From contig CAKMKJ010000014.1 of NCBI GenBank assembly GCA_927443345.1, forward strand, positions 36,120 through 100,119: a stretch of DNA of 64,000 bases, written 5' to 3'. Numbering within the stretch: position 1 is the stretch's first letter; every line of letters starts with the position of its first letter. The position numbers were made by a program, and so were the translations under genes. This document shows positions 1-64,000 of this stretch, piece after piece. This DNA is from an uncultured Anaerolineaceae bacterium (GTDB taxonomy: Bacteria; Chloroflexota; Anaerolineae; Anaerolineales; Anaerolineaceae). The notes under the pieces are model-generated. The model made no database searches, was not told the DNA's origin, and was given only the letters and a program-made list of their open reading frames with translations.

Positions 1-1
1 G

Positions 2-352
2 GTCGTGACGCGTTCTGATGAGGAAATGAACGTGGTGGTCAGCAAAATGAATCAATATGACATTTCTCAGTTGCCCGTGGTGGATGATCAGGATAAATTG
101 ATTGGCATGGTGGGTGAAGCGGATGTGCTTGACCATTTGTTGAAATCCACACATGTGCATGATCCGCTGGAGACGATTGCTTCGATCATCAATCCCAATG
201 TACTGTCTGTCACTCCGGAATCAAGCATCGAAAAGGTACTTCCCGCTTTTGAGCGCGGTAAAGTGGTAATCGTTGTTAATAATGAAGGGCAGCCGGTGGG
301 TATGCTTACAAAGATCGATCTGATCGATTACTTGACTGGCAAGATCAACTAA
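2..352 (+). CDS. C-terminal part of a CBS-pair (Bateman module) protein, cut by the window start
   Basis: The reading frame is open to the left edge, so only the last 116 or so residues are present. They form a tandem CBS-domain (Bateman) module: the first repeat runs through ISQLPVVDDQDKLIGMV and the second through VTPESSIEKVLPAF and GQPVGMLTKIDLIDYL. Such modules bind adenosyl nucleotides and regulate the domain in front of them. The gene is convergent with a cystathionine gamma-synthase/lyase gene, so this is plausibly the regulatory tail of a cystathionine beta-synthase (inferred from context, as the catalytic PLP domain is outside the window). A GTG at position 5 is unlikely to be a true start because it lies inside the domain and has no ribosome binding site. 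Confidence 0.75.
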   Translation, partial: VVTRSDEEMNVVVSKMNQYDISQLPVVDDQDKLIGMVGEADVLDHLLKSTHVHDPLETIASIINPNVLSVTPESSIEKVLPAFERGKVVIVVNNEGQPVGMLTKIDLIDYLTGKIN

Positions 353-366
353 ATTCCAAAAATTCA

Positions 367-407
367 ACAGAACAGGCACTCTTGAAGAAACCAAGTGCCT
401 GTTCTGT
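367..407. terminator. Bidirectional terminator hairpin
   Basis: Perfect 14-bp inverted repeat (ACAGAACAGGCACT at 367-380, complement at 394-407) with a 13-nt loop. It lies between two convergent genes, where it can end transcription from both sides. There is no long T-run on either side, so it may be only moderately efficient. Confidence 0.7.
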
Positions 408-424
408 CCATCGGTAAAAACTAG

Positions 425-1597
425 TTACAGCGTTGCTAATGCTTGATCCAAATCCTGGATCAAGTCTTCTATGTTTTCAATGCCAACTGAGAGCCGCACC
501 AATCCGGCGGGGACTTCGAGAGCACTGCCGGCCACAGAGGCGTGCGTCATCAAGGCAGGCACTTCGATCAAAGATTCCACGCCGCCCAGGCTTTCGGCCA
601 GAGTGAATATTTTGGTCGCTTCAACCAATTTTTTGGCTGCAGGTGCGCCGCCTTTAAGAATAACGGAGAGCATGCCGCCATACAGCTTCATTTGTTTCTT
701 AGCCACGAGATGCCCGGGGTGACTCTCAAGACCTGGATAGATCACCCGTTCAATCACGGGATGAGTGACGAGATATTTGGCTACCTCGGCCGCGTTGACT
801 GAATGGCGCTCCATGCGCAGGGCGAGGGTCTTGATACCTCTCAAGGTCAACCAGCTATCTTGCGGTCCGGGGACTGCGCCGATAGCATTCTGAAGGAACT
901 TCAATTTCTCATAATGTGCTTTGTTTTTAATAATGATAGCTCCGCCGACCACATCGGAATGTCCGCCAAGGTATTTGGTGGTCGAGTGCACCACAAAATC
1001 TGCGCCAAGACCCAGAGGCTGCTGAAGATAGGGGGACGCGAAAGTATTATCCACGGCCACCAGAATTTGAGTGGAATGCGCTTTTACGCGTTTGGATATT
1101 TCTGCAATATCGGCGATCTTGAGCAGCGGGTTGGTGGGGGTCTCGATCCAGACCAGGCGGGTTTCAGGTTTAAGTGCAGCCTCGATCAGGCTGGGATCGG
1201 TGATATCCACATAGGAGAATTGAATGCCATAGTCTTTCAGCACCTTGTCAAACAAGCGGAAGGTGCCGCCGTACACATCATTGGATGCAAGCACATGCTC
1301 ACCGGGTTTGATCAGGCGTAGCAGCGTATCCGTGGCGGCCAGGCCGGAGGAGAATGCCAAACCATATGCAGGGTGATTCTGATCGGGGCTTTCGAGGGCA
1401 GCCAAACATTGTTCCAATGCCTGGCGGGTGGGGTTGTCAGATCGGCTGTAGTCAAACCCCTTGGTCACTCCCACGGCGACTTGCGCATAGGTGGAGGTTT
1501 GATAGATTGGGGTAATAACGGCGCCCGTGGCCGTATCAGGTGCCTGGCCTGCGTGGATGGCAAGTGTTTCGAAATGAGGTTCAAGTTTCATTTGCAT
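425..1597 (-). CDS. Cystathionine gamma-synthase / gamma-lyase family PLP enzyme
   Basis: A 390-residue protein of the usual length for the Cys/Met-metabolism PLP-dependent family. The cofactor lysine is in HSTTKYLGGH (K208), the Asp that contacts the pyridine nitrogen is in VDNTFASP (about 183), and the N-terminal substrate-site motif YSRSDNPTR is at about 50-58. The enzyme makes or cleaves cystathionine in transsulfuration. Sequence reading alone does not separate synthase (MetB) from lyase (MccB). Convergence with a possible cystathionine beta-synthase favours lyase in reverse transsulfuration. Two ATGs (1597 and 1591) could start it; an AGGA lies just upstream of both. Cytosolic. The 248-nt region upstream is AT-rich and holds no other gene I can support. 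Confidence 0.9.
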   Translation of the reverse strand: MQMKLEPHFETLAIHAGQAPDTATGAVITPIYQTSTYAQVAVGVTKGFDYSRSDNPTRQALEQCLAALESPDQNHPAYGLAFSSGLAATDTLLRLIKPGEHVLASNDVYGGTFRLFDKVLKDYGIQFSYVDITDPSLIEAALKPETRLVWIETPTNPLLKIADIAEISKRVKAHSTQILVAVDNTFASPYLQQPLGLGADFVVHSTTKYLGGHSDVVGGAIIIKNKAHYEKLKFLQNAIGAVPGPQDSWLTLRGIKTLALRMERHSVNAAEVAKYLVTHPVIERVIYPGLESHPGHLVAKKQMKLYGGMLSVILKGGAPAAKKLVEATKIFTLAESLGGVESLIEVPALMTHASVAGSALEVPAGLVRLSVGIENIEDLIQDLDQALATL

Positions 1598-1845
1598 TTT
1601 CCTAAAGAGGCCGTTAACTTTAAATGATTTGCTTTGGGTATTCTACTTTATTTATTGATAAAAAATATATTTTACTTATTATTGAATGACTACACTGTTT
1701 ATTGAAATTACTGCAGCAAAACCTTTAAAAAGAATTATTGTTGAAAAGTAAGTAAATCCCATAAAAACCTATTAGCAGATTGTTATATCCTATAAGTGAA
1801 AATTAGGTTTTATCATTCTTCCAGAAGAAAAATTAGTTAACATTA

Positions 1846-2064
1846 TTAGATACCATCGGCAACCTCATACCCCATTCGTTTTACTTCAGCTTTGATCTGA
1901 TCTTTTGAAAGCAACGATTCTTCATATTCAACTATCAATTGCGTTTTTCGATAACTGGCCTCAGCCGACTTAACTCCTTTTAGCTTATCCTCAATCCCTT
2001 CAAGGATCATGGCGCAATTCGGACATTCCATTCCGTTAATCTTCAAGGTTATTTGTTTTATCAT
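1846..2064 (-). CDS. Heavy-metal-associated (HMA) domain protein, CopZ-like chaperone
   Basis: A 72-residue protein that is a single HMA ferredoxin-like domain. The metal-binding loop is GMECPNC (residues about 11-17), the CxxC pair that holds Cu(I) in CopZ/Atx1 chaperones. It lies 9 nt downstream of the SafE-cupredoxin gene on the same strand and is probably cotranscribed with it. A CopA-type ATPase is divergent upstream. The likely role is to pass copper to CopA or to the membrane partner. Zinc or cadmium cannot be excluded from the motif alone. Confidence 0.85.
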   Translation of the reverse strand: MIKQITLKINGMECPNCAMILEGIEDKLKGVKSAEASYRKTQLIVEYEESLLSKDQIKAEVKRMGYEVADGI

Positions 2065-2073
2065 ACTATCCTC

Positions 2074-3210
2074 TTAGAGATCAAAGATTATTGTTCCACC
2101 ATACATACCCATGGAACAGGAAAAATAGATTTGTGTGCCACTGATTTGAGCAGGTATTTGAATCATAGCTTGACCGGTTTCATCAAGGATTTGCTGTACA
2201 CCTAATGAAGGAATTATAAAAGCTCGAGAACAAGACTGAACATTATCTGTAATCAACTTTAATGTGACAGGAATTCCAGCCTTGGCATGGACTTCATTTG
2301 GATAGTAACCCGAGTTTTGTACATTGATGGTTAACAATCTTCCTTCTGAGTCAGAAGAACCTGTTATCGTCTCGTCTGTAAAAGGTTCAGTAGATTGTGC
2401 CACTTGATCAGTGGCAACGGCTGCCACATTCTGCGGCTTGGGGAAAACACTGTTTGCCAGCCGTGAGAATGTATAGGGCGAACCAGCCAGGGTGAGCCCG
2501 CTGTTGATGGTCACAAGTGCTAATACCAAAACCACGATAGCTACAAAGCGCATGAAGTATTTTTCGAGCTTTTGGCCCAATTGTGTGGCGAAATAGGATA
2601 CTGCAAAGAAGACCGGGCTTGTACCTAAAGTAAAGGCGAACATCAATGCAGCTCCTTGGATCGGATCGCCCGTCCCTAAAGCAACAGCCATCATAGCCTG
2701 GGCTACACCACAAGGAATGAGTACGGTCATGAATCCTAAAAAGGCGGGTGTTACAAGGGTTGAATTATCTGCCTCTTTGGATGTTTTTCGTATAAAGCGG
2801 CGAAGAAACGTTGGAGGTTCAAAAACAAAAATCCTAAAAATAGGGTGAACATTTAACATGCGTAAAGCAGAGCCAAGCATGAAGATACCAATCCCGATTT
2901 GTAGAAATGCACGTGCAATTGGAGAAAGTTGAAAAGCCTGTCCGACTAAACCCAACAAGAAACCAAGAATGGAATATGCTAATAACTTAGCAATTAGAAA
3001 AACCAAAATAGGAAGCGCAAGCTTTGATCTTGAGGGCTTGATATTCTTCTTGTTTCTTCCTTTTCTTTGGCCTGCATTTTGAAAATCTTTTTCAATCTGG
3101 TTTTCGAGAGAACTTGCAAGAAGCCCTCCTTGAACAGCCAAACAACTTAATCCGCCTGAAGTAAGACCTGTGACAAAAGCAATCAGAATATTATTCAATT
3201 TGTTCTCCAT
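2074..3210 (-). CDS. SafE/TauE-like (DsbD-type) membrane protein fused to a C-terminal cupredoxin-like domain
   Basis: A 378-residue protein. Residues about 5-250 contain roughly six hydrophobic segments with the Gly- and Cys-containing pattern GLTSGGLSCLAVQGG at about 15-29 and LIPCGVAQAMMAVALGTG at about 165-182. These resemble the SafE/UreH-like (DsbD-type transporter) family. Residues about 295-378 form a cupredoxin-like beta domain that ends in a Cys/Met-rich stretch (FSCSMGMYGG) able to bind copper. This architecture is common in copper homeostasis clusters, where it moves electrons or copper across the membrane (family knowledge; exact function inferred). It forms an operon with the HMA protein and is divergent from copA. 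Confidence 0.75.
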   Translation of the reverse strand: MENKLNNILIAFVTGLTSGGLSCLAVQGGLLASSLENQIEKDFQNAGQRKGRNKKNIKPSRSKLALPILVFLIAKLLAYSILGFLLGLVGQAFQLSPIARAFLQIGIGIFMLGSALRMLNVHPIFRIFVFEPPTFLRRFIRKTSKEADNSTLVTPAFLGFMTVLIPCGVAQAMMAVALGTGDPIQGAALMFAFTLGTSPVFFAVSYFATQLGQKLEKYFMRFVAIVVLVLALVTINSGLTLAGSPYTFSRLANSVFPKPQNVAAVATDQVAQSTEPFTDETITGSSDSEGRLLTINVQNSGYYPNEVHAKAGIPVTLKLITDNVQSCSRAFIIPSLGVQQILDETGQAMIQIPAQISGTQIYFSCSMGMYGGTIIFDL

Positions 3211-3328
3211 TATTAAATATTAAATCAATAAAAACAAAATTCAATTCATCTGGTTGAGTCTAACATTTCAGCTCTAACTAATGAATAGGCATAATTGCCT
3301 GTTGATAATGGGGGTATGGCCTATTGAA

Positions 3329-3359
3329 GCAATCAATTCTTTTGAATAAGATTGATTGC
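3329..3359. promoter_or_regulatory. Inverted repeat in the copper-gene divergent intergenic region, candidate operator
   Basis: Perfect 9-bp arms (GCAATCAAT at 3329-3337 and ATTGATTGC at 3351-3359) separated by 13 nt. They sit between the divergent SafE-cupredoxin and copA genes, 48 nt before the chosen copA start. This position suits a metal-responsive repressor site controlling one or both directions. No regulator gene is adjacent, so this is inference. Confidence 0.35.
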
Positions 3360-3406
3360 GATCAATGAGCTTTATTTTTATAAATTTATCTTACAACGAG
3401 GACTTT

Positions 3407-5833
3407 ATGACCGATATTCGACTGATTACTCTCCCCATAACCGGCATGACTTGTGCCAATTGTTCTGCCGCCGTAGAGCGTTCACTAAAGAAAGCTACCG
3501 GAGTGAAAAGCGCTTCAGTAAACCTTTCATCAGAACGTGCGACTGTTGAGTTTGACCCGCAGGCATCCACATTAATCGATTTGGTAGGTCGTGTGCAGCA
3601 TGCAGGCTATGGAATCGCCGAAGGTGAAGCAGATTTGATCATTAAGCGCATGAGCGATGACAATGATGCGCGTCGTTTAGAAAAGGCGCTTTCTTCAATA
3701 GAAGGTGTCAGTGAAGTGCACGTCAGCTTTACAACAGAAAAAGTTCAACTGCGTTACATCCCCACATTGGTAAGCCAAACCGACCTGCGCCGCGCAATTT
3801 CAGCGGCAGGTTTTGAAGCACTTGAAACAGGTGGCGATGCAGAAGATGCTGAAGCTATGGCGCGGCAGAAAGAGATCGACCAACAAAAAAGGCAATTGAC
3901 GATCGGTTTGATTTTCACTGTCCCTCTATTTGTAATTGCCATGTCGGGAGATCTTGGATTACTGCCGATGCAAATTTCACACTCGACCTGGATCAAGTGG
4001 ATCATGCTCGTCTTGGCTCTGCCGGTTCAGTTCTACGTTGGATGGCAATACTATGTTGGTGCATTCAAGTCGCTACGCAACGGCTCTGCGAACATGGATG
4101 TACTCGTATCACTCGGTACTTCCGCTGCCTTCCTTTATTCGCTGCCAGTAACCTTTGGTCTGTTGTCTGGGCATGTTTATTTCGAAACCGCCGCTGTGAT
4201 CATTGTTTTGATCAAACTGGGTAAGTTGTTGGAAGTTCGTGCCAAGGGACGTACCAGCGAAGCCATCAAGAAGCTAATGGGACTTCGTGCTAAAAGTGCC
4301 CGTATCATCCGCAATGGACAAGAGATGGAAGTGCCGGTTGAGGATGTGTTGGTGGGTGATGTGATCATTGTACGACCTGGCGAGAAGATCCCGGTGGACG
4401 GCGTGGTTGTTGAAGGCCGTTCATCAGTGGATGAGTCCATGTTAACCGGTGAATCCATGCCGGTTGAAAAGGGACCAGGTGCGGCGGTTATCGGTGCGAC
4501 CCTGAACAAACTAGGGATGATCAAATTCGAAGCCACCAAAATTGGAAAAGAAACTGCCCTGGCGCAGATTATTCGCCTCGTGGAAGAAGCCCAAGGGTCC
4601 AAAGCCCCTATCCAAAAGTTGGTGGACCGCATCTCAGGTTATTTTGTTCCTGCTGTTATTGGTATGGCTCTACTCACTTTTGCAGCCTGGATGTTTTTTG
4701 GTCCACCCCTCTCGATCAATTCTGATGTGAGCGTGTTTACCCGTGCATTGATAGTCATGGTCGCAGTACTTGTGATCGCCTGCCCATGCGCCATGGGCTT
4801 GGCTACCCCCACGGCGGTTATGGTGGGGACTGGCAGAGGCGCTGAAATGGGTGTGTTGCTCAAAACATCCGAAGCCCTTGAACGTGCCGGACACGTGAAG
4901 ATGATTGTCTTGGATAAAACTGGCACGATTACCAAAGGCCAGCCCTCGGTTACAGATATAGTGGTCACAAATGCACGCTTCAAAGAGAATGACATTTTAC
5001 GGATGGCGGCTTCAGTAGAAAAAGGATCCGAACATCCATTGGGTGAGGCTGTGGTTGCTGAGGCAAGCAATCGAGACTTGAAGCTTTCCGAACCGCAAGG
5101 CTTTAGCGCCACTGCCGGCCACGGTGTCGAAGCTCAGGTGGATGGATTGCAGGTGCTGGTTGGCAGTCCGCGCATGATGACAGAACGACAGCTTGATACC
5201 AGTGCATTTGATGCTGAGGTTTCGCGACTGCAAGGCGAAGGAAAAACCACGGTGCTAGTAGCAATCGATAATGTCGTGTCTGGCGCAATCGCAATTGCTG
5301 ATACAGTCAAAGAAGGTTCCATCGAGGCCATTCAACAGTTTCACAAGATGGGTATCAAAGTGGCCATGCTAACTGGGGATAATCAACAAACTGCCCAGGC
5401 CATCGCCAAACAAGTGGGCATTGACCAGGTGTTTGCAGAAGTCCTGCCGGGAGACAAGGCTGCTGAAGTCAAGAAACTTCAGGCGCAAGGGTATGTAACC
5501 GCCATGGTGGGGGATGGTGTCAATGACGCGCCCGCTTTGGCTCAATCCGATGTGGGCATCGCTATCGGAACTGGTGCGGATGTGGCCATGGCTTCTGCAC
5601 CCGTGGTTCTAATCAGCGGAGATTTGCGAGGGGCCGCAAGAGCAATCCAGCTCTCACGCGTCACAATGACCACCATCAAGCAGAACCTGTTCTGGGCGTT
5701 TATCTACAACATCATCCTCATCCCCGCAGCGGCGCTGGGTTATCTGGTGCCAGTATTGGCGGCAGGTGCAATGGCATTCAGCAGCGTATTTGTGGTCACC
5801 AACAGCCTCCGGCTGCGTACAAAGAAAATCTAA
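3407..5833 (+). CDS. copA: Copper-exporting P1B-type ATPase CopA
   Basis: The ATG at 3407 is preceded by ACGAGGA at about 5 nt, so it is preferred to an upstream in-frame TTG at 3356. This gives an 808-residue protein. The N-terminus holds one intact HMA domain (GMTCANC) and a second HMA-like repeat at about 70-140 that lacks the CxxC pair. The membrane metal site is the CPC of [12 protein letters not shown], the phosphorylated Asp is in DKTGTIT, the actuator motif is TGESMP, and the hinge is [13 protein letters not shown] together with CxxC HMA points to Cu(I) export across the cytoplasmic membrane. The divergent copper chaperone and cupredoxin genes support this. Confidence 0.92.
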
Positions 5834-5859
5834 TTATTCACTTTTATAGGAGTCTACAA

Positions 5860-6387
5860 ATGTTCAAATCAAAACGTGTCAAGGTAATAATCTTTTCGGT
5901 CATCGTTCTTTCCTTATTGTTAGCGGCTTGCAGCACACAACCACAGGGCACCGGTACCTTTGCCCAGGTGCCGGCAGGACGGGCTTATGCCGAGGGTCAA
6001 GAGATCTACTTTACCCATACTGAAGCATCCGATGCAGGGATAGCGGACAAACTTACTAATATGATGAAATCACCGGTACTCTTTGTGCCTGCCTTGGCGG
6101 ATGTCCCTGAATCCGCTTTGGCTAATGTCTACGTTTTTGAAAACGGAATTACCGGCAAGGGACCACTGGGATTCCAACCTGACGTATTCAACAATCCTCC
6201 CGGCACAGACGGATATTCACCTCTTCGCCAGATCATTCTAACCAAGTGGGCAGATGGCGCTAAAGCAGTTGAAATGAAGTCCGAAGCTGAGATCCTTCAA
6301 GCTGAAAAAGATGGAAATCTGACCACGACCAAAGCGGGAATTGTAGTAAACATGCCCTTCCTCGTTTGGGATGGTGGGAAAAGATAA
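5860..6387 (+). CDS. Secreted lipoprotein of unknown function next to copA
   Basis: A 175-residue protein with a basic start, a hydrophobic stretch and the lipobox LLAAC (Cys24), so it should be exported and lipid-anchored. The mature part contains YFTHTEASDAGIADKL and SPVLFVPALADVP but no metal motif that I recognise. It starts 26 nt after copA behind AGGAG and ends at a clear terminator, so it is probably cotranscribed with copA and may act in metal handling at the cell surface (inference). I do not recognise the family with confidence. Confidence 0.65.
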   Translation: MFKSKRVKVIIFSVIVLSLLLAACSTQPQGTGTFAQVPAGRAYAEGQEIYFTHTEASDAGIADKLTNMMKSPVLFVPALADVPESALANVYVFENGITGKGPLGFQPDVFNNPPGTDGYSPLRQIILTKWADGAKAVEMKSEAEILQAEKDGNLTTTKAGIVVNMPFLVWDGGKR

Positions 6388-6399
6388 GTTTGTAGAAAT

Positions 6400-6431
6400 A
6401 TCGGGCTGCTGGTTTTTTGCAGCCCGATTTA
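6400..6431 (+). terminator. Rho-independent terminator after the copA operon
   Basis: ATCGGGCTGC (6400-6409) pairs perfectly with GCAGCCCGAT (6419-6428) around a T-rich 9-nt loop, followed by TTTATG. It lies 13 nt after the lipoprotein stop codon. Confidence 0.75.
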
Positions 6432-6705
6432 TGTCATATATTCATTGATGTCTTTTATCTGATTCGGTTTTAATAAGACAACAAGTCTATAAATGGAAAG
6501 TATAAGAGTGAATGTGGATTAAGACAATTGCCACATTCATTCTGTGTGTTCTCGAAATCATCGCATCTGATTATTTGTATTGGAATAATCATCTATTTAC
6601 CCAGTTTTTATTTATATTGGAAGAGAATTGTCGTACAAATAATTTGTGATAAGTTTTTAAAAATGGAAAAAATTATTGTATTACTTGTTGGAAATTAAAA
6701 AATAA
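6432..6705. other. AT-rich intergenic region before the chemoreceptor gene
   Basis: About 270 nt with no credible coding frame. It is very AT-rich towards its right end and should hold the chemoreceptor promoter, but I cannot pick one convincing -35/-10 pair. Confidence 0.4.
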
Positions 6706-6719
6706 TAAGGATGATAATC

Positions 6720-9158
6720 GTGAAAAAAAAGTTCTTAAATCTAAAGACTATTCAACTAAAACTTGTTTTTGCCGTAGGATTAATACTGATAATTATAGGG
6801 GGAACAATTATTGTTTATTCATCGATTACATCCCAACAAGCAGCGTTAAAAAGTGCAAAAGAAATCACTCTCGGACAAGCGAGTTTTGAAGCCAGCCAAA
6901 TTGATGCTGCCATCGAAGTCGCAATGGATGCATCCAGAACCCTCGCACAATCCTTAGCGTCGGTAAAAGACCCCCGAAATAACGAAAAATTAACTCGAGT
7001 ACAAGCTAATGCCATGATGAAGGAAATTTTAAAGAACAATCCAGAATTTCTGGGGGTTTATACCGTTTGGGAACCTAATGCTTTTGATGGAATGGATTCC
7101 GATTTTGTAAATACTGATGGAACAGATTCAAGTGGTAGGTTTATTCCATATTGGGTTCGGTCCAACAACGATGGTGCTATTGAATTGACTGCATTAGTTG
7201 ATTATGAAACTGAAGGACTAGGCGAGTATTATCTTTGCACAAAAAGAACTAAAAACGAATGCATAATTGATCCATATTTATATGACATTAATGGAACAAA
7301 TGTGCTGTTAACTTCTACTACAGTCCCCATTATATATAATGGGGAATTTTATGGAATGGCTGGGGTCGATATTAAACTTGATTTTCTACAGATGCATGTT
7401 GATAATTTTAGCCTATATAACAATACTGCAATTTTGGACATAATCAGTAACAACGGAACCATTGCGGCAGTAAAAGGACAGCCAGAATTAAGTGGGACCC
7501 CCTTAAGTAAAATACAAACTGATTTTGAACATGATATAAAAATAGTTCAGGCAGGAATAAAAACAGTATCCGAAGAAGGTGACTTGCTTCACGCTTTTGC
7601 ACCAATTTTGATTGGAAATACTACCACACCATGGGCAATCCAATTAAATGTTCCTCTCAAAGAGATTACCAGAGCATCTTCTCAGCAAGCATTAATAAGT
7701 ATTCTATTATCGAGCGGATTAATTCTTGTCGGATTAATTGCTATTTGGTTTGTATCAGGGTCTATCGTAAGTAAACCGATCAAAACTCTCACAAAAGGTG
7801 CCGAACTGTTATCTGTTGGAGATGCAGAGCTTACAGGCATGAACCGTAAAGAAACCGAAAAAATTGATTTTCGTGCTGATGAAATTGGTGCAATAGGTAG
7901 AGCATTTACGAAGATTATTACTTATTATAAAGAAATGACAAATCATGCAATGAAAATTGCTGATGGTGATTTAACGATTAGTGTTGAGCCCAAAGGTGAT
8001 ACAGACTTATTAGGAAACACTTTTGCAAAAATGGTGGTTAGTTTAGAGTCTACTGTAAATCAAGTATCACAAAATGCAATAGAGTTAACAACAGCATCAG
8101 GACAATTAGCAATTGCTGCAAACCAAGCTGGGCAAGCGACAAGTCAAATTGCTGCGACAGTACAACAAGTCGCAAAAGGAACAACGGATCAAACAGAAGC
8201 GGTTACAAAAACAGCAAACGCAGTCGATCAGATGAGTCAAGCCATCGAGGGTGTTGCGAAGGGAGCACAGGAACAAAGTTCATCTGTATTAAAAGTATCA
8301 AATGCCACCGACCAAATTAACTCAGAAATCCTCCAAGTTACTGGAAATGCAGCAGCTGTAATGAGTGATTCTGCAACAGCAGCTGAAGCAGCTCGCAAAG
8401 GATCTGAAACAGTTAAGAGAACCCTAAATGGAATGCAACGTATTAAGACTAAAGTGGGAGTATCGGCTGATAAAGTACAAGAAATGGGAAAGCGTTCTGA
8501 AGAGATAGGTAAGATAGTAGAAACAATCGAAGACATTGCATCTCAAACCAACCTTTTGGCACTTAATGCCGCAATCGAAGCGGCACGTGCGGGTGAACAT
8601 GGTAAAGGGTTTGCGGTAGTCGCAGATGAAGTGCGAAAACTCGCAGAAAGATCTTCATTAGCCACAAAAGAGATTGGCGGATTAATTGGTGGGATTTTGG
8701 AAACCGTATCAGAGGCAGTAAAAGCCATGGAAGAAGGAGCAAAGGAAGTTGAGCTGGGAGTAATAAGCGCTAATGATGCTGGATTAGCCTTAACTGAAAT
8801 TCTTTCTGCAGCAGAAGCAGTTAATAAACAAGCGACAATGGCGGCTGAAGCGAGCGGTCGTATGAAAGCAGCGTCAGAAGAATTGGTCTTTGCTGTCGAT
8901 TCTGTTTCAGCTATCGTTGAAGAAAATACCGCTTCAACAGAACAAATGGCAGCAAATTCTTCTGAAGTAACCCGAGCTATTGATAGCATTGCCAGCGTTA
9001 GCGAAGAAAACAGTGCCGCAATAGAAGAGGTAAGCGCGAGCGCAGAAGAAATGAGTGCTCAGGTTGAGGAAGTTACAGCTTCTGCATCTAGCCTTGCTGA
9101 CATGGCTAAAGTATTACAATCTGTTGTTGCCAAATTCAAAATAAAGAGTAACCTGTAG
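6720..9158 (+). CDS. Methyl-accepting chemotaxis protein with periplasmic dCache-type sensor
   Basis: The GTG at 6720 lies 9 nt after TAAGG, a better start than the ATG at 6711, which abuts it. This gives 812 residues. One TM helix is at about 12-33. An extracellular region of about 280 residues follows, of dCache/Cache type, with the motifs [15 protein letters not shown] and [13 protein letters not shown] second TM helix is at about 323-345, followed by a HAMP region. The long coiled-coil signalling domain has the highly conserved hairpin tip ([20 protein letters not shown], from residue about 605). It would transmit an extracellular ligand signal to CheA/CheW. No other chemotaxis gene is nearby, so its ligand is unknown. 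Confidence 0.9.
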
Positions 9159-9230
9159 TAAGTACAAATCATCGTCGGTGATGTAATTAATTATTTTCCT
9201 AATTACTCTATATCTCTACATTATTTTTTT

Positions 9231-9261
9231 CGGGACTAGTGCCTATACCCCACTAGTCCCG
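9231..9261. terminator. Strong hairpin after the chemoreceptor gene, probable terminator
   Basis: Perfect 11-bp stem (CGGGACTAGTG at 9231-9241 with its complement at 9251-9261) and a 9-nt loop. It lies 73 nt beyond the chemoreceptor stop. The downstream strand is only loosely T-rich, so efficiency is uncertain. Confidence 0.55.
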
Positions 9262-9426
9262 ACTCTCTTATTTGAGAAAATTTGCACCAAGGTAGTGGGG
9301 AAGAATGTAAAACTAATAAATCTTTTCCTGTGTTTGCCTCATGGATTTATTTATACGCAAAATGGAGGATCACACCTGAATTTTATAGGTTTGAGGTTGG
9401 CGATTTACGTCAAATCGATGGCGCAC

Positions 9427-9475
9427 TTGACAAATGCCATTGAGAGGTATAATATATCAGCGTATCATGATATAT
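9427..9475 (+). promoter_or_regulatory. Promoter and operator of the ArsR/P-type ATPase operon
   Basis: A consensus -35 TTGACA at 9427-9432 is followed by TATAAT at 9448-9453, a short 15-nt spacer; TAATAT at 9450-9455 gives 17. Overlapping the -10 and start site is an inverted repeat, ATATATCA (9452-9459) and TGATATAT (9468-9475), with an 8-nt centre. This matches the layout and AT-rich character of ArsR/SmtB-family operators, so the repressor encoded just downstream probably binds here and is released by metal. Confidence 0.65.
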
Positions 9476-9500
9476 GAATATATGGTCTATGGAGTCAATT

Positions 9501-9878
9501 ATGCTTAATGTCACAAATTCAGAAGGTGTTCAGCTTCAAGCTAAGTTGTTTCGAGGCTTTAGTGATCCTGCACGATTGGCAATTCTTCAAGCTCTTCAGA
9601 ATGGGCCTCAGACAGTTACAGATATCGTTGCTACAACGGGAATGAGCCAGCCGAATACTTCTAACCACCTTGGTTGTCTCCGCGACTGTGGTCTTGTTAT
9701 AGCAGAACAACAAGGACGATTTGTTACATATCATTTGAGTGATGATAGGGTAGGTGATTTGTTAGCTTTGGCAAGTTCGTTGCTTGCTGATGTAGCACGA
9801 GGTGTGTACGATTGCACCCGTTATACAAGTAGGGATGAATTACGGACTAAATTAATTAAGGAACACATCAATGACTAA
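9501..9878 (+). CDS. ArsR-family metal repressor, CmtR-like (Cd/Pb sensor)
   Basis: The ATG at 9501 has a TGGAG about 8 nt upstream and fits the predicted transcript start better than the ATG at 9474. The product is 125 residues with a winged helix-turn-helix (SDPARLAILQAL, then TGMSQPNTSNHL). Cys59 and Cys63 lie in the recognition helix as CLRDC and Cys105 lies near the C-terminus (VYDCTRY). This Cys spacing closely matches the Cd(II)/Pb(II) sites of mycobacterial CmtR, so a thiolate-metal sensor of that type is likely. It overlaps the downstream P-type ATPase gene by 8 nt, which ties the sensor to that pump. Confidence 0.82.
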   Translation: MLNVTNSEGVQLQAKLFRGFSDPARLAILQALQNGPQTVTDIVATTGMSQPNTSNHLGCLRDCGLVIAEQQGRFVTYHLSDDRVGDLLALASSLLADVARGVYDCTRYTSRDELRTKLIKEHIND

Positions 9879-11961
9879 TCTGAGAACGCTTGAAGTTCCC
9901 GTCGTTGGAATGGACTGCACTGAATGTACCATGCATGTACAACATGCTATTAAAGAGCTTCCTGGAGTGAAGTCTGTTACCGTACTTCTTGCTGCCGAAA
10001 AGGCAACTGTTCAGTTTGATCCAGCCCAAGTCGATCTCGCTATGATCAGTAAAGCTGTTGCTGGAGCTGGATATAAGGTTCCTGATACAGCTTCCGATCA
10101 GGCTCCGAACTCTCGCACACTTCAGGACTTTACTAAACCTATTCTTACTATATTTGGTGTCGTCTTTGGTGTGATCCTGTTTGTGGTCGTCTTTGGAGAA
10201 TGGTTGGGATGGTTTGAAAAGATTACTGCCTGGGTTCCCTGGCCGGTTGGATTCGCCTTGGTATTGATTTTCGGTTACCCGGTATTCAAGAATGTATTAC
10301 AGGCTACTTTACGTCGGCAGGTGATTTCGCACACCCTGATGACCGTTGGCGTCATAGCGGCACTAGTGGTTGGCGAATGGGCAACGGCAGTGGTGGTCGT
10401 GTTTTTCATGCGGGTGGGTGATTACGCCGAAAAATTTACCACAGACCACGCTCGCAAGGCTGTACGGGATCTGACTTCGATGTCCCCTCAAACTGCCCGT
10501 TTGGAAAGAAATGGCAGCGAAGTGGATGTTCCAATCAACGAAGTTCAACCTGGAGATATCGTCGTTGTCCGACCTGGGGAAAAGATACCTGTCGATGGGT
10601 TGGTATTAGATGGTCAGGCGACTGTTAATCAAGCTGCCATAACTGGTGAATCAATGCCAGTTGAAGTTGGCCAGGGTGCAAAAGTTTTCGCTGCAACGAT
10701 AGCCCAAATGGGTAGCCTGCGTGTGCAAACGACACTTGTGGGACCTGATACGACATTTGGAAAGATTGTCCGTATGGTCGAAGAAGCCGAAGCGAACCGC
10801 GCTGAAGTCCAGCGGATTGGCGACAAGGTTTCAGGGTATTATTTGCCAGTCGTTGCGGTTATTGCTGTGATCACTTACTTGATTAGTAGAGATCCCCTGT
10901 CGACCGCAGCAGTGTTGTTGGTTGCGTGTTCCTGCTCTTTCGCTCTAGCTACACCAATTGCCATGCTGGCTTCCATTGGCGCTGCAGCTAAACATGGCTT
11001 GTTAATCAAGGGCGGCCGTTACATTGAACTGCTAGCAAAAGCCGATACAGTGTTGATTGACAAAACAGGAACCCTCACCACCGGAAAACCACGTCTGACT
11101 GATGTGGTATGCCTAAATGGATTGAGCGAGGAACGTCTTCTCACTCTGGCTGCTTCGGCTGAACGTTATTCCGAACATCCTCTGGCGGAGGCTGTACGCC
11201 AAGCGGCTCGGGACAAAGAATTGCGCTTATCGGAACCAAAGGAATTTGTGGCCGAGCCAGGCCGCGGCGTGCATGCCCGCGTTGGTGAAACACTGGTTGA
11301 AGTGGGCAGCTGGCGTATCCAGGGAGATCACTCTATTCCTTTAGAAGCAGTTGAGTTGGAAAAACAAGGAAAAACACTTCTCTTTGTCCGGGTCAATCAA
11401 GAATTGGCGGGAATATTGGCAGCTTCTGATACGTTGCGACCAGAAACACCCGCTGCGCTCGCGGAGTTGAAACGTTTGGGCGTTCGTAGAATCGAGTTAT
11501 TGACCGGTGACAATGAGCGCACGGCAGCAGCCGTATCCAGTCAATTAGGGATTGATTATCGCGCCAACCTCCTCCCGGAGGATAAAATCCGAATTGTGAA
11601 AGAATACCAGGCACAGAATCATATTGTCGTGATGGTGGGGGATGGGGTCAATGATGCGCCAGCCCTGGCTCAGGCAAATGTGGGCATTGCGATGGGGGCT
11701 GGCGGAACGGATGTGGCGATTGAAGCGGCGCATATTGCCTTGATGCGTGAGGACTGGACTCTACTTCCCCGTGCCTTTCAGATTGCTCAACGAACAATGC
11801 GAGTAGTGAAAATGAACCTGGGATTTACGATGATCTACAACATCATAGGTTTGACACTGGCGGCGTTTGGATTCCTACCCCCGATTCTGGCAGCTGCGGC
11901 TCAGTCGTTGCCTGATTTGGGTATCCTCGGGAATTCCTCCAGGTTGCTACGTCAGAAGTGA
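9871..11961 (+). CDS. Heavy-metal P1B-type ATPase (Cd/Zn/Pb type) with a CSC membrane motif
   Basis: A 696-residue protein. One N-terminal HMA domain has GMDCTEC at about 13-19. Six or more membrane segments carry the actuator motif TGESMP, the phosphorylation motif DKTGTLT and the hinge [10 protein letters not shown]. The ion-site motif in the membrane reads CSC (ACSCSFALATP) where most Cu and Zn/Cd pumps have CPC. The gene overlaps the CmtR-like repressor, so the likely substrates are Cd, Pb or Zn (inferred from the sensor). The loss of proline in the ion site could alter specificity. It exports metal across the cytoplasmic membrane. Confidence 0.88.
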   Translation: MTNLRTLEVPVVGMDCTECTMHVQHAIKELPGVKSVTVLLAAEKATVQFDPAQVDLAMISKAVAGAGYKVPDTASDQAPNSRTLQDFTKPILTIFGVVFGVILFVVVFGEWLGWFEKITAWVPWPVGFALVLIFGYPVFKNVLQATLRRQVISHTLMTVGVIAALVVGEWATAVVVVFFMRVGDYAEKFTTDHARKAVRDLTSMSPQTARLERNGSEVDVPINEVQPGDIVVVRPGEKIPVDGLVLDGQATVNQAAITGESMPVEVGQGAKVFAATIAQMGSLRVQTTLVGPDTTFGKIVRMVEEAEANRAEVQRIGDKVSGYYLPVVAVIAVITYLISRDPLSTAAVLLVACSCSFALATPIAMLASIGAAAKHGLLIKGGRYIELLAKADTVLIDKTGTLTTGKPRLTDVVCLNGLSEERLLTLAASAERYSEHPLAEAVRQAARDKELRLSEPKEFVAEPGRGVHARVGETLVEVGSWRIQGDHSIPLEAVELEKQGKTLLFVRVNQELAGILAASDTLRPETPAALAELKRLGVRRIELLTGDNERTAAAVSSQLGIDYRANLLPEDKIRIVKEYQAQNHIVVMVGDGVNDAPALAQANVGIAMGAGGTDVAIEAAHIALMREDWTLLPRAFQIAQRTMRVVKMNLGFTMIYNIIGLTLAAFGFLPPILAAAAQSLPDLGILGNSSRLLRQK

Positions 11962-12120
11962 TAGAAAATAATATTAAAACCAACACCACTTACAATATCA
12001 TATGTGGGATGGTATATTTATGGGAGTACCGGATAAGATCTTTATAATCGACCATGAAACCACAACCACCCCTCAAGCTTTAGCTTTTACTATGGTAGGC
12101 GGGTTACATAACTATAATGA

Positions 12121-12157
12121 CGAGGGTGGGGAGCTGACATGTAGCTCCCCACCCTCG
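12121..12157 (+). terminator. Strong hairpin terminator after the P-type ATPase
   Basis: Perfect 15-bp stem (CGAGGGTGGGGAGCT at 12121-12135, complement at 12143-12157) with a 7-nt loop, followed by TTGTCT. It lies in the 308-nt space (11962-12269) between the ATPase and the first gene of the accessory element. I see no other feature in that space. Confidence 0.65.
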
Positions 12158-12269
12158 TTGTCTAGAGGCTTGATACGTTACCAGGTTGAGAGACCAATTA
12201 GTGTATTTATCCATCCAAGATAATTTCCAGGATAGAACCGCAGAAATACATCTAATGATGGGCCCATTT

Positions 12270-12746
12270 TTACCTCGCCCTGGTTAGAACTTGTCTAAAC
12301 TTACAACCATAAGCTGCCGGCTTACCCACCATCGTCCAAGATAATCTTTCAACCGTATTCCACCAAATACCAGGCACTTCATACCACTTCGCGCCGGCTA
12401 CATCCTTTGGGATATCTGGATCAGAGGCAGTACCACGAGCAAGGAACCCATCTGGGTGAATTCCAACTTCGGTATAAACGAATGAATAGATGGGACCTAG
12501 GGCGACCAGTGATAGCATCATTCCCCAACCACATCGGGAGGGCTCAACCGTTTTTGCAGCATCAATTCGGTCGGCAATAAAATCGAAGTAGGTCATCCCC
12601 TTTGAAGCCAGGGGAACCTGCATGGGCTGATTACCCTTATAGGCGACGAACAAGATGCTGGAGCAAATCGCCAGGATAACCGTAGTCTTGATAATACTCC
12701 CAATCAACTTAAGAAACATTCCGATGAATTTCATTTTCTCCTTCAT
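12270..12746 (-). CDS. Small membrane-anchored protein of unknown function
   Basis: A 158-residue protein with one N-terminal hydrophobic helix at about residues 11-30 (LIGSIIKTTVILAICSSILF), a second hydrophobic patch near 75-95, and a C-terminal soluble part with KWYEVPGIWWNTVERLSW. I recognise no family. Its start overlaps the ribbon-helix-helix gene, so the two are coupled. The exact start is uncertain: ATGs at 12746, 12734 and 12719 are all possible. The pair is transcribed away from the large plus-strand operon and marks the left end of the accessory region. Confidence 0.55.
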   Translation of the reverse strand: MKEKMKFIGMFLKLIGSIIKTTVILAICSSILFVAYKGNQPMQVPLASKGMTYFDFIADRIDAAKTVEPSRCGWGMMLSLVALGPIYSFVYTEVGIHPDGFLARGTASDPDIPKDVAGAKWYEVPGIWWNTVERLSWTMVGKPAAYGCKFRQVLTRAR

Positions 12747-12963
12747 TTCCTTTATCTGTCTGATACAGATCTTCTAGTTGGGCACTCTCTCGTAGAACCC
12801 GGTTGTAACGAATTTCCTCCCGATACATTCGGTCCAAGGCCACTTCAATCACATCGCTTTCACTCCGTCCCATCACGCTTGCCATTGTTCTTAATTGACT
12901 CACGCCTTCTGGACTTATTCGAAAAGAACGTACTGGTTTACTGGCAGAATTTGTTTTCGGCAT
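12709..12963 (-). CDS. Ribbon-helix-helix (CopG/Arc-type) DNA-binding protein
   Basis: An 84-residue protein starting at the ATG at 12963, which has AAGGA 8 nt upstream; another ATG at 12969 lies too close to it. The strand SKPVRSFRISPEGVSQL and helices TMASVMGRSESDVIEVALDRMY fit the ribbon-helix-helix fold used by CopG, ParD and MetJ-like repressors. Its promoter carries a palindrome in the spacer, so autorepression is likely. The overlapping downstream gene shows no toxin motif, so I do not call a toxin-antitoxin pair. It could regulate the element, as its only obvious small DNA-binding protein in the left half. Confidence 0.72.
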   Translation of the reverse strand: MPKTNSASKPVRSFRISPEGVSQLRTMASVMGRSESDVIEVALDRMYREEIRYNRVLRESAQLEDLYQTDKGNEGENEIHRNVS

Positions 12964-12994
12964 GCTCATTTTCCTTATCGGGTATATTATTTAT

Positions 12995-13023
12995 AATGTA
13001 ATACTCTAGTATTTCTTTGTCAA
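12995..13023 (-). promoter_or_regulatory. Promoter of the ribbon-helix-helix gene with a palindromic operator in its spacer
   Basis: On the minus strand a consensus TTGACA (plus 13018-13023) is followed after exactly 17 nt by TACATT (plus 12995-13000). The spacer contains AATACT-CT-AGTATT (13000-13013), a near-perfect palindrome. A dimer of the encoded repressor bound there would block RNA polymerase, which suggests negative autoregulation. Confidence 0.5.
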
Positions 13024-13065
13024 GTTAAAACCTCACTTTTTCCGAAAATTCATTGAATTTGACCC

Positions 13066-13096
13066 CCTAGGATAAATGGTTTCCTCTTGCTATGAT
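13066..13096 (+). promoter_or_regulatory. Shared element promoter, copy A
   Basis: CCTAGGATAAA (13066-13076), 14 nt, then TATGAT (13091-13096). The same box and spacing recur at 26419, 41819 and 45952, each before an operon of this element. The conserved box sits where a -35 would be but does not match TTGACA, which suggests an activator site or an alternative sigma factor. Confidence 0.6.
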
Positions 13097-13121
13097 TGGA
13101 GTTACAACCAAATATCTGTTC

Positions 13122-13180
13122 GGTCGCTGATAATCATCAGCTGTCCCAAATAATCCTTGGAGCGACCATCAACGTCTTTT
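13122..13180 (+). promoter_or_regulatory. Leader hairpin A, attenuator-like
   Basis: GGTCGCT (13122-13128) pairs with AGCGACC (13161-13167), followed by a loosely T-rich tail (ATCAACGTCTTTT). It lies 26 nt after the promoter and 115 nt before the first gene. It is the most diverged of the four leader hairpins, but it has the same position and order. Confidence 0.45.
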
Positions 13181-13281
13181 CTGTTTACGCCTTCAATCAA
13201 GGTGCATACAGGGTTGAAGACTTGACTGGTCGCTTTAGTTTTAACCATCTTTTGAACCCGCTAATCGGGAAAGGAGAAAAA

Positions 13282-13842
13282 TTGAAAGAAATTCCAGTCT
13301 CAAAACGCAATCTGATTGTTGCAGTCATCTTGGCCGTGGTCATCGCTGTAGGAATCCTGGTGATCGAAAACTGGCCTCTTCATACAGAGCAAGGTTCAAC
13401 AGCATCAACCAGTGAAGACAGTCTGGTTTCTGCTGCAGCCGTCAATGCCATTGAAAAGGTTTTTCAGGTGAACTACCAAGAAGGAAAAGAAGTCTGGCTC
13501 AATCGCATTTGCGAGCTTAGCACGCCTGCTGGATGTGAGTTGTTTTCAGCCGGCGCAGATCGTATGTGGGAAAAATATGTGGATGCCAAGTCTGTGGTCA
13601 CAGCTGCCATGCAGGCAGTGGAAAAGATAGCAGACAACGGTTCCGAGCAAGTATGGCGGATGACCATAATGCTATCTTCCCCTCTACCAGGTAGTAATAA
13701 AACCCAGGATACAGCGTATGTTGTTCTCGCGAAAACGGATAGCGGTTGGAATTTTGATCGTTTCCTGATGGAGGCGGAAATCAATGCCATCCTCGATCGC
13801 GAAAAAACTCCCACCACAACAGTAGAAGAAGGAAAGAAGTAG
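13282..13842 (+). CDS. Single-TM protein with extracytoplasmic domain, first gene of operon A
   Basis: The start is the TTG at 13282, placed 5 nt after AAGGAG. The longer frame upstream would run through the leader hairpin. The product is 186 residues: a basic N-terminus, a TM helix at about 9-31 (NLIVAVILAVVIAVGILVIE) and an outside domain of about 150 residues. In size and topology it resembles VirB8/TcpC-type (NTF2-fold) subunits of secretion machines, but I see no diagnostic motif, so this is only a suggestion. Its stop overlaps the next start, so expression is coupled. Confidence 0.6.
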   Translation: MKEIPVSKRNLIVAVILAVVIAVGILVIENWPLHTEQGSTASTSEDSLVSAAAVNAIEKVFQVNYQEGKEVWLNRICELSTPAGCELFSAGADRMWEKYVDAKSVVTAAMQAVEKIADNGSEQVWRMTIMLSSPLPGSNKTQDTAYVVLAKTDSGWNFDRFLMEAEINAILDREKTPTTTVEEGKK

Positions 13843-15134
13843 TGAAGAGATTTTTCTTAATCATTGTCGTATTGACCTTGCTCATTCCAACAGCTGTTTA
13901 TGCTCAGGGTAACGATCCCTGGTCTGAGGTCTTTCAACCAGACGGCAACCTGAATCCTGATTTGATTGACCTGGGAGTTACCACTGAACATCCCGACTGG
14001 ATGTCGATTGAACTACCCTTTGGGCAATCGCTTGACCTCGATGCTAATTACCATCGCTACCAGACCCCCAGTGGGAATATTGTTGTTTTGCCTTCCGCTT
14101 CAACTTTGTTTTTTATGGCCATGAATCCTCAGGAAAGTGGCCTAACAAACTCTAATGGATCCCTGGGCAATGGGTACGGTAGCCTAATCTCTTTTCTCGG
14201 TCTGGCAGCTGGCGATAACCTGGATTGGAACCGGATACAGGCAGAACACCCGGAATATACCAGCCCGGATCAATTCTGGGGTGCTGTTCTTAATGGAAAT
14301 CAGGATGTGTGGACATATTTCTCCGGGTGGGGATTCATCACCAATCTGTTGCAGATGACCTGGAATGATGGGGCTCTGCGTTCCTTGTACTTGCTATACC
14401 TGAATGGCACACAAAATTGTGCATCCATTCCGGGTGGTTGTTCGGGAGTAGTCACTCCACCTCCACCTCCTCGGGAATGTCCTGATCCGAGTGTATCCAT
14501 GCAGCAGCCCGTGTTAACCATCCAAAAGACTGCTCCGAATAATCCACTGGTCGTTGGGCAAGATACTGAAACTCGGCGTGGAGCAGATATTCAAGCCAGG
14601 GTGACAGTCCCTCCAGTGATCTTCACCTGGTATGAACCCATCTACGAGGAACGGGATGTTTGCCGGTCAGCCAATGTGGGGGAAACCCCGAACTGCAAAA
14701 CAAGCTCAGGATTAACCATCAATGATGGAGTCTCGGATACGGAGAGGGTGTTCAAGGAATGCCGGATGCATGTAGAACATCTGCCAGACGCAGTAGCTTC
14801 CTTACAAGCAACCGCCGCCCTGGATGCCGCCAGCCAAGATTGGATTACAGGCAAACTGGGTCAAACGCATTATGAAGCTTACATTCACCAAGCAAATTTC
14901 ACTCTCATTCCGGGAATAGGATCATGGACGGGGGGATGTGATGGTGGTGGAACCTGTACGGCAACCGGACAGGCACTTCGAGTTCCATTTGCAGATCCGG
15001 GAACCTTCAACTTGCGTTTGGACGTGGTTACAACGGGCACACGCTTCCGGGGTATTCCGATCACCCAACCGAGACGGGTAGGGATCGATGGAACGATGAA
15101 AGTCTATGTAACTCTTCCGGCGTTGGTGCCATAA
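13842..15134 (+). CDS. Large secreted protein of unknown function
   Basis: A 430-residue protein with a clear signal peptide (hydrophobic residues 4-18, cleavage probably after VYAQ). It starts at a GTG that overlaps the stop of the previous gene. The first half is rich in Trp, Asn and Gly (for example FYFSGWGF-like segments). A proline run of six separates it from a second half with four or more cysteines (VCRSANVGETPNC) that could form disulfides. I recognise no family. As the second gene of the operon that encodes a VirB4-like ATPase and Tad proteins, it may be an exported part of that machine. Confidence 0.6.
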   Translation: MKRFFLIIVVLTLLIPTAVYAQGNDPWSEVFQPDGNLNPDLIDLGVTTEHPDWMSIELPFGQSLDLDANYHRYQTPSGNIVVLPSASTLFFMAMNPQESGLTNSNGSLGNGYGSLISFLGLAAGDNLDWNRIQAEHPEYTSPDQFWGAVLNGNQDVWTYFSGWGFITNLLQMTWNDGALRSLYLLYLNGTQNCASIPGGCSGVVTPPPPPRECPDPSVSMQQPVLTIQKTAPNNPLVVGQDTETRRGADIQARVTVPPVIFTWYEPIYEERDVCRSANVGETPNCKTSSGLTINDGVSDTERVFKECRMHVEHLPDAVASLQATAALDAASQDWITGKLGQTHYEAYIHQANFTLIPGIGSWTGGCDGGGTCTATGQALRVPFADPGTFNLRLDVVTTGTRFRGIPITQPRRVGIDGTMKVYVTLPALVP

Positions 15135-15143
15135 AAGGTCAAT

Positions 15144-15263
15144 GTGCAGATTGTATGGATAGCGGTCAGTGTGTTGCTGACAGTCTTCCTAGGTTTCATG
15201 GTAGTCGTTTATCTGCTGTTGGTTATTGGCCTGTGGTGCCCAAGTAATAATTATGACGAGTAA
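15144..15263 (+). CDS. Very small single-TM protein (39 residues)
   Basis: A GTG-started frame encodes a peptide that is almost entirely one hydrophobic helix (VWIAVSVLLTVFLGFMVVVY) with a short polar tail (CPSNNYDE). It fills the gap between two operon genes and its stop overlaps the AAGGAGG of the next gene, the spacing expected of a real operon member. No strong ribosome binding site is seen for it. Function unknown; small membrane peptides of this sort occur in pilus and secretion operons. Confidence 0.45.
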   Translation: MQIVWIAVSVLLTVFLGFMVVVYLLLVIGLWCPSNNYDE

Positions 15264-15277
15264 GGAGGCAGTGTTTT

Positions 15278-15961
15278 ATGACAGATTATTTTGTTGTCTT
15301 TGGGGATTTCCTCGCCGCACTGCCTACTTACTTATTGAATGGTGTACTGGCAACTGTCTACTGGCTTGGTGAATCCGGAGCTGCCCTGGTAAGCATTCTT
15401 TGTGCAGGTTTGATCATTCGCTTTGTTGATCAACGCGTGCAATCCAGGGCAGCTTTCCGTCCTGGCCGTAGTGGACGGGAGGCGGCTACTCCGGATTTAT
15501 ACACTGCACAGATCACCACGGCAATCATCTTGGTGATGTGGGTAATCAGCCAATGGGGAATGGGTGCACCAGTTCCCTGGCTGGGTGCAGCGATGTGGCT
15601 GACCGGTACCATCATTGTTCTGCTGGTGCACATGCAAGAACATACATTGCTTTGGAATATGAAATCAGGCATTGCTATTTATTCCTTGGCCGTCATTGGC
15701 AGCCGGCTCTACCTGGCATACACCGCTCAATTATCAGCAGATCAGTGGGCTGCCCTGATCGGTACTTCAGAAAGCGCTGCGGCTGTAATTGCCAATACTC
15801 GCGGTAATGTAACCACGATTATTTTATGGGCTTTATGGTTGGTAATCCCGTTGGGTTACTTCGCGATGTTACTGCAGCAAGTCTTGATCAACCCGATGTC
15901 ATTGGTCAATCCACTGGCAGGAGCCAGTGAGTTGATCAATCGTTATCGAACCAGAAGATAG
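15278..15961 (+). CDS. Polytopic membrane protein of unknown function
   Basis: A 227-residue protein with about five or six hydrophobic segments, starting behind AAGGAGG. The loop between the first and second halves is basic (QRVQSRAAFRPGRSGRE). I see no enzymatic motif. Its place between a secreted protein and a VirB4/HerA-like ATPase suggests an inner-membrane part of a secretion or transfer machine, but the sequence does not prove this. Confidence 0.55.
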   Translation: MTDYFVVFGDFLAALPTYLLNGVLATVYWLGESGAALVSILCAGLIIRFVDQRVQSRAAFRPGRSGREAATPDLYTAQITTAIILVMWVISQWGMGAPVPWLGAAMWLTGTIIVLLVHMQEHTLLWNMKSGIAIYSLAVIGSRLYLAYTAQLSADQWAALIGTSESAAAVIANTRGNVTTIILWALWLVIPLGYFAMLLQQVLINPMSLVNPLAGASELINRYRTRR

Positions 15962-16093
15962 GGTGATAGATGAAACCAGCACACAAAATCGTGGGCTTGC
16001 TTGATTTATTACTCTACCTTTTTAGGTGAGAGTTTTATGAACGTTGGTTGGTTTTTCAAACGTCAGATTTTATTTCAACGATTGGAGGTCAAT

Positions 16094-16426
16094 ATGTCAC
16101 AACTGATGGATTTGCTGCGTGGACCTGCTTTAGGAGTGATTTCTATGATCATCTTGATGGCAGGCGTCCTCATCATCACTGCATTTGCGGCGCTGATTGC
16201 TCAAATGAGTCTCTTGTTCCGTCTTCGGCCCTGGAACACTTCCGAAAAGCGAAGTGAAACCGGGAAAGAAGGTTACCCGCAAGAATCCTATGAACAACGT
16301 TCCTCAGCTCGTGAAAACCAGCGGGCATCATCCCAAAGTCGCCAACGCTCACCACAGGTGGTGGTTGTCGAGCCAAATGCGAACGAGGTGATTGATGCAG
16401 TCTGGTGGGAAACAGTGAAGCAATAG
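16094..16426 (+). CDS. Small single-TM protein with charged cytoplasmic tail
   Basis: The ATG at 16094 follows GGAGGTC. The product is 110 residues with one TM helix at about 13-36 (LGVISMIILMAGVLIITAFAAL). A hydrophilic, Gln/Ser/Arg-rich tail (SSARENQRASSQSRQRSP) is followed by an acidic C-terminus. Unknown family. A tail of this kind could dock on the ATPase encoded next. Confidence 0.55.
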   Translation: MSQLMDLLRGPALGVISMIILMAGVLIITAFAALIAQMSLLFRLRPWNTSEKRSETGKEGYPQESYEQRSSARENQRASSQSRQRSPQVVVVEPNANEVIDAVWWETVKQ

Positions 16427-16459
16427 CAATCCAGGGCTTCTTTTGCGCAAGCAAAAGCG

Positions 16460-16504
16460 GCCTCACGAATTCACCAGCTGATCTAGTTGGCGAATTGATG
16501 AGGC
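16460..16504 (+). promoter_or_regulatory. Imperfect hairpin just before the large ATPase gene
   Basis: GCCTCA (16460-16465) pairs with TGAGGC (16499-16504), and inner segments GAATTC/GAATTG and CCA/TGG extend the stem. It sits between the previous stop and the chosen ATPase start at 16534, so it may stabilise mRNA or tune translation of the ATPase. Confidence 0.35.
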
Positions 16505-16533
16505 AGAACGCCAAGTACGGAGAAAAGAGAACG

Positions 16534-19500
16534 ATGATTATTGGAAAACTGACCGAAAAAATACCCTGGCTGAGAACGAAAGACTCTCTCTCCATTCCTA
16601 ATGACCTGGAAGTGGAAGGCACAGAGCTACATTTCAACGACCGAAATGAGCTTGACTATCTGGTTTTTCGTGTCACAGAGCGGGAAGGTGCGCGGGAATA
16701 CCAGGGATATCGGGCAGTCCGTCTGCTGCAATTGCGCTATATCTCGCTGGAAGCTCGCCGGGATGCCGGCTTGCTGCAGAAGATGCGCACGGTCTTACGC
16801 GGTTTATATGGCGCTCAAGTTGATCTAGTATATCTGGCTGCTGGTGTTTTTAAGAATCCAAATATTGGGATCGTTCAATGTTATGGGGTAGCTGCATTTG
16901 CTCCAAAGAAAGAAGAAGCCATCCAGCACTCTTTACGGGATCTTTCAGCTTTACGTGCAGGATTGGTCGGTGCTTACCGTCAGATCCGCCTGGAGCCGCT
17001 TTCGACTGAAGTGGCTCAATGGTTGGCGCGTTCGTTGGAGCAGATGCCTTATGCCATTGTGGCTGTTGGGCATCCGGATCCACGCGAAAACGCTCGTGGT
17101 GGTGATTCTTCGATGCGGGATCCATTGTTGTCCGGTAGTCAGGGTGCTCAACAATATTCCATTCAACAGAATGAACTGCTCTTTCGCGGTATGAGCAGCC
17201 TGGAAGAAGAATTCCTGTTGATGCTGCTTACCAATCATGTTCGTTTGGAAGATATTACGCGCATGTTGGCTGGTATGTTGGAAGATACATCCGTTTACGC
17301 TTCCCGTCAGTTGGGAACTCGGGCAGCCTCCTTCGGGATCAGCCTACCAGCGATTCTGACCGGTGGGCTGGCAGAAAACGCTTCCCAATCTTATGGCACA
17401 AACCATTCGAGTGGCGTTACTCACGGAGAAGCTGCTACCGATGGCGTGGCGGACAGTCAAGGCCAGGCCCATACGGTCGGGCATGCCAGTACGAGCGGTT
17501 GGGCGCACACGGTCGGAGTCTCTGAGACAGACACGGTTGGTTCATCTTCCACGGTTGGAACGGCAGTCAGTCAGGGGACAGCTCATACAGAAGGCTCAGC
17601 TGTAACAGACGGATCATCGCACTCCGATTCCTCTGGCGTGGCGAACTCACATACCGACAGCTCTTCCTACGGTGTTAACGGCGGCGTAGGCGGGAGTGTT
17701 GCTCCGGCTGGTGTAGGGGTGTCCGCCAATGTCGGCGGTAGCGCCAACTGGGGTACGGCTGATGGTGTGGTTAACAGCAGTGGTTCATCTGACTCGAGTA
17801 TGCATTCGGCAACCTCAAGTCAATCGGATACCGTTTCTCAAAGCACTACCCAAAGCCAATCCAACACAAATTCTCAAAGCCACTCGTCGACCCAATCGGA
17901 GGCCTGGACGACCTCAGGCTCTGAGACTGATTCTGTAGCGGATACCAACAGCACCTCTACCACCCAGAGCCATGCGGACACAAAAAGCACAGCCCGCTCC
18001 GTGGCGGATGGGGTCAGTTTGGGACAAAGTATTGGGCGCGGAATTAGCGCTGGCATGAGCGTGGGAGTTGCGCCATCCTTTTCCCTTTCCAACGCCTACC
18101 AATGGCAGGATGATCCTTATATCCTCCTTACCGATATCATGCGCACCCAACGCAAGTTGTTGGACATTGCCAGTCGGGAAGGCGCTTTTTATACAGATCT
18201 ATATGCATTGGCTCGCAGCGAACAGGGTGTACACGCCTTGATGGGACTCATCCCAGAAGCCTTTCATGGAACGGAAGACGTGGTGGCAGGTGTACAAACA
18301 CGTGCGTTAACAGATCCCGAACAGGCTTACATCGGCCTGCATGCCCGGGCTTTCACTCCATCCACCCGAATTGAGAATATTCCCGAAGCTATGAGTGGGT
18401 ATGCTGATTCGACTCTTCTGACCATGTTGCAGGTAGCGGCTTACACCGCTCCGGGAATGTTCGAGCAGGGGTCGGCACTCACCACCCAGGAAGAAACGCC
18501 AGCATTTGCGTTCTATCCGGATATCCCGGGGAATATTACCCTGGCCAGGCAGTGGTCGAGCGAAACGGGTCTCCTAACGGATACATTTTTGAAGCTAGTT
18601 CCTGACCGTCATTTTCACACAGCCTTTGTTGGGGATACCGGTTTTGGAAAATCCATCGCTGCTGAGCGCCTGGCTTATGAAACTACCCGCTTCTGGCATT
18701 ATCGCACTATCGTATTGGACTTTGGACAGGGTTGGCGTAAGGCTATGAACTGGCCAGGGGTTGGTCAGAAGGGTTCAGAAGACGGTTTAGGTCATGTTGA
18801 TATCCGTCAGCTCTATCCTGGTTCTCCTCGTCCACTGCGTTGGAATATTCTGCAAGTGCCGCGCCGTATTGATCCGGGTCGTTACCGCAGCATGGTCGCT
18901 GAGCTCTTTGCCAACGCCGGCAGATTGGGAGCCAGGCAGTTGGGTTTCATGCGCCGCGCACTGACCGAATTGTATTTTGAAGCGGGAGTCCTGACTGGTG
19001 ATCCCAAGCTGCAGAATGGTCCCTTGGGACATCTCCAGGATGATCGGGAGGTGCAGCTAATTCAGAATGTACGTCAGAGCTCCGGTGAAAACCTGAATGA
19101 ACCTCATCCTGGGACATTGTTAGAATGCCTTTCTCCTTCAGAACTACAAGTCCTGGCAGTCTACCGCAGTCGTAAACTGGATGTTTCCAAATGGGTAGAC
19201 CGTCTTCGAACCTACAAAGAGAAATTAGAACGTGACCAGGTCAGTCGTACAAGTCTGGAAGGCGTCCTCTTGCGACTAGAGCAGTTTTCCGAAGGTCATA
19301 TGGCTCGCCAATATGGACCCTCAGCCAGTGGAATCGGCGTGGAAGACCTGGGATTGATGGGCAGCCCTGAAAATCCATGGGGTATCACTGTCATTGAAGG
19401 TGGCGCTGAAATGGACGAATACTCCAAAGCGGCATTACTTTCTTTGTTGGCCAGCATCCTGTACTCGGACGCAGTCGCTCGCCGGCGCGAAATGTTGGGT

Positions 19501-20022
19501 GGCAAACACTTCCCGCCCATGCAGATCTTTTTTGAGGAAGCCAATAAAGTTCTGACTGGGGTCTCAGGTGGTGCTGCTTCCGACCAAGGTTCAGGAGAAT
19601 CGAGCAATCCGGTCAGCCATCTCTTTCAAACGATGTGGCGGGATGGACGAAAGTACAGCATTTTCCTGCATTTGATGGCTCAAACCGTGAGCGAGCTGCC
19701 CTCGGGCATCCTTTCTTCGTGCGCGAATGTCTTTGTGTTTCAGACCAAAGACCCCAAAGATCGTGACTTAATCCTGCCACATTTGGGACGCTCCGAAAAA
19801 GGTCTGGTCAACACCGAATACAAACGCTACCTGGCGCGCATTCCACGCACTTATGCAATTGCCAAGTTAGGATACAGCGATGATGTATTCTGGCTGGAAC
19901 CGGTGCTGGTGCGCCCTCTAATCATTCGCTGTAATGAACCCTCTGATCTTGAGATTACCCAAGAATTGGGTGCTGTTTCCCTGGAACGGACAGCATCCGA
20001 CATCCTGGCCTCTAATCCATAA
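16534..20022 (+). CDS. VirB4/HerA-type secretion ATPase with a long serine-rich insertion
   Basis: From the ATG at 16534 the product is 1162 residues; a longer frame from 16405 would read through a hairpin. The N-terminal 280 residues are a compact domain. Residues about 290-505 are a low-complexity Ser/Thr/Gly-rich region with recurrent DS, SQS and HTxG units. The Walker A motif is GDTGFGKS (about 700-707) and a Walker B-like FFEEAN is near 1000, with TVIEGG before it. Overall it resembles the VirB4/TraC and HerA-FtsK superfamily that powers conjugation or secretion. It is encoded directly before cpaB-tadZ-tadA, so it may energise export through the Tad-type machine or act on DNA. Confidence 0.72.
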   Translation: MIIGKLTEKIPWLRTKDSLSIPNDLEVEGTELHFNDRNELDYLVFRVTEREGAREYQGYRAVRLLQLRYISLEARRDAGLLQKMRTVLRGLYGAQVDLVYLAAGVFKNPNIGIVQCYGVAAFAPKKEEAIQHSLRDLSALRAGLVGAYRQIRLEPLSTEVAQWLARSLEQMPYAIVAVGHPDPRENARGGDSSMRDPLLSGSQGAQQYSIQQNELLFRGMSSLEEEFLLMLLTNHVRLEDITRMLAGMLEDTSVYASRQLGTRAASFGISLPAILTGGLAENASQSYGTNHSSGVTHGEAATDGVADSQGQAHTVGHASTSGWAHTVGVSETDTVGSSSTVGTAVSQGTAHTEGSAVTDGSSHSDSSGVANSHTDSSSYGVNGGVGGSVAPAGVGVSANVGGSANWGTADGVVNSSGSSDSSMHSATSSQSDTVSQSTTQSQSNTNSQSHSSTQSEAWTTSGSETDSVADTNSTSTTQSHADTKSTARSVADGVSLGQSIGRGISAGMSVGVAPSFSLSNAYQWQDDPYILLTDIMRTQRKLLDIASREGAFYTDLYALARSEQGVHALMGLIPEAFHGTEDVVAGVQTRALTDPEQAYIGLHARAFTPSTRIENIPEAMSGYADSTLLTMLQVAAYTAPGMFEQGSALTTQEETPAFAFYPDIPGNITLARQWSSETGLLTDTFLKLVPDRHFHTAFVGDTGFGKSIAAERLAYETTRFWHYRTIVLDFGQGWRKAMNWPGVGQKGSEDGLGHVDIRQLYPGSPRPLRWNILQVPRRIDPGRYRSMVAELFANAGRLGARQLGFMRRALTELYFEAGVLTGDPKLQNGPLGHLQDDREVQLIQNVRQSSGENLNEPHPGTLLECLSPSELQVLAVYRSRKLDVSKWVDRLRTYKEKLERDQVSRTSLEGVLLRLEQFSEGHMARQYGPSASGIGVEDLGLMGSPENPWGITVIEGGAEMDEYSKAALLSLLASILYSDAVARRREMLGGKHFPPMQIFFEEANKVLTGVSGGAASDQGSGESSNPVSHLFQTMWRDGRKYSIFLHLMAQTVSELPSGILSSCANVFVFQTKDPKDRDLILPHLGRSEKGLVNTEYKRYLARIPRTYAIAKLGYSDDVFWLEPVLVRPLIIRCNEPSDLEITQELGAVSLERTASDILASNP

Positions 20023-20054
20023 TCTATTAATTTCGAAAAGGAGAATTATCATAC

Positions 20055-20960
20055 ATGCAAAGCAAAAAACGTTCCCCCATCGCCGCCATTGTGCTGGCAG
20101 TTGTCATCGGTCTTCTCGTGATCGCTCTGTTGAACGGTGTTATTCGCCCAACCCAAGTAGTGGTCGCAAAAGTCGCCATCGCGCCTGGCACTCTTTTGAC
20201 CGATCAACTGGTCGAACTGCGTACCATTCCGATGGGAGCTAAACCGGCGGATGCCATCGCTAAGATAGAAGAAGTGAATGGCAAAATGTTGGCGGTAGGC
20301 CGCGCTCCGGGTGACCTGATTGTTACCTCTGTTTTAGGTGAGATCGCCGGCGCAGGCATTCCTGCTGAATTACCGGAAGGTCACGTAGCCCTGGCGATCC
20401 ATGTCGACCTGGCCAGTGGCGTGGCGGGACTGCTCCGCCCTGGACAGACTGTGACCGTAATCGGTATGATTTCCCCCGATATTCTGAAAACGAGCAACGC
20501 CAGCGTATTTACGGCTCCGATTTCGGAATTTACCTCACCGATCGTTTCCCTCACTCCGGGTGCAGCCGCAACACCTACCCCAACCCCCACACCTGCTCCG
20601 CCTTCTTCTCCTCTGGCTCGACTGGTCATTACCGGCGTGCGTGTTTTGATGGTTCCGCAATCTTTCCGCTATGAAGAGATTCCAGCGGGTGCCAGTGAAG
20701 AAGAGCTGTTTTCTTCGGCACGCACCAGCGTGTCCGCCCAGGAGGGCAGTGTCATCGTTCTGGATGTTCCCACCGGGCTGGTAGAAGTGACGCCAGGATT
20801 CAAGGTTGATCCGGCGACCTTGCTGGCGACTCTAGACCAATACGGCATCATCCATCTGGCTTTGGAACCAACCTCAGGATTGGAATTGGATGTGGCGGAT
20901 GTGATCACCCTCAATCTGGGTGAACTTTATAACGAGATGAATGAATATCGAAAGAAATAG
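20055..20960 (+). CDS. cpaB: CpaB/RcpC-type Flp pilus assembly protein (SAF domain), copy 1
   Basis: A 301-residue protein with one N-terminal TM helix (IAAIVLAVVIGLLVIALL) and a SAF domain at about 35-95 (VVAKVAIAPGTLLTDQLVELR). A beta-rich region interrupted by a TPTPTPTPAPP linker near 175 follows. CpaB proteins sit outside the inner membrane and organise the Flp pilus base. The context with TadZ and TadA supports this. A second, shorter CpaB is encoded at 30241. Confidence 0.82.
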   Translation: MQSKKRSPIAAIVLAVVIGLLVIALLNGVIRPTQVVVAKVAIAPGTLLTDQLVELRTIPMGAKPADAIAKIEEVNGKMLAVGRAPGDLIVTSVLGEIAGAGIPAELPEGHVALAIHVDLASGVAGLLRPGQTVTVIGMISPDILKTSNASVFTAPISEFTSPIVSLTPGAAATPTPTPTPAPPSSPLARLVITGVRVLMVPQSFRYEEIPAGASEEELFSSARTSVSAQEGSVIVLDVPTGLVEVTPGFKVDPATLLATLDQYGIIHLALEPTSGLELDVADVITLNLGELYNEMNEYRKK

Positions 20961-20966
20961 GCCAAA

Positions 20967-22280
20967 ATGAGCGACAACGCTTACCAAACCAATAAAATCA
21001 CGGTGATGTTAGCCGGGGCAGGCCATGACGTCGTCTACTATCAGATGCAGCAGCCGATCCTGACAGACCAACGCTTCATGATCTCGGGTCATGCAGCTCA
21101 GTGGTCTATGTTTGAAACCAACCTGAATAACTTACGACCAGACCTGGTAATTGTCCAGGCGGATATTGCTCCAGATCCCGACACACTGATCCGTACTCTC
21201 CAGAAAATTTCAGCCTGGCGAGGGGTTGCAATTGTGGTTCTCCCTTTACCGCAGAAGGATTTTCAGGGAGCTTTCGCTAAGATAGATACCGTCCGTGGGG
21301 TCTTTGTAGCCCCTGTCAATTGGAACGAGGTTATTCAGGCTGCCTATGGGGCAGCGATGACTGCCCGTGCCAGTCTTAGCCAGGCTGCCCCCATGCAACA
21401 AGGAGTATCCGGTTATTCTCCCAGTGGGGCTTCTGCTTATATCACTGGGACCAAGCGGATTGCTGTGCTCTCCCATGCTGGTGGTTCTGGCTGTTCCACC
21501 ATTGCAGAAAATCTGGCGTATGAATTATCAGTCCGGCTCAGCGTGAAGACCTTGCTAGTCTCAATGGGATTGCCGCCTTCAGCTGCACCCCACTTAGGAC
21601 TACGCTATGTGCCGAACCTTACCGAATACTTTGACCGTCCCGGTAAGGCTGCCTTTCAGGCTGCGATCCAGCGCAAGGAAAATCTGGAGGTTTTGCTTGC
21701 GCCTGAATCTTCCCTTGAACACATGCATATTCTGGAAAGCTCTAATAAAGGTACTGGAGAAGGAACGATCAATGGAATGTTGATAGATTCTGAAGACGGA
21801 CGTTACGCAGCCATCGTGATGGATGTGCCAACAACCGAGGATTTGTGGATGATGCATTCAATCATCTTCGCAAATTATGCCCTGATTGTCACCCGTCCTA
21901 CACTAGCTGACCTGACTGCTATTCGCCATACCCTAACGTTGTTACTGACTGGCTTAAAGAGTGAAAAACGACTAGCCAGAGATTCAATTTACTTGGTTTT
22001 GAACCAGACCTCCGAGCGTAGCAGTTTCACCCCTCGGATCTTTCAGGAAGAACTTTCCAAATCTCTGGGTTGGGCTCCGCCTATCGCCGCAATCGTCCCC
22101 TTTGATCCGGGCGTCTCGCAGGCGCAAGATGATGGAATTCTGCCAGTGACCCGTGGAGATGAGTTTTCCAAAGGCATTCGCGCTATCGTTAACACCTTGT
22201 TTCCCATGGTGGATAACAATCTAGATCGTACCGATGGGAAAAAGGGTATTCTGCGATTACCAAAGATACGCTTCACTTGA
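20967..22280 (+). CDS. tadZ: TadZ/CpaE-type ATPase, copy 1
   Basis: A 437-residue protein. The N-terminal about 130 residues resemble a receiver-like domain, as usual in CpaE. A MinD/ParA-like ATPase follows with a deviant Walker A, HAGGSGCST, at about 170-178. Later motifs include VMDVPTTEDLWMM. TadZ localises the Tad secretion complex at the cytoplasmic membrane. It starts 6 nt after cpaB and its end is followed by the tadA start. Confidence 0.8.
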   Translation: MSDNAYQTNKITVMLAGAGHDVVYYQMQQPILTDQRFMISGHAAQWSMFETNLNNLRPDLVIVQADIAPDPDTLIRTLQKISAWRGVAIVVLPLPQKDFQGAFAKIDTVRGVFVAPVNWNEVIQAAYGAAMTARASLSQAAPMQQGVSGYSPSGASAYITGTKRIAVLSHAGGSGCSTIAENLAYELSVRLSVKTLLVSMGLPPSAAPHLGLRYVPNLTEYFDRPGKAAFQAAIQRKENLEVLLAPESSLEHMHILESSNKGTGEGTINGMLIDSEDGRYAAIVMDVPTTEDLWMMHSIIFANYALIVTRPTLADLTAIRHTLTLLLTGLKSEKRLARDSIYLVLNQTSERSSFTPRIFQEELSKSLGWAPPIAAIVPFDPGVSQAQDDGILPVTRGDEFSKGIRAIVNTLFPMVDNNLDRTDGKKGILRLPKIRFT

Positions 22281-22323
22281 GCATCTTTTGAGACAGAGAG
22301 TTTCTAAAAATTGGAGGAGTGAC

Positions 22324-23607
22324 ATGCCTGGGATTTTGGGTTTGTACGACACAGCCACTAATGTAAATAACCTGGATGAAACCACCCGATCCGAGGTGTT
22401 CAATGAAGTGATCGATCAGATCAATCACGAGTTTCCCTCTACCGTGTTGCAAGGTCCGAGTGATGCCGACCGGCAACGCATCCGGGAGCGGGTTGAGGCA
22501 CAAATTTCTGCTGCTTTACGCAAGCGCAACTGTCGTCCAGGTGTACAACTGGAAGGCGCAATCGCGGAAGAACTCACCCGACGCATTCTAGGATTGGGTT
22601 TCCTGGATTTACTTTTGCCGCCGGCGCGTACGGATATCTCGGAAATCACAATTTATTCGAGCGGGTTACTGCAAATCATGCTCAAAGGTTCTGTGCGTTG
22701 GGAATCAATTGACCTGCATCCTGGGGCGGGTGAGATCTGGCGGGTGCTGGATCGTCTGATCGGACCGCAAAACAAGACGCTGAACGAAACCAACCCCAGT
22801 ATTAATGCAAAGCTGCCGGCAACGTTGCACAATCCGGGTGGGGGGCGCATCAAAGCCCTCCACCCTGTAATTGCTCCTCCAGGTCGCAACCCATCTATCA
22901 ATATTCGCCTGTATGAGCAAAAACCGGTCAAACCAGATTGGTTATTGGAGCGTGGAATGATGAGTTCCGAGATGATGGATCTTCTTCGCAAGGCGATGGA
23001 AGGTGGAAAGAGAATTTTGATCTCAGGTGGAACCCGTACCGGGAAAACTACGTTGCTAAGCGCCCTATGTAATTTTTTGCCATCGATCTGGCGCATTGTG
23101 AAGATCGAAGATCCGGAGGAAATTTGGGTAGACCGCCCCACGGTACAGACTGTCGAAGCCCGACCGCAAGCAGTTGGTACGGATGTTCGCCCTTACACTT
23201 TGGCGGACGGGGTGGATGATGCCATGCGTATGTCCCCAGACTACCTGGTGATCGGTGAGGTTCGTGATGGTATAGCAGCCATGAGTTTGTTTCGGGCTTT
23301 GATGACGGGGCACAGCGGAGCTTGCACCTTTCACGCAGACAGTCCGCGTGAAGCTGCTCGCCGCCTAGCCACTGTCATGGGTGCGGATGCTGGAGTAAAA
23401 CCGCATGAAGCCAATCAAATGATTTCCGACGCGGTGGATTTGTTGGTACAGATAGGCATCCGGCACGAGGTCCGGCGAGTGACTGCGATTTCAAATATTG
23501 CCAAGGATCTGAAAAACGGCGATGTGTTCTTCGAACCGATTTATCGGTACATTGAAGAATCGTCTGCGAAAGAACCAAGGTGGGAGCAAGTAAATTTGCC
23601 TGTTTGA
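22324..23607 (+). CDS. tadA: TadA/CpaF-type secretion ATPase, copy 1
   Basis: The ATG at 22324 follows GGAGGAG. The product is 427 residues. The N-terminal region is CpaF-like (LLPPARTDISEITIYSSG). The Walker A is SGGTRTGKTT at about 235-244, the Asp box is KIEDPEEIWV, the Walker B-like segment is YLVIGEVRDG, and the His box is TGHSGACTFHADS. These mark the GspE/VirB11 superfamily ATPase that powers Flp pilus assembly. TadB and TadC normally follow directly, but here a toxin-antitoxin module lies between, and TadB begins only at 26581 under its own promoter. Confidence 0.9.
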   Translation: MPGILGLYDTATNVNNLDETTRSEVFNEVIDQINHEFPSTVLQGPSDADRQRIRERVEAQISAALRKRNCRPGVQLEGAIAEELTRRILGLGFLDLLLPPARTDISEITIYSSGLLQIMLKGSVRWESIDLHPGAGEIWRVLDRLIGPQNKTLNETNPSINAKLPATLHNPGGGRIKALHPVIAPPGRNPSINIRLYEQKPVKPDWLLERGMMSSEMMDLLRKAMEGGKRILISGGTRTGKTTLLSALCNFLPSIWRIVKIEDPEEIWVDRPTVQTVEARPQAVGTDVRPYTLADGVDDAMRMSPDYLVIGEVRDGIAAMSLFRALMTGHSGACTFHADSPREAARRLATVMGADAGVKPHEANQMISDAVDLLVQIGIRHEVRRVTAISNIAKDLKNGDVFFEPIYRYIEESSAKEPRWEQVNLPV

Positions 23608-23722
23608 ATATTTCCTGGCTATATTCTTTTATAGATTTTCAGGTTTATTAAAATAGTGTTTTGGAAATCAATCACCTTTAAGTCTATCAATTTTTCATTG
23701 AGCCGAGTTATTCTTTATCTGA

Positions 23723-23781
23723 TATACTGATATAAATTTCGTAATTCGTCACTAAATGGCTAAAAGTGACGAATTACGAAA
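23723..23781. promoter_or_regulatory. Promoter and 16-bp inverted repeat of the toxin-antitoxin module
   Basis: A -10-like TATACT lies at 23723-23728. Immediately after the expected start site is a perfect inverted repeat, TTTCGTAATTCGTCAC at 23737-23752 and its complement at 23766-23781, with a 13-nt centre. It is either an operator for the antitoxin or a 5' hairpin on the mRNA. A GTG frame could begin in the right arm, but the ATG at 23802 is more convincing. Confidence 0.55.
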
Positions 23782-23801
23782 ATTCAATAACTGGTGGCGC
23801 A

Positions 23802-24593
23802 ATGAAAACAAATATGTCGACTTTAGCAATCCCAGAATTGAAGATGAAATTCTCTAACCGGGGATCTGTGCGCAAAGTTGAGTTATGGAATTTCTATCAT
23901 TTACAAAATTCCGATTTGACCGAGCAGGCATTCCGGCGAATTTTGTATTCTTTGGAAAAAGAAAGACTCATTACCCCGATAGGTGCAGGAATCTATGTGC
24001 TGTTAAATCCATTTCTCGCATCTAATAAAAAGAAATTTGTTCCCAGTCTTTCCCCAACTGCTCAGCAATTAAGCTTAGACGTAAGAAAGAATTTTCCTTA
24101 TACCCAGTATCTAATATGGGAAACCGGAGCTCTTCATGAATTCATGACTCATCAACCAAGCCAGAGCCAAATCATCTTGGAAATTGAAAAAGAAGCTACC
24201 GAATCCGTTTTCAACAAGTTGAAAGAACAATCATCTGGAAATATTTTTCTAGAACCTGACAGAGTGACCTATGAGCGCTACATCATTGATGCCCCTGAAA
24301 GTATTCTGCTCCTTCAATTGGTCACACAATCTCCCAAGATGAAAACGAAAGGCGTAGTCTCTGCCCGGTTAGAGAAAATCCTTGTGGATATTTTTTCGGA
24401 TGAGGATCGATTCTTTACCTTTCATGGACAGGAAATGATAAATATCTTTGAAAATGCATTCTCCATGTATTGGATAAATACGAAAACTTTATTCCGTTAC
24501 GCTGGAAGGCGGAAAGTAGTAGAAAGATTGAAAAATTTCATTAATACCCGGACACAGATCGAATTATCAACGCTTTTGGAGAATATTGAATGA
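23802..24593 (+). CDS. AbiEi-like winged-helix partner of the AbiEii toxin (DUF6577-like)
   Basis: A 263-residue protein from the ATG at 23802. The N-terminal part is a winged helix-turn-helix ending in the AbiEi-like turn LITPIGAGIYVLLNP. The rest is an alpha/beta region with WETGALHEFM and ILLLQLVTQSPKMK, similar to the DUF6577 proteins that accompany nucleotidyltransferase toxins. Its stop overlaps the toxin start by 4 nt (ATGA), which argues for strict coupling. It probably acts as cognate antitoxin and autorepressor. It is more AT-rich than the flanking Tad genes. Confidence 0.7.
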   Translation: MKTNMSTLAIPELKMKFSNRGSVRKVELWNFYHLQNSDLTEQAFRRILYSLEKERLITPIGAGIYVLLNPFLASNKKKFVPSLSPTAQQLSLDVRKNFPYTQYLIWETGALHEFMTHQPSQSQIILEIEKEATESVFNKLKEQSSGNIFLEPDRVTYERYIIDAPESILLLQLVTQSPKMKTKGVVSARLEKILVDIFSDEDRFFTFHGQEMINIFENAFSMYWINTKTLFRYAGRRKVVERLKNFINTRTQIELSTLLENIE

Positions 24594-25642
24594 TTTCTAC
24601 TCAATCGCGCACCAAAGAATGGATTATGGGAGTCCGAGAGGTGTCTCCAGGAAAAGATCCAATTTTGATTGAAAAAATGATCATGGCATTAACCCTGGTT
24701 GAAAATCTGAAGAAAGCAGGATTGGATTTTATTTTCAAGGGAGGTACTTCTTTACTTTTATTGTTGGAGTCACCTCTACGGTTCTCGATTGATATTGATA
24801 TCGTCCTGCCAGACACGACAAATCTTGACGAGTGCTTCGTGGACGTATTACGGCAGGGCATATTTGCACGCATAGAGGAAAGTAAGCGTTCCGGGCAGTT
24901 GCCCAAGCAACATTTCAAATTCTTTTTTCAAAGTGTAATTGAAGAGAAAGAGAGTCATATTTTACTGGATATTCTCATTGAGAAAAGCCCATACCCAATT
25001 CTGCATTCTATTGAGATCCAATCAACGTTAATTGCATTGGATGGGCAAGCGACAAAAGTTGTTTGTCCATCGAAAGAGTGTCTACTAGGCGATAAATTGA
25101 CAGCTTACGCTCCGCATACAACCGGGATCCCATATGGAAAAGGTAAAGAACTTGAAATGGCTAAACAATTATTTGACGTAGCCGCGCTTTTCGATGTGTG
25201 TGATGACATAAGGATGGTTAGAACTACTTTTCAAAAAATTGCTCCCCAAGAATTGGCTTATCGTGGAATGAAAGATTTAACCTCTAATGATGTTTTATGG
25301 GATGCTTTTCATACGTCTGTGTTCATCGGTACCCGGGGTGCAGCGTCCGACAAAGAATATGCAGAACTTGTTGACGGTTTTAGGAAAATGGCTGGTTTTG
25401 TGTATTCCGGGTTCTTTTCACTTGATTCGGCTATTCTTTGTGCCTCTAAAGCAGCATATCTCACAGCGTTGATTTTGGGAAATATTGAAACGGTTGACCG
25501 AATTGAAAAGAACTTTGACATTTCAGTCTGGACAATAACCAATCAGGATTACAACAAATTGAACAAGCTTAAGAAAACAAGTCCGGAAGCATTTTATTAT
25601 TTTTTTCGGGCACTCACCTTACTTGGGTTGAATGAAATCTAA
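24590..25642 (+). CDS. abiEii: AbiEii/AbiGii-type nucleotidyltransferase toxin
   Basis: A 350-residue protein. The nucleotidyltransferase core is visible as FKGGTSLLLL (50-59) and RFSIDIDIVLP (64-74), the GGTS and DxD-type metal-binding motifs of the AbiEii family. These toxins transfer nucleotides, in characterised relatives onto RNA such as tRNA, and give abortive infection against phages. The downstream LLGDKLTAYAPHT motif also fits the family. It overlaps its upstream partner by 4 nt, and a second AbiEi-type antitoxin gene follows on its own promoter. Confidence 0.85.
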   Translation: MISTQSRTKEWIMGVREVSPGKDPILIEKMIMALTLVENLKKAGLDFIFKGGTSLLLLLESPLRFSIDIDIVLPDTTNLDECFVDVLRQGIFARIEESKRSGQLPKQHFKFFFQSVIEEKESHILLDILIEKSPYPILHSIEIQSTLIALDGQATKVVCPSKECLLGDKLTAYAPHTTGIPYGKGKELEMAKQLFDVAALFDVCDDIRMVRTTFQKIAPQELAYRGMKDLTSNDVLWDAFHTSVFIGTRGAASDKEYAELVDGFRKMAGFVYSGFFSLDSAILCASKAAYLTALILGNIETVDRIEKNFDISVWTITNQDYNKLNKLKKTSPEAFYYFFRALTLLGLNEI

Positions 25643-25755
25643 GCCATACCAAGTTCTGAGAGTTACTATTAAAAGAATCACCTTTGATCGAGGGTCAGAA
25701 AAGTCTTTTCCTTCATACACCATTGACCACTTCAACCAAATCTTCTGAAGATATT

Positions 25756-25805
25756 GTTTTACAATCAGACTCATTTTAACTATAATTTGAGTATGGTTGT
25801 AAAAC
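25756..25805 (+). promoter_or_regulatory. Promoter with flanking inverted repeat for the AbiEi gene; transcript probably leaderless
   Basis: TTTACA (25758-25763), exactly 17 nt, then TATAAT (25781-25786). The predicted start site falls on or next to the ATG at 25793, so the mRNA should have almost no leader. The inverted repeat GTTTTACAA (25756-25764) and TTGTAAAAC (25797-25805) brackets the promoter, as expected for autoregulation by an AbiEi-type antitoxin. Confidence 0.6.
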
Positions 25806-26404
25806 ATGAATTATCGCAATTAGAAAGAATAAGAAAACTTCTAGACGGCCAACATGGAACACTTTTAACCTCCGATCTGGCTAAGTTCAATATTCCTAGA
25901 ATCTACCTTTCAATCATGGAACATAACGGTGAGATTGAACGGGTTTCAAGAGGAATTTATAGGTTGGTTGCTTCTATCGACGATGAAATGTTTACCTTCC
26001 AAGTCAGATACAAGTCGTCAATATTCTCACATGAAACTGCTCTCTACCTTCACGATTTGACGGATAGAACCCCATTGTCCTATTCGATTTCTATACCAGA
26101 TGGTTATCATTCAATTTCATTAAACGAGAGTGGACATAAAATGTTTTATGTAAATCGCGAGCTATTTGCTTTGGGGGTCATTTTGATGAAATCACCTCAT
26201 GGAAATGAAATCAGGACCACAAATCTCGAAAGGACGATCTGCGATGTATTGCGGAGCAGGAACCAGGTCGATGTTCAATTCGTGAACGAGGCCTTGAAAA
26301 AATATATAGTACATAAGGAAAAGAATATTGACCAGCTCTACAACTATGCCTCACGATTCAGAATCCAAAAAATTGTTCGAACTTATATTGAGATTCTTCT
26401 CTAA
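25793..26404 (+). CDS. abiEi: AbiEi-family antitoxin / transcriptional repressor
   Basis: A 203-residue protein from the ATG at 25793. The N-terminal winged helix (about 1-60) contains RVSRGIYRLV, the conserved AbiEi turn. The C-terminal domain (about 70-203) has FSHETALYLHDLTDRTP and TNLERTICDVLRS, typical of AbiEi. AbiEi neutralises AbiEii and represses its own promoter. Here it stands 150 nt after the toxin under a separate promoter rather than before it, so the module has two AbiEi-like proteins for one toxin. It could also be a solitary antitoxin left from another pair. Confidence 0.82.
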   Translation: MVVKHELSQLERIRKLLDGQHGTLLTSDLAKFNIPRIYLSIMEHNGEIERVSRGIYRLVASIDDEMFTFQVRYKSSIFSHETALYLHDLTDRTPLSYSISIPDGYHSISLNESGHKMFYVNRELFALGVILMKSPHGNEIRTTNLERTICDVLRSRNQVDVQFVNEALKKYIVHKEKNIDQLYNYASRFRIQKIVRTYIEILL

Positions 26405-26418
26405 GAATTAGTTGTCCC

Positions 26419-26449
26419 CCTAGGATAAACCCTTTTCTCTCGCTATACT
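26419..26449 (+). promoter_or_regulatory. Shared element promoter, copy B
   Basis: CCTAGGATAAA (26419-26429), 14 nt, TATACT (26444-26449). The box is identical to copy A and the spacing is the same. It drives the long Tad operon that begins with tadB at 26581. Confidence 0.68.
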
Positions 26450-26492
26450 CAAAATAATCTGACAACCAAATAAACTATTCTTTCAATCGTTG

Positions 26493-26560
26493 GCTGGACT
26501 CTACCTGCTGGATGCACGCTCCAAAGGCGCGCAAAGCACGAGTGTCCGGCTTTTGTATTT
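26493..26560 (+). promoter_or_regulatory. Leader hairpin B, attenuator-like
   Basis: GCTGGAC (26493-26499) pairs with GTCCGGC (26544-26550, one G-U pair), followed by TTTTGTATTT. It begins with the ATCGTTGGC sequence shared with copies C and D. The loop is longer than in C and D. The tail ends about 20 nt before the tadB start, so termination here would shut the whole operon. Confidence 0.6.
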
Positions 26561-26580
26561 AAAACTTACGTGGAGGATGC

Positions 26581-27462
26581 ATGACGATATTAATTCCGGT
26601 GGTGGGTGTTTTATGCACCACGTTATTCCTTTTACTGTGGTATCCGAAGCAGATCAAAACAGGCAGATTGGCCGCCCTTTATACGGTTGATTCTGCACGC
26701 TCATTGTCTTCCCTGGATCCGAAATCACTAGAGTACAAACTGTTGGCCTCTGGGTTGATCCTAAAGCCCATTACCTTTCGTTTACTGCGCATTGCTTCCG
26801 GTGTATGTGGGATGGTTATCGCCTGGTTGTTTTTGCCAGGTTTGCCGGCGATTGTGATTGGCGGAATTCTTTTTTATGTTCCTGGAGCCTGGTTGGATGA
26901 TCGGGTGAAAAGTCGCGGACGAAACATCGATCAACTACTTCCCATTGCCATTGGCCGCACTGCTGCAGGGCTGCTGGCAGGTGGTTCTGTGCCGGATGTC
27001 CTTCAGCAAGTTGGAGAGTCGTTGGAGCTGGAAAAAACCAATCCGCTCACACCCGAATTTGTTCTCACCGCTTCAGAAATGCGCATTAAGGACCGGGTAG
27101 AAGCGCTCCGAAGTCTTGCGTCTCGCAGTCCTTCGGTATCCCTGTCCAATCTTGCTCAATTACTGGAAGGATACACCGAGTCAGGTGGACGCGCCTATAC
27201 CGGAATTCTCATGGATATTTCTAGCCGTGTCCAACAAATCCTGATTGCCCGCAACCGCGCCCAAGCCAAAGCTGGCGATTCACTAGTCTCTGCTAAAGTG
27301 TTGCCGGTTGTCTTGATCTTTATCTTGATTTATCTCAGTCAGGATCCAATGGTGCGTTCTTCTTTGATTGCCCTACCCGTTCAAATCGTAATTGGGGTCA
27401 CGATGGCAGCTATGGTGGGTGGATATTTCATCATTCGTTCAATGATCATGGAGGCTGTTTAG
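26581..27462 (+). CDS. tadB: TadB-type pilus assembly membrane protein, copy 1
   Basis: A 293-residue protein behind GGAGG. Two hydrophobic segments near the N-terminus, a cytoplasmic stretch with LLPIAIGRTAAGLLAGGSVPDVL, and two C-terminal TM helices (VLPVVLIFILIYL, IVIGVTMAAMVGGYF) give the GspF/TadB fold that forms the inner-membrane platform. It is directly followed by tadC. It would normally sit next to tadA, which here is 3 kb upstream beyond the toxin-antitoxin module. Confidence 0.78.
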   Translation: MTILIPVVGVLCTTLFLLLWYPKQIKTGRLAALYTVDSARSLSSLDPKSLEYKLLASGLILKPITFRLLRIASGVCGMVIAWLFLPGLPAIVIGGILFYVPGAWLDDRVKSRGRNIDQLLPIAIGRTAAGLLAGGSVPDVLQQVGESLELEKTNPLTPEFVLTASEMRIKDRVEALRSLASRSPSVSLSNLAQLLEGYTESGGRAYTGILMDISSRVQQILIARNRAQAKAGDSLVSAKVLPVVLIFILIYLSQDPMVRSSLIALPVQIVIGVTMAAMVGGYFIIRSMIMEAV

Positions 27463-28323
27463 ATGACCGCTTTGATTTACCTCACCGGGATTGCTGTCTT
27501 TGCGTTGGTCATCTACCTGACGCTTGAACTGGCGCCTGCTGCACCTACCGGGCGTTTGTCTGAGATTCTTACTCCTGCGGATGGCGTCGTCCTGACCGGG
27601 TGGCGCAAATCCCTGTCTCCCCTGGATAAACCGGTCTCTAAATGGACGCCAGTTGGTTTTCTTAGAAAAACGCGTGCAGATTTGTATTGGGCGCATATTG
27701 GAGAGCGTTGGAATGATTGGAACGAAGTGCAATTTACCTCCCTGCGAGTGGCTTTAGCCGTAGCAGGATTTGGATTAGGAATGGTTGCTACTGCAGAACC
27801 TGTGTTAGCGCTGGTAGGTGGGTTGGTCGGGTTTCAATATCCTGCCATGTCAATGGGTGGCGTTGCCCGCCGTTATCGTCGTCAGTTCATTGCTCAGCTT
27901 CCAGAATATGTGCAACTGGTTTCAGCCCAGATGTCAGCCAATGTCTCGATGGAGGAAGCCCTGCGGCGCACCTCGCAAGCACAAAGTCTTGTTGGTAAAT
28001 GGATGCGATGGGTACTTCAAATGGCGCAGGGTCGTGACCTGATCGAGCAAATGCAGCGTGAAGCACAGGAATCCCATCTTCCAGAGTTGATCGGAATGTC
28101 TGTCCAGCTGGAATTCATCCGAAGGGGCACAGCTCAGCAGGAACTGATGGGACAACTGGCCACCAGTATTGCGGCTGACTACATCGGCAGTGCTGAACAG
28201 CGGGCGGAAAAAGTCGGGGCAGAACTCGTTATCCCGATGGTGATTTTCTATTTCCTGCCATTCCTGGTAACTCTGTTGGCCGTGATTGGCTGGCCGATTT
28301 TCCAGAATCTCGGTGCAATGTGA
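27463..28323 (+). CDS. tadC: TadC-type pilus assembly membrane protein, copy 1
   Basis: A 286-residue protein that begins directly after the tadB stop. It has an N-terminal TM, a middle pair of hydrophobic segments, and a GspF-type cytoplasmic domain (QLPEYVQLVSAQMSANVSMEEAL). A C-terminal TM pair follows (VIPMVIFYFLPFLVTLLAVIGW), with the usual AEKVGAEL before it. It pairs with TadB as the platform for TadA. Its stop overlaps the next start. Confidence 0.8.
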   Translation: MTALIYLTGIAVFALVIYLTLELAPAAPTGRLSEILTPADGVVLTGWRKSLSPLDKPVSKWTPVGFLRKTRADLYWAHIGERWNDWNEVQFTSLRVALAVAGFGLGMVATAEPVLALVGGLVGFQYPAMSMGGVARRYRRQFIAQLPEYVQLVSAQMSANVSMEEALRRTSQAQSLVGKWMRWVLQMAQGRDLIEQMQREAQESHLPELIGMSVQLEFIRRGTAQQELMGQLATSIAADYIGSAEQRAEKVGAELVIPMVIFYFLPFLVTLLAVIGWPIFQNLGAM

Positions 28324-28928
28324 TGCTAAATAACCCCGTTCACTGCGTTCAGGGGCGTACCGGTCGTCTGCGCGATCTGGCTGGTTTTGGTTTCTTTCTC
28401 TTTTCTGCGCTCATTTCTGTGATGTCTGCCTGGCAGCACCCCTCGATCCTGACCTGGCTGTATGCGATTCACAACGGATTATTGGCTTTCTTTTATACCC
28501 GTAGAGCACCGGCAAAACAATATGATCGCACCGGTCTGTGGTTGGGAATGATCGCTGCCTTCCTGCCGACGTTTACCAAAACTACTAGCCACACCGCATG
28601 GTACTTCCTGTTCCCCGCACTGGCAGGGTACGTTTTGATTTTGTGGTCGCTCATCACGCTAGGACCGCGATTTGGCGTTGCACCCGCGGATAGAGGCTTG
28701 ACGAGCCGGGGTCCTTATCAACTCTTGCGACACCCAATGTATCTTGGTGAATTGGTGTTTCGGGTGGCCATGGTTTTTAGTTCACCATATCTCTTTACTG
28801 CAATCATTCTGTCACTGGTACTGGTGTTCATTCAATGTTGGCGAATCCTGCGGGAAGAGAAAATGATCGAAGGATACACCTGCTATATGCGTATCGTACC
28901 CTGGCGGCTTATTCCTGGACTCTGGTGA
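28323..28928 (+). CDS. Membrane methyltransferase of the ICMT/PEMT family
   Basis: A 201-residue polytopic membrane protein. The C-terminal half has the family pattern TSRGPYQLLRHPMYLGEL and, later, REEKMIEGYTCYM, the SAM-binding and catalytic signature of isoprenylcysteine carboxyl methyltransferase and phospholipid N-methyltransferase relatives. The methyl acceptor is unknown. It sits inside the Tad operon, translationally coupled to tadC. Since Tad prepilin peptidases lack the N-methyltransferase domain of PilD, a role in modifying pilins or nearby lipids is possible but speculative. Confidence 0.75.
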   Translation: MLNNPVHCVQGRTGRLRDLAGFGFFLFSALISVMSAWQHPSILTWLYAIHNGLLAFFYTRRAPAKQYDRTGLWLGMIAAFLPTFTKTTSHTAWYFLFPALAGYVLILWSLITLGPRFGVAPADRGLTSRGPYQLLRHPMYLGELVFRVAMVFSSPYLFTAIILSLVLVFIQCWRILREEKMIEGYTCYMRIVPWRLIPGLW

Positions 28929-28931
28929 AAA

Positions 28932-29267
28932 ATGGCAAGAAACCTATCTAATCTTTGCTTTGGAATGGCTTTGAGCAGTTCACTGCTCATGAAAATCTTT
29001 GCGGTTCCGGAAGAATTGATCCGGCTGGCCGTGTTCTGTGTGGTTGCATCTGCCATTCTGACCAATTTTATGTGGACTCGATCTATGGGTATCGCTGGGA
29101 TCAGCGGCTTATCTATTGTCTATTTCAAATTAGGGAGTAGCTCGCTTCCTGGAACTGTCCTGACAATTCTAACCACTGTCCTTTTGATCGCAGCGGTTTT
29201 CATGGCGATCTACGCAGACATATCTTTACCAAAAAACAGTAACCAAGGAGACGAAAAAAAAGCATGA
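28932..29267 (+). CDS. Small polytopic membrane protein of unknown function
   Basis: A 111-residue protein with about four hydrophobic helices and very short loops (for example SSLPGTVLTILTTVLLIAAV). It has no motif I recognise. It lies 3 nt after the methyltransferase and overlaps the next ATPase gene by 4 nt, so it belongs to the operon. It may be a partner of the methyltransferase or of the pilus platform. Confidence 0.55.
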   Translation: MARNLSNLCFGMALSSSLLMKIFAVPEELIRLAVFCVVASAILTNFMWTRSMGIAGISGLSIVYFKLGSSSLPGTVLTILTTVLLIAAVFMAIYADISLPKNSNQGDEKKA

Positions 29268-30244
29268 AGCTCAGTTTTAGAAATTCCTTCAAGTTAAATC
29301 AGAATGCGACACTTATCGTTTTGATAGGCGCACTCCAACCGGATCGAGACGTGCTGGAAGCCCTCTCCCAGAATGGGAACCTTATGGTTCGGGAGGCTTT
29401 TACGACCCGCGGCGTTTTACAGGACCTGACCGGTGTTCAACTGGTGATTCTCGGAGATTTAATTTCTCTCCCGGATGTATCCAATGAGGTACTACAGAGT
29501 GCATTGGATCGAAGCGGAATCCCGGCTGTATCGCAAGAGGGATTCCTTGCTGATCCTTCCGAATGGCTGGGACGAGCTCGCCTGACCAGCGCTAAACAGA
29601 TCTCATTCTTGCCTGCAAGGCAAGTCAATCTTGTAAATTGGTCCGGGGGTGTAGGTAAAACTACTCTTGCGATGGCGGTCTGTAAACGTTTCGTGCAAAA
29701 CACTGGGCTACCGGCGGCTTTGCTCGAACTCAGCATGGGTGGAAGCGCACTCCATGCCAAGGTTTCACCGGACTTGCCTGAGTTTTTTGCCATTGCCACT
29801 CATAAAGAGACCCCGGCACTCTGGAATGGGGTGAGCTTATATCCTATGGATGGCCGTACTATCGATGTTCTATGGGGCGAAGACCCGCAAGGTGTCCGAA
29901 ATTTGCTATCAGAAATCCAACGGAAACACACTCTGTTTGTCGTGGACTGCTTTCCGGGACATCCTCTTTTTGCTGAGCTATCCAAACCCAAGCCTGGGTT
30001 GGTCAACGTCGTGGTCACCTCTCCCCGCGACGATGCCATCTTGCAGGCCAGACGATTGATCAACGAAATACCAGAACCCCGCCATTTGGTATTGAACATG
30101 GCGAAGTCCGTAGCGGATCGTGCTGAAGGCGGCATTTCAATTGTTCTACCTTACAACGAAACCTGGGCTCAATCCCTCGACCCACGCCTGGCTGATCCTA
30201 TCCTGGAACTGGCATATTCAGGTTGGAAACGGAGGAAATCATGA
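29264..30244 (+). CDS. tadZ: TadZ/CpaE-type ATPase, copy 2
   Basis: A 326-residue protein behind AAGGAG. It has a short N-terminal receiver-like region and a MinD/ParA-like ATPase with Walker A WSGGVGKTT at about 126-134, closer to the canonical form than copy 1. The later segment LFVVDCFPGHPLF marks the switch II/Walker B region. Its stop overlaps the next gene. It starts the second, complete TadZ-CpaB-TadA-TadB-TadC series of the element. Confidence 0.75.
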   Translation: MKLSFRNSFKLNQNATLIVLIGALQPDRDVLEALSQNGNLMVREAFTTRGVLQDLTGVQLVILGDLISLPDVSNEVLQSALDRSGIPAVSQEGFLADPSEWLGRARLTSAKQISFLPARQVNLVNWSGGVGKTTLAMAVCKRFVQNTGLPAALLELSMGGSALHAKVSPDLPEFFAIATHKETPALWNGVSLYPMDGRTIDVLWGEDPQGVRNLLSEIQRKHTLFVVDCFPGHPLFAELSKPKPGLVNVVVTSPRDDAILQARRLINEIPEPRHLVLNMAKSVADRAEGGISIVLPYNETWAQSLDPRLADPILELAYSGWKRRKS

Positions 30245-30951
30245 ACCGAACGACCCAATTTATTATCGGCCTTATCGCGGTAGTCGTTGCGCTGGGCGCA
30301 GGCTTTTACGGGCGCAATCTCTACCTGAAAGAAGTATCCACTTATCAGGTGCCTGTTCCGATCAGCGCTATCCCAGCTTATACCGTTCTCAATGCGGACA
30401 TGTTCCAAATGCGGGAGATGCCGCGCACGATGGAATCCTTACCCTATTTCCAATCCATTCAGAGTCTGGGTGAAAAGATTAGCACAGTTCCGCTGCCAGC
30501 TGGTCTGCCGGTGGCTCAGGTTAACGCAGTTCCCATTGCACAATTTCGTCTTGCGGATGCAGCTTTTGAGGTGCTATCCATCCCGGTTGAACCCGTCTCT
30601 GCTGTGGGTGGACAGATCCGCATTGGAGAACGAGTCAATCTTTATCAGGTGCTTCCCGAGAAAATCGACCCTGAGAACACAGCTATTTCGGCCAACGATC
30701 AACCCACCTTCAAGGTAGAGCTCATCGCCGAGAGCATTTTGGTGGTCGATGTCCGCAATGCTCAAGGTGTCGCTGCTGAATCGAACCAAAAGAGCGAGGA
30801 TAATTCGGCTTTCGGTGGCAGCCCTCAAAATGAACAGGTGCAAATTCTCACCCTGGCAGTAAAACCAGAAGTTGTGGATCTCATTCTCAATGCGGTTGCT
30901 GTAAGCAAGAAACAAGGAGGTTTGTTATGGACAACCCTGGCACTTCCTTGA
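30241..30951 (+). CDS. cpaB: CpaB/RcpC-type Flp pilus assembly protein, copy 2
   Basis: The ATG at 30241 overlaps the tadZ stop by 4 nt and gives 236 residues. It has an N-terminal TM (FIIGLIAVVVALGAGFYG), then a SAF-like domain (YQVPVPISAIPAYTVLNADMF), then a CpaB beta region (FEVLSIPVEPVSAVGGQIRIGERV). It is shorter than copy 1 and lacks the TP-rich linker. Its 3' end overlaps tadA copy 2 by 25 nt. Confidence 0.78.
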   Translation: MNRTTQFIIGLIAVVVALGAGFYGRNLYLKEVSTYQVPVPISAIPAYTVLNADMFQMREMPRTMESLPYFQSIQSLGEKISTVPLPAGLPVAQVNAVPIAQFRLADAAFEVLSIPVEPVSAVGGQIRIGERVNLYQVLPEKIDPENTAISANDQPTFKVELIAESILVVDVRNAQGVAAESNQKSEDNSAFGGSPQNEQVQILTLAVKPEVVDLILNAVAVSKKQGGLLWTTLALP

Positions 30952-32282
30952 TCCATCCTTCCTCACCACCGTTTATTCAACCATTGAATCAGTTTGACCT
31001 GACTTTGATTGAACGAGTGCGTGAAGAATTGGTTTTGCGTGGGATCAATCCGCCTAGTTGGCGTGAAGCAGATCCCGAAAAGCGTCGCCGATTTTTTGAT
31101 GAGGTGCGCTCCATCCTGATCGATCAAGGTGAGGACCGCATTGCAGTCAACCGAAATGCTCAAATCATCACCGATGCCTTATCCGGTGTTGGCTTGCTCG
31201 ATCAACTTCTACGAGATCCGTATGTGGAGGAAATATTCGTCCGAAATGGGGTAGTGGCGGTGGAATATGACGGCAGCTTCTATCATCTGGGAAAACTGGC
31301 AGATGATAGGTATTTCGAAAACCTGGCAGTGCATGTTGCCGATCAAGGCGGAGCCACCCTAAGAGGCGACCGGCCGGCAGTATTAATTGATCTCCCTGGA
31401 GGAGAGCGATTTACTGCCATTGTTCCACGCCTGTCTACGGAAGGAACCGCAATCAATATCCGTACTTTCGGGCGGCGGGTGCGAACGCTGGAAGAAATGG
31501 AACAAACCGGCACATTTACCAAAATTAACCCTTCTGACCTGGAGGTGGTCCAAACTTTCGCCATAAACTCAGAAAAAAGTACGGGGTCTGAATCCTCTCG
31601 CCGCTTCCAGTCCTTGCAAAACACTCCAGATCGGTTTCTGGCCTGGATGGTATCCACATTATCTGGCAGCCTGATGATTGCCGGTGAAATGGGTTCAGGT
31701 AAGACGACTTTGCTCAACGCGCTTTCGGGTTTCTTACCTGTTTCGGCACCGATTGCTGCTCTGGAAACCTTTCGGGAATTGGAGATCCAACATCCCTTTT
31801 TACTGCGCACCGTTGCGCCGGCAGAACTCTCACCTGGCACACCCGGAGTGACTTTGGATTGGGTTTTGAACGTCATTTACACACGCATGAACCCGGCCGC
31901 AATTCTGGTGGGCGAAGTTGTTGGAAATGAAGCACTTCAATTCTTAAAAGCTACCTGTCTGGGACGCAAGGCGTTGACCACCATTCACGGCGGAACCATT
32001 GAGGAAGCCTTGATGCGCCTGGAACAGCTGGCCCTGGCAGCCGCACCAGAATTGGGATTGGCAGCCGTGCGCTCCATGGTTGCGATGGGCTTGGACGTGG
32101 TCGCCTTGATGGGAAGAGTCAACCGCTCAGGGAGAATTCAACGCACCTTACAAGCCATTGCGACAATCAAAGGAATTGATGCGACCGGGAATTATCGTTT
32201 GGATTATCTCTACCGGGCAGAAGGTGAACAGAACACTCCTGTCTTTAAGCTGGCTTATCAGCAGATGGAGGGAATGAAATGA
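30927..32282 (+). CDS. tadA: TadA/CpaF-type secretion ATPase, copy 2
   Basis: A 451-residue protein starting behind AAGGAGG inside the cpaB 3' end. It has CpaF N-terminal motifs (LLRDPYVEEIFVRNG), Walker A AGEMGSGKTT at about 251-260, an Asp-box-like ALETFRELEI, Walker B AILVGEVVGNEAL and His-box LTTIHGG. It is clearly diverged from copy 1 (ELEI in place of KIEDPEE), so the two motors probably serve separate platforms rather than being a recent duplication. Confidence 0.87.
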   Translation: MDNPGTSLIHPSSPPFIQPLNQFDLTLIERVREELVLRGINPPSWREADPEKRRRFFDEVRSILIDQGEDRIAVNRNAQIITDALSGVGLLDQLLRDPYVEEIFVRNGVVAVEYDGSFYHLGKLADDRYFENLAVHVADQGGATLRGDRPAVLIDLPGGERFTAIVPRLSTEGTAINIRTFGRRVRTLEEMEQTGTFTKINPSDLEVVQTFAINSEKSTGSESSRRFQSLQNTPDRFLAWMVSTLSGSLMIAGEMGSGKTTLLNALSGFLPVSAPIAALETFRELEIQHPFLLRTVAPAELSPGTPGVTLDWVLNVIYTRMNPAAILVGEVVGNEALQFLKATCLGRKALTTIHGGTIEEALMRLEQLALAAAPELGLAAVRSMVAMGLDVVALMGRVNRSGRIQRTLQAIATIKGIDATGNYRLDYLYRAEGEQNTPVFKLAYQQMEGMK

Positions 32283-32935
32283 ACCGCTTCTTAAAGTGGA
32301 TCCTTATCGTAGTGTTTCTACTTGTTGTTGTAGGATGCCTGGTTTTTGTTTTCGTGAATCTCAATGCTTCGTTGAAGATGGATCCCACACCTATAAAAGT
32401 CGAGGTTTCGGAGGATGTTAATCGAACAAAGCAGGAGCTGGAAGACAAATTACGGAACGCTCCCTGGCAGGGGCTGCGGTTTATTCGAGATGAACGAACC
32501 TGGCGGTTCTACGGAGTGGCAGGTGAGGCCAAGCAAATTGATTTCGTCCAACCATTCAGTTTAGTTAAAGTCTATTACCTCGAAGCGGATGGTGATCTGA
32601 GCTTTACCTGGGCAGCGACGGAAATCCAATTTGCAGGGGAACCTGCATATTCCCTGACCTCTCAACCCATTCGGGAAAGTCAATTGATAGCAGTCCAATT
32701 GAAGGGTGATTATGTCACCCAGAACGGGGTGTATTGGGAGGATTGCGATTCTGATTATTGTCATCTTGCCCAGATGATCGACACCATGCTCGTGCTTGAT
32801 GACCAGGGAACCGGTTTATCTAACGGGTTTATCCGCTATGGCTGGGAACCGCCGACCTATCCCTATTACGGCTTCCTGTGCTGGCAAATCCTATCCGCAG
32901 AAAACAACCAGGAAAATCTCCTGACTGTCAAGTAA
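32279..32935 (+). CDS. Single-TM extracytoplasmic protein of unknown function
   Basis: A 218-residue protein, 4-nt overlap with tadA. An N-terminal helix (WILIVVFLLVVVGCLVFVFV) is followed by a soluble domain of about 190 residues with two close cysteines (WEDCDSDYC) and aromatic motifs (YGWEPPTYPYYGF). No known family recognised. It is probably an exported or anchored pilus accessory protein. Confidence 0.5.
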   Translation: MNRFLKWILIVVFLLVVVGCLVFVFVNLNASLKMDPTPIKVEVSEDVNRTKQELEDKLRNAPWQGLRFIRDERTWRFYGVAGEAKQIDFVQPFSLVKVYYLEADGDLSFTWAATEIQFAGEPAYSLTSQPIRESQLIAVQLKGDYVTQNGVYWEDCDSDYCHLAQMIDTMLVLDDQGTGLSNGFIRYGWEPPTYPYYGFLCWQILSAENNQENLLTVK

Positions 32936-32946
32936 AGGTAGTGAAA

Positions 32947-33510
32947 ATGGAACCGTGTGATTATCAGCGAAACATTCAATCCATCACCAACCCTGAAACC
33001 GGACAGCAGGAATTCAAAGACCCTCAGCATCCTTTAGTCCGTAAAGATGGAATGGTGATGTTAAGCCGGCACTTGATGTCGCTCTGTTTAGGACGGTGGC
33101 TGCATCCTGGAGAGATTGTCATTTACAGGGATGGAAATCCTCAAAACCTGACAAACGAGAATCTCGAATTGACGACCCTGTCGAAACTGGCTCACCGTTT
33201 TCGGGGAAATTCAGCAATTTTGCATTGTCCATACTGTGGGCTGCCCTTCAAAGTTCCTCCATCTCAAAAAAACCGGCGTGTTTACCACAATGACACCTGC
33301 CGCAGACTTGCATCGCGTAAATTTGAGATTGATCCGGAAGAATTACGCCAGATGGTTTGGGAAATTCCTACTACCCAGATAGCCAGCTTGTACGGAGTTT
33401 CAGATAAGGCGGTTGAAAAACGTTGCCGAGCATTGGGTATATCCAAACCGCCGCGTGGTTATTGGACCAGACCGGAACGTGAAAGGGTCTCCCAGGAGGA
33501 GCAGGTATGA
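32947..33510 (+). CDS. HNH-like / zinc-finger / helix-turn-helix protein inside the Tad operon
   Basis: A 187-residue protein from the ATG at 32947. The segment HPGEIVIYRDGNPQNLTNENL resembles the core of HNH proteins of phages and plasmids, but the usual first His of the motif is replaced (YRDG), so nuclease activity is doubtful. A zinc-finger-like CPYCGLPF with CRR further on follows, then a helix-turn-helix (TTQIASLYGVSDKAVEKRCRALG) and a basic tail. It looks like a DNA-binding protein or degenerate homing-type nuclease. Its place between tadA and tadB is unusual. Confidence 0.6.
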   Translation: MEPCDYQRNIQSITNPETGQQEFKDPQHPLVRKDGMVMLSRHLMSLCLGRWLHPGEIVIYRDGNPQNLTNENLELTTLSKLAHRFRGNSAILHCPYCGLPFKVPPSQKNRRVYHNDTCRRLASRKFEIDPEELRQMVWEIPTTQIASLYGVSDKAVEKRCRALGISKPPRGYWTRPERERVSQEEQV

Positions 33511-34391
33511 GTCCGTTTCGATTATTGATTGATGCCGGGGCTATATTTCTCGCCGGTGGCATTTTTCTGACGCTTTATAACACTTTGCTGACAGGTATTG
33601 AAATTGTTGTGAAAACTTGGCGCAGGACATTTATGTCTTGGGCAAGCCGGCGGCTGCGAGCCATGGGTGTCATTCAAGATAAGCCATATCAGGCACAACA
33701 CGAATTGGATTGGAAACGATTGGCATTGCTCATTGCGACACCTATGTTGGCAATGGCTGTCCATGATTTGATGCTTTCACCTCTTGTCCTGATGATCGGA
33801 ATGGCCATCCTGGCATGGATCAACTTTCAACAAAAGCAGGTCGAACGGGCACAAATCAATGAGGATGCTGAAGCGGTCGCTTTGCAGATCCGATCTTTGA
33901 TGAGTGTTGATCACTCCCTCCTTATTGCTCTGACGCAAGTCAAGTTGCCTGTGGGGGCAATGAACCGCGCCGTTGAACAGGTTGCCAGCCGTTTGCGGAT
34001 GCATCAAGCACCTCACCAGGCAGCCCAGGCGCTAAAGGGGTTACCCGGTAATGTCACATCGAGGCTTTCAGCTCTGATTGCTAATAACGCCCAGCTCACC
34101 GACGAAATTCAGGATGAGTTGCTCGTTTCCCTTGAGCAGGAAGCGCACCGCCAAAAACTGCTACGCTCCAAGACTCGCCAGACGCTTTCGTTGGTACGTG
34201 GAACGATCCGGCTCTTGCAAGGTGTGGTCGCCGCATCGATTTCTTTTGTGGTGTTTTCTCCAGCCTGGCGTGATTTTTTCTTGCAAGACATCTCCCATCG
34301 GGTGTTACTGGCTGTCATGATCTGTGGGGTCGTACTAGCCAGCCTATATTTTGAGTACGAAGTCTACCAATTGAGCTATGGAGAGGTCTAG
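33507..34391 (+). CDS. tadB: TadB-type pilus assembly membrane protein, copy 2
   Basis: A 294-residue protein with an N-terminal TM, a central hydrophobic pair at about 75-110 and a C-terminal TM pair. The cytoplasmic GspF-like part contains IRSLMSVDHSLLIALTQVKLPVG. Similarity to TadB is weak and rests mainly on topology and on its position between tadA and tadC. Its start overlaps the HNH-like gene stop by 4 nt. Confidence 0.62.
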   Translation: MSPFRLLIDAGAIFLAGGIFLTLYNTLLTGIEIVVKTWRRTFMSWASRRLRAMGVIQDKPYQAQHELDWKRLALLIATPMLAMAVHDLMLSPLVLMIGMAILAWINFQQKQVERAQINEDAEAVALQIRSLMSVDHSLLIALTQVKLPVGAMNRAVEQVASRLRMHQAPHQAAQALKGLPGNVTSRLSALIANNAQLTDEIQDELLVSLEQEAHRQKLLRSKTRQTLSLVRGTIRLLQGVVAASISFVVFSPAWRDFFLQDISHRVLLAVMICGVVLASLYFEYEVYQLSYGEV

Positions 34392-34392
34392 T

Positions 34393-35229
34393 ATGGATAC
34401 CTTTTCCCTGGTGGTGGGCTTTAGTCTGGCAATCGGAGTGGGCATGGTTGCCAATGCCGTAATTTCCATAATTTTTGAGACAGGAAGGAGGCTTAGCCGC
34501 CCAGTCCGGCGTGGACGATTACATACACTCGGACTTGGCAACAATGACCTATACGACGAGAAAAGAACAGAAGAAGCAATTCTAGGATTCGGAGGCATCC
34601 CCTGGGGAACCCTCTATGCGGGTGCAGCCTTGATCGGCTTGGTTCTTTTGGCTGTACTAGGTCCGCATCTTCCCAGCATCCGGCTGGGTTTCCTGGCATT
34701 GCCTGGCCTAGTGTGGTTAGCCAAACGCTACCTGATTCAGCAGCGCAAGAGGTTCATGGTCGGACAAATTCGTCAGTTTCTGATTGATGTGCGTCTGCAT
34801 ATGAGCCTGCAAGGATCGCTCTTGCTGGGATTGGAGAGTATTGGCAGAACCACCCTGGAAACATCAACGGTATATCAACGCCTGCAAAAGCGATTGAAGG
34901 GCAGTTCTGCCCGCAGTGGTTTGGATTTACTCAACCAACTGGCGGAAGATATGAAATCCCCTCAGTTGCTGCACGTTGTTCAACGTGTCCAAGCTGCCCA
35001 GCAGTCCGGAGGTGTCTCCAATGTTGATCAGGCGATAGCCAGTGTTATTGAAGAGTTGAACGAAGAGATTGGTTACCAGTCAGAAGAACAGATGCAGCGA
35101 TTGCCCATGCGCATCACCTTAATGGCTATGCCGTTTCTCCTCGGGCCTATTGTTATCTTGTTGTTTTACCCGCTGGTTGATCGCATCCTGAAAACCCTTT
35201 CCGGGGTGTCGATTGGCGGCGGTTTCTAA
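34393..35229 (+). CDS. tadC: TadC-type pilus assembly membrane protein, copy 2
   Basis: A 278-residue protein from the ATG at 34393. It has a typical GspF cytoplasmic domain (FLIDVRLHMSLQGSLLLGLE), then MKSPQLLHVVQRVQAAQQSGG, and a C-terminal TM (LMAMPFLLGPIVILLFYPLV). Strong TadC appearance. It is followed after a ribosome binding site by the Flp-like pilin genes. Confidence 0.75.
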   Translation: MDTFSLVVGFSLAIGVGMVANAVISIIFETGRRLSRPVRRGRLHTLGLGNNDLYDEKRTEEAILGFGGIPWGTLYAGAALIGLVLLAVLGPHLPSIRLGFLALPGLVWLAKRYLIQQRKRFMVGQIRQFLIDVRLHMSLQGSLLLGLESIGRTTLETSTVYQRLQKRLKGSSARSGLDLLNQLAEDMKSPQLLHVVQRVQAAQQSGGVSNVDQAIASVIEELNEEIGYQSEEQMQRLPMRITLMAMPFLLGPIVILLFYPLVDRILKTLSGVSIGGGF

Positions 35230-35271
35230 TCCATTTTTTTAACGCCCCATCTGGGGAAAAGGAGACTGTTT

Positions 35272-35442
35272 ATGTTGTTCGATAAGAAAGCATCCGAAAT
35301 TCCACAATTTGTGGTCGTCCTGGCAATTGCTGTTGTTTTAGGCGCGGTAGCCATCTGGGCTATCCTGAGCAATATCGGCACCCAAGGCAGTAGTATTGCT
35401 GACTGGATCAACAGTATTGCTGTGCCTGCCGCACATCCATAA
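35272..35442 (+). CDS. Small Flp-like pilin (56 residues), non-canonical processing site
   Basis: The ATG at 35272 has AAAAGGAG 7 nt upstream. The peptide has a short charged start (MLFDKKASEIPQ), one hydrophobic helix (FVVVLAIAVVLGAVAIWAIL) and a short polar tail. Size and layout are those of Flp pilins, but the -1 Gly and +5 Glu of the prepilin site are not seen, so cleavage may not follow the normal rule. It may be a minor pilin or a non-processed partner. Confidence 0.6.
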   Translation: MLFDKKASEIPQFVVVLAIAVVLGAVAIWAILSNIGTQGSSIADWINSIAVPAAHP

Positions 35443-35461
35443 TCATCGTTTTGTTTGAAGG

Positions 35462-35491
35462 TGGCCGGCTTTCATTCTAGAAAGCCGGCCA
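35462..35491 (+). terminator. Perfect hairpin between two pilin genes
   Basis: TGGCCGGCTTTC (35462-35473) pairs perfectly with its complement at 35480-35491 around a 6-nt loop. There is no T-run, so rather than a full terminator it may protect the upstream pilin mRNA end and set the ratio of the two pilins. Confidence 0.55.
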
Positions 35492-35525
35492 ACAATCATC
35501 CCCTGATCAAAGAGAAGGAGGAATC

Positions 35526-35672
35526 ATGTTACATGATCGAAATGGGCAGAGTGTCGTCGAATATATCGTTGTCCTGGCGATTTTTATCGCTCTGGTTGGC
35601 GGTGCACTCTGGGAAGTTTTTTCCACTTTGAAGGTCAAGTTCAATGATGTCAATGCTGAAATCGGGTCTTAG
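35526..35672 (+). CDS. flp: Flp major pilin-like prepilin (48 residues)
   Basis: The ATG at 35526 lies behind AAGGAGGAATC. The peptide carries a canonical prepilin site, G7 followed by QSVVEY (Glu at +5, Tyr at +6), then a hydrophobic helix (IVVLAIFIALVGGALW). This is the best Flp major-pilin candidate in the element. The stop overlaps the next TadE-like gene by 29 nt. Confidence 0.75.
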   Translation: MLHDRNGQSVVEYIVVLAIFIALVGGALWEVFSTLKVKFNDVNAEIGS

Positions 35673-36090
35673 GAAAGATCAAAAAGGCCAGGCAGCGGTG
35701 GAAGCCTTGCTCGTCCTGATGATTATGGCGTTGGTAATCTTCGGTGGCCTTGAGCTCAGCCGTGGAGTCGCCATCAGGCAAGCTCTGGATAGCAGCACTG
35801 GTGCTGCCGTCCGTGCCTTGTCCCTGGATCCCGCTCAATGGAGTTATTCCAGAGACTTGGTTCGGGATGGTACCAATCAGAATGTGATGGGTGAGAGTGT
35901 GACTACGACCCTCCAGGTCTTTGATGCAGCCGGGACTTTACGCAGTTCAGCCTGGCTTTCAGGAAGTCCTTTTGGTACGACTTTCATCTTGGAAGCATCT
36001 GCTCCGTTCCAGGCGGATATTCCATTTCTATCTGAACCGATCATGACGATAAAGGTTCAGCATTGGGGAATCGTGGAGAGATACCCATGA
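35644..36090 (+). CDS. tadE: TadE-like pseudopilin
   Basis: A 148-residue protein (ATG at 35644 or 35647). The prepilin-like site is DQKG followed by QAAVEALLVL (Glu at +5), with a TM helix and a soluble beta domain after it. TadE-family minor pilins have this layout and are cut by the same peptidase. It overlaps both neighbours, so translation is coupled. Confidence 0.75.
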   Translation: MMSMLKSGLRKDQKGQAAVEALLVLMIMALVIFGGLELSRGVAIRQALDSSTGAAVRALSLDPAQWSYSRDLVRDGTNQNVMGESVTTTLQVFDAAGTLRSSAWLSGSPFGTTFILEASAPFQADIPFLSEPIMTIKVQHWGIVERYP

Positions 36091-36587
36091 TTTTTGAAAG
36101 AAAAGCACAATCTGCTGTGTGGGGATTGCTTACCATCCTGATTCTGGTAGTCATTGCAGGAGGTTTGGTGGATATTTACCGGCTGTATGCGGCGCGTAAT
36201 TGGGCTTATTCAGTAGCACAAGAAGCTGCACTTGCCGGCGCATCCCGTGGCCGGGACTGGGACACTGTTCTCAATTCCGGTTTTATCCAATTGGATCAAG
36301 CCGTAGCCAATACTGAAGCTCAAAATTTAGTTAATTCTGCCATGCAGGCACGTGGAATTACTGAATATACCTTTTCAATCCGGGTGTTACCTGACCCCCT
36401 TGGCGGAACTGTATCTGGATTTCCACCACGTCCAGTTCGGCTGGGAGATGGTTTGAGCGACTGGTCAAGCAATGAGCCTGCGATCGGGGTGTATCTGGAA
36501 GTACCAGTTCAGTGGACAATTCTGGATATTTTTGGGATTGATTTGAAAACCGTTCGAGTATTTGCGTCTGCCGGGGTTGCTCAATGA
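36087..36587 (+). CDS. TadE/TadG-like minor pilin
   Basis: The ATG at 36087 overlaps the TadE-like stop by 4 nt. The 166-residue product starts MIFERKAQSAVWG, lacking the Glu at +5, then has a TM helix (LLTILILVVIAGGLVDIYRL) and the TadG-like phrase RNWAYSVAQEAALAGASRG. It is probably a Tad minor pilin or TadG-type protein. Its end overlaps the next gene by 4 nt. Confidence 0.65.
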   Translation: MIFERKAQSAVWGLLTILILVVIAGGLVDIYRLYAARNWAYSVAQEAALAGASRGRDWDTVLNSGFIQLDQAVANTEAQNLVNSAMQARGITEYTFSIRVLPDPLGGTVSGFPPRPVRLGDGLSDWSSNEPAIGVYLEVPVQWTILDIFGIDLKTVRVFASAGVAQ

Positions 36588-38398
36588 AAAAATTATTATC
36601 GAATCTAACGACTCGCAAGAAAACAATGTTGGGAATCATCCTGGCGGTTGTGGTTGGCTTGGTGATCACCATCTCTGCACTCGCCGATTATGGACATCCC
36701 ATTGTTGCATACAATCCAAATCCAGTGTCTATCACATTTCCCAGAGCCGGAAAAATTGTCTTATGGAATGTCCTTACATCAGGCTCTCCAGGGTATTTTT
36801 CGCGTTATTACTTTATCCGCAATGGCTGCCGGGTAGGTCAAAACTGCACCTATATGGATGTGATCAATAACCAGACTGTGCTTACCCCAATCACGGTTAC
36901 TGCCGGCGAAACCATCCAGGTTAAGGGTTGCGATTGTTATGGGGGTAACTGTGGTTCTGGTGGGTGTGCAAATCCTCATGTGGGTTGGAAAACGCCACAT
37001 CATAATTATTTTTGTGCAAGTTATTTTTTCTCGCAGTATTACGATCCAAATGCAGGTGGCAGGGATTTCACCAGCCTAATGACTGCATTTCTAGCTTCTG
37101 GAGATACCATCATCGGTACCCCTCAATGCTGGGGAGATTGGGATGAAGATAACAGCAACGGTGGATATGACCACGATTTTGAAGATTTCGTATTGATTTG
37201 GGCATATCGGGATACTTTCACAGGTTACCACAATGGGTCGTCCGGAACTGTGCCCCAAGCGCAATGCCGAGCTTATGGCTGGGTAATGCAAGATTCTGCT
37301 CCAGGGTTGGATATCAATTACCGTATCCTGGTAGATGGCAATACGGTAGCTAGTGGCGTCGCAAACCAATATCGAGCGGATTTGACCGGAACATGCACGG
37401 GCGGCACTTGTGGGTTCACTCAAGATTTATGGGGATTGATCTCACCCAATGTCCAACACACCGTGCGGGTTCAGGCACAAAATCCCTATAACTCTTCCTG
37501 GTTTGACCTATCGGGAACTAATAAAACGATCCGCTGCTCTCTCCCGCCCAGTGTGGATTTGAAGGCGAACAATCAGGATGGGACGATTCGGTTGACTTCT
37601 CCAGCCCAATATACGTTGAGTTGGACATCGACTAATGCGGATATCTGTTCCGCTTCCGGAAACTGGAGTGGAAGTAAGAACCAAACAGGCTCTTCAAATT
37701 ACTTCGGTATTACAGTTGGAACCTTTACCTACACCCTAACATGCTCCAATCCAATTGGATCTTCTTCAGACAGTGTCACTGTCATTGTCTACAATCCGCC
37801 TGTCGTGGATTTGAAGGTCAATAACCAGGATGGACCCCTAACCACTGTCTCCCCTGCCAGCTTTACGCTGAGTTGGATTAGTAAGGACGCAACCAGCTGC
37901 ACAGCGCTGAGTACAGACGGAATTTGGACGGGAAATGTTATCGTAACTGGAAGTCGATCCCTGAATGGAGTCGTCACCGGAACCCATACCTATACCATTA
38001 CCTGTTCGAATCAGTATGAATCCGCCAGTGATTCGGTCACGGTGGTTGTCGTTGCTCCGCTGAGTGGAACGATTTCGGTGACTTACGCACGATTGCTCTT
38101 GTTTGCGCCAAATCTTGGACAACCTGCACAAACCCTGATTGGAACCGTGTCAGGTGGTATTTCACCTTATTCGATTCTTGTATGGGTTCGAACACCATCG
38201 GGCGCCCTGATTTCTCTGACCCGCAGTGGATCAACCTGGTCTGTAACTCCTGAAAATTCTGGAGATCTCAATTTTGGCACCACCGAAGAAGGTATTTGGA
38301 CTGCCTGGGCAGATTTACAGGATAGTTCCGGTCAGACTTATCGAACTGTTAGCGCAGTATGGGAGGTGGCATGGCATCCCGTGCATGGTCGTCCATAA
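36584..38398 (+). CDS. Large surface protein with Asp-rich loop and two Ig-like repeats; candidate pilus adhesin
   Basis: A 604-residue protein with an N-terminal TM or signal segment (MLGIILAVVVGLVITISALA). The first half is Cys-rich (GCDCYGGNCGSGGC) and contains an Asp/Asn loop (DWDEDNSNGGYDHDFEDF) resembling a calcium-binding site of the DUF4114 type. Two Ig-like repeats of about 85 residues follow at about 322-406 and 407-492, each beginning VDLKxNNQDG and ending SDSVTV. A C-terminal beta domain ends the chain. It overlaps the transglycosylase gene. It is the best candidate for a pilus-tip or cell-contact protein. Confidence 0.65.
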   Translation: MKKLLSNLTTRKKTMLGIILAVVVGLVITISALADYGHPIVAYNPNPVSITFPRAGKIVLWNVLTSGSPGYFSRYYFIRNGCRVGQNCTYMDVINNQTVLTPITVTAGETIQVKGCDCYGGNCGSGGCANPHVGWKTPHHNYFCASYFFSQYYDPNAGGRDFTSLMTAFLASGDTIIGTPQCWGDWDEDNSNGGYDHDFEDFVLIWAYRDTFTGYHNGSSGTVPQAQCRAYGWVMQDSAPGLDINYRILVDGNTVASGVANQYRADLTGTCTGGTCGFTQDLWGLISPNVQHTVRVQAQNPYNSSWFDLSGTNKTIRCSLPPSVDLKANNQDGTIRLTSPAQYTLSWTSTNADICSASGNWSGSKNQTGSSNYFGITVGTFTYTLTCSNPIGSSSDSVTVIVYNPPVVDLKVNNQDGPLTTVSPASFTLSWISKDATSCTALSTDGIWTGNVIVTGSRSLNGVVTGTHTYTITCSNQYESASDSVTVVVVAPLSGTISVTYARLLLFAPNLGQPAQTLIGTVSGGISPYSILVWVRTPSGALISLTRSGSTWSVTPENSGDLNFGTTEEGIWTAWADLQDSSGQTYRTVSAVWEVAWHPVHGRP

Positions 38399-39339
38399 TC
38401 CGTTTTCTATTGGTTGTCCTTACTGTGATGACTACCGCCAGTTGGAATGTTTTACCAGTGAAAGCAGACGGCGGGGGAACTTGCCAGATAGCATATGGTC
38501 TAACCCCAACCTCTATCCCAGATTGGTTGATGCCGGCTGAAGAAAACACAGATCTCATTACCGCCAACCGCTACGACATTTTGGCTGCAAAGCTACTGTC
38601 ATCCGGGCTGCTCGATGGCTCTACTTGCCCGGCTAATGGTTTGAATCCAGATGGCTCTGCGAACGGTTGTGGTATTGAACTCGCTACAGATCAGGTGAAA
38701 ATCTGGCAGAACCGATATGATCCGACGATCCTTTCCTACTCTCAGTCCAACGCTTTGCCCCCGAAAGTGGTCAAAGCAGTCATCGCGGTTGAATCACAAT
38801 TTTGGCCAGCGGCGAATTGGACAAGGGGCGAGATTGGATTAGGTCAGATGACTGGATATGGCGCTGATCTTGTCCTGATGTGGCGTCCGGATTATTACCA
38901 AAGCATTTGCCGGCAAGCGTTCGGAGGGAAAAGTTGTAGCACCCAATACCAGTTTCTTGACGCATCAACCCAATTGCTCCTGCGCGGATTGGTATTGAAA
39001 GAAATTGATGCTACCTGCCCGAATTGTGCAGGTGGGGTGGACCTTGAAAAAGGTAAACAGGCTGTACAGGTATTAACGGAAACCCTCAACGCCAGTTGTC
39101 TGCAATCTACACGCGTTATTTATTTAGCCACAGGGAAATCTCCTGCAGCATTGTTGAGCTTTGAGGATTATTGGCGTTTGGTTCTGGCAAATTATCACAC
39201 TGGAGCCGGTTGTGTTTATCAAGCGCTTCGAAAGACCGGAAACCCAAATAGTTGGAACAGCATTGCTGCTAATTTTTCCAGCGGGTGTGCCAGTGGTGCA
39301 GAATACATCCGACGTATCGAAGGGCAGATCAAACCTTAG
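38371..39339 (+). CDS. Lytic transglycosylase-like peptidoglycan hydrolase
   Basis: The ATG at 38371 has GGGAGG 4 nt upstream (an ATG at 38359 is less well placed). The product is 322 residues with a signal peptide (hydrophobic residues about 11-32). The SLT-type catalytic core is visible as VIAVESQFWPAANWTRGEIG with Glu in VES, then GLGQMT and, near the C-terminus, ANYHTGAGCV. At least eight cysteines suggest disulfides. Such enzymes open peptidoglycan for pilus or conjugation machines. The place in the Tad operon fits that. Confidence 0.8.
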   Translation: MASRAWSSIIRFLLVVLTVMTTASWNVLPVKADGGGTCQIAYGLTPTSIPDWLMPAEENTDLITANRYDILAAKLLSSGLLDGSTCPANGLNPDGSANGCGIELATDQVKIWQNRYDPTILSYSQSNALPPKVVKAVIAVESQFWPAANWTRGEIGLGQMTGYGADLVLMWRPDYYQSICRQAFGGKSCSTQYQFLDASTQLLLRGLVLKEIDATCPNCAGGVDLEKGKQAVQVLTETLNASCLQSTRVIYLATGKSPAALLSFEDYWRLVLANYHTGAGCVYQALRKTGNPNSWNSIAANFSSGCASGAEYIRRIEGQIKP

Positions 39340-39353
39340 GGTAGAGGTATCTC

Positions 39354-39926
39354 ATGGATTGGATAATATTTATTCTTGTTGTGGTCTGGTTAGGGATTGT
39401 ATCCTGGTTCGATATTCGTAAAAATGAGATCCCACACAGTGCCTGGGTGATCATCCCGCTTATTGGAGCATGCTTTTATCGAACCTGGCAGGGGAATTGG
39501 GCTTTAGTTTTGCTTACCATCTTGGTTGCAGCTGTAAGTGAGCGAGAAAGAATATCCCAGTTATTCGGGTGGGAGGAGATCGGGAAAATGATCACCTGGT
39601 TTCCGCTATTATTTCTTGGTGTATACCTTTCCGTCCAAACTTCACCTTTCGCAACTCTGGCGATCATCGGTTTTTGGGCTGCGTGGGAGTTCAAGTGGTG
39701 GGGCGGGGCGGATGCGGTCAGTGCCATAACCGTTTGTTTGATATGGCCCAGTGAAATATTTATCTTTGCATTTCTGGGTGTGCATATTATTGTGACGATT
39801 GTTTTGTTTATGAGGTCCTTGATTAAAGGAAAGTCAGTTAAGGTGCATAGTGTGCCGGGGTTACCTTTGCTATTGCTGGCAATCATTCTTTATCAAATTT
39901 TTCAATATTTTTACATTCTTGTTTGA
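39354..39926 (+). CDS. tadV: TadV/CpaA-type prepilin peptidase, copy 1
   Basis: A 190-residue polytopic membrane protein. The two catalytic aspartates of A24 peptidases are in WFDIRKNEIPHSAW and in GGADAVSAI. It lacks the N-methyltransferase domain of PilD, as usual for Tad peptidases. It is the last gene of operon B and should process Flp, TadE and related prepilins. It is convergent with the CoiA-like gene, with no clear terminator in the 134 nt between. Confidence 0.85.
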   Translation: MDWIIFILVVVWLGIVSWFDIRKNEIPHSAWVIIPLIGACFYRTWQGNWALVLLTILVAAVSERERISQLFGWEEIGKMITWFPLLFLGVYLSVQTSPFATLAIIGFWAAWEFKWWGGADAVSAITVCLIWPSEIFIFAFLGVHIIVTIVLFMRSLIKGKSVKVHSVPGLPLLLLAIILYQIFQYFYILV

Positions 39927-40060
39927 TTGGCGGATTTGCGAACAAAATCATAAATTAATTTTACTGCTTTTAAAATTTTCGTCTTTCTTGAAGAAGTAAA
40001 ACTGAAAATGTCTACCAAATCGGTTTTTTGGTGCAATTAGCAATTCAATGGTGGTGTTGG

Positions 40061-41398
40061 CTATGAAAGTTCGGTGAAAAAGGGAGTTATGTCCGTCTTT
40101 AACATTATCCATGTTGGTTTATGGTCTACTTTGGATTTTGATAATACATCGGCTAACACTAGTTGTTGGAGTATCCTCGCTATCCAGGCGTTAATTGTTT
40201 GAAATCTAGCTTCATCCCAAATTCCCCATTGGATGAGGTAAGATTTAATTTCTTCCATATCAAATCTCGATCCCGGTTTAGATAATTTTACGAACTTAAT
40301 GTAAATAGCCAATTCAACCAATAGGTAATCTTCATTTGGATATATACATTTATTGACATGGAATAGTCTGGGTAAATTTTTATTTTGCCGGAGGGCATTC
40401 TCTTGGATCATAACCTCTGGAAATTGATCTAACGATGTAATCTGAAATTTGGTCATTAAATGTGAAATAAATTTGCTTTTTTGTTCTTTTCTCCGCAATA
40501 ATTCATTTCTGCATCTTTCATTCTCGATTGTTTGTTTTTCTTTTCTTGCTATAAAAATCTTGGAGTAGTCAGCTTCTGCCTTACTTATGAACCTTTCTTC
40601 TGATTCGGAAAAAGATATCTCATCATCCAGATCGATCAGAAAACCGGATTTGCGTGCATTGTTTTCATTCCAAATAATAGCACTATGGAGATGATGTTGA
40701 GTAGTGGACTCTTTGTTTATTACTGATACAAAATGAAAAGTTGCTGGTTGATTTCTATTTGAAACTAAATGAGCAATGGCAGATTCCTGTCGCAATTTCA
40801 CGCCAGCCTTTTCCCATGTTGGACGGAAATATATATTCCTTACGATATTACGTTCGAAAGACTCTAAATTTCTGACAGTAGAAAAATCTTGCTGAGATGA
40901 GAAAACGTTTCCCCTTTTTAATACCAATGCCAACTCGTCCCTAACTCCTATTACCCATAGCGGAATGATGCCGGCTTTATGATAATCAGAAGTCCTTTGA
41001 GCCCAGACCTCATCGCTTTGAGGGCTGAATTGTATTTCAATCGCAAATCTTTTGGTGGGTGTAATCAGCAAAATATCTGCTTTTTGTCCAGATTCAACAA
41101 AAGCTTCTTTTTTCACACATATGGAAGAATATTGATTTCGTAATATGGTGTATATCCATGATTTTGCCAGGTCATGTTCTATGGATTCCTCAGTAATTCG
41201 GCATCGCTCGCCTTTTTTCAGATGTGCAAAGTGAGACCTTTTAAGGTTGCACTTATGCAGAATTACTTTTCCGCCACACCAAGGATCGGGACACCGGAGC
41301 AGACCTTGATTACTCAAATTTCTCAATGCAAGTAGTTGCTCCTTAGATTGATAGTCGTCAATGTCTATTACTTGATTTCCTGATAGGCAAGTTAACAT
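40061..41398 (-). CDS. CoiA-like nuclease-domain protein, possible defence or competence cargo
   Basis: A 445-residue protein. The N-terminus carries a CoiA-like zinc segment (LLRCPDPWCGGKVILHKC) and the typical SHFAHLKKG and EESIEHDLAKSW. The core ADILLITPTKRFAIEIQFSP fits the PD-(D/E)xK-like CoiA nuclease motif, followed by GIIPLWVIG. The C-terminal half is a long charged region of unknown fold. CoiA proteins act in competence and recombination. Here it is an AT-rich, oppositely oriented gene at an operon junction, like the AbiE module, so it could be phage defence cargo (inference). Confidence 0.7.
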   Translation of the reverse strand: MLTCLSGNQVIDIDDYQSKEQLLALRNLSNQGLLRCPDPWCGGKVILHKCNLKRSHFAHLKKGERCRITEESIEHDLAKSWIYTILRNQYSSICVKKEAFVESGQKADILLITPTKRFAIEIQFSPQSDEVWAQRTSDYHKAGIIPLWVIGVRDELALVLKRGNVFSSQQDFSTVRNLESFERNIVRNIYFRPTWEKAGVKLRQESAIAHLVSNRNQPATFHFVSVINKESTTQHHLHSAIIWNENNARKSGFLIDLDDEISFSESEERFISKAEADYSKIFIARKEKQTIENERCRNELLRRKEQKSKFISHLMTKFQITSLDQFPEVMIQENALRQNKNLPRLFHVNKCIYPNEDYLLVELAIYIKFVKLSKPGSRFDMEEIKSYLIQWGIWDEARFQTINAWIARILQQLVLADVLSKSKVDHKPTWIMLKTDITPFFTELS

Positions 41399-41818
41399 AA
41401 AATAAATCCAGAATAGGAGTCAAACACCATATATAAATTATAAAGCCAGCCTGGGTAAAGGTATCTTTAATTATCCAATTAGGGCAAATGCAAATAAATC
41501 TTTAAAATTTTCACTATTGATGAAATTTGAAGGTGAAGTTGATATATGTCATGAACCTGAGAGGTCTATTTACTCAATTTCAGAATTGACTGCACTTGCT
41601 TTGTACAAGATAAGTTCCAAGAATACAGCTAGACAAATACGAGATTTTTCCCACCAGGAAAAGGGTATTGAAATACTACAGATGGCGAAATCATTTCCTA
41701 CCAGTATGCTCAGAAGGACCAAATTTAGTATTATCTGGTTGGGGTTGGCAAGAATAGCGTAGCAAACTTGTCGCAAACCAGAGCATACCTGCTAGTGCCA
41801 TTTTTACTTTTGTGCCCA
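41399..41818. other. AT-rich spacer between the CoiA-like gene and promoter C
   Basis: About 420 nt. An 81-codon open frame on the plus strand (41517-41762) lacks a ribosome binding site and family features, and I do not call it. The stretch should contain the promoter of the CoiA-like gene at its left end. I see no strong repeat or hairpin. Confidence 0.4.
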
Positions 41819-41848
41819 CCTTGGATAACGCTTTTTCATCTATATAAT
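41819..41848 (+). promoter_or_regulatory. Shared element promoter, copy C
   Basis: CCTTGGATAA (41819-41828), then TATAAT at 41843-41848. The box has T in place of A at its fourth position, and the spacing is one nucleotide shorter than in A, B and D. It drives the prepilin peptidase/pilin operon. Confidence 0.65.
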
Positions 41849-41878
41849 GAAAGATAGACAATCATTAATTAATCGTTG

Positions 41879-41920
41879 GCCGGAAAGAACCTTCTGGGAT
41901 TCTGTCCGGCTTTATTTATC
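41879..41920 (+). promoter_or_regulatory. Leader hairpin C, attenuator-like terminator
   Basis: GCCGGA (41879-41884) pairs with TCCGGC (41905-41910), with an inner AGAA/TTCT pairing, followed by TTTATTTATC. ATCGTTGGCCGGA is shared with copy D. It lies 31 nt after the -10 and 50 nt before the first gene, and has the form of an intrinsic terminator. Confidence 0.65.
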
Positions 41921-41959
41921 TAAATACTCCGTTCATAACAGAATGGGAAGGAGCGCCTT

Positions 41960-42460
41960 CTGATTGCCAGCATTGCATTATTACCCTTATTTTTTGCCTG
42001 CATGATTTACGATCTACGTGACCGTGATGTTCCGATGCCATTAACCGTCGGAGGACTTATCGGTGCCGGTGTATATGCGTTGATCAATGGATTGTGGGCT
42101 CCCGTGCTACTGACCATCGCTTTGACCCATGTTGCAGATTTCAACCCAAAAGAGAAACGTCTGGCCTTCGGTTTGACCTTAGCCGCGTTTTCTGCAATTT
42201 TCCAACCTGAAGCTGCCTTGATTTGTGCCCTCATTCTCGGATTCTGGGTATTGTGGGAATTTAGTATCTTGGGCGGCGCAGATGTGAAACTATTGATCGC
42301 AGCGACACTTGTCTTAGGGAATCCAATTGTTCTGATCCCCATTGCGGTTTCTGGGGGAATCCAGGGCGTAATTGCAAGCCTACAAAAGAAGAGAGAGATT
42401 CCTTTTGTCGCATCGATATTCTGTGGAACCTTGTTGTTTGTTGTCTATCCATATTTCTAA
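41960..42460 (+). CDS. tadV: TadV/CpaA-type prepilin peptidase, copy 2, probable CTG start
   Basis: Two catalytic aspartates are seen in YDLRDRDVPMPL and GGADVKLL, with four or five hydrophobic helices. The first in-frame ATG (42002) would remove the first TM helix. Upstream, in frame, the codons encode a hydrophobic helix (IASIALLPLFFACM), and AAGGAG at 41948-41953 sits 6 nt before a CTG at 41960. I therefore place the start at that CTG, giving about 166 residues. It is the first gene of operon C and serves the pilins encoded after it. Confidence 0.75.
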   Translation: MIASIALLPLFFACMIYDLRDRDVPMPLTVGGLIGAGVYALINGLWAPVLLTIALTHVADFNPKEKRLAFGLTLAAFSAIFQPEAALICALILGFWVLWEFSILGGADVKLLIAATLVLGNPIVLIPIAVSGGIQGVIASLQKKREIPFVASIFCGTLLFVVYPYF

Positions 42461-42481
42461 AAAGGAAGGAGGTGATTGGCT

Positions 42482-42628
42482 TTGCGTTTCCTAAAAGATA
42501 ACCGGGGAATCGAGTCGACTGAGGTCGCTTTGATCATTGCAGTGGTTGTCCTGGTCAGCTATGGCGCTTACCGATTGCTGGGGCAGAATATCGCTTCCAT
42601 CGTAACTGATGTCGCTGGAAGAATATAA
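42482..42628 (+). CDS. flp: Flp-like prepilin (48 residues), TTG start
   Basis: AAGGAGGTGAT precedes a TTG at 42482. The peptide MRFLKDNRG is followed by IESTEVALIIAVVVLV, a prepilin site with Gly at -1 and Glu at +5, then a hydrophobic helix and a short tail (QNIASIVTDVAGRI). Its leader FLKDNRG is shared with the TadE-like gene that follows, so both are likely cut by the adjacent peptidase. Confidence 0.7.
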   Translation: MRFLKDNRGIESTEVALIIAVVVLVSYGAYRLLGQNIASIVTDVAGRI

Positions 42629-42689
42629 CCATTTTAATATTCCGCCAGCAATGGTAAATCTGGCAAAACGATTTTTATCAAGGAGGACA

Positions 42690-43100
42690 ATGAAATTTCT
42701 CAAAGATAACCGTGGGATGGAATTACTTGAAGCGGCGATCACGACCCCAATAGCAATTATGGTGATGTTGGCTATCGTGAACCTGGGAATGTTAGTCTAC
42801 GCCCAGCAAGCGGTGCAAGCCGCGGCCAGGCATGGCGCTCGCATGGGAAGTGTGGCACAGCAATGCCCGGCCTGTTATGCAGTGAGTGGAGCTAAGTCGG
42901 CAATTGCTCAAGCTGGGATATTAGAGAATACTTCGGTTAGCGTCTTGGCTCCCGGAGGCAGCGCCGGTAGTATCCTCAAGATCCAGGTAAGTGGCAGCGT
43001 TCCTAATTTCATGGCTCCCTTGACCAGTTTGTTTCCTGGATTGCCTGGACAAACGTTTACTGTCCGAGCGGATTCGACATTTCGCCAGGAGGGCTGGTAA
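42690..43100 (+). CDS. tadE: TadE-like minor pilin, operon C
   Basis: The ATG at 42690 lies behind AGGAGG; a longer frame from 42609 is unlikely. The product is 136 residues. Leader MKFLKDNRG is followed by MELLEAAITTPIAIMVML (Glu at +5), a TM helix and a soluble domain with a short Cys pair (QQCPACYA). TadE family. It overlaps the next gene by 1 nt. Confidence 0.75.
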   Translation: MKFLKDNRGMELLEAAITTPIAIMVMLAIVNLGMLVYAQQAVQAAARHGARMGSVAQQCPACYAVSGAKSAIAQAGILENTSVSVLAPGGSAGSILKIQVSGSVPNFMAPLTSLFPGLPGQTFTVRADSTFRQEGW

Positions 43101-43534
43101 TGCTACTGCGTGATCGACGGGGTTATTCGATGACCTTCTGGGCGGTGTTCATCGGGCTGGTGATGATTCCAGCTCTTGCACTGGCAATTGAACTTGGCCG
43201 CTATTTCTATGCGATTTCGGAAGTAGCAAAAGCTGCGGACGCAGCAGCCGTTGCAGCCTCTGCGGAGATCAACCAGAAAGTTTTCCAAGATACAGGGAGT
43301 CTGATACCCACGTCTATGACGTGGGGGAATGCCCAATCTTTTGTGACTTCAAATACAACCGGTTTGTCTGCCAAAGGGGTTCATGCATTTGTTACTAACA
43401 TTCAGGTCAATGGTGGAGATAACACTGTTCGAGTTGATGTGTCCGCAGATTTGTCCATTTTATTTCCTTCGGTGGTTCCTAAAGTGCTGGTAACTCAAAC
43501 CGGTGTGGCTAAACTACGTGTTTTGACACATTGA
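43100..43534 (+). CDS. TadG-like pilus protein, operon C
   Basis: A 144-residue protein with leader MLLRDRRGYSMTFWAVFIGL, a TM helix, and the Tad-type phrase ISEVAKAADAAAVAASAEI typical of TadG/Tad N-terminal regions. No Glu is seen at +5. It ends operon C. No terminator hairpin is clear in the 115 nt before the convergent TPR gene. Confidence 0.7.
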   Translation: MLLRDRRGYSMTFWAVFIGLVMIPALALAIELGRYFYAISEVAKAADAAAVAASAEINQKVFQDTGSLIPTSMTWGNAQSFVTSNTTGLSAKGVHAFVTNIQVNGGDNTVRVDVSADLSILFPSVVPKVLVTQTGVAKLRVLTH

Positions 43535-43649
43535 ATGGTCAAAAGAGAATAGTTAAAGCCTAATGGAAGTGTTTAGAGGAAGACGAAGTCATTACAAATC
43601 AAACTTCAAAATTCCCCTCCGTCAACTTAGCACCAAGTTACTTCGTTTT

Positions 43650-44840
43650 TTATATGCGGTTTAGCAAATCTTTCTTTTTTTCCTCAAATTCAGTGTCTGT
43701 AATAATTCCTTTTTCGTGTAGTTCAGATAATTCCTTTATTGTAAGAAATATATTTTTTTCAGAAGATTCAATATTTAGTTGTTCTTTGAGTATTTCGGAA
43801 TCAGTAAATTTTCCCATCCTCGCCATGTTAAGAGCTATCGGAATGAGTACTTCATGAATTTCACTATAAGGATTAAGCGACCAAATTCCGCTTGATGTTT
43901 TTATAACAACAAATTCCACCTTCAAATACCGGTCTTCATATACCTGCGATCCTTGAATATCTTGATTTGGAATTGTCCAAGAGTAGTCTTTTTTTGATAC
44001 TTCAAATTTTTCTGTGGATAGGAAACTGAAGAACGAACGAGGTGGTTTAATCTTTGATGACAAAACAGCAAGCGAAAAAATTCTTAGCGATTTATCTGTA
44101 AGACAAATGTACCCTTGCCCGATAGTGCCATACTGTATATCAAAAGATCCACCATTTACTAACCTTTGTTTTTCGATTCGATCCCAGACTAAGAATATAT
44201 TGGGCCAATAATCAATTATTTTCTCACCAGCAGACTTTATATGGGGGTAAACAGACTGATGAAAATGGTTATCGATAATCTTTATAGAGTTTTCTCCTTC
44301 GTTATCATCCGAATATTTTCCAATCCCCGTAAATTCTTGATATTTGATACGATCAAGATAATAATTCTCCCAGTTTTGGATTTCATAATAAATGCGACTT
44401 CGCGACTGATAATAACTTGGATTTAAAGGGTCAATTTTGATTGCCCTAGTAAAATCTTTTTCAGCTAAATCAAAATCCTGTTGATGTTGATATATATGTC
44501 CGCGATTTTCATATGCGGAACAATTCAGAGGATTTATTCGTATTACCTGAGAATAACATTCTATTGCTTTTTGGAATTCTTTTAGTTTCTCGTAACCATC
44601 TGCAAGCTGAATAAATGCGTCTTCATAATTCTGGTCGATTTGAATTGCAGTATTTGCTTCAATAATAGCTTCATTAAATTGTTTATTGATAATTAATGCA
44701 TATGAATACCATGTATGATATCGAGGAGATGATGGTTCGAGTTCTTTAGCATTGGCAAATGCTTTTAGAGCTTCGGTAAAATTCTTCTGTTCCAGAAGTT
44801 TTTTCCCCATTTCGAACATATTCTGAGCTTCATCTGTCAT
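43650..44840 (-). CDS. TPR protein with PH/GRAM-like middle and C-terminal SHOCT domain
   Basis: A 396-residue protein. Residues about 1-175 form five or so tetratricopeptide repeats (ALKAFANAKELEPSSPRYHTW, AIECYSQVIRINPLNCSAYE). The middle region (about 205-330) with GYICLTDKSLRIFSLAVL looks like a bacterial PH/GRAM-like fold. The C-terminal 40 residues (ELSELHEKGIITDTEFEEKK) are a clear SHOCT domain, a short oligomerisation motif. Function unknown. It is AT-rich and opposite to the Tad operons, at a junction that holds cargo elsewhere. Confidence 0.72.
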   Translation of the reverse strand: MTDEAQNMFEMGKKLLEQKNFTEALKAFANAKELEPSSPRYHTWYSYALIINKQFNEAIIEANTAIQIDQNYEDAFIQLADGYEKLKEFQKAIECYSQVIRINPLNCSAYENRGHIYQHQQDFDLAEKDFTRAIKIDPLNPSYYQSRSRIYYEIQNWENYYLDRIKYQEFTGIGKYSDDNEGENSIKIIDNHFHQSVYPHIKSAGEKIIDYWPNIFLVWDRIEKQRLVNGGSFDIQYGTIGQGYICLTDKSLRIFSLAVLSSKIKPPRSFFSFLSTEKFEVSKKDYSWTIPNQDIQGSQVYEDRYLKVEFVVIKTSSGIWSLNPYSEIHEVLIPIALNMARMGKFTDSEILKEQLNIESSEKNIFLTIKELSELHEKGIITDTEFEEKKKDLLNRI

Positions 44841-45094
44841 AGTCTCTCCCTGACTTAATATGAATTCAAAATCGTTTGTGGTCGCGGCGGGGCTGGTAAA
44901 ACTCTTTCAAAATTATGGGTCGATTTACGATTTCCGTAGGTGTACGAATCGTGGGATCGGTCTCCAATAGAGGCATTGATAACTACCTTTGCTTTTTTAC
45001 AACATTTTTCTCTAATATTAGTCTCGTATGCGCTGATCATCTTTTATGTAACCTAACAGTATAAAATTATCACACTTAAACCTGAGAAAAAAAT

Positions 45095-45538
45095 TTAGCC
45101 TACCGGCTGAACAAAGTCAATCATACTCAGTGTAGCAAGCATATTTTCACCTGCAGGTGTCAGACAAATGCTGGATTCGATCGGATCGCCGCACCAAAAG
45201 ATCAAGTCTGCTGTTAGCAAATCTTTGTATAACATCGGTCCCATCGCATCAATCAGAGCTCCTTTCAGCGGAATTCCAATATCTGAATTGTATTCCGTTT
45301 GGGCTAGTAAGCTGTATTTTGTGAACATCCGGGAAATCAACACACAGCCAAGTGCCAAGCGAACAATAGCAACATCGTAGATATGTCCGTTAATACCGTC
45401 AATAATATGAGTTTTTTCTTTAGTATAAGTTATTTCTCGCAACACAAACCCTGCTGGATTCAGATTATCTGAACCGCTAGCTATTTGTTGGACAATATCG
45501 CTTTTACTTTCTTGTTTTTCGCCAGATGGTCTCTTCAT
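45095..45538 (-). CDS. Unknown protein of 147 residues
   Basis: Starts behind GGAGG, with a charged start (MKRPSGEKQESKSD), a middle region DVAIVRLALGCVLISRMF and a C-terminal part with winged-helix-like character (SSICLTPAGENMLATLSMI). It resembles a small regulator only faintly. I do not recognise the family. It is expressed away from operon D. Confidence 0.5.
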   Translation of the reverse strand: MKRPSGEKQESKSDIVQQIASGSDNLNPAGFVLREITYTKEKTHIIDGINGHIYDVAIVRLALGCVLISRMFTKYSLLAQTEYNSDIGIPLKGALIDAMGPMLYKDLLTADLIFWCGDPIESSICLTPAGENMLATLSMIDFVQPVG

Positions 45539-45951
45539 TATTTTTTTCCTCCACTCTTCACATTTATATCAGATGGTTATACTATATTACCTTGAATCAC
45601 GGTTTAACCAGTACTATGTAGATAATTTGCATTTTATAATTTATTAATTAAAATTGGCGGATTTATTCGCGTACGTCTAATCCTGTAGAGTATGACGGTG
45701 TCAATCTTGAATATCCAGCTTGATGATATTAAATTCCAAAATGTTTGAATATGTTTATTCCCTTGCCAAATTTGGCAACCGTTGAACGGAGTATTGAAGT
45801 GCCGTTTAGATCTAATCCCGAAGTTTGGTCCAACGTGCCACCACATAATTCCGAATTAAACGCAATTCTCTAACGATTACATATAAATCCGAAAAGGCAC
45901 AATAATTGTGTTTATCATCCAAGATGCTGACTAGTTATTTTTATGCACCAT
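45539..45951. other. AT-rich spacer before promoter D
   Basis: About 410 nt with no convincing gene; a 70-codon frame on the minus strand lacks a ribosome binding site. It should contain the promoter of the 147-residue protein gene. I see no strong repeat. Confidence 0.4.
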
Positions 45952-45981
45952 CTAGGATAAATGATTTTCAATTGTTATACT
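45952..45981 (+). promoter_or_regulatory. Shared element promoter, copy D
   Basis: CTAGGATAAA (45952-45961), 14 nt, TATACT (45976-45981). Same box and spacing as A and B. It drives the DNA-metabolism operon that begins at 46099. Confidence 0.68.
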
Positions 45982-46016
45982 GTTTTAACAATTAACTTTT
46001 ATTTCATCTATCGTTG

Positions 46017-46057
46017 GCCGGACATAACCCACTGGGATCTGTCCGGCATTTTATTTT
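46017..46057 (+). promoter_or_regulatory. Leader hairpin D, attenuator-like terminator
   Basis: GCCGGACA (46017-46024) pairs perfectly with TGTCCGGC (46040-46047), with an inner CCC/GGG pair, followed by ATTTTATTTT. It lies 35 nt after the -10 and 52 nt before the first gene. It is the best terminator-like copy of the four. Confidence 0.7.
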
Positions 46058-46098
46058 AAATCTCCCAATTGGGAAGATTCTGGCACAAGGAGGTTCTT

Positions 46099-46623
46099 TT
46101 GATCAATGAAGTCGTTTTGGAAGGGATTGTGGTACGTGAGCCATGGAAATTTATGGATGACCTGTTCTTCCGGTTGGTAATTTATCGCGACAGCGATCTA
46201 CCAGCCAAGAAACTTGATCTGGAACGGGACGCGGGTGATTACATCAACGTTCGGGTCAATGGAGGAGCGAACGGTTTGATCCATATCCGTAGAGGTATGC
46301 GATTGCGGGTGCATGGTTTCCTTCAATCTCGGGATTACCGGGAAAGCCTGGAAGAATTTATCAGCAAAGCCCGAAAATCCAAGAGCTGTGCTGACCTGGC
46401 AGTGGATATCAAAGCATGTGATCTGAAGCAAAACCAGGTGCTCATTGACCGAAATGTGGTTGAAGTGGTTGCCAGGCGCATCATTGTGTTGGATGCAGCC
46501 TCACCGAATGAGAAAAAAACCAGATCAATTGAGAGAGTTACTTCTGGAAGGCACGCCGAAGCAGAAAATGATTCAAGTGAAAAAGTATCTGTTTCTGGAG
46601 AAATTGACACAACTGCTGATTAA
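46099..46623 (+). CDS. OB-fold, SSB/PriB-like protein, first gene of operon D
   Basis: TTG start at 46099, 5 nt after AAGGAGG; the longer frame to 46069 lacks a better site. The product is 174 residues. The first 85 or so (INEVVLEGIVVREPWKF, FFRLVIYRD, YINVRVNGG, LRVHGFLQSRDY) have the strand order of an OB-fold single-strand DNA-binding domain. The acidic Ser-rich tail lacks an SSB-type end. It probably binds single-stranded DNA at replication or transfer; a true SSB is encoded at 48392. Confidence 0.6.
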   Translation: MINEVVLEGIVVREPWKFMDDLFFRLVIYRDSDLPAKKLDLERDAGDYINVRVNGGANGLIHIRRGMRLRVHGFLQSRDYRESLEEFISKARKSKSCADLAVDIKACDLKQNQVLIDRNVVEVVARRIIVLDAASPNEKKTRSIERVTSGRHAEAENDSSEKVSVSGEIDTTAD

Positions 46624-46752
46624 CTCATCCAGCTATGTGGGACGGTATTTATAGACACAGTTCCCCATTCTGTTTCATTGATAAAAAAACGAAACGATTA
46701 GCGAATGGATGAGATCAGACCTGAAGTGAATTCTTAATACTTCAGGGTTTTG

Positions 46753-46865
46753 AGGAGGATCACAAGATGACGTCCGAATCCCTTGCGTAAAGCAAGTTGG
46801 ATTTCGAGACCCGTCATCGTAAAGCTCCCTTTTGTATTGGGAGTGAGTGATCCTCCTTTTTGTTT
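46753..46865 (+). ncRNA. Structured leader RNA with 7-codon leader peptide and terminator-like end
   Basis: P1: AGGAGGATCAC (46753-46763) pairs perfectly with GTGATCCTCCT (46847-46857), and TTTTTGTTT follows. Inside are P2 (GATGACG 46766-46772 with CGTCATC 46812-46818), extended by CGAATCC/GGATTTCG and CTTGC/GCAAG, and P3 (CTCCC 46825-46829 with GGGAG 46839-46843). This is a three-way junction. The P1 5' strand contains a perfect Shine-Dalgarno AGGAGG, and 8 nt later an ATG opens a 7-codon frame, MTSESLA, ending at TAA 46788-46790. Ribosomes on it would prevent P1, so it looks like a translation-sensing attenuator before the SWIM-Rad52/SSB genes. Confidence 0.6.
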
Positions 46866-47029
46866 CCGGGGGTCCCCGGATTGTAGGATTGCACTTTAAC
46901 AAACAGCCTTTTCCTCTCTTGAGGCGTCTTGGCGTGCTGAGAAGCAGAAAGGTTCATATCACATGGAGAAAACAATTCCCCTTCCTAATTTGACCTATCA
47001 GGTATCTGTTTGAAGGGGGCACATGTCAC

Positions 47030-47063
47030 GTGGGTGGATAAAGAATTCTTTTTATCCACCCAC
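47030..47063. repeat. Perfect 13-bp inverted repeat upstream of the SWIM-Rad52 gene
   Basis: GTGGGTGGATAAA (47030-47042) and its complement at 47051-47063, with GAATTCTT between. It lies in the 626-nt region 46624-47249, which also holds the structured leader RNA. The remaining sequence up to 47249 has no gene I support. It may be a terminator, a protein-binding site, or an origin-type site. Confidence 0.55.
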
Positions 47064-47249
47064 TTAAACACACTTTGACAGGACAGCGAATCCCTGTGAA
47101 GAAGCAACTGGCTTCTCCCCTGGCGTTCTCTGCCCTGCGATTTTTCACGGGTAGTCAAAAACGTTGGAACACTCTTGGCGTTTTTCCAAGGGTTGGCCTT
47201 TCGTACCTGTTTTCTCAATTCAACGTTGGAAATTTTCACAAGGAGGATT

Positions 47250-48356
47250 ATGCAAGTAACACAAGATCTTATTCAAGCACAGGCTGAACGAACTGAGCGC
47301 GCACGCTCAGCCATCCTCGCTGGTAAGTTCCTGGTCACCCGGACTTCACCCCAACAATGGACGGTCAAAAATGGCGACAAGTTACCCTATGTCGTTTCAT
47401 TGAAACCCTCACAAAGTGATTCTGTTGGGAATGACTGGACCTGCACCTGTATGGACTTCCAACAACGAGGACCACTAATTCTCTGTAAACACATTGAAGG
47501 CGTCCGTCTATTAGAAGCGGCGCAAAATCAAAACCCACAATTAACAGAAAAGGAGAACCAAATGAACGATTCAAACCCCTCAAACGAAGGGAGCCTGGAT
47601 GATCGGCTGAGCCGCATTCTCTGGGAATTGCGTCAACCTCTGGATATGTCCAGAGTGAAACGCAGGCAAGCCCCAGGAATGGGATCTGTACCTTACCTGG
47701 AAGGATACGATGTCATTGACCGCGCCAACAGCATTTTTGGCTTTACCTGGTCTTTCGACCTGGTTGGTGAACCGGTCATAGTGCGCTGGCAAAAGAAAGT
47801 GTTGATCTGGAACCAGCAAGAAAAGCGTAAAGTCCCGTCACTCGATGGCAACGGCAATGTCCAGGTCGAGGAAGTTGGCCTGGTGTACATCACCGGTAAA
47901 GTGACCGTCGACCTCGATGGAAAATTGTACTGCCATGCTGATTTGGGACGATGCGTTTTCACAGGAGACACTCCGGAGGTTCTGGACATGGCGTTAGCTG
48001 GCTCTGCCACAGATTGCCTGAAGCGCTGCTTCCGCCAGATGGGTGAGCAGTTTGGAAATTCGCTTTATGACAAAGAAATTGCCCAAAATGCCGGGTTAGA
48101 ACAGAATCGGTCTACTGGTGCAAATTCACCCACTTCCTCTCGGTCTACACGCCCCGTTGTTTCAACACCTGTGCCTACTTTACCGGTAGTGCGCAAATAT
48201 GGCGACGGTGTCAGTGTCAATGGCAATGCCTCCGAACAGGAAGCATATGACCAGTTTAAGGAAAAAACTGGCAAAGCCCCATCATCCAAAGACGAACTGC
48301 GCACCTGGTTGACGGGTCAACGCAGCACTACCACGCCGGCATCTGTTGCCGCGTAA
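47250..48356 (+). CDS. SWIM zinc finger fused to Rad52/Rad22-like annealing protein
   Basis: ATG at 47250 behind AAGGAGG; 368 residues. Residues about 60-90 hold a SWIM finger (CTC, 11 residues, CKH), a DNA- or protein-binding zinc site. Residues about 115-285 carry the Rad52/Rad22 family pattern: LWELRQPLDMSRVKRR, YLEGYDVIDRANSIFGF, ITGKVTVDLDG, and ALAGSATDCLKRCFRQMGEQ. Such proteins anneal single strands in phage and plasmid recombination. The Pro/Ser/Thr-rich linker leads to a short C-terminal SAP- or hook-like segment. It is followed at once by ssb, its usual partner. Confidence 0.82.
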   Translation: MQVTQDLIQAQAERTERARSAILAGKFLVTRTSPQQWTVKNGDKLPYVVSLKPSQSDSVGNDWTCTCMDFQQRGPLILCKHIEGVRLLEAAQNQNPQLTEKENQMNDSNPSNEGSLDDRLSRILWELRQPLDMSRVKRRQAPGMGSVPYLEGYDVIDRANSIFGFTWSFDLVGEPVIVRWQKKVLIWNQQEKRKVPSLDGNGNVQVEEVGLVYITGKVTVDLDGKLYCHADLGRCVFTGDTPEVLDMALAGSATDCLKRCFRQMGEQFGNSLYDKEIAQNAGLEQNRSTGANSPTSSRSTRPVVSTPVPTLPVVRKYGDGVSVNGNASEQEAYDQFKEKTGKAPSSKDELRTWLTGQRSTTTPASVAA

Positions 48357-48391
48357 ACCCACCCTCACATAAATCAGAAAGGAAAATCACA

Positions 48392-48811
48392 ATGTTCCAA
48401 ACCATCATTCTCATCGGAAATATGGGAAAAGACCCCGAAATGCGTTTCACCCCCAGCGGGCAACCGGTCACGACCTTATCTGTTGCAACCAACCGCCGCT
48501 ATAACGGCACAAATGGACAGCCGGTTAAGGAAACCACCTGGTTTCGCATCACCGTTTGGGGAAAGCAGGCTGAAGCCTGCAATGAATTCCTTCATAAAGG
48601 AAGCAAAGTTCTGGTTGAAGGCCGTCTTACACCGGACCCAGAAACCGGTGGACCGCATATCTGGGAAAACAATGGGAAGGTCGGCGCTTCATTTGAGGTG
48701 ACTGCCTCAACTGTACGTTTTCTCTCCGGTCGTGAAGATCAGGATGATCAGGAGCTCCCTGCGAATGGTCAGCCTGGTGCGAATCCGGATGGGAGCGACA
48801 TCCCATTCTAG
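48392..48811 (+). CDS. ssb: Single-strand DNA-binding protein
   Basis: A 139-residue protein with the SSB OB-fold (ILIGNMGKDPEMRFTPSG, then TTWFRITVWGKQAEACNEFL and KVLVEGRL) and the acidic tail ending DGSDIPF, the conserved SSB C-terminus that recruits partners. It is coupled to the SWIM-Rad52 gene by 36 nt without a hairpin, so the two are made together. Confidence 0.95.
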   Translation: MFQTIILIGNMGKDPEMRFTPSGQPVTTLSVATNRRYNGTNGQPVKETTWFRITVWGKQAEACNEFLHKGSKVLVEGRLTPDPETGGPHIWENNGKVGASFEVTASTVRFLSGREDQDDQELPANGQPGANPDGSDIPF

Positions 48812-48842
48812 CTCTTCCGTTAATCAAAGGCGAAGCACAACT

Positions 48843-48878
48843 AAGGACATACCAATTCGGGTATGTCCTTTTCCATTT
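48843..48878 (+). terminator. Intra-operon hairpin after ssb
   Basis: AAGGACATACC (48843-48853) pairs perfectly with GGTATGTCCTT (48860-48870), then TTCCATTTT. It lies between ssb and the next gene on the same strand, 34 nt before that start. It looks like a partial terminator or a processing site. Confidence 0.6.
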
Positions 48879-48903
48879 TAGATGAAAAACACAGGAGGAA
48901 CAC

Positions 48904-49248
48904 ATGGTCAAAGCAAAAATCACAATAGGCACTTGTTATGGAGATGCGGACATCCCGGTTGAAGTTCTGGGAAAGGGGCCGCGACCTGGGACAGCCTGGG
49001 TTCGCGCTCTGGATGGCCTGGAGCCGTTTACCAAGAACAGTCATGGCGGTCCGTATCAGGATAGCATGTCTATCGTCCTCATCCCGCACTTAAGGGACAT
49101 TCAAATTGAGAGCGATCCGGTTGAAGAACTGATTGAAGAACCGGCTCAGGAAAATGAAATAAAAGTTCAACTGCCAGTTCCCGATCAGAGTATCCCTGCA
49201 GACTGGTTCTTGGAGAGTGCTTATGAAGACCGCACCTTCTCCGAGTAA
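48904..49248 (+). CDS. Small protein of unknown function, operon D
   Basis: A 114-residue protein behind GGAGG. An N-terminal beta-rich part (KAKITIGTCYGDADIPVEVLG, FTKNSHGGPYQDSMSIVLIP) is followed by an acidic tail (EEPAQENEIKVQ). No family recognised. It overlaps the next gene by 26 nt. Likely a DNA-metabolism accessory by context only. Confidence 0.55.
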   Translation: MVKAKITIGTCYGDADIPVEVLGKGPRPGTAWVRALDGLEPFTKNSHGGPYQDSMSIVLIPHLRDIQIESDPVEELIEEPAQENEIKVQLPVPDQSIPADWFLESAYEDRTFSE

Positions 49249-49795
49249 TCCAGCTCTTCTGGAAAGAGGTCGCAGCACGATCCAAAAGAACTTCATAAGG
49301 CCAATGATCCGAGAGAGCTCCCCAGTTGCTACGCCAACCGTGTCTGTCCAGGGTTATTTATACCTGGTTGATTTTGGAACTGGAAGTTCCCAACGATTCC
49401 ATAGGGTCAACAAAGCCAAGGTATGCTCGTGTGGTGCGACTTATTGCCAAGCGATTGAGGCGGTGCGGTTATATCTTCAAGCAGGTGGTGCTCGCGCCCC
49501 TGACCCAGAAGGAATGCCACCCTGTCCGATTTGCGGAAGCAAGACCTACCGGGATCGGAATTGGGACGGTAAATACACAAAGGAATTGGGCTGGCGCTGT
49601 ACGAATGGTGGTTTGCATCATTTTCTGCAGGCCAAGACTGAAAGGATCAAAAAAAACTTTGCCGAACATCCCTGGCTGATCCCACCGGCTCCTGGTTACC
49701 CTGGCGTTAGGCGGGATGAATTGATGACCTGGGAGGAGTGCGAAGCCATCAACCGCAAGGTTTTCCAGGAAACTGGATACGACCCAACTGCATGA
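49223..49795 (+). CDS. Zinc-binding protein with SWIM-like and Cys-rich motifs
   Basis: ATG at 49223 behind GGAGAG; 190 residues. A SWIM-like segment reads CSCGATYCQAIEAVRLYLQ, close to the CTC-CKHIEGVRLLE segment of the Rad52-like protein encoded upstream but with Ala in place of the final His. A second zinc-type site, CPICGSKTY with CTNGGLHH further on, follows. I do not recognise a named family. It may bind nucleic acid or a protein partner. Confidence 0.6.
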   Translation: MKTAPSPSNPALLERGRSTIQKNFIRPMIRESSPVATPTVSVQGYLYLVDFGTGSSQRFHRVNKAKVCSCGATYCQAIEAVRLYLQAGGARAPDPEGMPPCPICGSKTYRDRNWDGKYTKELGWRCTNGGLHHFLQAKTERIKKNFAEHPWLIPPAPGYPGVRRDELMTWEECEAINRKVFQETGYDPTA

Positions 49796-49813
49796 AACTC
49801 ACAGCCCCAATGG

Positions 49814-49855
49814 AGGGGACAGCATCCCTCCGGGGGTGGTCTGTCCCCTTTTTCA
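49814..49855 (+). terminator. Intra-operon terminator-like hairpin before radC
   Basis: AGGGGACAG (49814-49822) pairs with CTGTCCCCT (49841-49849), with an inner CCC/GGGG stem (CATCCCTCCGGGGGTGG), followed by TTTTT. The next ribosome binding site begins 3 nt later. This is a textbook terminator shape inside an operon. Confidence 0.65.
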
Positions 49856-49867
49856 AAGGAGATAGAC

Positions 49868-50587
49868 ATGAACGACATCCAACCGTTTCTCATCGAAACT
49901 ACATATCCGCAAACTTACAGTTTCCACCGACTCAAGCATTTACCCGTTCGAGAGCAACCATCTTTCCGAGTAAGTAAAGACTCAGACGCATGCAGTCTGG
50001 CTGAATTGCTGGCTGTCATCATTGGTGGTGCAAATCAAATCGAATCCGCCGAACGACTGCTGACGCAATTTGGCTCTATCCAGAAGATTGCCCAGGCCCA
50101 TGTCAACGAGATCGCTAAAGTACCAGGGGTAAGTAACTTAACAGCCCTGCGGCTCAAAGCAGCCTTAGCACTCGGACGGAAACTGCTGCAACCAGAAGAT
50201 GAACGTCCGACGATTCACTCACCTGGAGATGCAGCTCAAATACTGATGCCGATGTTGGCGCATCGCGAACAGGAATACATGGTGGTGATGCCACTCGACA
50301 CACGCAATCGCATGTTAGACGTGATCGAGATTTACCACGGCTCGCTTAATTCCTCGATGGTGCGTGTCGGTGAACTTTTCAAACCGGCACTACAACGGAA
50401 TGCAGCGTCAATCCTGATCGCGCACAACCACCCGTCCACAGATCCAACCCCTAGCCCAGAAGATGTCAGTGTGACCCGAGCCATTGTCCAAGCAGGAAAG
50501 CTCTTGGATGTAAGCGTTGTGGATCATCTGGTGATCGGATTATCCCGCTGGGTGTCCCTCAAGGAAAAAGGGTTGGGATTTTCATAA
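49868..50587 (+). CDS. radC: RadC-family JAMM/JAB protein
   Basis: A 239-residue protein. A helix-hairpin-helix region (LAELLAVIIGGANQIESAER, IAKVPGVSNLTALRLKAAL) precedes the JAMM metalloprotease-like domain with IAHNHPSTDPTPSPED, the complete HxHP...D metal motif. RadC proteins are common on mobile elements; their function is unsettled, with roles proposed in recombination or repair. Start behind AAAGGAG just after a terminator-like hairpin. Confidence 0.9.
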   Translation: MNDIQPFLIETTYPQTYSFHRLKHLPVREQPSFRVSKDSDACSLAELLAVIIGGANQIESAERLLTQFGSIQKIAQAHVNEIAKVPGVSNLTALRLKAALALGRKLLQPEDERPTIHSPGDAAQILMPMLAHREQEYMVVMPLDTRNRMLDVIEIYHGSLNSSMVRVGELFKPALQRNAASILIAHNHPSTDPTPSPEDVSVTRAIVQAGKLLDVSVVDHLVIGLSRWVSLKEKGLGFS

Positions 50588-50603
50588 TTCACAGGAGATA
50601 AAA

Positions 50604-51038
50604 ATGGATCAACTACCCACACTACAACAGCTGGAATACCTTGAATCAGGTTTCGAGGTATCCAAAATCCTGGCTCATGCCGGGTTTTCAATGGAGAAGC
50701 CGGCTTTCTCAATCACATGGGGACAAATCGCCGAAGAGATCGCTCACACCCTGTCTGATCACGGATTGCCTCCAGATCGATTGGAAGAAGACTTTTTTAT
50801 CGACTTGGCGCAAGGAATCCAGAAGGTTCTTCAAAATGATGATGTGCTTTTCTGGCGCAATTCCGTCCGCGCTTATACCACGGATCAACCCACTTTCATG
50901 GCTTTCATGAGCTCGCCAAATGAGGAAGATGACGAAGGCTCCCTCACTGAGCAATACGAAAATGCAATTCGCTTAGGGGATGACGAGGCATATTGGCCAG
51001 ATGGTGGTGCATCTGCTGATTTATTCGACGAATTCTAA
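50604..51038 (+). CDS. Unknown protein, operon D
   Basis: A 144-residue acidic protein (EEDDEGSLTEQYENA near the C-terminus) with SFEVSKILAHAG-type helical N-terminus and a motif DQPTFMAFMSS. It starts 17 nt after radC behind GGAG. I do not recognise it. The acidic tail and location suggest a protein-protein or DNA-mimicking role, which is speculation. Confidence 0.55.
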   Translation: MDQLPTLQQLEYLESGFEVSKILAHAGFSMEKPAFSITWGQIAEEIAHTLSDHGLPPDRLEEDFFIDLAQGIQKVLQNDDVLFWRNSVRAYTTDQPTFMAFMSSPNEEDDEGSLTEQYENAIRLGDDEAYWPDGGASADLFDEF

Positions 51039-51046
51039 ACCAACTA

Positions 51047-51077
51047 AGACACGCAGGATTTCTTTCCCTGCGTGTCT
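51047..51077 (+). terminator. Intra-operon hairpin before the sliding clamp gene
   Basis: AGACACGCAGG (51047-51057) pairs perfectly with CCTGCGTGTCT (51067-51077), 9-nt loop, no T-run. It lies 25 nt before the clamp start; the RBS AAGGAG follows. Confidence 0.55.
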
Positions 51078-51101
51078 GATATAAAAACAAGGAGATCCAG
51101 T

Positions 51102-52262
51102 ATGACATGCAAAGTGATTGTTCAAAAGGGTACATTTGCCGATGGTCTGGCGATTGTTGGGCGGGCGGTTGGATCACATTCTCATTTACCAATCCTCTCG
51201 AATGTGCTGCTCAATAAGGATGATGGGCAATTACGCCTTTCTGCTACTGACCTGACTATGGGTGTTACGCTTTGGATGGATGCCAATATGGACGGCGAGT
51301 TGGGAATAACCTTGCCTGCCAAGACGTTAACTGATGTGGTCAATTCCCTGACGGAACCGGAGATTGTGTTTTCAGTGAATGGAAAACCTGAAGCATCCCT
51401 GAAATGTGGTTCTTACAAAGGAGTTGTCAAAGGAGTAGAGGCATCCGAATTTCCAACCATCCCAGTATTTGATTTTTCTGATGGTGTATCCCTGGAAGTA
51501 AACATTCTCAAAGAGATGATTCTAAAAACAGCGTTCGCGGCTTCGATGGATGATAGCCGGCCGGTTCTGACCGGAGTGCTGCTGAATATTGACGGGAAAT
51601 CGGCTTCAATGGTGGCGACGGATGGTTTTCGTTTGGCAATCTGCAAGGCGGAAATACCGGTTGCTCTTGGTAAGAAACAGTTGAACATTCCCGCTTCAGT
51701 CCTGAAAGAAGTGGTACGGATCCTGGCAGTTACAAAAGCGTCCCAGATTACCCTTTGTCTGCCCGCAACGGGTAGCCAATTGGCGATGCGTTGCGAAAAC
51801 GTGCAAATCGTTTCGCAATTGATTGATGGGAAGTTCCCTGACTATCAGGCGATTCTACCCAAAGGATACAAAACCAGGACAGTGATTGGTGCTGTTGACT
51901 TGCTCAAAGCCTGTAAACAGGCTGGCATCATCGCCCGAGAAGGTAGTAATGTGGTGCGTTTTCACCTGAAACCTGGAATTGATCAAACGGGAAAGGTCCA
52001 GCTACTATCGGAATCTGACGAAACCGGTGCGAGTGAAATCGAGCTGGATGCCACAGTTGAAGGCCAGGAATTGGAGATTGCTTTCAACGTGAAATTTCTG
52101 CAGGATGGCTTGGAAGCCATTTCTACCAGGAATGTGGTCATTGAAATCAACACCCACAACACACCTGCCATCATTCGTCCAGCTGATAGCGAAACATCCC
52201 CGTTAGGGGAAGAGGAGGGTTTTCTGTACGTGCTGATGCCAATGCATATTGATGGGAAATAG
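51102..52262 (+). CDS. dnaN: DNA polymerase III beta subunit (sliding clamp) homologue of the element
   Basis: ATG at 51102 behind AAGGAG; 386 residues, the usual length for a three-domain DnaN clamp. Clear family motifs: LPILSNVLLNKDDGQLRLSA, TDLTMGV, LPAKTLTDVV, MDDSRPVLTGVLLNIDGKSA, ATDGFRLAI. The C-terminal end reads YVLMPMHIDGK, near the usual YVLMPM(R/K). It is not next to dnaA or recF, so it is an element-encoded clamp likely used when the element replicates or is repaired. Confidence 0.9.
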   Translation: MTCKVIVQKGTFADGLAIVGRAVGSHSHLPILSNVLLNKDDGQLRLSATDLTMGVTLWMDANMDGELGITLPAKTLTDVVNSLTEPEIVFSVNGKPEASLKCGSYKGVVKGVEASEFPTIPVFDFSDGVSLEVNILKEMILKTAFAASMDDSRPVLTGVLLNIDGKSASMVATDGFRLAICKAEIPVALGKKQLNIPASVLKEVVRILAVTKASQITLCLPATGSQLAMRCENVQIVSQLIDGKFPDYQAILPKGYKTRTVIGAVDLLKACKQAGIIAREGSNVVRFHLKPGIDQTGKVQLLSESDETGASEIELDATVEGQELEIAFNVKFLQDGLEAISTRNVVIEINTHNTPAIIRPADSETSPLGEEEGFLYVLMPMHIDGK

Positions 52263-52267
52263 GATCT

Positions 52268-52292
52268 GAAGGGGGACCACAAATCCCCCTTC
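52268..52292 (+). terminator. Hairpin immediately after the clamp gene
   Basis: GAAGGGGGA (52268-52276) pairs perfectly with TCCCCCTTC (52284-52292), 7-nt loop. It lies 5 nt after the stop codon; the T-run is weak. Confidence 0.5.
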
Positions 52293-52324
52293 GACCATTT
52301 GAGAACCAATCTACACGTTTTTAT

Positions 52325-52376
52325 AGAATGGCAAACCAGATCATCCAAACTCTTGGGTCATCTGGTTTGCTATTCT
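52325..52376 (+). terminator. 17-bp hairpin between the clamp gene and the next gene
   Basis: AGAATGGCAAACCAGAT (52325-52341) pairs with ATCTGGTTTGCTATTCT (52360-52376), one G-U pair, 18-nt loop. Together with the preceding hairpin, two strong stem-loops lie in the 207-nt gap before the gene at 52470. No T-run follows. Confidence 0.6.
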
Positions 52377-52469
52377 GTTACACATTTGTGTACAGAAATG
52401 CTAGAACGTTGGCTGATTCTATCTACTACAACGTTGGTAATTAATCTCAAAACCCCACAGGAGGAACAA

Positions 52470-53537
52470 ATGAACATTTATGAAGACAAATACCTGCGCG
52501 AAAAAGTGAACCGCATCATCGCCAGGCAAAAAGAGGGCAAAATAGTCATTGCTGCCTATAAAGATGGCAGCGGACTACCAGCCAGGGAGGATCTCGGTCA
52601 GGAACTGACTCGAGCAGCTTACCCTTATGATTATGCGGTTGGGAAAGCCGGTTTTCTGAATTACGATTCAGAACTCGGTGCATACTTGTTTACCGCAAAA
52701 GCAGGTGAGAAACTGCCACCGGTTTTGGCCAACTACCGTCCTTTAGCTCTGGCAGAAGCGAATCTTGATGTGCCAGATAGGAGAATCAACATCCAATGTG
52801 GCGAAGCCAGTGTCACCTTCACCGGTGTGCAGCCCTGGAAAGGACTGTACGATGTTCTCCGGGAACTCAACGAAGAGCTTGCACGGAGCAATGCCGGGAT
52901 CGTCATCTGGAAAATCATTCCAAAGGAAAATGGTAAAGACAAACTTGGTAATCGTCTGTTTCCAGAAGCAGTCCCAAAGCTGCGTAATGGGCAGGCGATG
53001 GCGCATGTTACTGGTTATGCCTATGACAGCGACCATTTCCTGGCTTATATCGGCTTGGTAGGTTACAAGACCAGCCTAGAGTCGCTACGGGTGACGATCA
53101 TGTGTGCCAAACCGCTGCAAATAACGCAGGATGGTGTGGGCGATGTTAGCCTTATCCCCACTGACAAGTATGAACAAGCCTGGCAAGCTATGCCGGAATA
53201 CACCAGCCATCATGTTGGTTTCGTATCACGGTTAGGAGTGCCTGGAAAATGGGAACCAGAAGATCTCAGCGCATATCTGCTTGTCTTCCGAGGGACGCTT
53301 GACGCAGAGGATGAAATGATCCGGCTCTTCATCGAGCGGATCAAGGAAGCTCTTGAAGTGCCGATCCTGGACGATTGGGGAGTTACTCTGTGGAGACAAG
53401 CTCGCAACCAGAAGCTGGTTCAAGACCTGGTCACAGGCGGCGATTGCATCCTGGGAGCCAGAATTGACCTGCATGCTGACTGGCAGGAATTGTTGACCGA
53501 GTTATTGGCACAGGAGGATATCTCACTAACCGTCTGA
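52470..53537 (+). CDS. Unknown protein of 355 residues, operon D
   Basis: ATG at 52470 behind AGGAGG. No recognised motif. The N-terminal part is charged (YLREKVNRIIARQKEGKIVI). The middle has alternating beta segments (HVTGYAYDSDHFLAYIGLVGY). The C-terminus has YLLVFRGTLDAEDEMIRLFIE. Because it sits between the clamp and the methylase-helicase, a DNA-handling role is a fair guess, not shown by sequence. Confidence 0.5.
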   Translation: MNIYEDKYLREKVNRIIARQKEGKIVIAAYKDGSGLPAREDLGQELTRAAYPYDYAVGKAGFLNYDSELGAYLFTAKAGEKLPPVLANYRPLALAEANLDVPDRRINIQCGEASVTFTGVQPWKGLYDVLRELNEELARSNAGIVIWKIIPKENGKDKLGNRLFPEAVPKLRNGQAMAHVTGYAYDSDHFLAYIGLVGYKTSLESLRVTIMCAKPLQITQDGVGDVSLIPTDKYEQAWQAMPEYTSHHVGFVSRLGVPGKWEPEDLSAYLLVFRGTLDAEDEMIRLFIERIKEALEVPILDDWGVTLWRQARNQKLVQDLVTGGDCILGARIDLHADWQELLTELLAQEDISLTV

Positions 53538-53560
53538 ACGAACAAGAAAAACTACTCTCA

Positions 53561-53632
53561 ATATCACCCCGGAGGGGGCGCTTTTCATCCCCTCAAGGGG
53601 TGGGACGCGTCTCCTGCGGGGATATTTTTACC
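53561..53632 (+). terminator. Multi-branched terminator-like structure before the methylase-helicase
   Basis: Outer stem ATAT and CCCCG (53561-53571, with a 2-nt bulge) pairs with CGGGG and ATAT (53617-53625), then TTTTT. Inside are GGAG/CTCC and the hairpin CCCCT-CA-AGGGG. The inner CATCCCC...GGGGTGG resembles the inner part of the hairpin at 49814, suggesting a related element. The next RBS AAAAGGAG follows within 8 nt. Confidence 0.6.
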
Positions 53633-53646
53633 AAAAGGAGTGAAAA

Positions 53647-56600
53647 ATGCGTCCACCAGCAATCGAACGAATGGGGTATTACCCCACAGATGACCCGGTT
53701 GTCGAGATCATCCGTACTTACCTGAAACCGTCCATAGAAAAAGGGCGGTTATTTGATCCGTGCGCAGGAGAAGGCAAAACCGTTTCTGCCTTGGGCAATG
53801 CGCTAAACTGCGAAACCTGGGGTGTCGAACTCTCCCCGGAACGAACTGAGAAGGCACAAAATGCGATGGATAAGGTTTACCAGGCACCCTGGCAGGCCTG
53901 TGTTCTGAGCGACGAAAGTGTTTCCTGGCTCTACCTAAATCCACCATACGAGTTTGACCGTTTCGATGGCCAAAAACGGCTGGAATGGGATTTTCTCAAG
54001 ACGACCACATCCAAATTGATGCGCGGTGGGTTGCTGACCTATATCATTCCCCAGAAGATTTTAGGGATGATGGAAGTTGCCCGTCTGTTAGCAGGTCACT
54101 ATGAAGCCATCACGGTCTATCGTTTTCCGGATAGCCTCTACGAAAAGTTCAAACAGGTAGTGGTGCTGGCTTACAAGCGCAAAGTCTTTCATGCTCCCAC
54201 CGACAAGGAGGTGCTTTCCCTGCAAAATCTGGCTATTACAGAACTGGAACCCATCGAAACCGCTATTGAACCAGTCTATGAACTGCTGCCCGCGCCTTCA
54301 CGTGGTGCGAACGGCAAACCGATCGTGTTCAAGCGTACGGATTGGGAACCGGATGAAGTGGTTGAAGCCACGATTGAAGCAGGTGTCCATAAGACCAGCG
54401 AATGGCTGGATCTGATCCACCCCATGCGGGGATTGGCGCAGTTATCACAACCGGTTATGCCCTTAAAAAAAGGTCATATTGCCATGCTCATGGCCTCTGG
54501 CATGATGGGCACAGTGCGCTTGACTGATGAAGCGGGTAAACCCATGCTCATAAAAGGACGGGTGATCAAGGTGGTCGAGAAGACCGAGCAACCTGACTCC
54601 AAGGAGGCGGATACAGTAGTGGAAACCTACAAAGACCGTTTCGTGACAACGGTGGCTGTCCTAAAGCAGGATGGTATCCAGGTGATCCAGGACGTGAAAG
54701 GGCTTTCGGAGTTTATGAAAGCTCATGGCGAGAAGATCGCTGCGCATGTTCTGGAAACCTACAAACCGCTCTACAATCTTGACCCGACGCAAAAGGAAGT
54801 CACCGTTCTAGATGCACTCGGGAAACGGCGTAAGCCGTTACCGGGACAGGAACGAGCTGGATTGTTACCTGCCCAACGGCACGCTGCAGCGGCTTTGGCG
54901 CGCTCGATTCGTAAAAACGGCGTGGCGAACTGCCAGGCAGAAATGGGTACGGGGAAAACAACAATATCAACAGGTGTACTCGAATTGCTTGATGCCTATC
55001 CAGCAATCGTCCTTTGTCCACCGCACCTCGTTCCCAAGTGGATCCGTGAGATCGAAGAAGTGATCCCCGACGCACATGCACGAGAACTACGGCGTATTGG
55101 TCGAAATAGTGACGAGGTTTATGATGCTAATGATGTTCGTGATTTCCTGGAACAATATCAGCAAGCCAGTGAAACGGCTCAAAGAACAGGAGGCGCAAAA
55201 CCTAAATGGGTGGCAATCGTTGCCCATACCTCTGCCAAGTTCGGTGCAGGTTGGCAGCCGGCAGTAATTACTCGAAAGGCAAGAGATCCGCTAACCGGTA
55301 AATTCGTGGATGCTTGTGCCTGCCCTGGTTGTGGCAAAGTTGTGATGTTCGAGAAGGACGGTTTCTTTGTTCCCTTGACTGACACAGATGAATTGGCAGA
55401 AAAACGCCAATTTTGTCACAATCGTGTCCCTGGATGGGAGTTGGATGCAGATGGAAGGACCAAACTTGATGCCAACGGCGACTCAGTATGGGGTACACGT
55501 CCATGTGGAACACCGCTCTTTGAGTTCAATGGAGCACGGCGGCATAGCATTTCGGAGTACATTACCAAGCATGCCAAGGGCGCTTTCAAGCTACTAATTG
55601 CCGATGAGGTGCATCAATTCAAATCCAAATCATCGGATCGTGGTGTGGCGTTTCACCAATTGGTAACATCAACTAAGTGGACGCTGACCCTCACCGGCAC
55701 GTTCTTTGGTGGGAAAAGCACCTCTATCTTCTGGTTACTTCATCGTTTGAACCATGGTGTCCGACGTGACTTTGCCTTTCATGATGAGAAACGCTGGGCT
55801 CGACTCTATGGTGTACTCGAAACAACACGCAGGAGAAGACGTGATGATGACGCGGATGAGGATGGTGTGTACACCGGCAACAGGCGCTACCGTAACCAGG
55901 CCAAAGAACAGCCGGGTGTCAGCCCGGCTATTGTGAGTCGGTTGTTAGACACGACTATCTTCCTGAGTTTGAAGGATCTGAACATGGCGATGCCGACTTA
56001 CAAAGAAGAGGTGGTTGCCCTGGATATGCTAGACAACCAGGGGCAGCAATACCACAACATGGATAGGAGTCTGAAGCAATTAGCGGTTCAATCCAGTCGA
56101 TACCTTTCCACCTGGCTTCAATGGAGCCTGGCACGACCTAACTCGGCTTTTCGGGATGAGGTTGTGCTAGTGGATGAGGTAGATGACGAGGATGGAAAAT
56201 CAATCCGAAAAGTACCGCTGATGGAGTTGCCGGCAATTAACCCGAATGGCCACAAATGGCTACCAAAGGAAAACTGGCTGGCTGACTTCTGCAAAATCGA
56301 GAAGCAGCAAGGGCGCAAAGTGCTGATCTATGTTCGTCAGACTGGCACCCGCGATATTCAAGATCGGGTGATGATGCCTCTGCAAGCCAACGGGCTGAGA
56401 GTGTCCATTCTAGGCGGTAATGTTGACCCTCGCAAGCGAGAGGAATGGATCGCCAAACGTGTGAATACAATCGATGTTTTGATTTGTAACCCCCGGCTAG
56501 TGGAAACAGGCCTCGACTTGGTGCAATTCTCAACCGTGGTGTTCTTCGAGATCGAATATTCGCTCTATACGTTGTGGCAAAGCGTGCGACGTGTATGGCG

Positions 56601-57003
56601 ATTGGGACAGACCCAACCGGTCAAAGCAATTTTCTCGGTGTACTCGTCAGCGATGGAAGCAACTGCGCTGGCCCTTATGGGAAAAAAGATGAAAGCCGCG
56701 CAACTCGTTTACGGGGATGAGGTCGGAGGTGCGATTGTTCCAGAGGAGGAAGGTGACTTTCTCACTCAGCTTGCTCGTGATGTGCTGGAGGGTGCGAAGC
56801 TCTCTGACTTACAAACCTTGTTTGCTGATGATCTGCAAGTCAGCCACAATCCAATGGGCAGCCTGACGACCCCGAGCGCAGTGATCATTCCTAGTCCGAA
56901 AGTGATGACCTGGGATGATTGGATTAGCCAAAAGACAGTTGTTATTAGGCGGACAAGGAGAAAGGAGGTGATTCCGGAGGGACAGATGGGATTTGGAATA
57001 TAA
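53647..57003 (+). CDS. DNA methylase (DUF6094-like)-helicase fusion protein
   Basis: 1118 residues. The N-terminal about 180 residues are an N6-adenine type methyltransferase with the SAM-binding motif DPCAGEGKT (37-45) and catalytic NPPY (98-101). Residues about 400-1050 are an SF2/SNF2-like helicase: Walker A AEMGTGKTT (431-439), DEVH (653-656), and the C-terminal motifs LICNPRLVETGLDLV and QSVRRVWRLGQ. A CACPGCG cluster around 557 suggests a zinc site between. Such methylase-helicase fusions are typical of integrative and phage-like elements; they may mark or remodel element DNA. The two activities on one chain resemble self-marking defence or anti-restriction. Confidence 0.8.
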   Translation: MRPPAIERMGYYPTDDPVVEIIRTYLKPSIEKGRLFDPCAGEGKTVSALGNALNCETWGVELSPERTEKAQNAMDKVYQAPWQACVLSDESVSWLYLNPPYEFDRFDGQKRLEWDFLKTTTSKLMRGGLLTYIIPQKILGMMEVARLLAGHYEAITVYRFPDSLYEKFKQVVVLAYKRKVFHAPTDKEVLSLQNLAITELEPIETAIEPVYELLPAPSRGANGKPIVFKRTDWEPDEVVEATIEAGVHKTSEWLDLIHPMRGLAQLSQPVMPLKKGHIAMLMASGMMGTVRLTDEAGKPMLIKGRVIKVVEKTEQPDSKEADTVVETYKDRFVTTVAVLKQDGIQVIQDVKGLSEFMKAHGEKIAAHVLETYKPLYNLDPTQKEVTVLDALGKRRKPLPGQERAGLLPAQRHAAAALARSIRKNGVANCQAEMGTGKTTISTGVLELLDAYPAIVLCPPHLVPKWIREIEEVIPDAHARELRRIGRNSDEVYDANDVRDFLEQYQQASETAQRTGGAKPKWVAIVAHTSAKFGAGWQPAVITRKARDPLTGKFVDACACPGCGKVVMFEKDGFFVPLTDTDELAEKRQFCHNRVPGWELDADGRTKLDANGDSVWGTRPCGTPLFEFNGARRHSISEYITKHAKGAFKLLIADEVHQFKSKSSDRGVAFHQLVTSTKWTLTLTGTFFGGKSTSIFWLLHRLNHGVRRDFAFHDEKRWARLYGVLETTRRRRRDDDADEDGVYTGNRRYRNQAKEQPGVSPAIVSRLLDTTIFLSLKDLNMAMPTYKEEVVALDMLDNQGQQYHNMDRSLKQLAVQSSRYLSTWLQWSLARPNSAFRDEVVLVDEVDDEDGKSIRKVPLMELPAINPNGHKWLPKENWLADFCKIEKQQGRKVLIYVRQTGTRDIQDRVMMPLQANGLRVSILGGNVDPRKREEWIAKRVNTIDVLICNPRLVETGLDLVQFSTVVFFEIEYSLYTLWQSVRRVWRLGQTQPVKAIFSVYSSAMEATALALMGKKMKAAQLVYGDEVGGAIVPEEEGDFLTQLARDVLEGAKLSDLQTLFADDLQVSHNPMGSLTTPSAVIIPSPKVMTWDDWISQKTVVIRRTRRKEVIPEGQMGFGI

Positions 57004-57042
57004 GGAAAACAGGCCCCAGCAGAATATCGGGGCCTGTTTTCC
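57004..57042. terminator. Bidirectional terminator between operon D and the Druantia-like operon
   Basis: Perfect 14-bp stem GGAAAACAGGCCCC (57004-57017) with its complement at 57029-57042, loop 11 nt. It begins 1 nt after the helicase stop and separates the two convergent units. Confidence 0.8.
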
Positions 57043-57150
57043 ATTAAGGTACAAGTTATTGTCTTTGTGCATAATTCGTATTATTAGTTACCATGCAGTA
57101 GATTTTCCCTGTTTGGGATTCAATCATCCTCAGAGAAGATCCTGGTATGT

Positions 57151-58434
57151 TTATAGAATTGCCAATTGTTCCATTTGCTCTTCTGCATCGATAGCTGTAC
57201 CTAGTTCGTTTCCTATATTTATTCGCTCCAGGATTTGGTTGCGTTGGAATTGCTGATATTGTTGGTCTCTAGTTGAACGTGGAATTACCCATCGATTGAG
57301 CGCGGCCGTAGAAATAGTCTCTATTGATGGCCTGAGCAAATTTGATTCACGGGTTCGACCACATAAGAAATCTTTGAAATCGGATGCCATTGGCATTGCA
57401 TAAACCTCGCGGTGGATACCATGCCGAATCAATTCTTCATCTAAACCGAGGTACTTTAAACCTACCCTAAGAACACGGAAACGCCAATTTGGACCTTGTC
57501 CAAATTGATGACCGTTTGCATACGGATGATTCTCAACAACTAGTAGTTGACGAATGCGTTCGAAAAGGTCATTGGATAATTGAAAATGTCCATATCCGCG
57601 CGTTTCTCCAATTTTTTGCAATTTGACCAACGGTATTCCATTATGATCAATTAATTTCAGCCTATTATAAAGCGATGAACGGCCTAGAGCTGACGTAACA
57701 GTAACAAGCATTAATTTTGCTGCTTTGTTCTGGCCACTGATGATTCCTTTCACATTTCCATATTTCTGCGAAAATGCCTGACTTACTTCTGATGAACCAA
57801 TTAACGAAGCAACCAGTTTTCCTCCAAGTATCTCATTATAAGGAGGAACAGCACCTACCACATATGCATCCATTAAATGAACAAGCCGTTCACGACGATC
57901 ATTCACATCCCAACCAATCCACTGATCACGGCAACCCAAATTAAATACAGGGTCACCTAAGGCAAAAATCCCAATCAATTTGCCATTATACTGATCTCGA
58001 ACGAGAAACCGCATACGGCGGCCATAACCATGAGATACTGGTACAGACCAAAGTAGGGTAGCCAAGCGAAACAAATTGCCGGTCCAATGGTCACTAAAAA
58101 CAGGAACAAGCTCAGGGTTTATTCTTTCTGGATTTACTTCGTCTCCATTTGCGAAGTAATCTATTAGGTGGTTCACGTACCGCCCAATTGCCTGCCATTG
58201 ATGCTGTGCAACTTCCTGGCGTTGCTGGGCATGGCTAAAGCGAATAATTTCTTTGTCAGGCGCTTCTGCATTTGTTTCGGGAAGTCGAAGTGACTCAATA
58301 TGCGCCAAAATATCCATACGCAATTGCGTTATAGCCGGATCCTCAACAATAACAGGCTCAGCTAATGGACTAGGGCAAAGTTCTTCTGGTGCAATATTCA
58401 TATAATCAATAATTGGATCCGTTTGATTTAACAT
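57151..58434 (-). CDS. DUF4338 protein, DruA-like (Druantia anti-phage component)
   Basis: A 427-residue protein. The conserved core is visible at about 137-176 as YGRRMRFLVRD, IFALGDPVFNLGCRDQWIGWD, then KYGNVKGIISGQN and YNRLKLI, the pattern of DUF4338 proteins, of which DruA of Druantia type I is the named example. The biochemistry is unresolved. It is the third gene of the minus-strand operon; a 54-nt gap separates it from the nuclease. On its own strand TATAAT lies just before the ATG and no ribosome binding site is seen, so it may also be transcribed from a near-leaderless promoter. Confidence 0.72.
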   Translation of the reverse strand: MLNQTDPIIDYMNIAPEELCPSPLAEPVIVEDPAITQLRMDILAHIESLRLPETNAEAPDKEIIRFSHAQQRQEVAQHQWQAIGRYVNHLIDYFANGDEVNPERINPELVPVFSDHWTGNLFRLATLLWSVPVSHGYGRRMRFLVRDQYNGKLIGIFALGDPVFNLGCRDQWIGWDVNDRRERLVHLMDAYVVGAVPPYNEILGGKLVASLIGSSEVSQAFSQKYGNVKGIISGQNKAAKLMLVTVTSALGRSSLYNRLKLIDHNGIPLVKLQKIGETRGYGHFQLSNDLFERIRQLLVVENHPYANGHQFGQGPNWRFRVLRVGLKYLGLDEELIRHGIHREVYAMPMASDFKDFLCGRTRESNLLRPSIETISTAALNRWVIPRSTRDQQYQQFQRNQILERINIGNELGTAIDAEEQMEQLAIL

Positions 58435-58488
58435 TTAATTATTATACTAAACTGCGTTCTAAAGTTACCAAATTCGAAATCCTAGTAA

Positions 58489-59667
58489 TTACCGGGATTG
58501 CAAAAGATACAATTCTGAATATTCAGAAAAAACTGCTAGGGGAGTATAAGGAGCTCCTTGAAGCCTCGCATCCAAAATTAGAACTGTTTGACCAATTTTT
58601 GCATTGTACAAATGCGGCAATCTTTCCTCTGGTGTCGAAAGTCGGACTGTTGCATTTCTCCAGGCAATCGTTAGGTGCCATCGATGATTAATCAAGTCTA
58701 AACGTGTAATCCTTCCAGAAAAGCCAAAGGAGGCACGCTCTATTGCTTGAAGATGAGAGTTTTCTTCTGATTGCCATGACCAGAAAGGTTTACACCAAGG
58801 ACGATATTCGCAAATAGTGCACGTATCGCCAGGAATAGCCAATCTTGTTAATGAAAGCTCCTTCTGAAGGTTTTTAATTATTGTGGTGGATTCCTGTGCG
58901 ATCTTTATGCATACTTCAGGATCAACAGAAACAGGATAAGCCTTCCCTGCTAAAGGGTAGACAACGAATCCTGAAATCGGCCAATCGCCACGGGTTTCGT
59001 GCCACATCAGACTATATAGTTGTATCTGCCGTTGATAACGACCAGGCAAATCGTCTCTCAAGGCAGACTTGAAATCATAAATAACAGTTCCGTCACTTGT
59101 ATGTTCTACCCGGTCAATCCTTCCTTGAAATAAGCCATCTTTGGATCGTACTGGTACTTCAACTTCAATTGGAACAGAATCCGAATCTATTCTGGGCATT
59201 TCGTGAGTAGAATTTTTACCTGGCTCATTTGGATCAGAATGGATAAATGAAGTTGGGGTGAAACCCAATTCAACATACCGCATTGCTTCAAGTAGAATCG
59301 CTTCAACTGCCCGATCAACACGAGTTGTGTCTCTTGGCAAGGATTTCTCTCTTGGACGCGCTAGGGCATCAATTTCCTGGTGATGTAATTCATTCTCAAA
59401 TCTTTCACGAGCCTCTTTCACAGCAGTTTCTTGATCGTTTGGAAGCCCTTTTTCATAAAAAGATTGGAGCGTTCTATGAAAAGCAGTCCCGATCCGAACA
59501 GGATAATCCATTCTGCGCTCGTATCCAGGAGAGGCATCAAAGCAACTGCGTAGAGGACAGGAGCGAACAATTTCTACAATGGATGGTCCAAAAGGAGAAT
59601 TAGGTCGCACGTGTGGCGGCCAGTTTTCGTCTTCAGAAAGTATGTATGAAAAAGACGTAGTGGTCAT
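58489..59667 (-). CDS. PD-(D/E)xK nuclease with Cas4/AddB-type Fe-S cluster cysteines
   Basis: ATG at 59667 overlaps the stop of the upstream helicase gene by 4 nt (ATGA), so the two are translationally coupled; 392 residues. RecB-family motifs: GTAFHRTLQ (His64), GRIDRVE (Asp185), VIYDFKSAL (Asp198, Lys200) and QIQLYSL (Q-motif near 214). Four cysteines expected of a 4Fe-4S cluster are one N-terminal (SCPLR, Cys37) and three C-terminal (CTICEYRPWC, 283, 286, 292). All active-site residues are present, so it should be an active exonuclease or endonuclease. It is the middle gene of the defence-like operon. Confidence 0.82.
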   Translation of the reverse strand: MTTTSFSYILSEDENWPPHVRPNSPFGPSIVEIVRSCPLRSCFDASPGYERRMDYPVRIGTAFHRTLQSFYEKGLPNDQETAVKEARERFENELHHQEIDALARPREKSLPRDTTRVDRAVEAILLEAMRYVELGFTPTSFIHSDPNEPGKNSTHEMPRIDSDSVPIEVEVPVRSKDGLFQGRIDRVEHTSDGTVIYDFKSALRDDLPGRYQRQIQLYSLMWHETRGDWPISGFVVYPLAGKAYPVSVDPEVCIKIAQESTTIIKNLQKELSLTRLAIPGDTCTICEYRPWCKPFWSWQSEENSHLQAIERASFGFSGRITRLDLINHRWHLTIAWRNATVRLSTPEERLPHLYNAKIGQTVLILDARLQGAPYTPLAVFSEYSELYLLQSR

Positions 59668-62600
59668 GGTTGTATCAAATGATTCAACACCCAAAATGGT
59701 CGCCGTTCCAAATCAAATGTTGAATGAATTGCGGGTCGCAAGCCAGCCGCCGCGACAGCCGCTCGTTCTGGAGATGTCGGTTTCCCTTGGAGAGGATGGA
59801 TTACCCATAATGCTGTCTTTTGCCCTGAGGTATCCTCAAGAATGACCGGAAAATAGTAACCAGTTATGGTGCAAGGGGCTAGAATTTTATACGCGGCACG
59901 TGCATACTCAATGAAGCCAGATGCAGCACGATCCGCTTGTTCCCGGCTCACACTTGGAATTTCTCCTCTTAGTAGATATTTCAACACAGCAGAACCTAAA
60001 TGCCTATCAAGTATAGGATGAATCATCTGGTTGTTATAATCGTACATGCATTGGTAGCATGCACCTGGACAATCTGGATTAGAACAGTGCTCCCCAAGTT
60101 CCAACGCTTTTTCTAAAATAGCTTGAAGATTACTTTCAATCGCCCGAGCATATCCTGCCCCCCCTGGAACATCATCATAGAGGAATACCTCTCCATGGAT
60201 TCGGTGGGGTGGCCGACGGACTGCACGGACGCCGACCTTAAGTTCTCCCGGATCCACTTGAAGAACAATAGCAGATGCATTAGCTATAAGGGTTCCAAAA
60301 GACTGCCAGACTGCCCGACCAGAAGGTTCATAAAATGAAGCATCTAATCCATCGGTAAGGTCGACTCCCAGAAGGATTACTTCACTATGAAACTTATGTC
60401 CAAGGATAGCAAAATTTGTGAAGTCAGTTCGATTCGGACACGGATCGCTATATCTTGGGCCAAGCGTACGTCCATAATGTGGAGGTATATTGGAAGGATA
60501 ATTATGAGAAGTAGGATCTTCTGGATCCAGCATACGACCACACTTCGGACAAATCAGAAATCCGGGGGCTTTTGGATTAGGTCCGTTATTACTAATAAAT
60601 AAGTCGCCAACCCGTACGTATTTGTAAAGATTGGGGGCGAAAGGCTCTTGAGACTTCCCACCGGCAAAGGAAGTTTTTCCGACTAGCAGTCTTGCGGCAG
60701 TGACCATTCCAGCTCGTTCTCGCCCTTCTCCACTATATTCTCGTCTGCCTGCACGAGGTAGATTCCAATCAACAGTGAAACCAGGAGGTCTCAGGTAAGG
60801 GGTTAGTATCAGGTTAGAACTTCCACATTCGTCACAAACATCGGGCGGTCGAACCGTGACCGGTGTTATCGCGATGGATTTACAGTCGTAGCATTCGACA
60901 AGTTGCTCTTTGGGTAAGTAATCGGGGTTCTTCTCAAAACCGGAATACAGTGCAGCTGATTGGTAAATGTACGTGTTTGGAAATTCCCCACGGATTACTT
61001 CTGCTCCTGGAGCGTATTCCGCCAGTGCAATTTTAATATCTCTTTGCATCCCACTATCGCCATTTTCATTGTCGTTGTTTTGATTAGATTCTGTGGGAAT
61101 ATTCAGACTGACGACATCAACAGGAAAAGCATATTTCGGCAGTAAACCACTATTAATCAAGGAAGAGAAAAGATCGTCATTCCCATCTTGTTGAACAACA
61201 ACATCTTGTATTTCAGCTACAAGAGTGTCAAGCCATCCGCTAATATGGCTTTTAAAAGCTGGGTCTACAATCTTTTGGCATCGAACAATAAGTGGAGCTC
61301 GACTACCTGCCAGGTACGCTGTCAGTTTATCAGCCAGTTGTCTAGTTCCAAATTCTCGCACTTTTCCCCAAGTAGCAAAGAGATTGGCAGCAGGTTGGCT
61401 ATGGCTCAATCTGAAGAAAAAGTCCTGTAAGATCAATGCCCGCACATGGCGATGGGCAATTACTTCATTTTGGATATAAAGTGCAGGCACTCTCGGCGGT
61501 TGGCTGACAATTTCAGGCGGACGATTAAAGTAGTATTGATCATGACTTCGCGGTTGTGCAAATGAAAGCACGGTAGCAATCGCACTTCCTCGCCGACCAG
61601 CTCGTCCAGCGCGTTGTTGATAATTTGCAACAGAAGGAGGAATGTTTCTTAGCGCCACACAAAGAAGGGAACCGATATCAATGCCCATTTCCATCGTAGT
61701 TGTTACCGAAAGGATATCAACACGGTGATCGAAAGGATTTTGGTTTTCATGAAACAAATCTTGGAACCAGCGTTCTAAATCTCGAGCCTCATAACCAGGA
61801 ATCTGGGCAGAATGCTCTATTGCCCTCAGAGGATAGGGGTCCTCAAAAATTGTCTGGTTCAATACAAGTTGTGCATTTCTACGATAATAGTTGATTAAGC
61901 TTGTAGCTGAGTATGGAATCGTTTTTTGCCCACAACGTACACATGTGTTAAGGACGGTTTCACTCATGACGTAACCACAAGCACCACATCGTTCTACCGT
62001 ATCACTTATGGGATGTAAACCAAAAATATCGATTCGAATTCCCCATGGATATTGATTATTGCCCAACCTTTGGCCAGCTATACTTAATATTTTCGCGCCA
62101 ATCAAAGCATCCCATAAGGGTTTACGTAAATTTGCTCGCCAACGATCTGCATCTTCCTGCTTTTTTAATCGGCCATTTGATACGAGAGCGCGGCTTACAG
62201 CATTCACATAACGACCTAATTTTCTGTAATGCTCTAAATTGTATGGAATCGCATTATTGCCAAAGGCGCGCTCACCCCAAAATATCACTTTCTGTTCATA
62301 ATCTTCAAGCAAAGTTCTAGGAAAACCATGTTTCCATGCCCAAGGCTCTTGATCTCCTGGGGGTAATAGGATATTTTCGGTAGCAAGGATACGGGCAATA
62401 GATCGGATAAAGACATCCGTTTCGTCATCCGATAAAGGATCCAAGCTGCCTTCCGGTAACGCAACTCGCCAACTTGCCAATCCAAGGGGTTCAAGGTTAT
62501 ATTCGACTTCTGCTAGTTCCCTGCGAAGTGCCAAATCGAAGTACGTTTTTAGTCGAGATGCTACATCGAGATCACCTGCTTCAACTTTTGCAAAGAAATC

Positions 62601-64000
62601 ATTGTACTTTTCGCTTGCGGGAATAACGCCGAATTTAAATTGAAAATGTTGTACCCGCTTGTAAATTTCCTCGTATTTAATAGGGATTGGATTTGGATTA
62701 AACCGTGAACCATTGCATGTGGGACAACTTTTTATTCTCTTTTGAACAGGTTGGCCAATTCGAAACGGGAGTTCCTCTTCGATTTCTCCATCTCCAAGGC
62801 ATTGCGGACATACCAACAAAGCTAGATAGAGCAATTGTCGAAAAACATCGCGTGTATGATCCACACGCAAATCTCCTGCAAGTTTCGCGGCTTCCTGCCG
62901 TGAATCGCTGAAGAGTAAAGCCTTTCTACCCCAGTTGGGTGGTTGGCCATCCGAGGTGCGCGGCTGAACTCGAAATCCATCTTCAACAAGGTGCGAAAAA
63001 GTTTGTGGTCCTTTTGTTCGTAAATTTTCAATAACTTCTCTTCCATCGCCCCCTGGACCGCGATAATTTTGACATCGCGGACATTGGGACGGGAAGGGGC
63101 TAATCATATGTCCATCTTTATCTGTTGTAGCCTGGATTTCCCAAACAGGACGCGCCCATTCATTCTTTGGGTGAGTGGGAAGAGTGGTTTTCGTAGATCG
63201 GTAGTCTGGAGCAATATCAGGGTGCGGTTGCTCAACGCCAAAAATGCGAAAATCCTTTATATCCTGCCGTTCTCCTGACAGATCATCAGACCAAGGCCAC
63301 ATACTCTCTTGAATACTATCTGGAATCCCGCCTAAGAACAATAAACCACATTTACGACAAGTAAAAACTTCTAATACCCGGGAACCACATTCGCACCATG
63401 GACGTGGGTCTGTATAGAGTTTACCAACGGGTCTAGGGTGGTTCGGATCTCGGAACTTTTCAGGCAAAGCAGAGCAATTCGGATTCATGCATGCCCATAA
63501 GCCTGAGACGCCGCGAAAAAAAGCATGCAAACGGACAGACAACAAAGGTGGCACATCAAGTTTTGATTCAGGGCGAGCAAAACTGCCTGCGGAAATCAGA
63601 CCAGCTGTCGCCCGTTCTCGTTCTTCTGGCGTGGCCAAAAAATTCCAGCATTCGTCTGCAAGTTGATTAAGTAGAGTGGCGTTACGTGCAGTGCGTTGAC
63701 GGACCCAGTGGATATCCTTATTCTTTTCAAGTAATTGATAAAGAGCAACTTGCGGATTAAGAGTATGGTCTACCTGTCCTAATTGTAAGCTCGAAGCAAT
63801 CTCATCGATAGATGGAAAAGGATTGGTAATATCAAATGTTTGGTAAAAGTGATCAAAAACCTTGATGTTCTTTATTTCCGGTTTCCGATCTGGGAGTTGA
63901 TTTATTCCTGGTGGAAGACGAACAAGGGTGAACGCCTCTTTTGGTTCCGCAAAAAGATCTGAGATAAAACTGAATATTTCGTTCTCAACTCCTGGCACAT
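59664..64000 (-). CDS. DruE-like helicase with C-terminal DUF1998 (5' end beyond the window)
   Basis: At least 1445 residues, cut by the window edge. Multiple zinc pairs (CMNPNC, CECGSR, CRKCG, CPRCQ, CPQC, CGACG, CVRCG) and helicase C-terminal motifs are visible: KALLFSDSRQEAAKLAG (about 359-375), VTTTMEMGIDIG (about 766-777) and QQRAGRAGR (about 794-802). The DUF1998/MZB region near the C-terminus has DDVPGGAGYA and CPGACYQCMYDYNNQ. The DEAD/DEAH half is outside the window. Helicase plus DUF1998 on a single large chain is the pattern of DruE, the core protein of Druantia; DISARM splits it into two. It overlaps the nuclease gene by 4 nt. Confidence 0.72.
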   Translation of the reverse strand, partial: VPGVENEIFSFISDLFAEPKEAFTLVRLPPGINQLPDRKPEIKNIKVFDHFYQTFDITNPFPSIDEIASSLQLGQVDHTLNPQVALYQLLEKNKDIHWVRQRTARNATLLNQLADECWNFLATPEERERATAGLISAGSFARPESKLDVPPLLSVRLHAFFRGVSGLWACMNPNCSALPEKFRDPNHPRPVGKLYTDPRPWCECGSRVLEVFTCRKCGLLFLGGIPDSIQESMWPWSDDLSGERQDIKDFRIFGVEQPHPDIAPDYRSTKTTLPTHPKNEWARPVWEIQATTDKDGHMISPFPSQCPRCQNYRGPGGDGREVIENLRTKGPQTFSHLVEDGFRVQPRTSDGQPPNWGRKALLFSDSRQEAAKLAGDLRVDHTRDVFRQLLYLALLVCPQCLGDGEIEEELPFRIGQPVQKRIKSCPTCNGSRFNPNPIPIKYEEIYKRVQHFQFKFGVIPASEKYNDFFAKVEAGDLDVASRLKTYFDLALRRELAEVEYNLEPLGLASWRVALPEGSLDPLSDDETDVFIRSIARILATENILLPPGDQEPWAWKHGFPRTLLEDYEQKVIFWGERAFGNNAIPYNLEHYRKLGRYVNAVSRALVSNGRLKKQEDADRWRANLRKPLWDALIGAKILSIAGQRLGNNQYPWGIRIDIFGLHPISDTVERCGACGYVMSETVLNTCVRCGQKTIPYSATSLINYYRRNAQLVLNQTIFEDPYPLRAIEHSAQIPGYEARDLERWFQDLFHENQNPFDHRVDILSVTTTMEMGIDIGSLLCVALRNIPPSVANYQQRAGRAGRRGSAIATVLSFAQPRSHDQYYFNRPPEIVSQPPRVPALYIQNEVIAHRHVRALILQDFFFRLSHSQPAANLFATWGKVREFGTRQLADKLTAYLAGSRAPLIVRCQKIVDPAFKSHISGWLDTLVAEIQDVVVQQDGNDDLFSSLINSGLLPKYAFPVDVVSLNIPTESNQNNDNENGDSGMQRDIKIALAEYAPGAEVIRGEFPNTYIYQSAALYSGFEKNPDYLPKEQLVECYDCKSIAITPVTVRPPDVCDECGSSNLILTPYLRPPGFTVDWNLPRAGRREYSGEGRERAGMVTAARLLVGKTSFAGGKSQEPFAPNLYKYVRVGDLFISNNGPNPKAPGFLICPKCGRMLDPEDPTSHNYPSNIPPHYGRTLGPRYSDPCPNRTDFTNFAILGHKFHSEVILLGVDLTDGLDASFYEPSGRAVWQSFGTLIANASAIVLQVDPGELKVGVRAVRRPPHRIHGEVFLYDDVPGGAGYARAIESNLQAILEKALELGEHCSNPDCPGACYQCMYDYNNQMIHPILDRHLGSAVLKYLLRGEIPSVSREQADRAASGFIEYARAAYKILAPCTITGYYFPVILEDTSGQKTALWVIHPLQGKPTSPERAAVAAAGLRPAIHSTFDLERRPFWVLNHLIQP

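What the first reader, a model, noticed from the sequence alone, without database searches (positions are those of the whole stretch)
57151..64000. Druantia-like operon with a dedicated Cas4/RecB-type nuclease, possible new variant
Three minus-strand genes: DUF1998 helicase (DruE-like), a PD-(D/E)xK nuclease with Fe-S cysteines coupled by an ATGA overlap, and a DUF4338 (DruA-like) protein. Named Druantia types combine DruE with DruA-D (type I), with a methylase and partners (II), or with DruH (III); I know of no named type built as DruE, Cas4-like nuclease and DruA. Helicase with nuclease and a DUF4338 protein would give a natural unwind-and-cut defence. It also sits in a defence-rich accessory setting. 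Only the C-terminal half of the helicase is visible.
Basis: partly seen in the sequence, partly recalled or inferred. Interest (0 to 1): 0.85.

Follow-up and report, generated by a model that had tools for sequence, protein, structure and literature searches.

The report
Druantia variant with its own nuclease
A trio of bacterial genes, for a helicase of the Druantia family, a predicted DNA-cutting enzyme and the conserved protein DruA, recurs in six genomes from two phyla, beside BREX defence genes in one of them and likely in a second, and is likely an undescribed form of the Druantia anti-virus system.

Summary
Window 57151-64000 (minus strand) encodes DruE (80% visible), a PD-(D/E)xK nuclease with four invariant cysteines, and DruA. 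The window ends with its contig; a second contig overlaps it by 141 identical bases, completes DruE (1,811 aa) and shows a full BREX type 3 gene set directly upstream on the same strand. The trio is a real unit: 6 of 6 genomes with a strong nuclease match (5 Chloroflexota, 1 Deinococcota) carry the three genes side by side, and 22 contig lengths are shared by nuclease and DruA homologues (0.7 expected). The nuclease-linked DruEs form one fully supported clade apart from the type I and type IV rows; no DruB, C, D, F, L or H was listed among the neighbours scanned. BREX 3 adjoins the trio in two of the six genomes (in the window's across the inferred join), is not seen in three, and cannot be judged in one. 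The nuclease models as an AdnA/AddAB/Cas4-type domain plus an OB fold; DruE shows no nuclease motif at its C-terminus, so the likely mechanism is a helicase and a nuclease acting in trans. I call it a new variant of Druantia, sometimes built into a BREX-3 locus. Function is untested.

The parts
57151..58434 (-). druA (DUF4338), 427 aa; GNAT-like fold by prediction
   Evidence: Pfam PF14236 E 2.9e-82, PADLOC DruA1 E 1.8e-141; AF2 model pLDDT 80.3, best Foldseek and VIA rows mostly acetyltransferases, Foldseek best E 3e-3
58489..59667 (-). Cas4/AddB-type PD-(D/E)xK nuclease with four invariant cysteines and a C-terminal OB fold, 392 aa from the ATG (401 aa from an upstream TTG)
59664..59667 (-). 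ATGA overlap of druE stop and nuclease start
   Evidence: read from sequence; same overlap in L010, L011 and G173, gaps of 5 and 9 bases in L009 and L012
59664..64000 (-). druE, 3' 1,445 of 1,811 codons; the 5' part lies on contig C31 (L003:10905 onward)
   Evidence: PADLOC DruE1 E 8e-191; join by 141-base identical overlap, one open frame of 1,811 aa
58435..58488 (-). 54-base gap between nuclease and druA; no terminator-like site of the coding strand in it

Best explanation
The three genes are a recurring Druantia variant in which a DruE-family helicase, whose C-terminus shows no recognisable nuclease motif, would unwind invading DNA and pass it to a separately encoded, predicted iron-sulphur PD-(D/E)xK nuclease, with DruA as a likely regulatory or DNA-recognising third subunit. 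Shown: the trio, its recurrence in 6 of 6 genomes with a strong nuclease match, the close spacing of druE and the nuclease gene, the separate DruE clade, and BREX-3 genes directly upstream (on one contig in HGW-Chloroflexi-10; in the window genome across a contig join inferred from a 141-base overlap). Inferred: (1) DruE loads on 3' single-stranded tails, as reported for type III DruE (PMC13192584, passages and Discussion read); (2) the nuclease takes the place of the active PLD or Vsr domain that type III and ARMADA helicases carry at their own C-terminus (PMC12458937), so that the pair works like AdnAB/AddAB; (3) the nuclease's OB fold holds single strand; (4) DruA, GNAT-like by fold, senses or marks DNA; (5) in the window genome the trio is co-expressed with BREX 3. 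Steps 1-5 are untested here.
Against: No activity, interaction or phage-protection data. The mirror-tree correlation is also raised by plain common descent. The clade test was named after the first tree was seen and uses one typed type I row; the first tree joined the clade to type IV at 94/96. DruA's fold match is weak (Foldseek: none at E <= 0.001, best 3e-3), and profile comparison with the DNA-modifying GNAT Mom was negative. Two weaker nuclease relatives (G072, G102) lie beside DruE-like genes, but no DruA was found on the 20 kb and 6 kb read, so DruA is not part of every DruE-nuclease pair. By sequence no solved structure matched the nuclease or DruA profile at a convincing E-value.
Confidence: 0.62

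Rival explanations
1. BREX 3 and the trio are one composite machine: the BREX part recognises DNA that lacks PglX methylation and the DruE-nuclease pair destroys it, giving BREX the nuclease it is not known to have.
For: Same strand, gaps of -4 to 55 bases from pglXI to druA, no terminator-like site of the coding strand in the brxA-druE gap. The same order brxHII-pglZ-brxA-druE-nuclease-druA in HGW-Chloroflexi-10 on one contig. Between the two loci the BREX core is conserved (BrxC 91%, BrxHII 89-90%, PglZ 93%) while the PglX methylases (52% and 61%, two copies in HGW-10) and the trio (65, 48, 62%) both vary, as if specificity parts change together. Two further contigs hold BrxA, nuclease and DruA homologues. 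On the 50,482-base contig BrxA is 41% identical to the window's while nuclease and DruA are 66% and 74%, against 72%, 47% and 62% for HGW-10, which suggests more than one joining event.
Against: No BREX genes by the trio in the stretches read of Meiothermus (37 kb), G173 (40 kb) and the Ktedonobacteraceae MAG (22 kb; only a 159-aa helicase-domain similarity). 12 other genomes of the order with a BREX-3 PglZ have no trio in the 13 stretches read, some as short as 3.6 kb. Only 2 contig lengths are shared between the BrxA and nuclease lists, where all-length shifts give 0.56 on average and up to 3; what speaks for them is that both exceed 50 kb, where no shift gave a match. Adjacency on those two contigs was not seen.
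Confidence: 0.25
2. Two independent defence systems that merely share a cargo slot of a mobile element.
For: A mobile-element backbone (DUF6094 methylase-helicase, DnaN, RadC, Rad52) borders the slot; in G632 the same backbone (90, 81, 92 and 75% identical) borders a different BREX 3 alone, and in HGW-10 Lamassu genes follow DruA. The trio occurs without BREX elsewhere.
Against: The brxA-druE junction is kept in both loci that can be read, with gaps of 55 and 56 bases, and two further contigs hold BrxA, nuclease and DruA; unrelated cargo would be expected to vary more.
Confidence: 0.45
3. The trio belongs to the group that PADLOC labels DruK (Druantia with a PD-(D/E)XK gene), so it is not a new variant.
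For: Four members of the nuclease family hit DruK at E 5e-12 to 4e-17, and in three of the four DruK is the best family; G102 and G072 carry DruE-like genes next to DruK-like nucleases in the same phylum.
Against: Scores are 44-61 bits against 172 bits for the G102 protein (the G072 protein has 72); for the window protein Cas4 models score as high (45 bits); no DruA was found at the two DruK-like loci read. A search for papers with DruK and Druantia found none.
Confidence: 0.15
4. A DNA-repair or element-maintenance helicase-nuclease, not a defence system.
For: YprA-family helicases also serve repair (PMC12458937, Introduction); the fold match is to repair nucleases AdnA and AddAB.
Against: The helicase falls in the DruE models and among defence DruEs; of 60 relatives searched only one has a weak, broken nuclease match; the trio lies next to BREX, and in Meiothermus on a plasmid between transposase-family genes.
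Confidence: 0.08

Closest known systems
Druantia type I (DruA-DruB-DruC-DruD-DruE)
   Same: Shares DruE and DruA1; a P. putida type I locus was fetched and typed here
   Different: DruB, DruC and DruD not listed; a Cas4/AddB-type nuclease gene instead; DruE clade distinct from the type I row (p-AU 2e-66)
Druantia type IV (DruE, DruF, DruL; PMC8565338 section 14)
   Same: DruE helicase
   Different: no DruF or DruL listed; separate DruE clade
Druantia type III (DruH-DruE; PMC13192584 passages and Discussion)
   Same: helicase and nuclease joined in one defence; the nuclease is part of DruE there
   Different: no DruH listed; here the nuclease is a separate gene of another fold
PADLOC family DruK
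   Same: PD-(D/E)XK nuclease; two DruK-like genes of the phylum lie beside DruE-like genes
   Different: low similarity (44-61 bits), no DruA found at the two DruK-like loci read
BREX type 3
   Same: brxF, brxC, pglXI, brxHII, pglZ and brxA directly upstream
   Different: an extra 230-aa gene without a family, a divergent PglZ (24-27% to 12 of the 13 other PglZ hits of the order, 48% to one), and the trio behind brxA
ARMADA (PMC12458937)
   Same: YprA-family helicase near BrxHII and a PglX-type methylase
   Different: PglZ, BrxC, BrxF and BrxA present; no active nuclease domain recognised on the helicase; apart from the one ARMADA II helicase in the tree, a long branch whose place is unsure
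AdnAB / AddAB helicase-nucleases
   Same: nuclease fold and, by recalled motifs, the iron-sulphur cysteine pattern
   Different: the helicase partner is a YprA-type SF2 enzyme rather than UvrD-like (family assignment)

Membership tests
Druantia (any type) | DruE helicase | tested here: met
   PADLOC DruE1 E 8e-191 on the window part; DruE1 975 and 1033 bits on two full-length relatives
Druantia type I | DruA | tested here: met
   PADLOC DruA1 E 1.8e-141
Druantia type I | DruB, DruC, DruD | tested here: not met
   not listed for any of 16 neighbouring gene products scanned with PADLOC besides the trio (lists capped at 25 families); the same library finds them in P. putida at 762, 902 and 387 bits
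Druantia type I | DruE in the type I clade | tested here: not met
   p-AU 2e-66 against one clade; one typed type I row, test named after the first tree was seen
Druantia type II / IV | DruF with DruG/DruM or with DruL | tested here: not met
   not listed among the 16 neighbours; DruF and DruL found in control loci
Druantia type III | DruH | tested here: not met
   not listed among the 16 neighbours; no positive control run for DruH
PADLOC DruK group | strong DruK match | tested here: inconclusive
   window protein E 5e-12, 44 bits; Cas4 45 bits; relatives 55-61 bits; PADLOC system definition not available
Cas4 | NCBIfam TIGR00372 over cut-off | tested here: not met
   45 of 65 bits; Pfam Cas_Cas4 is just over its cut-off, 24.1 against 22.7
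Cas4/AddB-type nuclease fold | PD-(D/E)xK core with four cysteines | tested here: met
   [not shown]
BREX type 3 | brxF, brxC, pglXI, brxHII, pglZ, brxA | tested here: met
   BREX_PglZ_3 483 bits (cut-off 250), BREX_3_BrxF 113 (cut-off 50); BrxC, PglXI, BrxHII, BrxA by PADLOC, BrxA weakest at E 1.3e-11
ARMADA | active Vsr nuclease at the helicase C-terminus | tested here: inconclusive
   no conserved PD-(D/E)xK pattern seen by eye in the alignment; ARMADA type I helicase not fetched
Anti-phage defence | protection against phages | not testable with these tools
   needs an experiment

The most novel reading that the evidence does not exclude
The window genome carries a composite BREX-Druantia machine: BREX 3 supplies methylation-based self-recognition and the DruE-nuclease-DruA trio supplies the DNA-destroying arm that BREX is not known to have. 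The trio is a transferable nuclease module, taken up by BREX-3 loci more than once, varying together with the PglX methylase, and able to work alone elsewhere.
Probability: 0.25. Interest if true: 0.86.

Novelty: new variant of a known kind. Interest (0 to 1): 0.68.

Why it matters
Druantia types differ in the partners of DruE, and DruE of types I and II is reported to carry an inactivated nuclease domain (PMC12458937), so what cuts phage DNA there is open. A variant with the nuclease as a separate, closely coupled gene makes this testable with three genes, one set of which comes from a plasmid of a cultured thermophile (Meiothermus taiwanensis). Its place behind BREX 3 also bears on how BREX blocks phage DNA without a known nuclease (this last point is recalled, not from a call).

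Tried and rejected

Phage origin: no relative of the nuclease in viral contigs (77 pattern matches, none confirmed); DruA has distant matches in 7 phage records.

Type I, II, III or IV membership: rejected as in the membership table. ARMADA: considered because a YprA helicase, BrxHII and PglX lie together; not adopted because PglZ, BrxC, BrxF and BrxA are there too; ARMADA type I was not tested.

Island ends: tRNA-Met on C31 with a tyrosine recombinase frame whose listed start lies inside it, but no repeat of 14 or more bases of the tRNA region was found on C14, so the far end of the element is not located.

Solved-structure searches by sequence gave no match at E <= 0.001 for the nuclease profile (best 0.075, chance-like; AdnB 0.17, Dna2 0.65) and none at E <= 1 for DruA.

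BrxA homologue list as a census: it misses the BrxA of HGW-10, so it undercounts.

Literature: searched for Druantia with BREX, DruK, Cas4, DUF4338, structure, novel subtype and Mom. Seen only as listings: PMC13316683, PMC12735699, PMC7242445, the CoCoNuT papers, PMC10799925 and the others listed. PMC12458937: abstract, sections 3, 5, 7, 8 and 26 and passages read; its supplements, which may list more Druantia variants, were not. PMC8565338: section 14 and passages. PMC13192584: Discussion and passages. PMC10853773 and PMC7251935: passages only. The labels type III and ARMADA II for the Klebsiella rows rest on gene order and recall, not on a PADLOC scan.
Full report
What is there. The three minus-strand genes are confirmed: druA 57151-58434, a nuclease gene 58489-59667, and druE from 59664 to the window end. 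Pfam and PADLOC name them DruA (E 2.9e-82; DruA1 E 1.8e-141), PDDEXK_1 (E 1.2e-18) with weaker Cas4 and DruK matches, and DruE1 (E 8e-191).

Extending the window. The window is G000:C14:36120-100119 and ends at the contig end. The only other match in the genome to its last 1,001 bases is the end of contig C31, 141 bases at 100%. Joined there, druE is one open frame of 1,811 codons that aligns along its length with the 1,809-aa DruE of HGW-Chloroflexi-10 on a single contig (65%). The join is an inference from the overlap, backed by that contig. The window shows 1,445 of 1,811 codons.

Upstream context. On C31, same strand, lie brxF, brxC, pglXI, a 230-aa gene without a family, brxHII, pglZ and brxA. 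NCBIfam puts PglZ (483 bits, cut-off 250) and BrxF (113 bits, cut-off 50) in BREX type 3; BrxA is the weakest assignment (PADLOC E 1.3e-11). The gaps are 23 bases (brxC-pglXI), then 35, 2, 14, -4 (pglZ-brxA), 55 (brxA-druE), -4 (druE-nuclease) and 54 (nuclease-druA), from the coordinates. No terminator-like site of the coding strand falls in the brxA-druE or nuclease-druA gap. One transcript is likely but not shown.

Is the trio a unit? A protein search with the nuclease gave 120 homologues at 37-94% identity. A scan of genome contigs with an alignment of 37 of them (window included) found 4 loci. Whole-genome searches, the own genome counted where it was drawn, found strong matches in 1 of 61 relatives, 3 of 400 genomes of the phylum (2 more weak), 3 of 400 of the order, 2 of 47 of one class and 1 of 111 of the phylum of Meiothermus; these sets overlap. 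That makes six distinct genomes: the window's, HGW-Chloroflexi-10, Ktedonobacteraceae MGR_bin248, G173, Anaerolineales UBA4823 and Meiothermus taiwanensis (two strains, one on a plasmid). All 6 of 6 have DruE, nuclease and DruA side by side, in the order DruE-nuclease-DruA (4) or DruA-DruE-nuclease (2). UBA4823 shows only the DruE 3' part. Of the weak matches, G072 and G102 have DruE-like and DruK-like genes without DruA in what was read, and G008 is a fragment with a stop at E 9e-4. The trio is rare in what was searched. Independently, 22 exact longest-contig lengths are shared between the 120 nuclease homologues and the best 120 of 4,784 DruA homologues; shifting the lengths by 1-60 either way gives 0.69 on average and 3 at most. 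One of the 22 is HGW-10 itself. Pairwise distances of nuclease and DruA over 27 contigs (these 22 and five loci) correlate at r 0.79 (0 of 2000 permutations as high), though common descent alone would also raise this.

Which Druantia? A tree of 17 helicases puts the 5 full-length nuclease-linked DruEs in one clade, 100/100; there the clade joins type IV at 94/96. Without three rows (two long branches of Klebsiella and Shinella) all 11 inner branches are well supported, and the clade stands apart from the type IV rows (typed by DruF and DruL hits) and from the branch that holds the one typed type I row (DruB1, DruC1, DruD1); holding it with that row costs 106 log-likelihood units, p-AU 2e-66, with the reserve that the test was named after the first tree. 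No DruB, C, D, F, G, M, L or H was listed for the 16 neighbouring gene products scanned (lists capped at 25). The texts read define types I-IV without such a nuclease gene (PMC7251935 passages, PMC8565338 section 14, PMC13192584, PMC12458937). PADLOC has a PD-(D/E)XK family DruK; this nuclease is a distant relative of it.

Link with BREX. HGW-10 carries, on one contig that ends inside brxC, brxC (91% identical over 411 aa), two pglXI copies (52% and 61%), genes of 187 and 873 aa without a match, brxHII (90%), pglZ (93%), brxA (72%), then DruE (65%), nuclease (48%), DruA (62%), Lamassu genes and the mobile-element gene DUF6094 (82%). So the BREX core is conserved while methylase and trio vary. 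The BrxA homologue list (105 proteins) shares two contig lengths, 175,695 and 50,482, with both the nuclease and the DruA list; over all lengths shifted controls give 0.56 on average and up to 3, but none above 50 kb. On the 50,482-base contig BrxA is 41% identical to the window's while nuclease and DruA are 66% and 74%, against 72%, 47% and 62% for HGW-10: BREX and trio have different histories. Among 14 of 400 genomes of the order with a BREX-3 PglZ at E <= 1e-60, the trio was found only in these two; 13 regions of the other 12 genomes (3.6-20 kb) had no DruE, nuclease or DruA best hit. Of the six trio genomes, two have BREX adjoining, three show none in 22-40 kb read (in one a 159-aa helicase-domain similarity), and the UBA4823 contig of 5.8 kb is too short to tell.

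Setting. The trio lies in a cargo slot beside a mobile-element backbone: DUF6094 methylase-helicase (53647-57003), DnaN, RadC, Rad52. G632 has the same backbone with another BREX 3 in the slot. On C31 a tyrosine recombinase frame begins within a tRNA-Met as listed.

Verdict. A new Druantia variant with a separate Cas4/AddB-type nuclease, recurring and phylogenetically distinct, in this genome directly behind BREX 3. The helicase-nuclease mechanism is the best reading; coupling to BREX is open.

Noticed in passing
window 53647-57003: DUF6094 methylase-helicase of a mobile-element backbone, 90% identical in G632 (L057) and 81-82% in HGW-Chloroflexi-10 (L009); its flank is a slot for changing defence cargo.
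   Followed up: partly
L009:12606-16089: Lamassu genes (LmuA, LmuB and a small gene between) follow DruA in HGW-Chloroflexi-10.
   Followed up: partly
L003:4457-5149: 230-aa protein between pglXI and brxHII in the BREX-3 set, no Pfam, NCBIfam or PADLOC match; in HGW-10 genes of 187 and 873 aa lie at that place instead (L076).
   Followed up: partly
L076:9843-14767: HGW-Chloroflexi-10 has two pglXI copies in its BREX-3 set, 52% and 61% identical to the window genome's single one, while BrxC, BrxHII and PglZ are 90-93%.
   Followed up: no
[not shown]
   Followed up: yes
L006:7929-9083: tRNA-Met with a tyrosine recombinase frame whose listed start lies inside it: likely one end of the island; no matching repeat of 14 or more bases found on C14.
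   Followed up: partly
L067:1425-4793: A BrxA/PglZ set related to the window's (45%, 48%) is followed by a CHAT plus FGE-sulfatase protein (cut by the contig end) instead of DruE.
   Followed up: no
L023, L024: DruE-like genes next to DruK-like nucleases in two other genomes of the phylum, without DruA in what was read.
   Followed up: partly
window 3356-5833 and 9871-11961: Two heavy-metal P-type ATPase genes at the far side of the window.
   Followed up: no
window 47175-48356: Rad52-type recombination protein in the mobile-element backbone.
   Followed up: no
phage records H72-H78: Distant DUF4338 relatives of DruA in Pelagibacter and Synechococcus phages (7 records).
   Followed up: no
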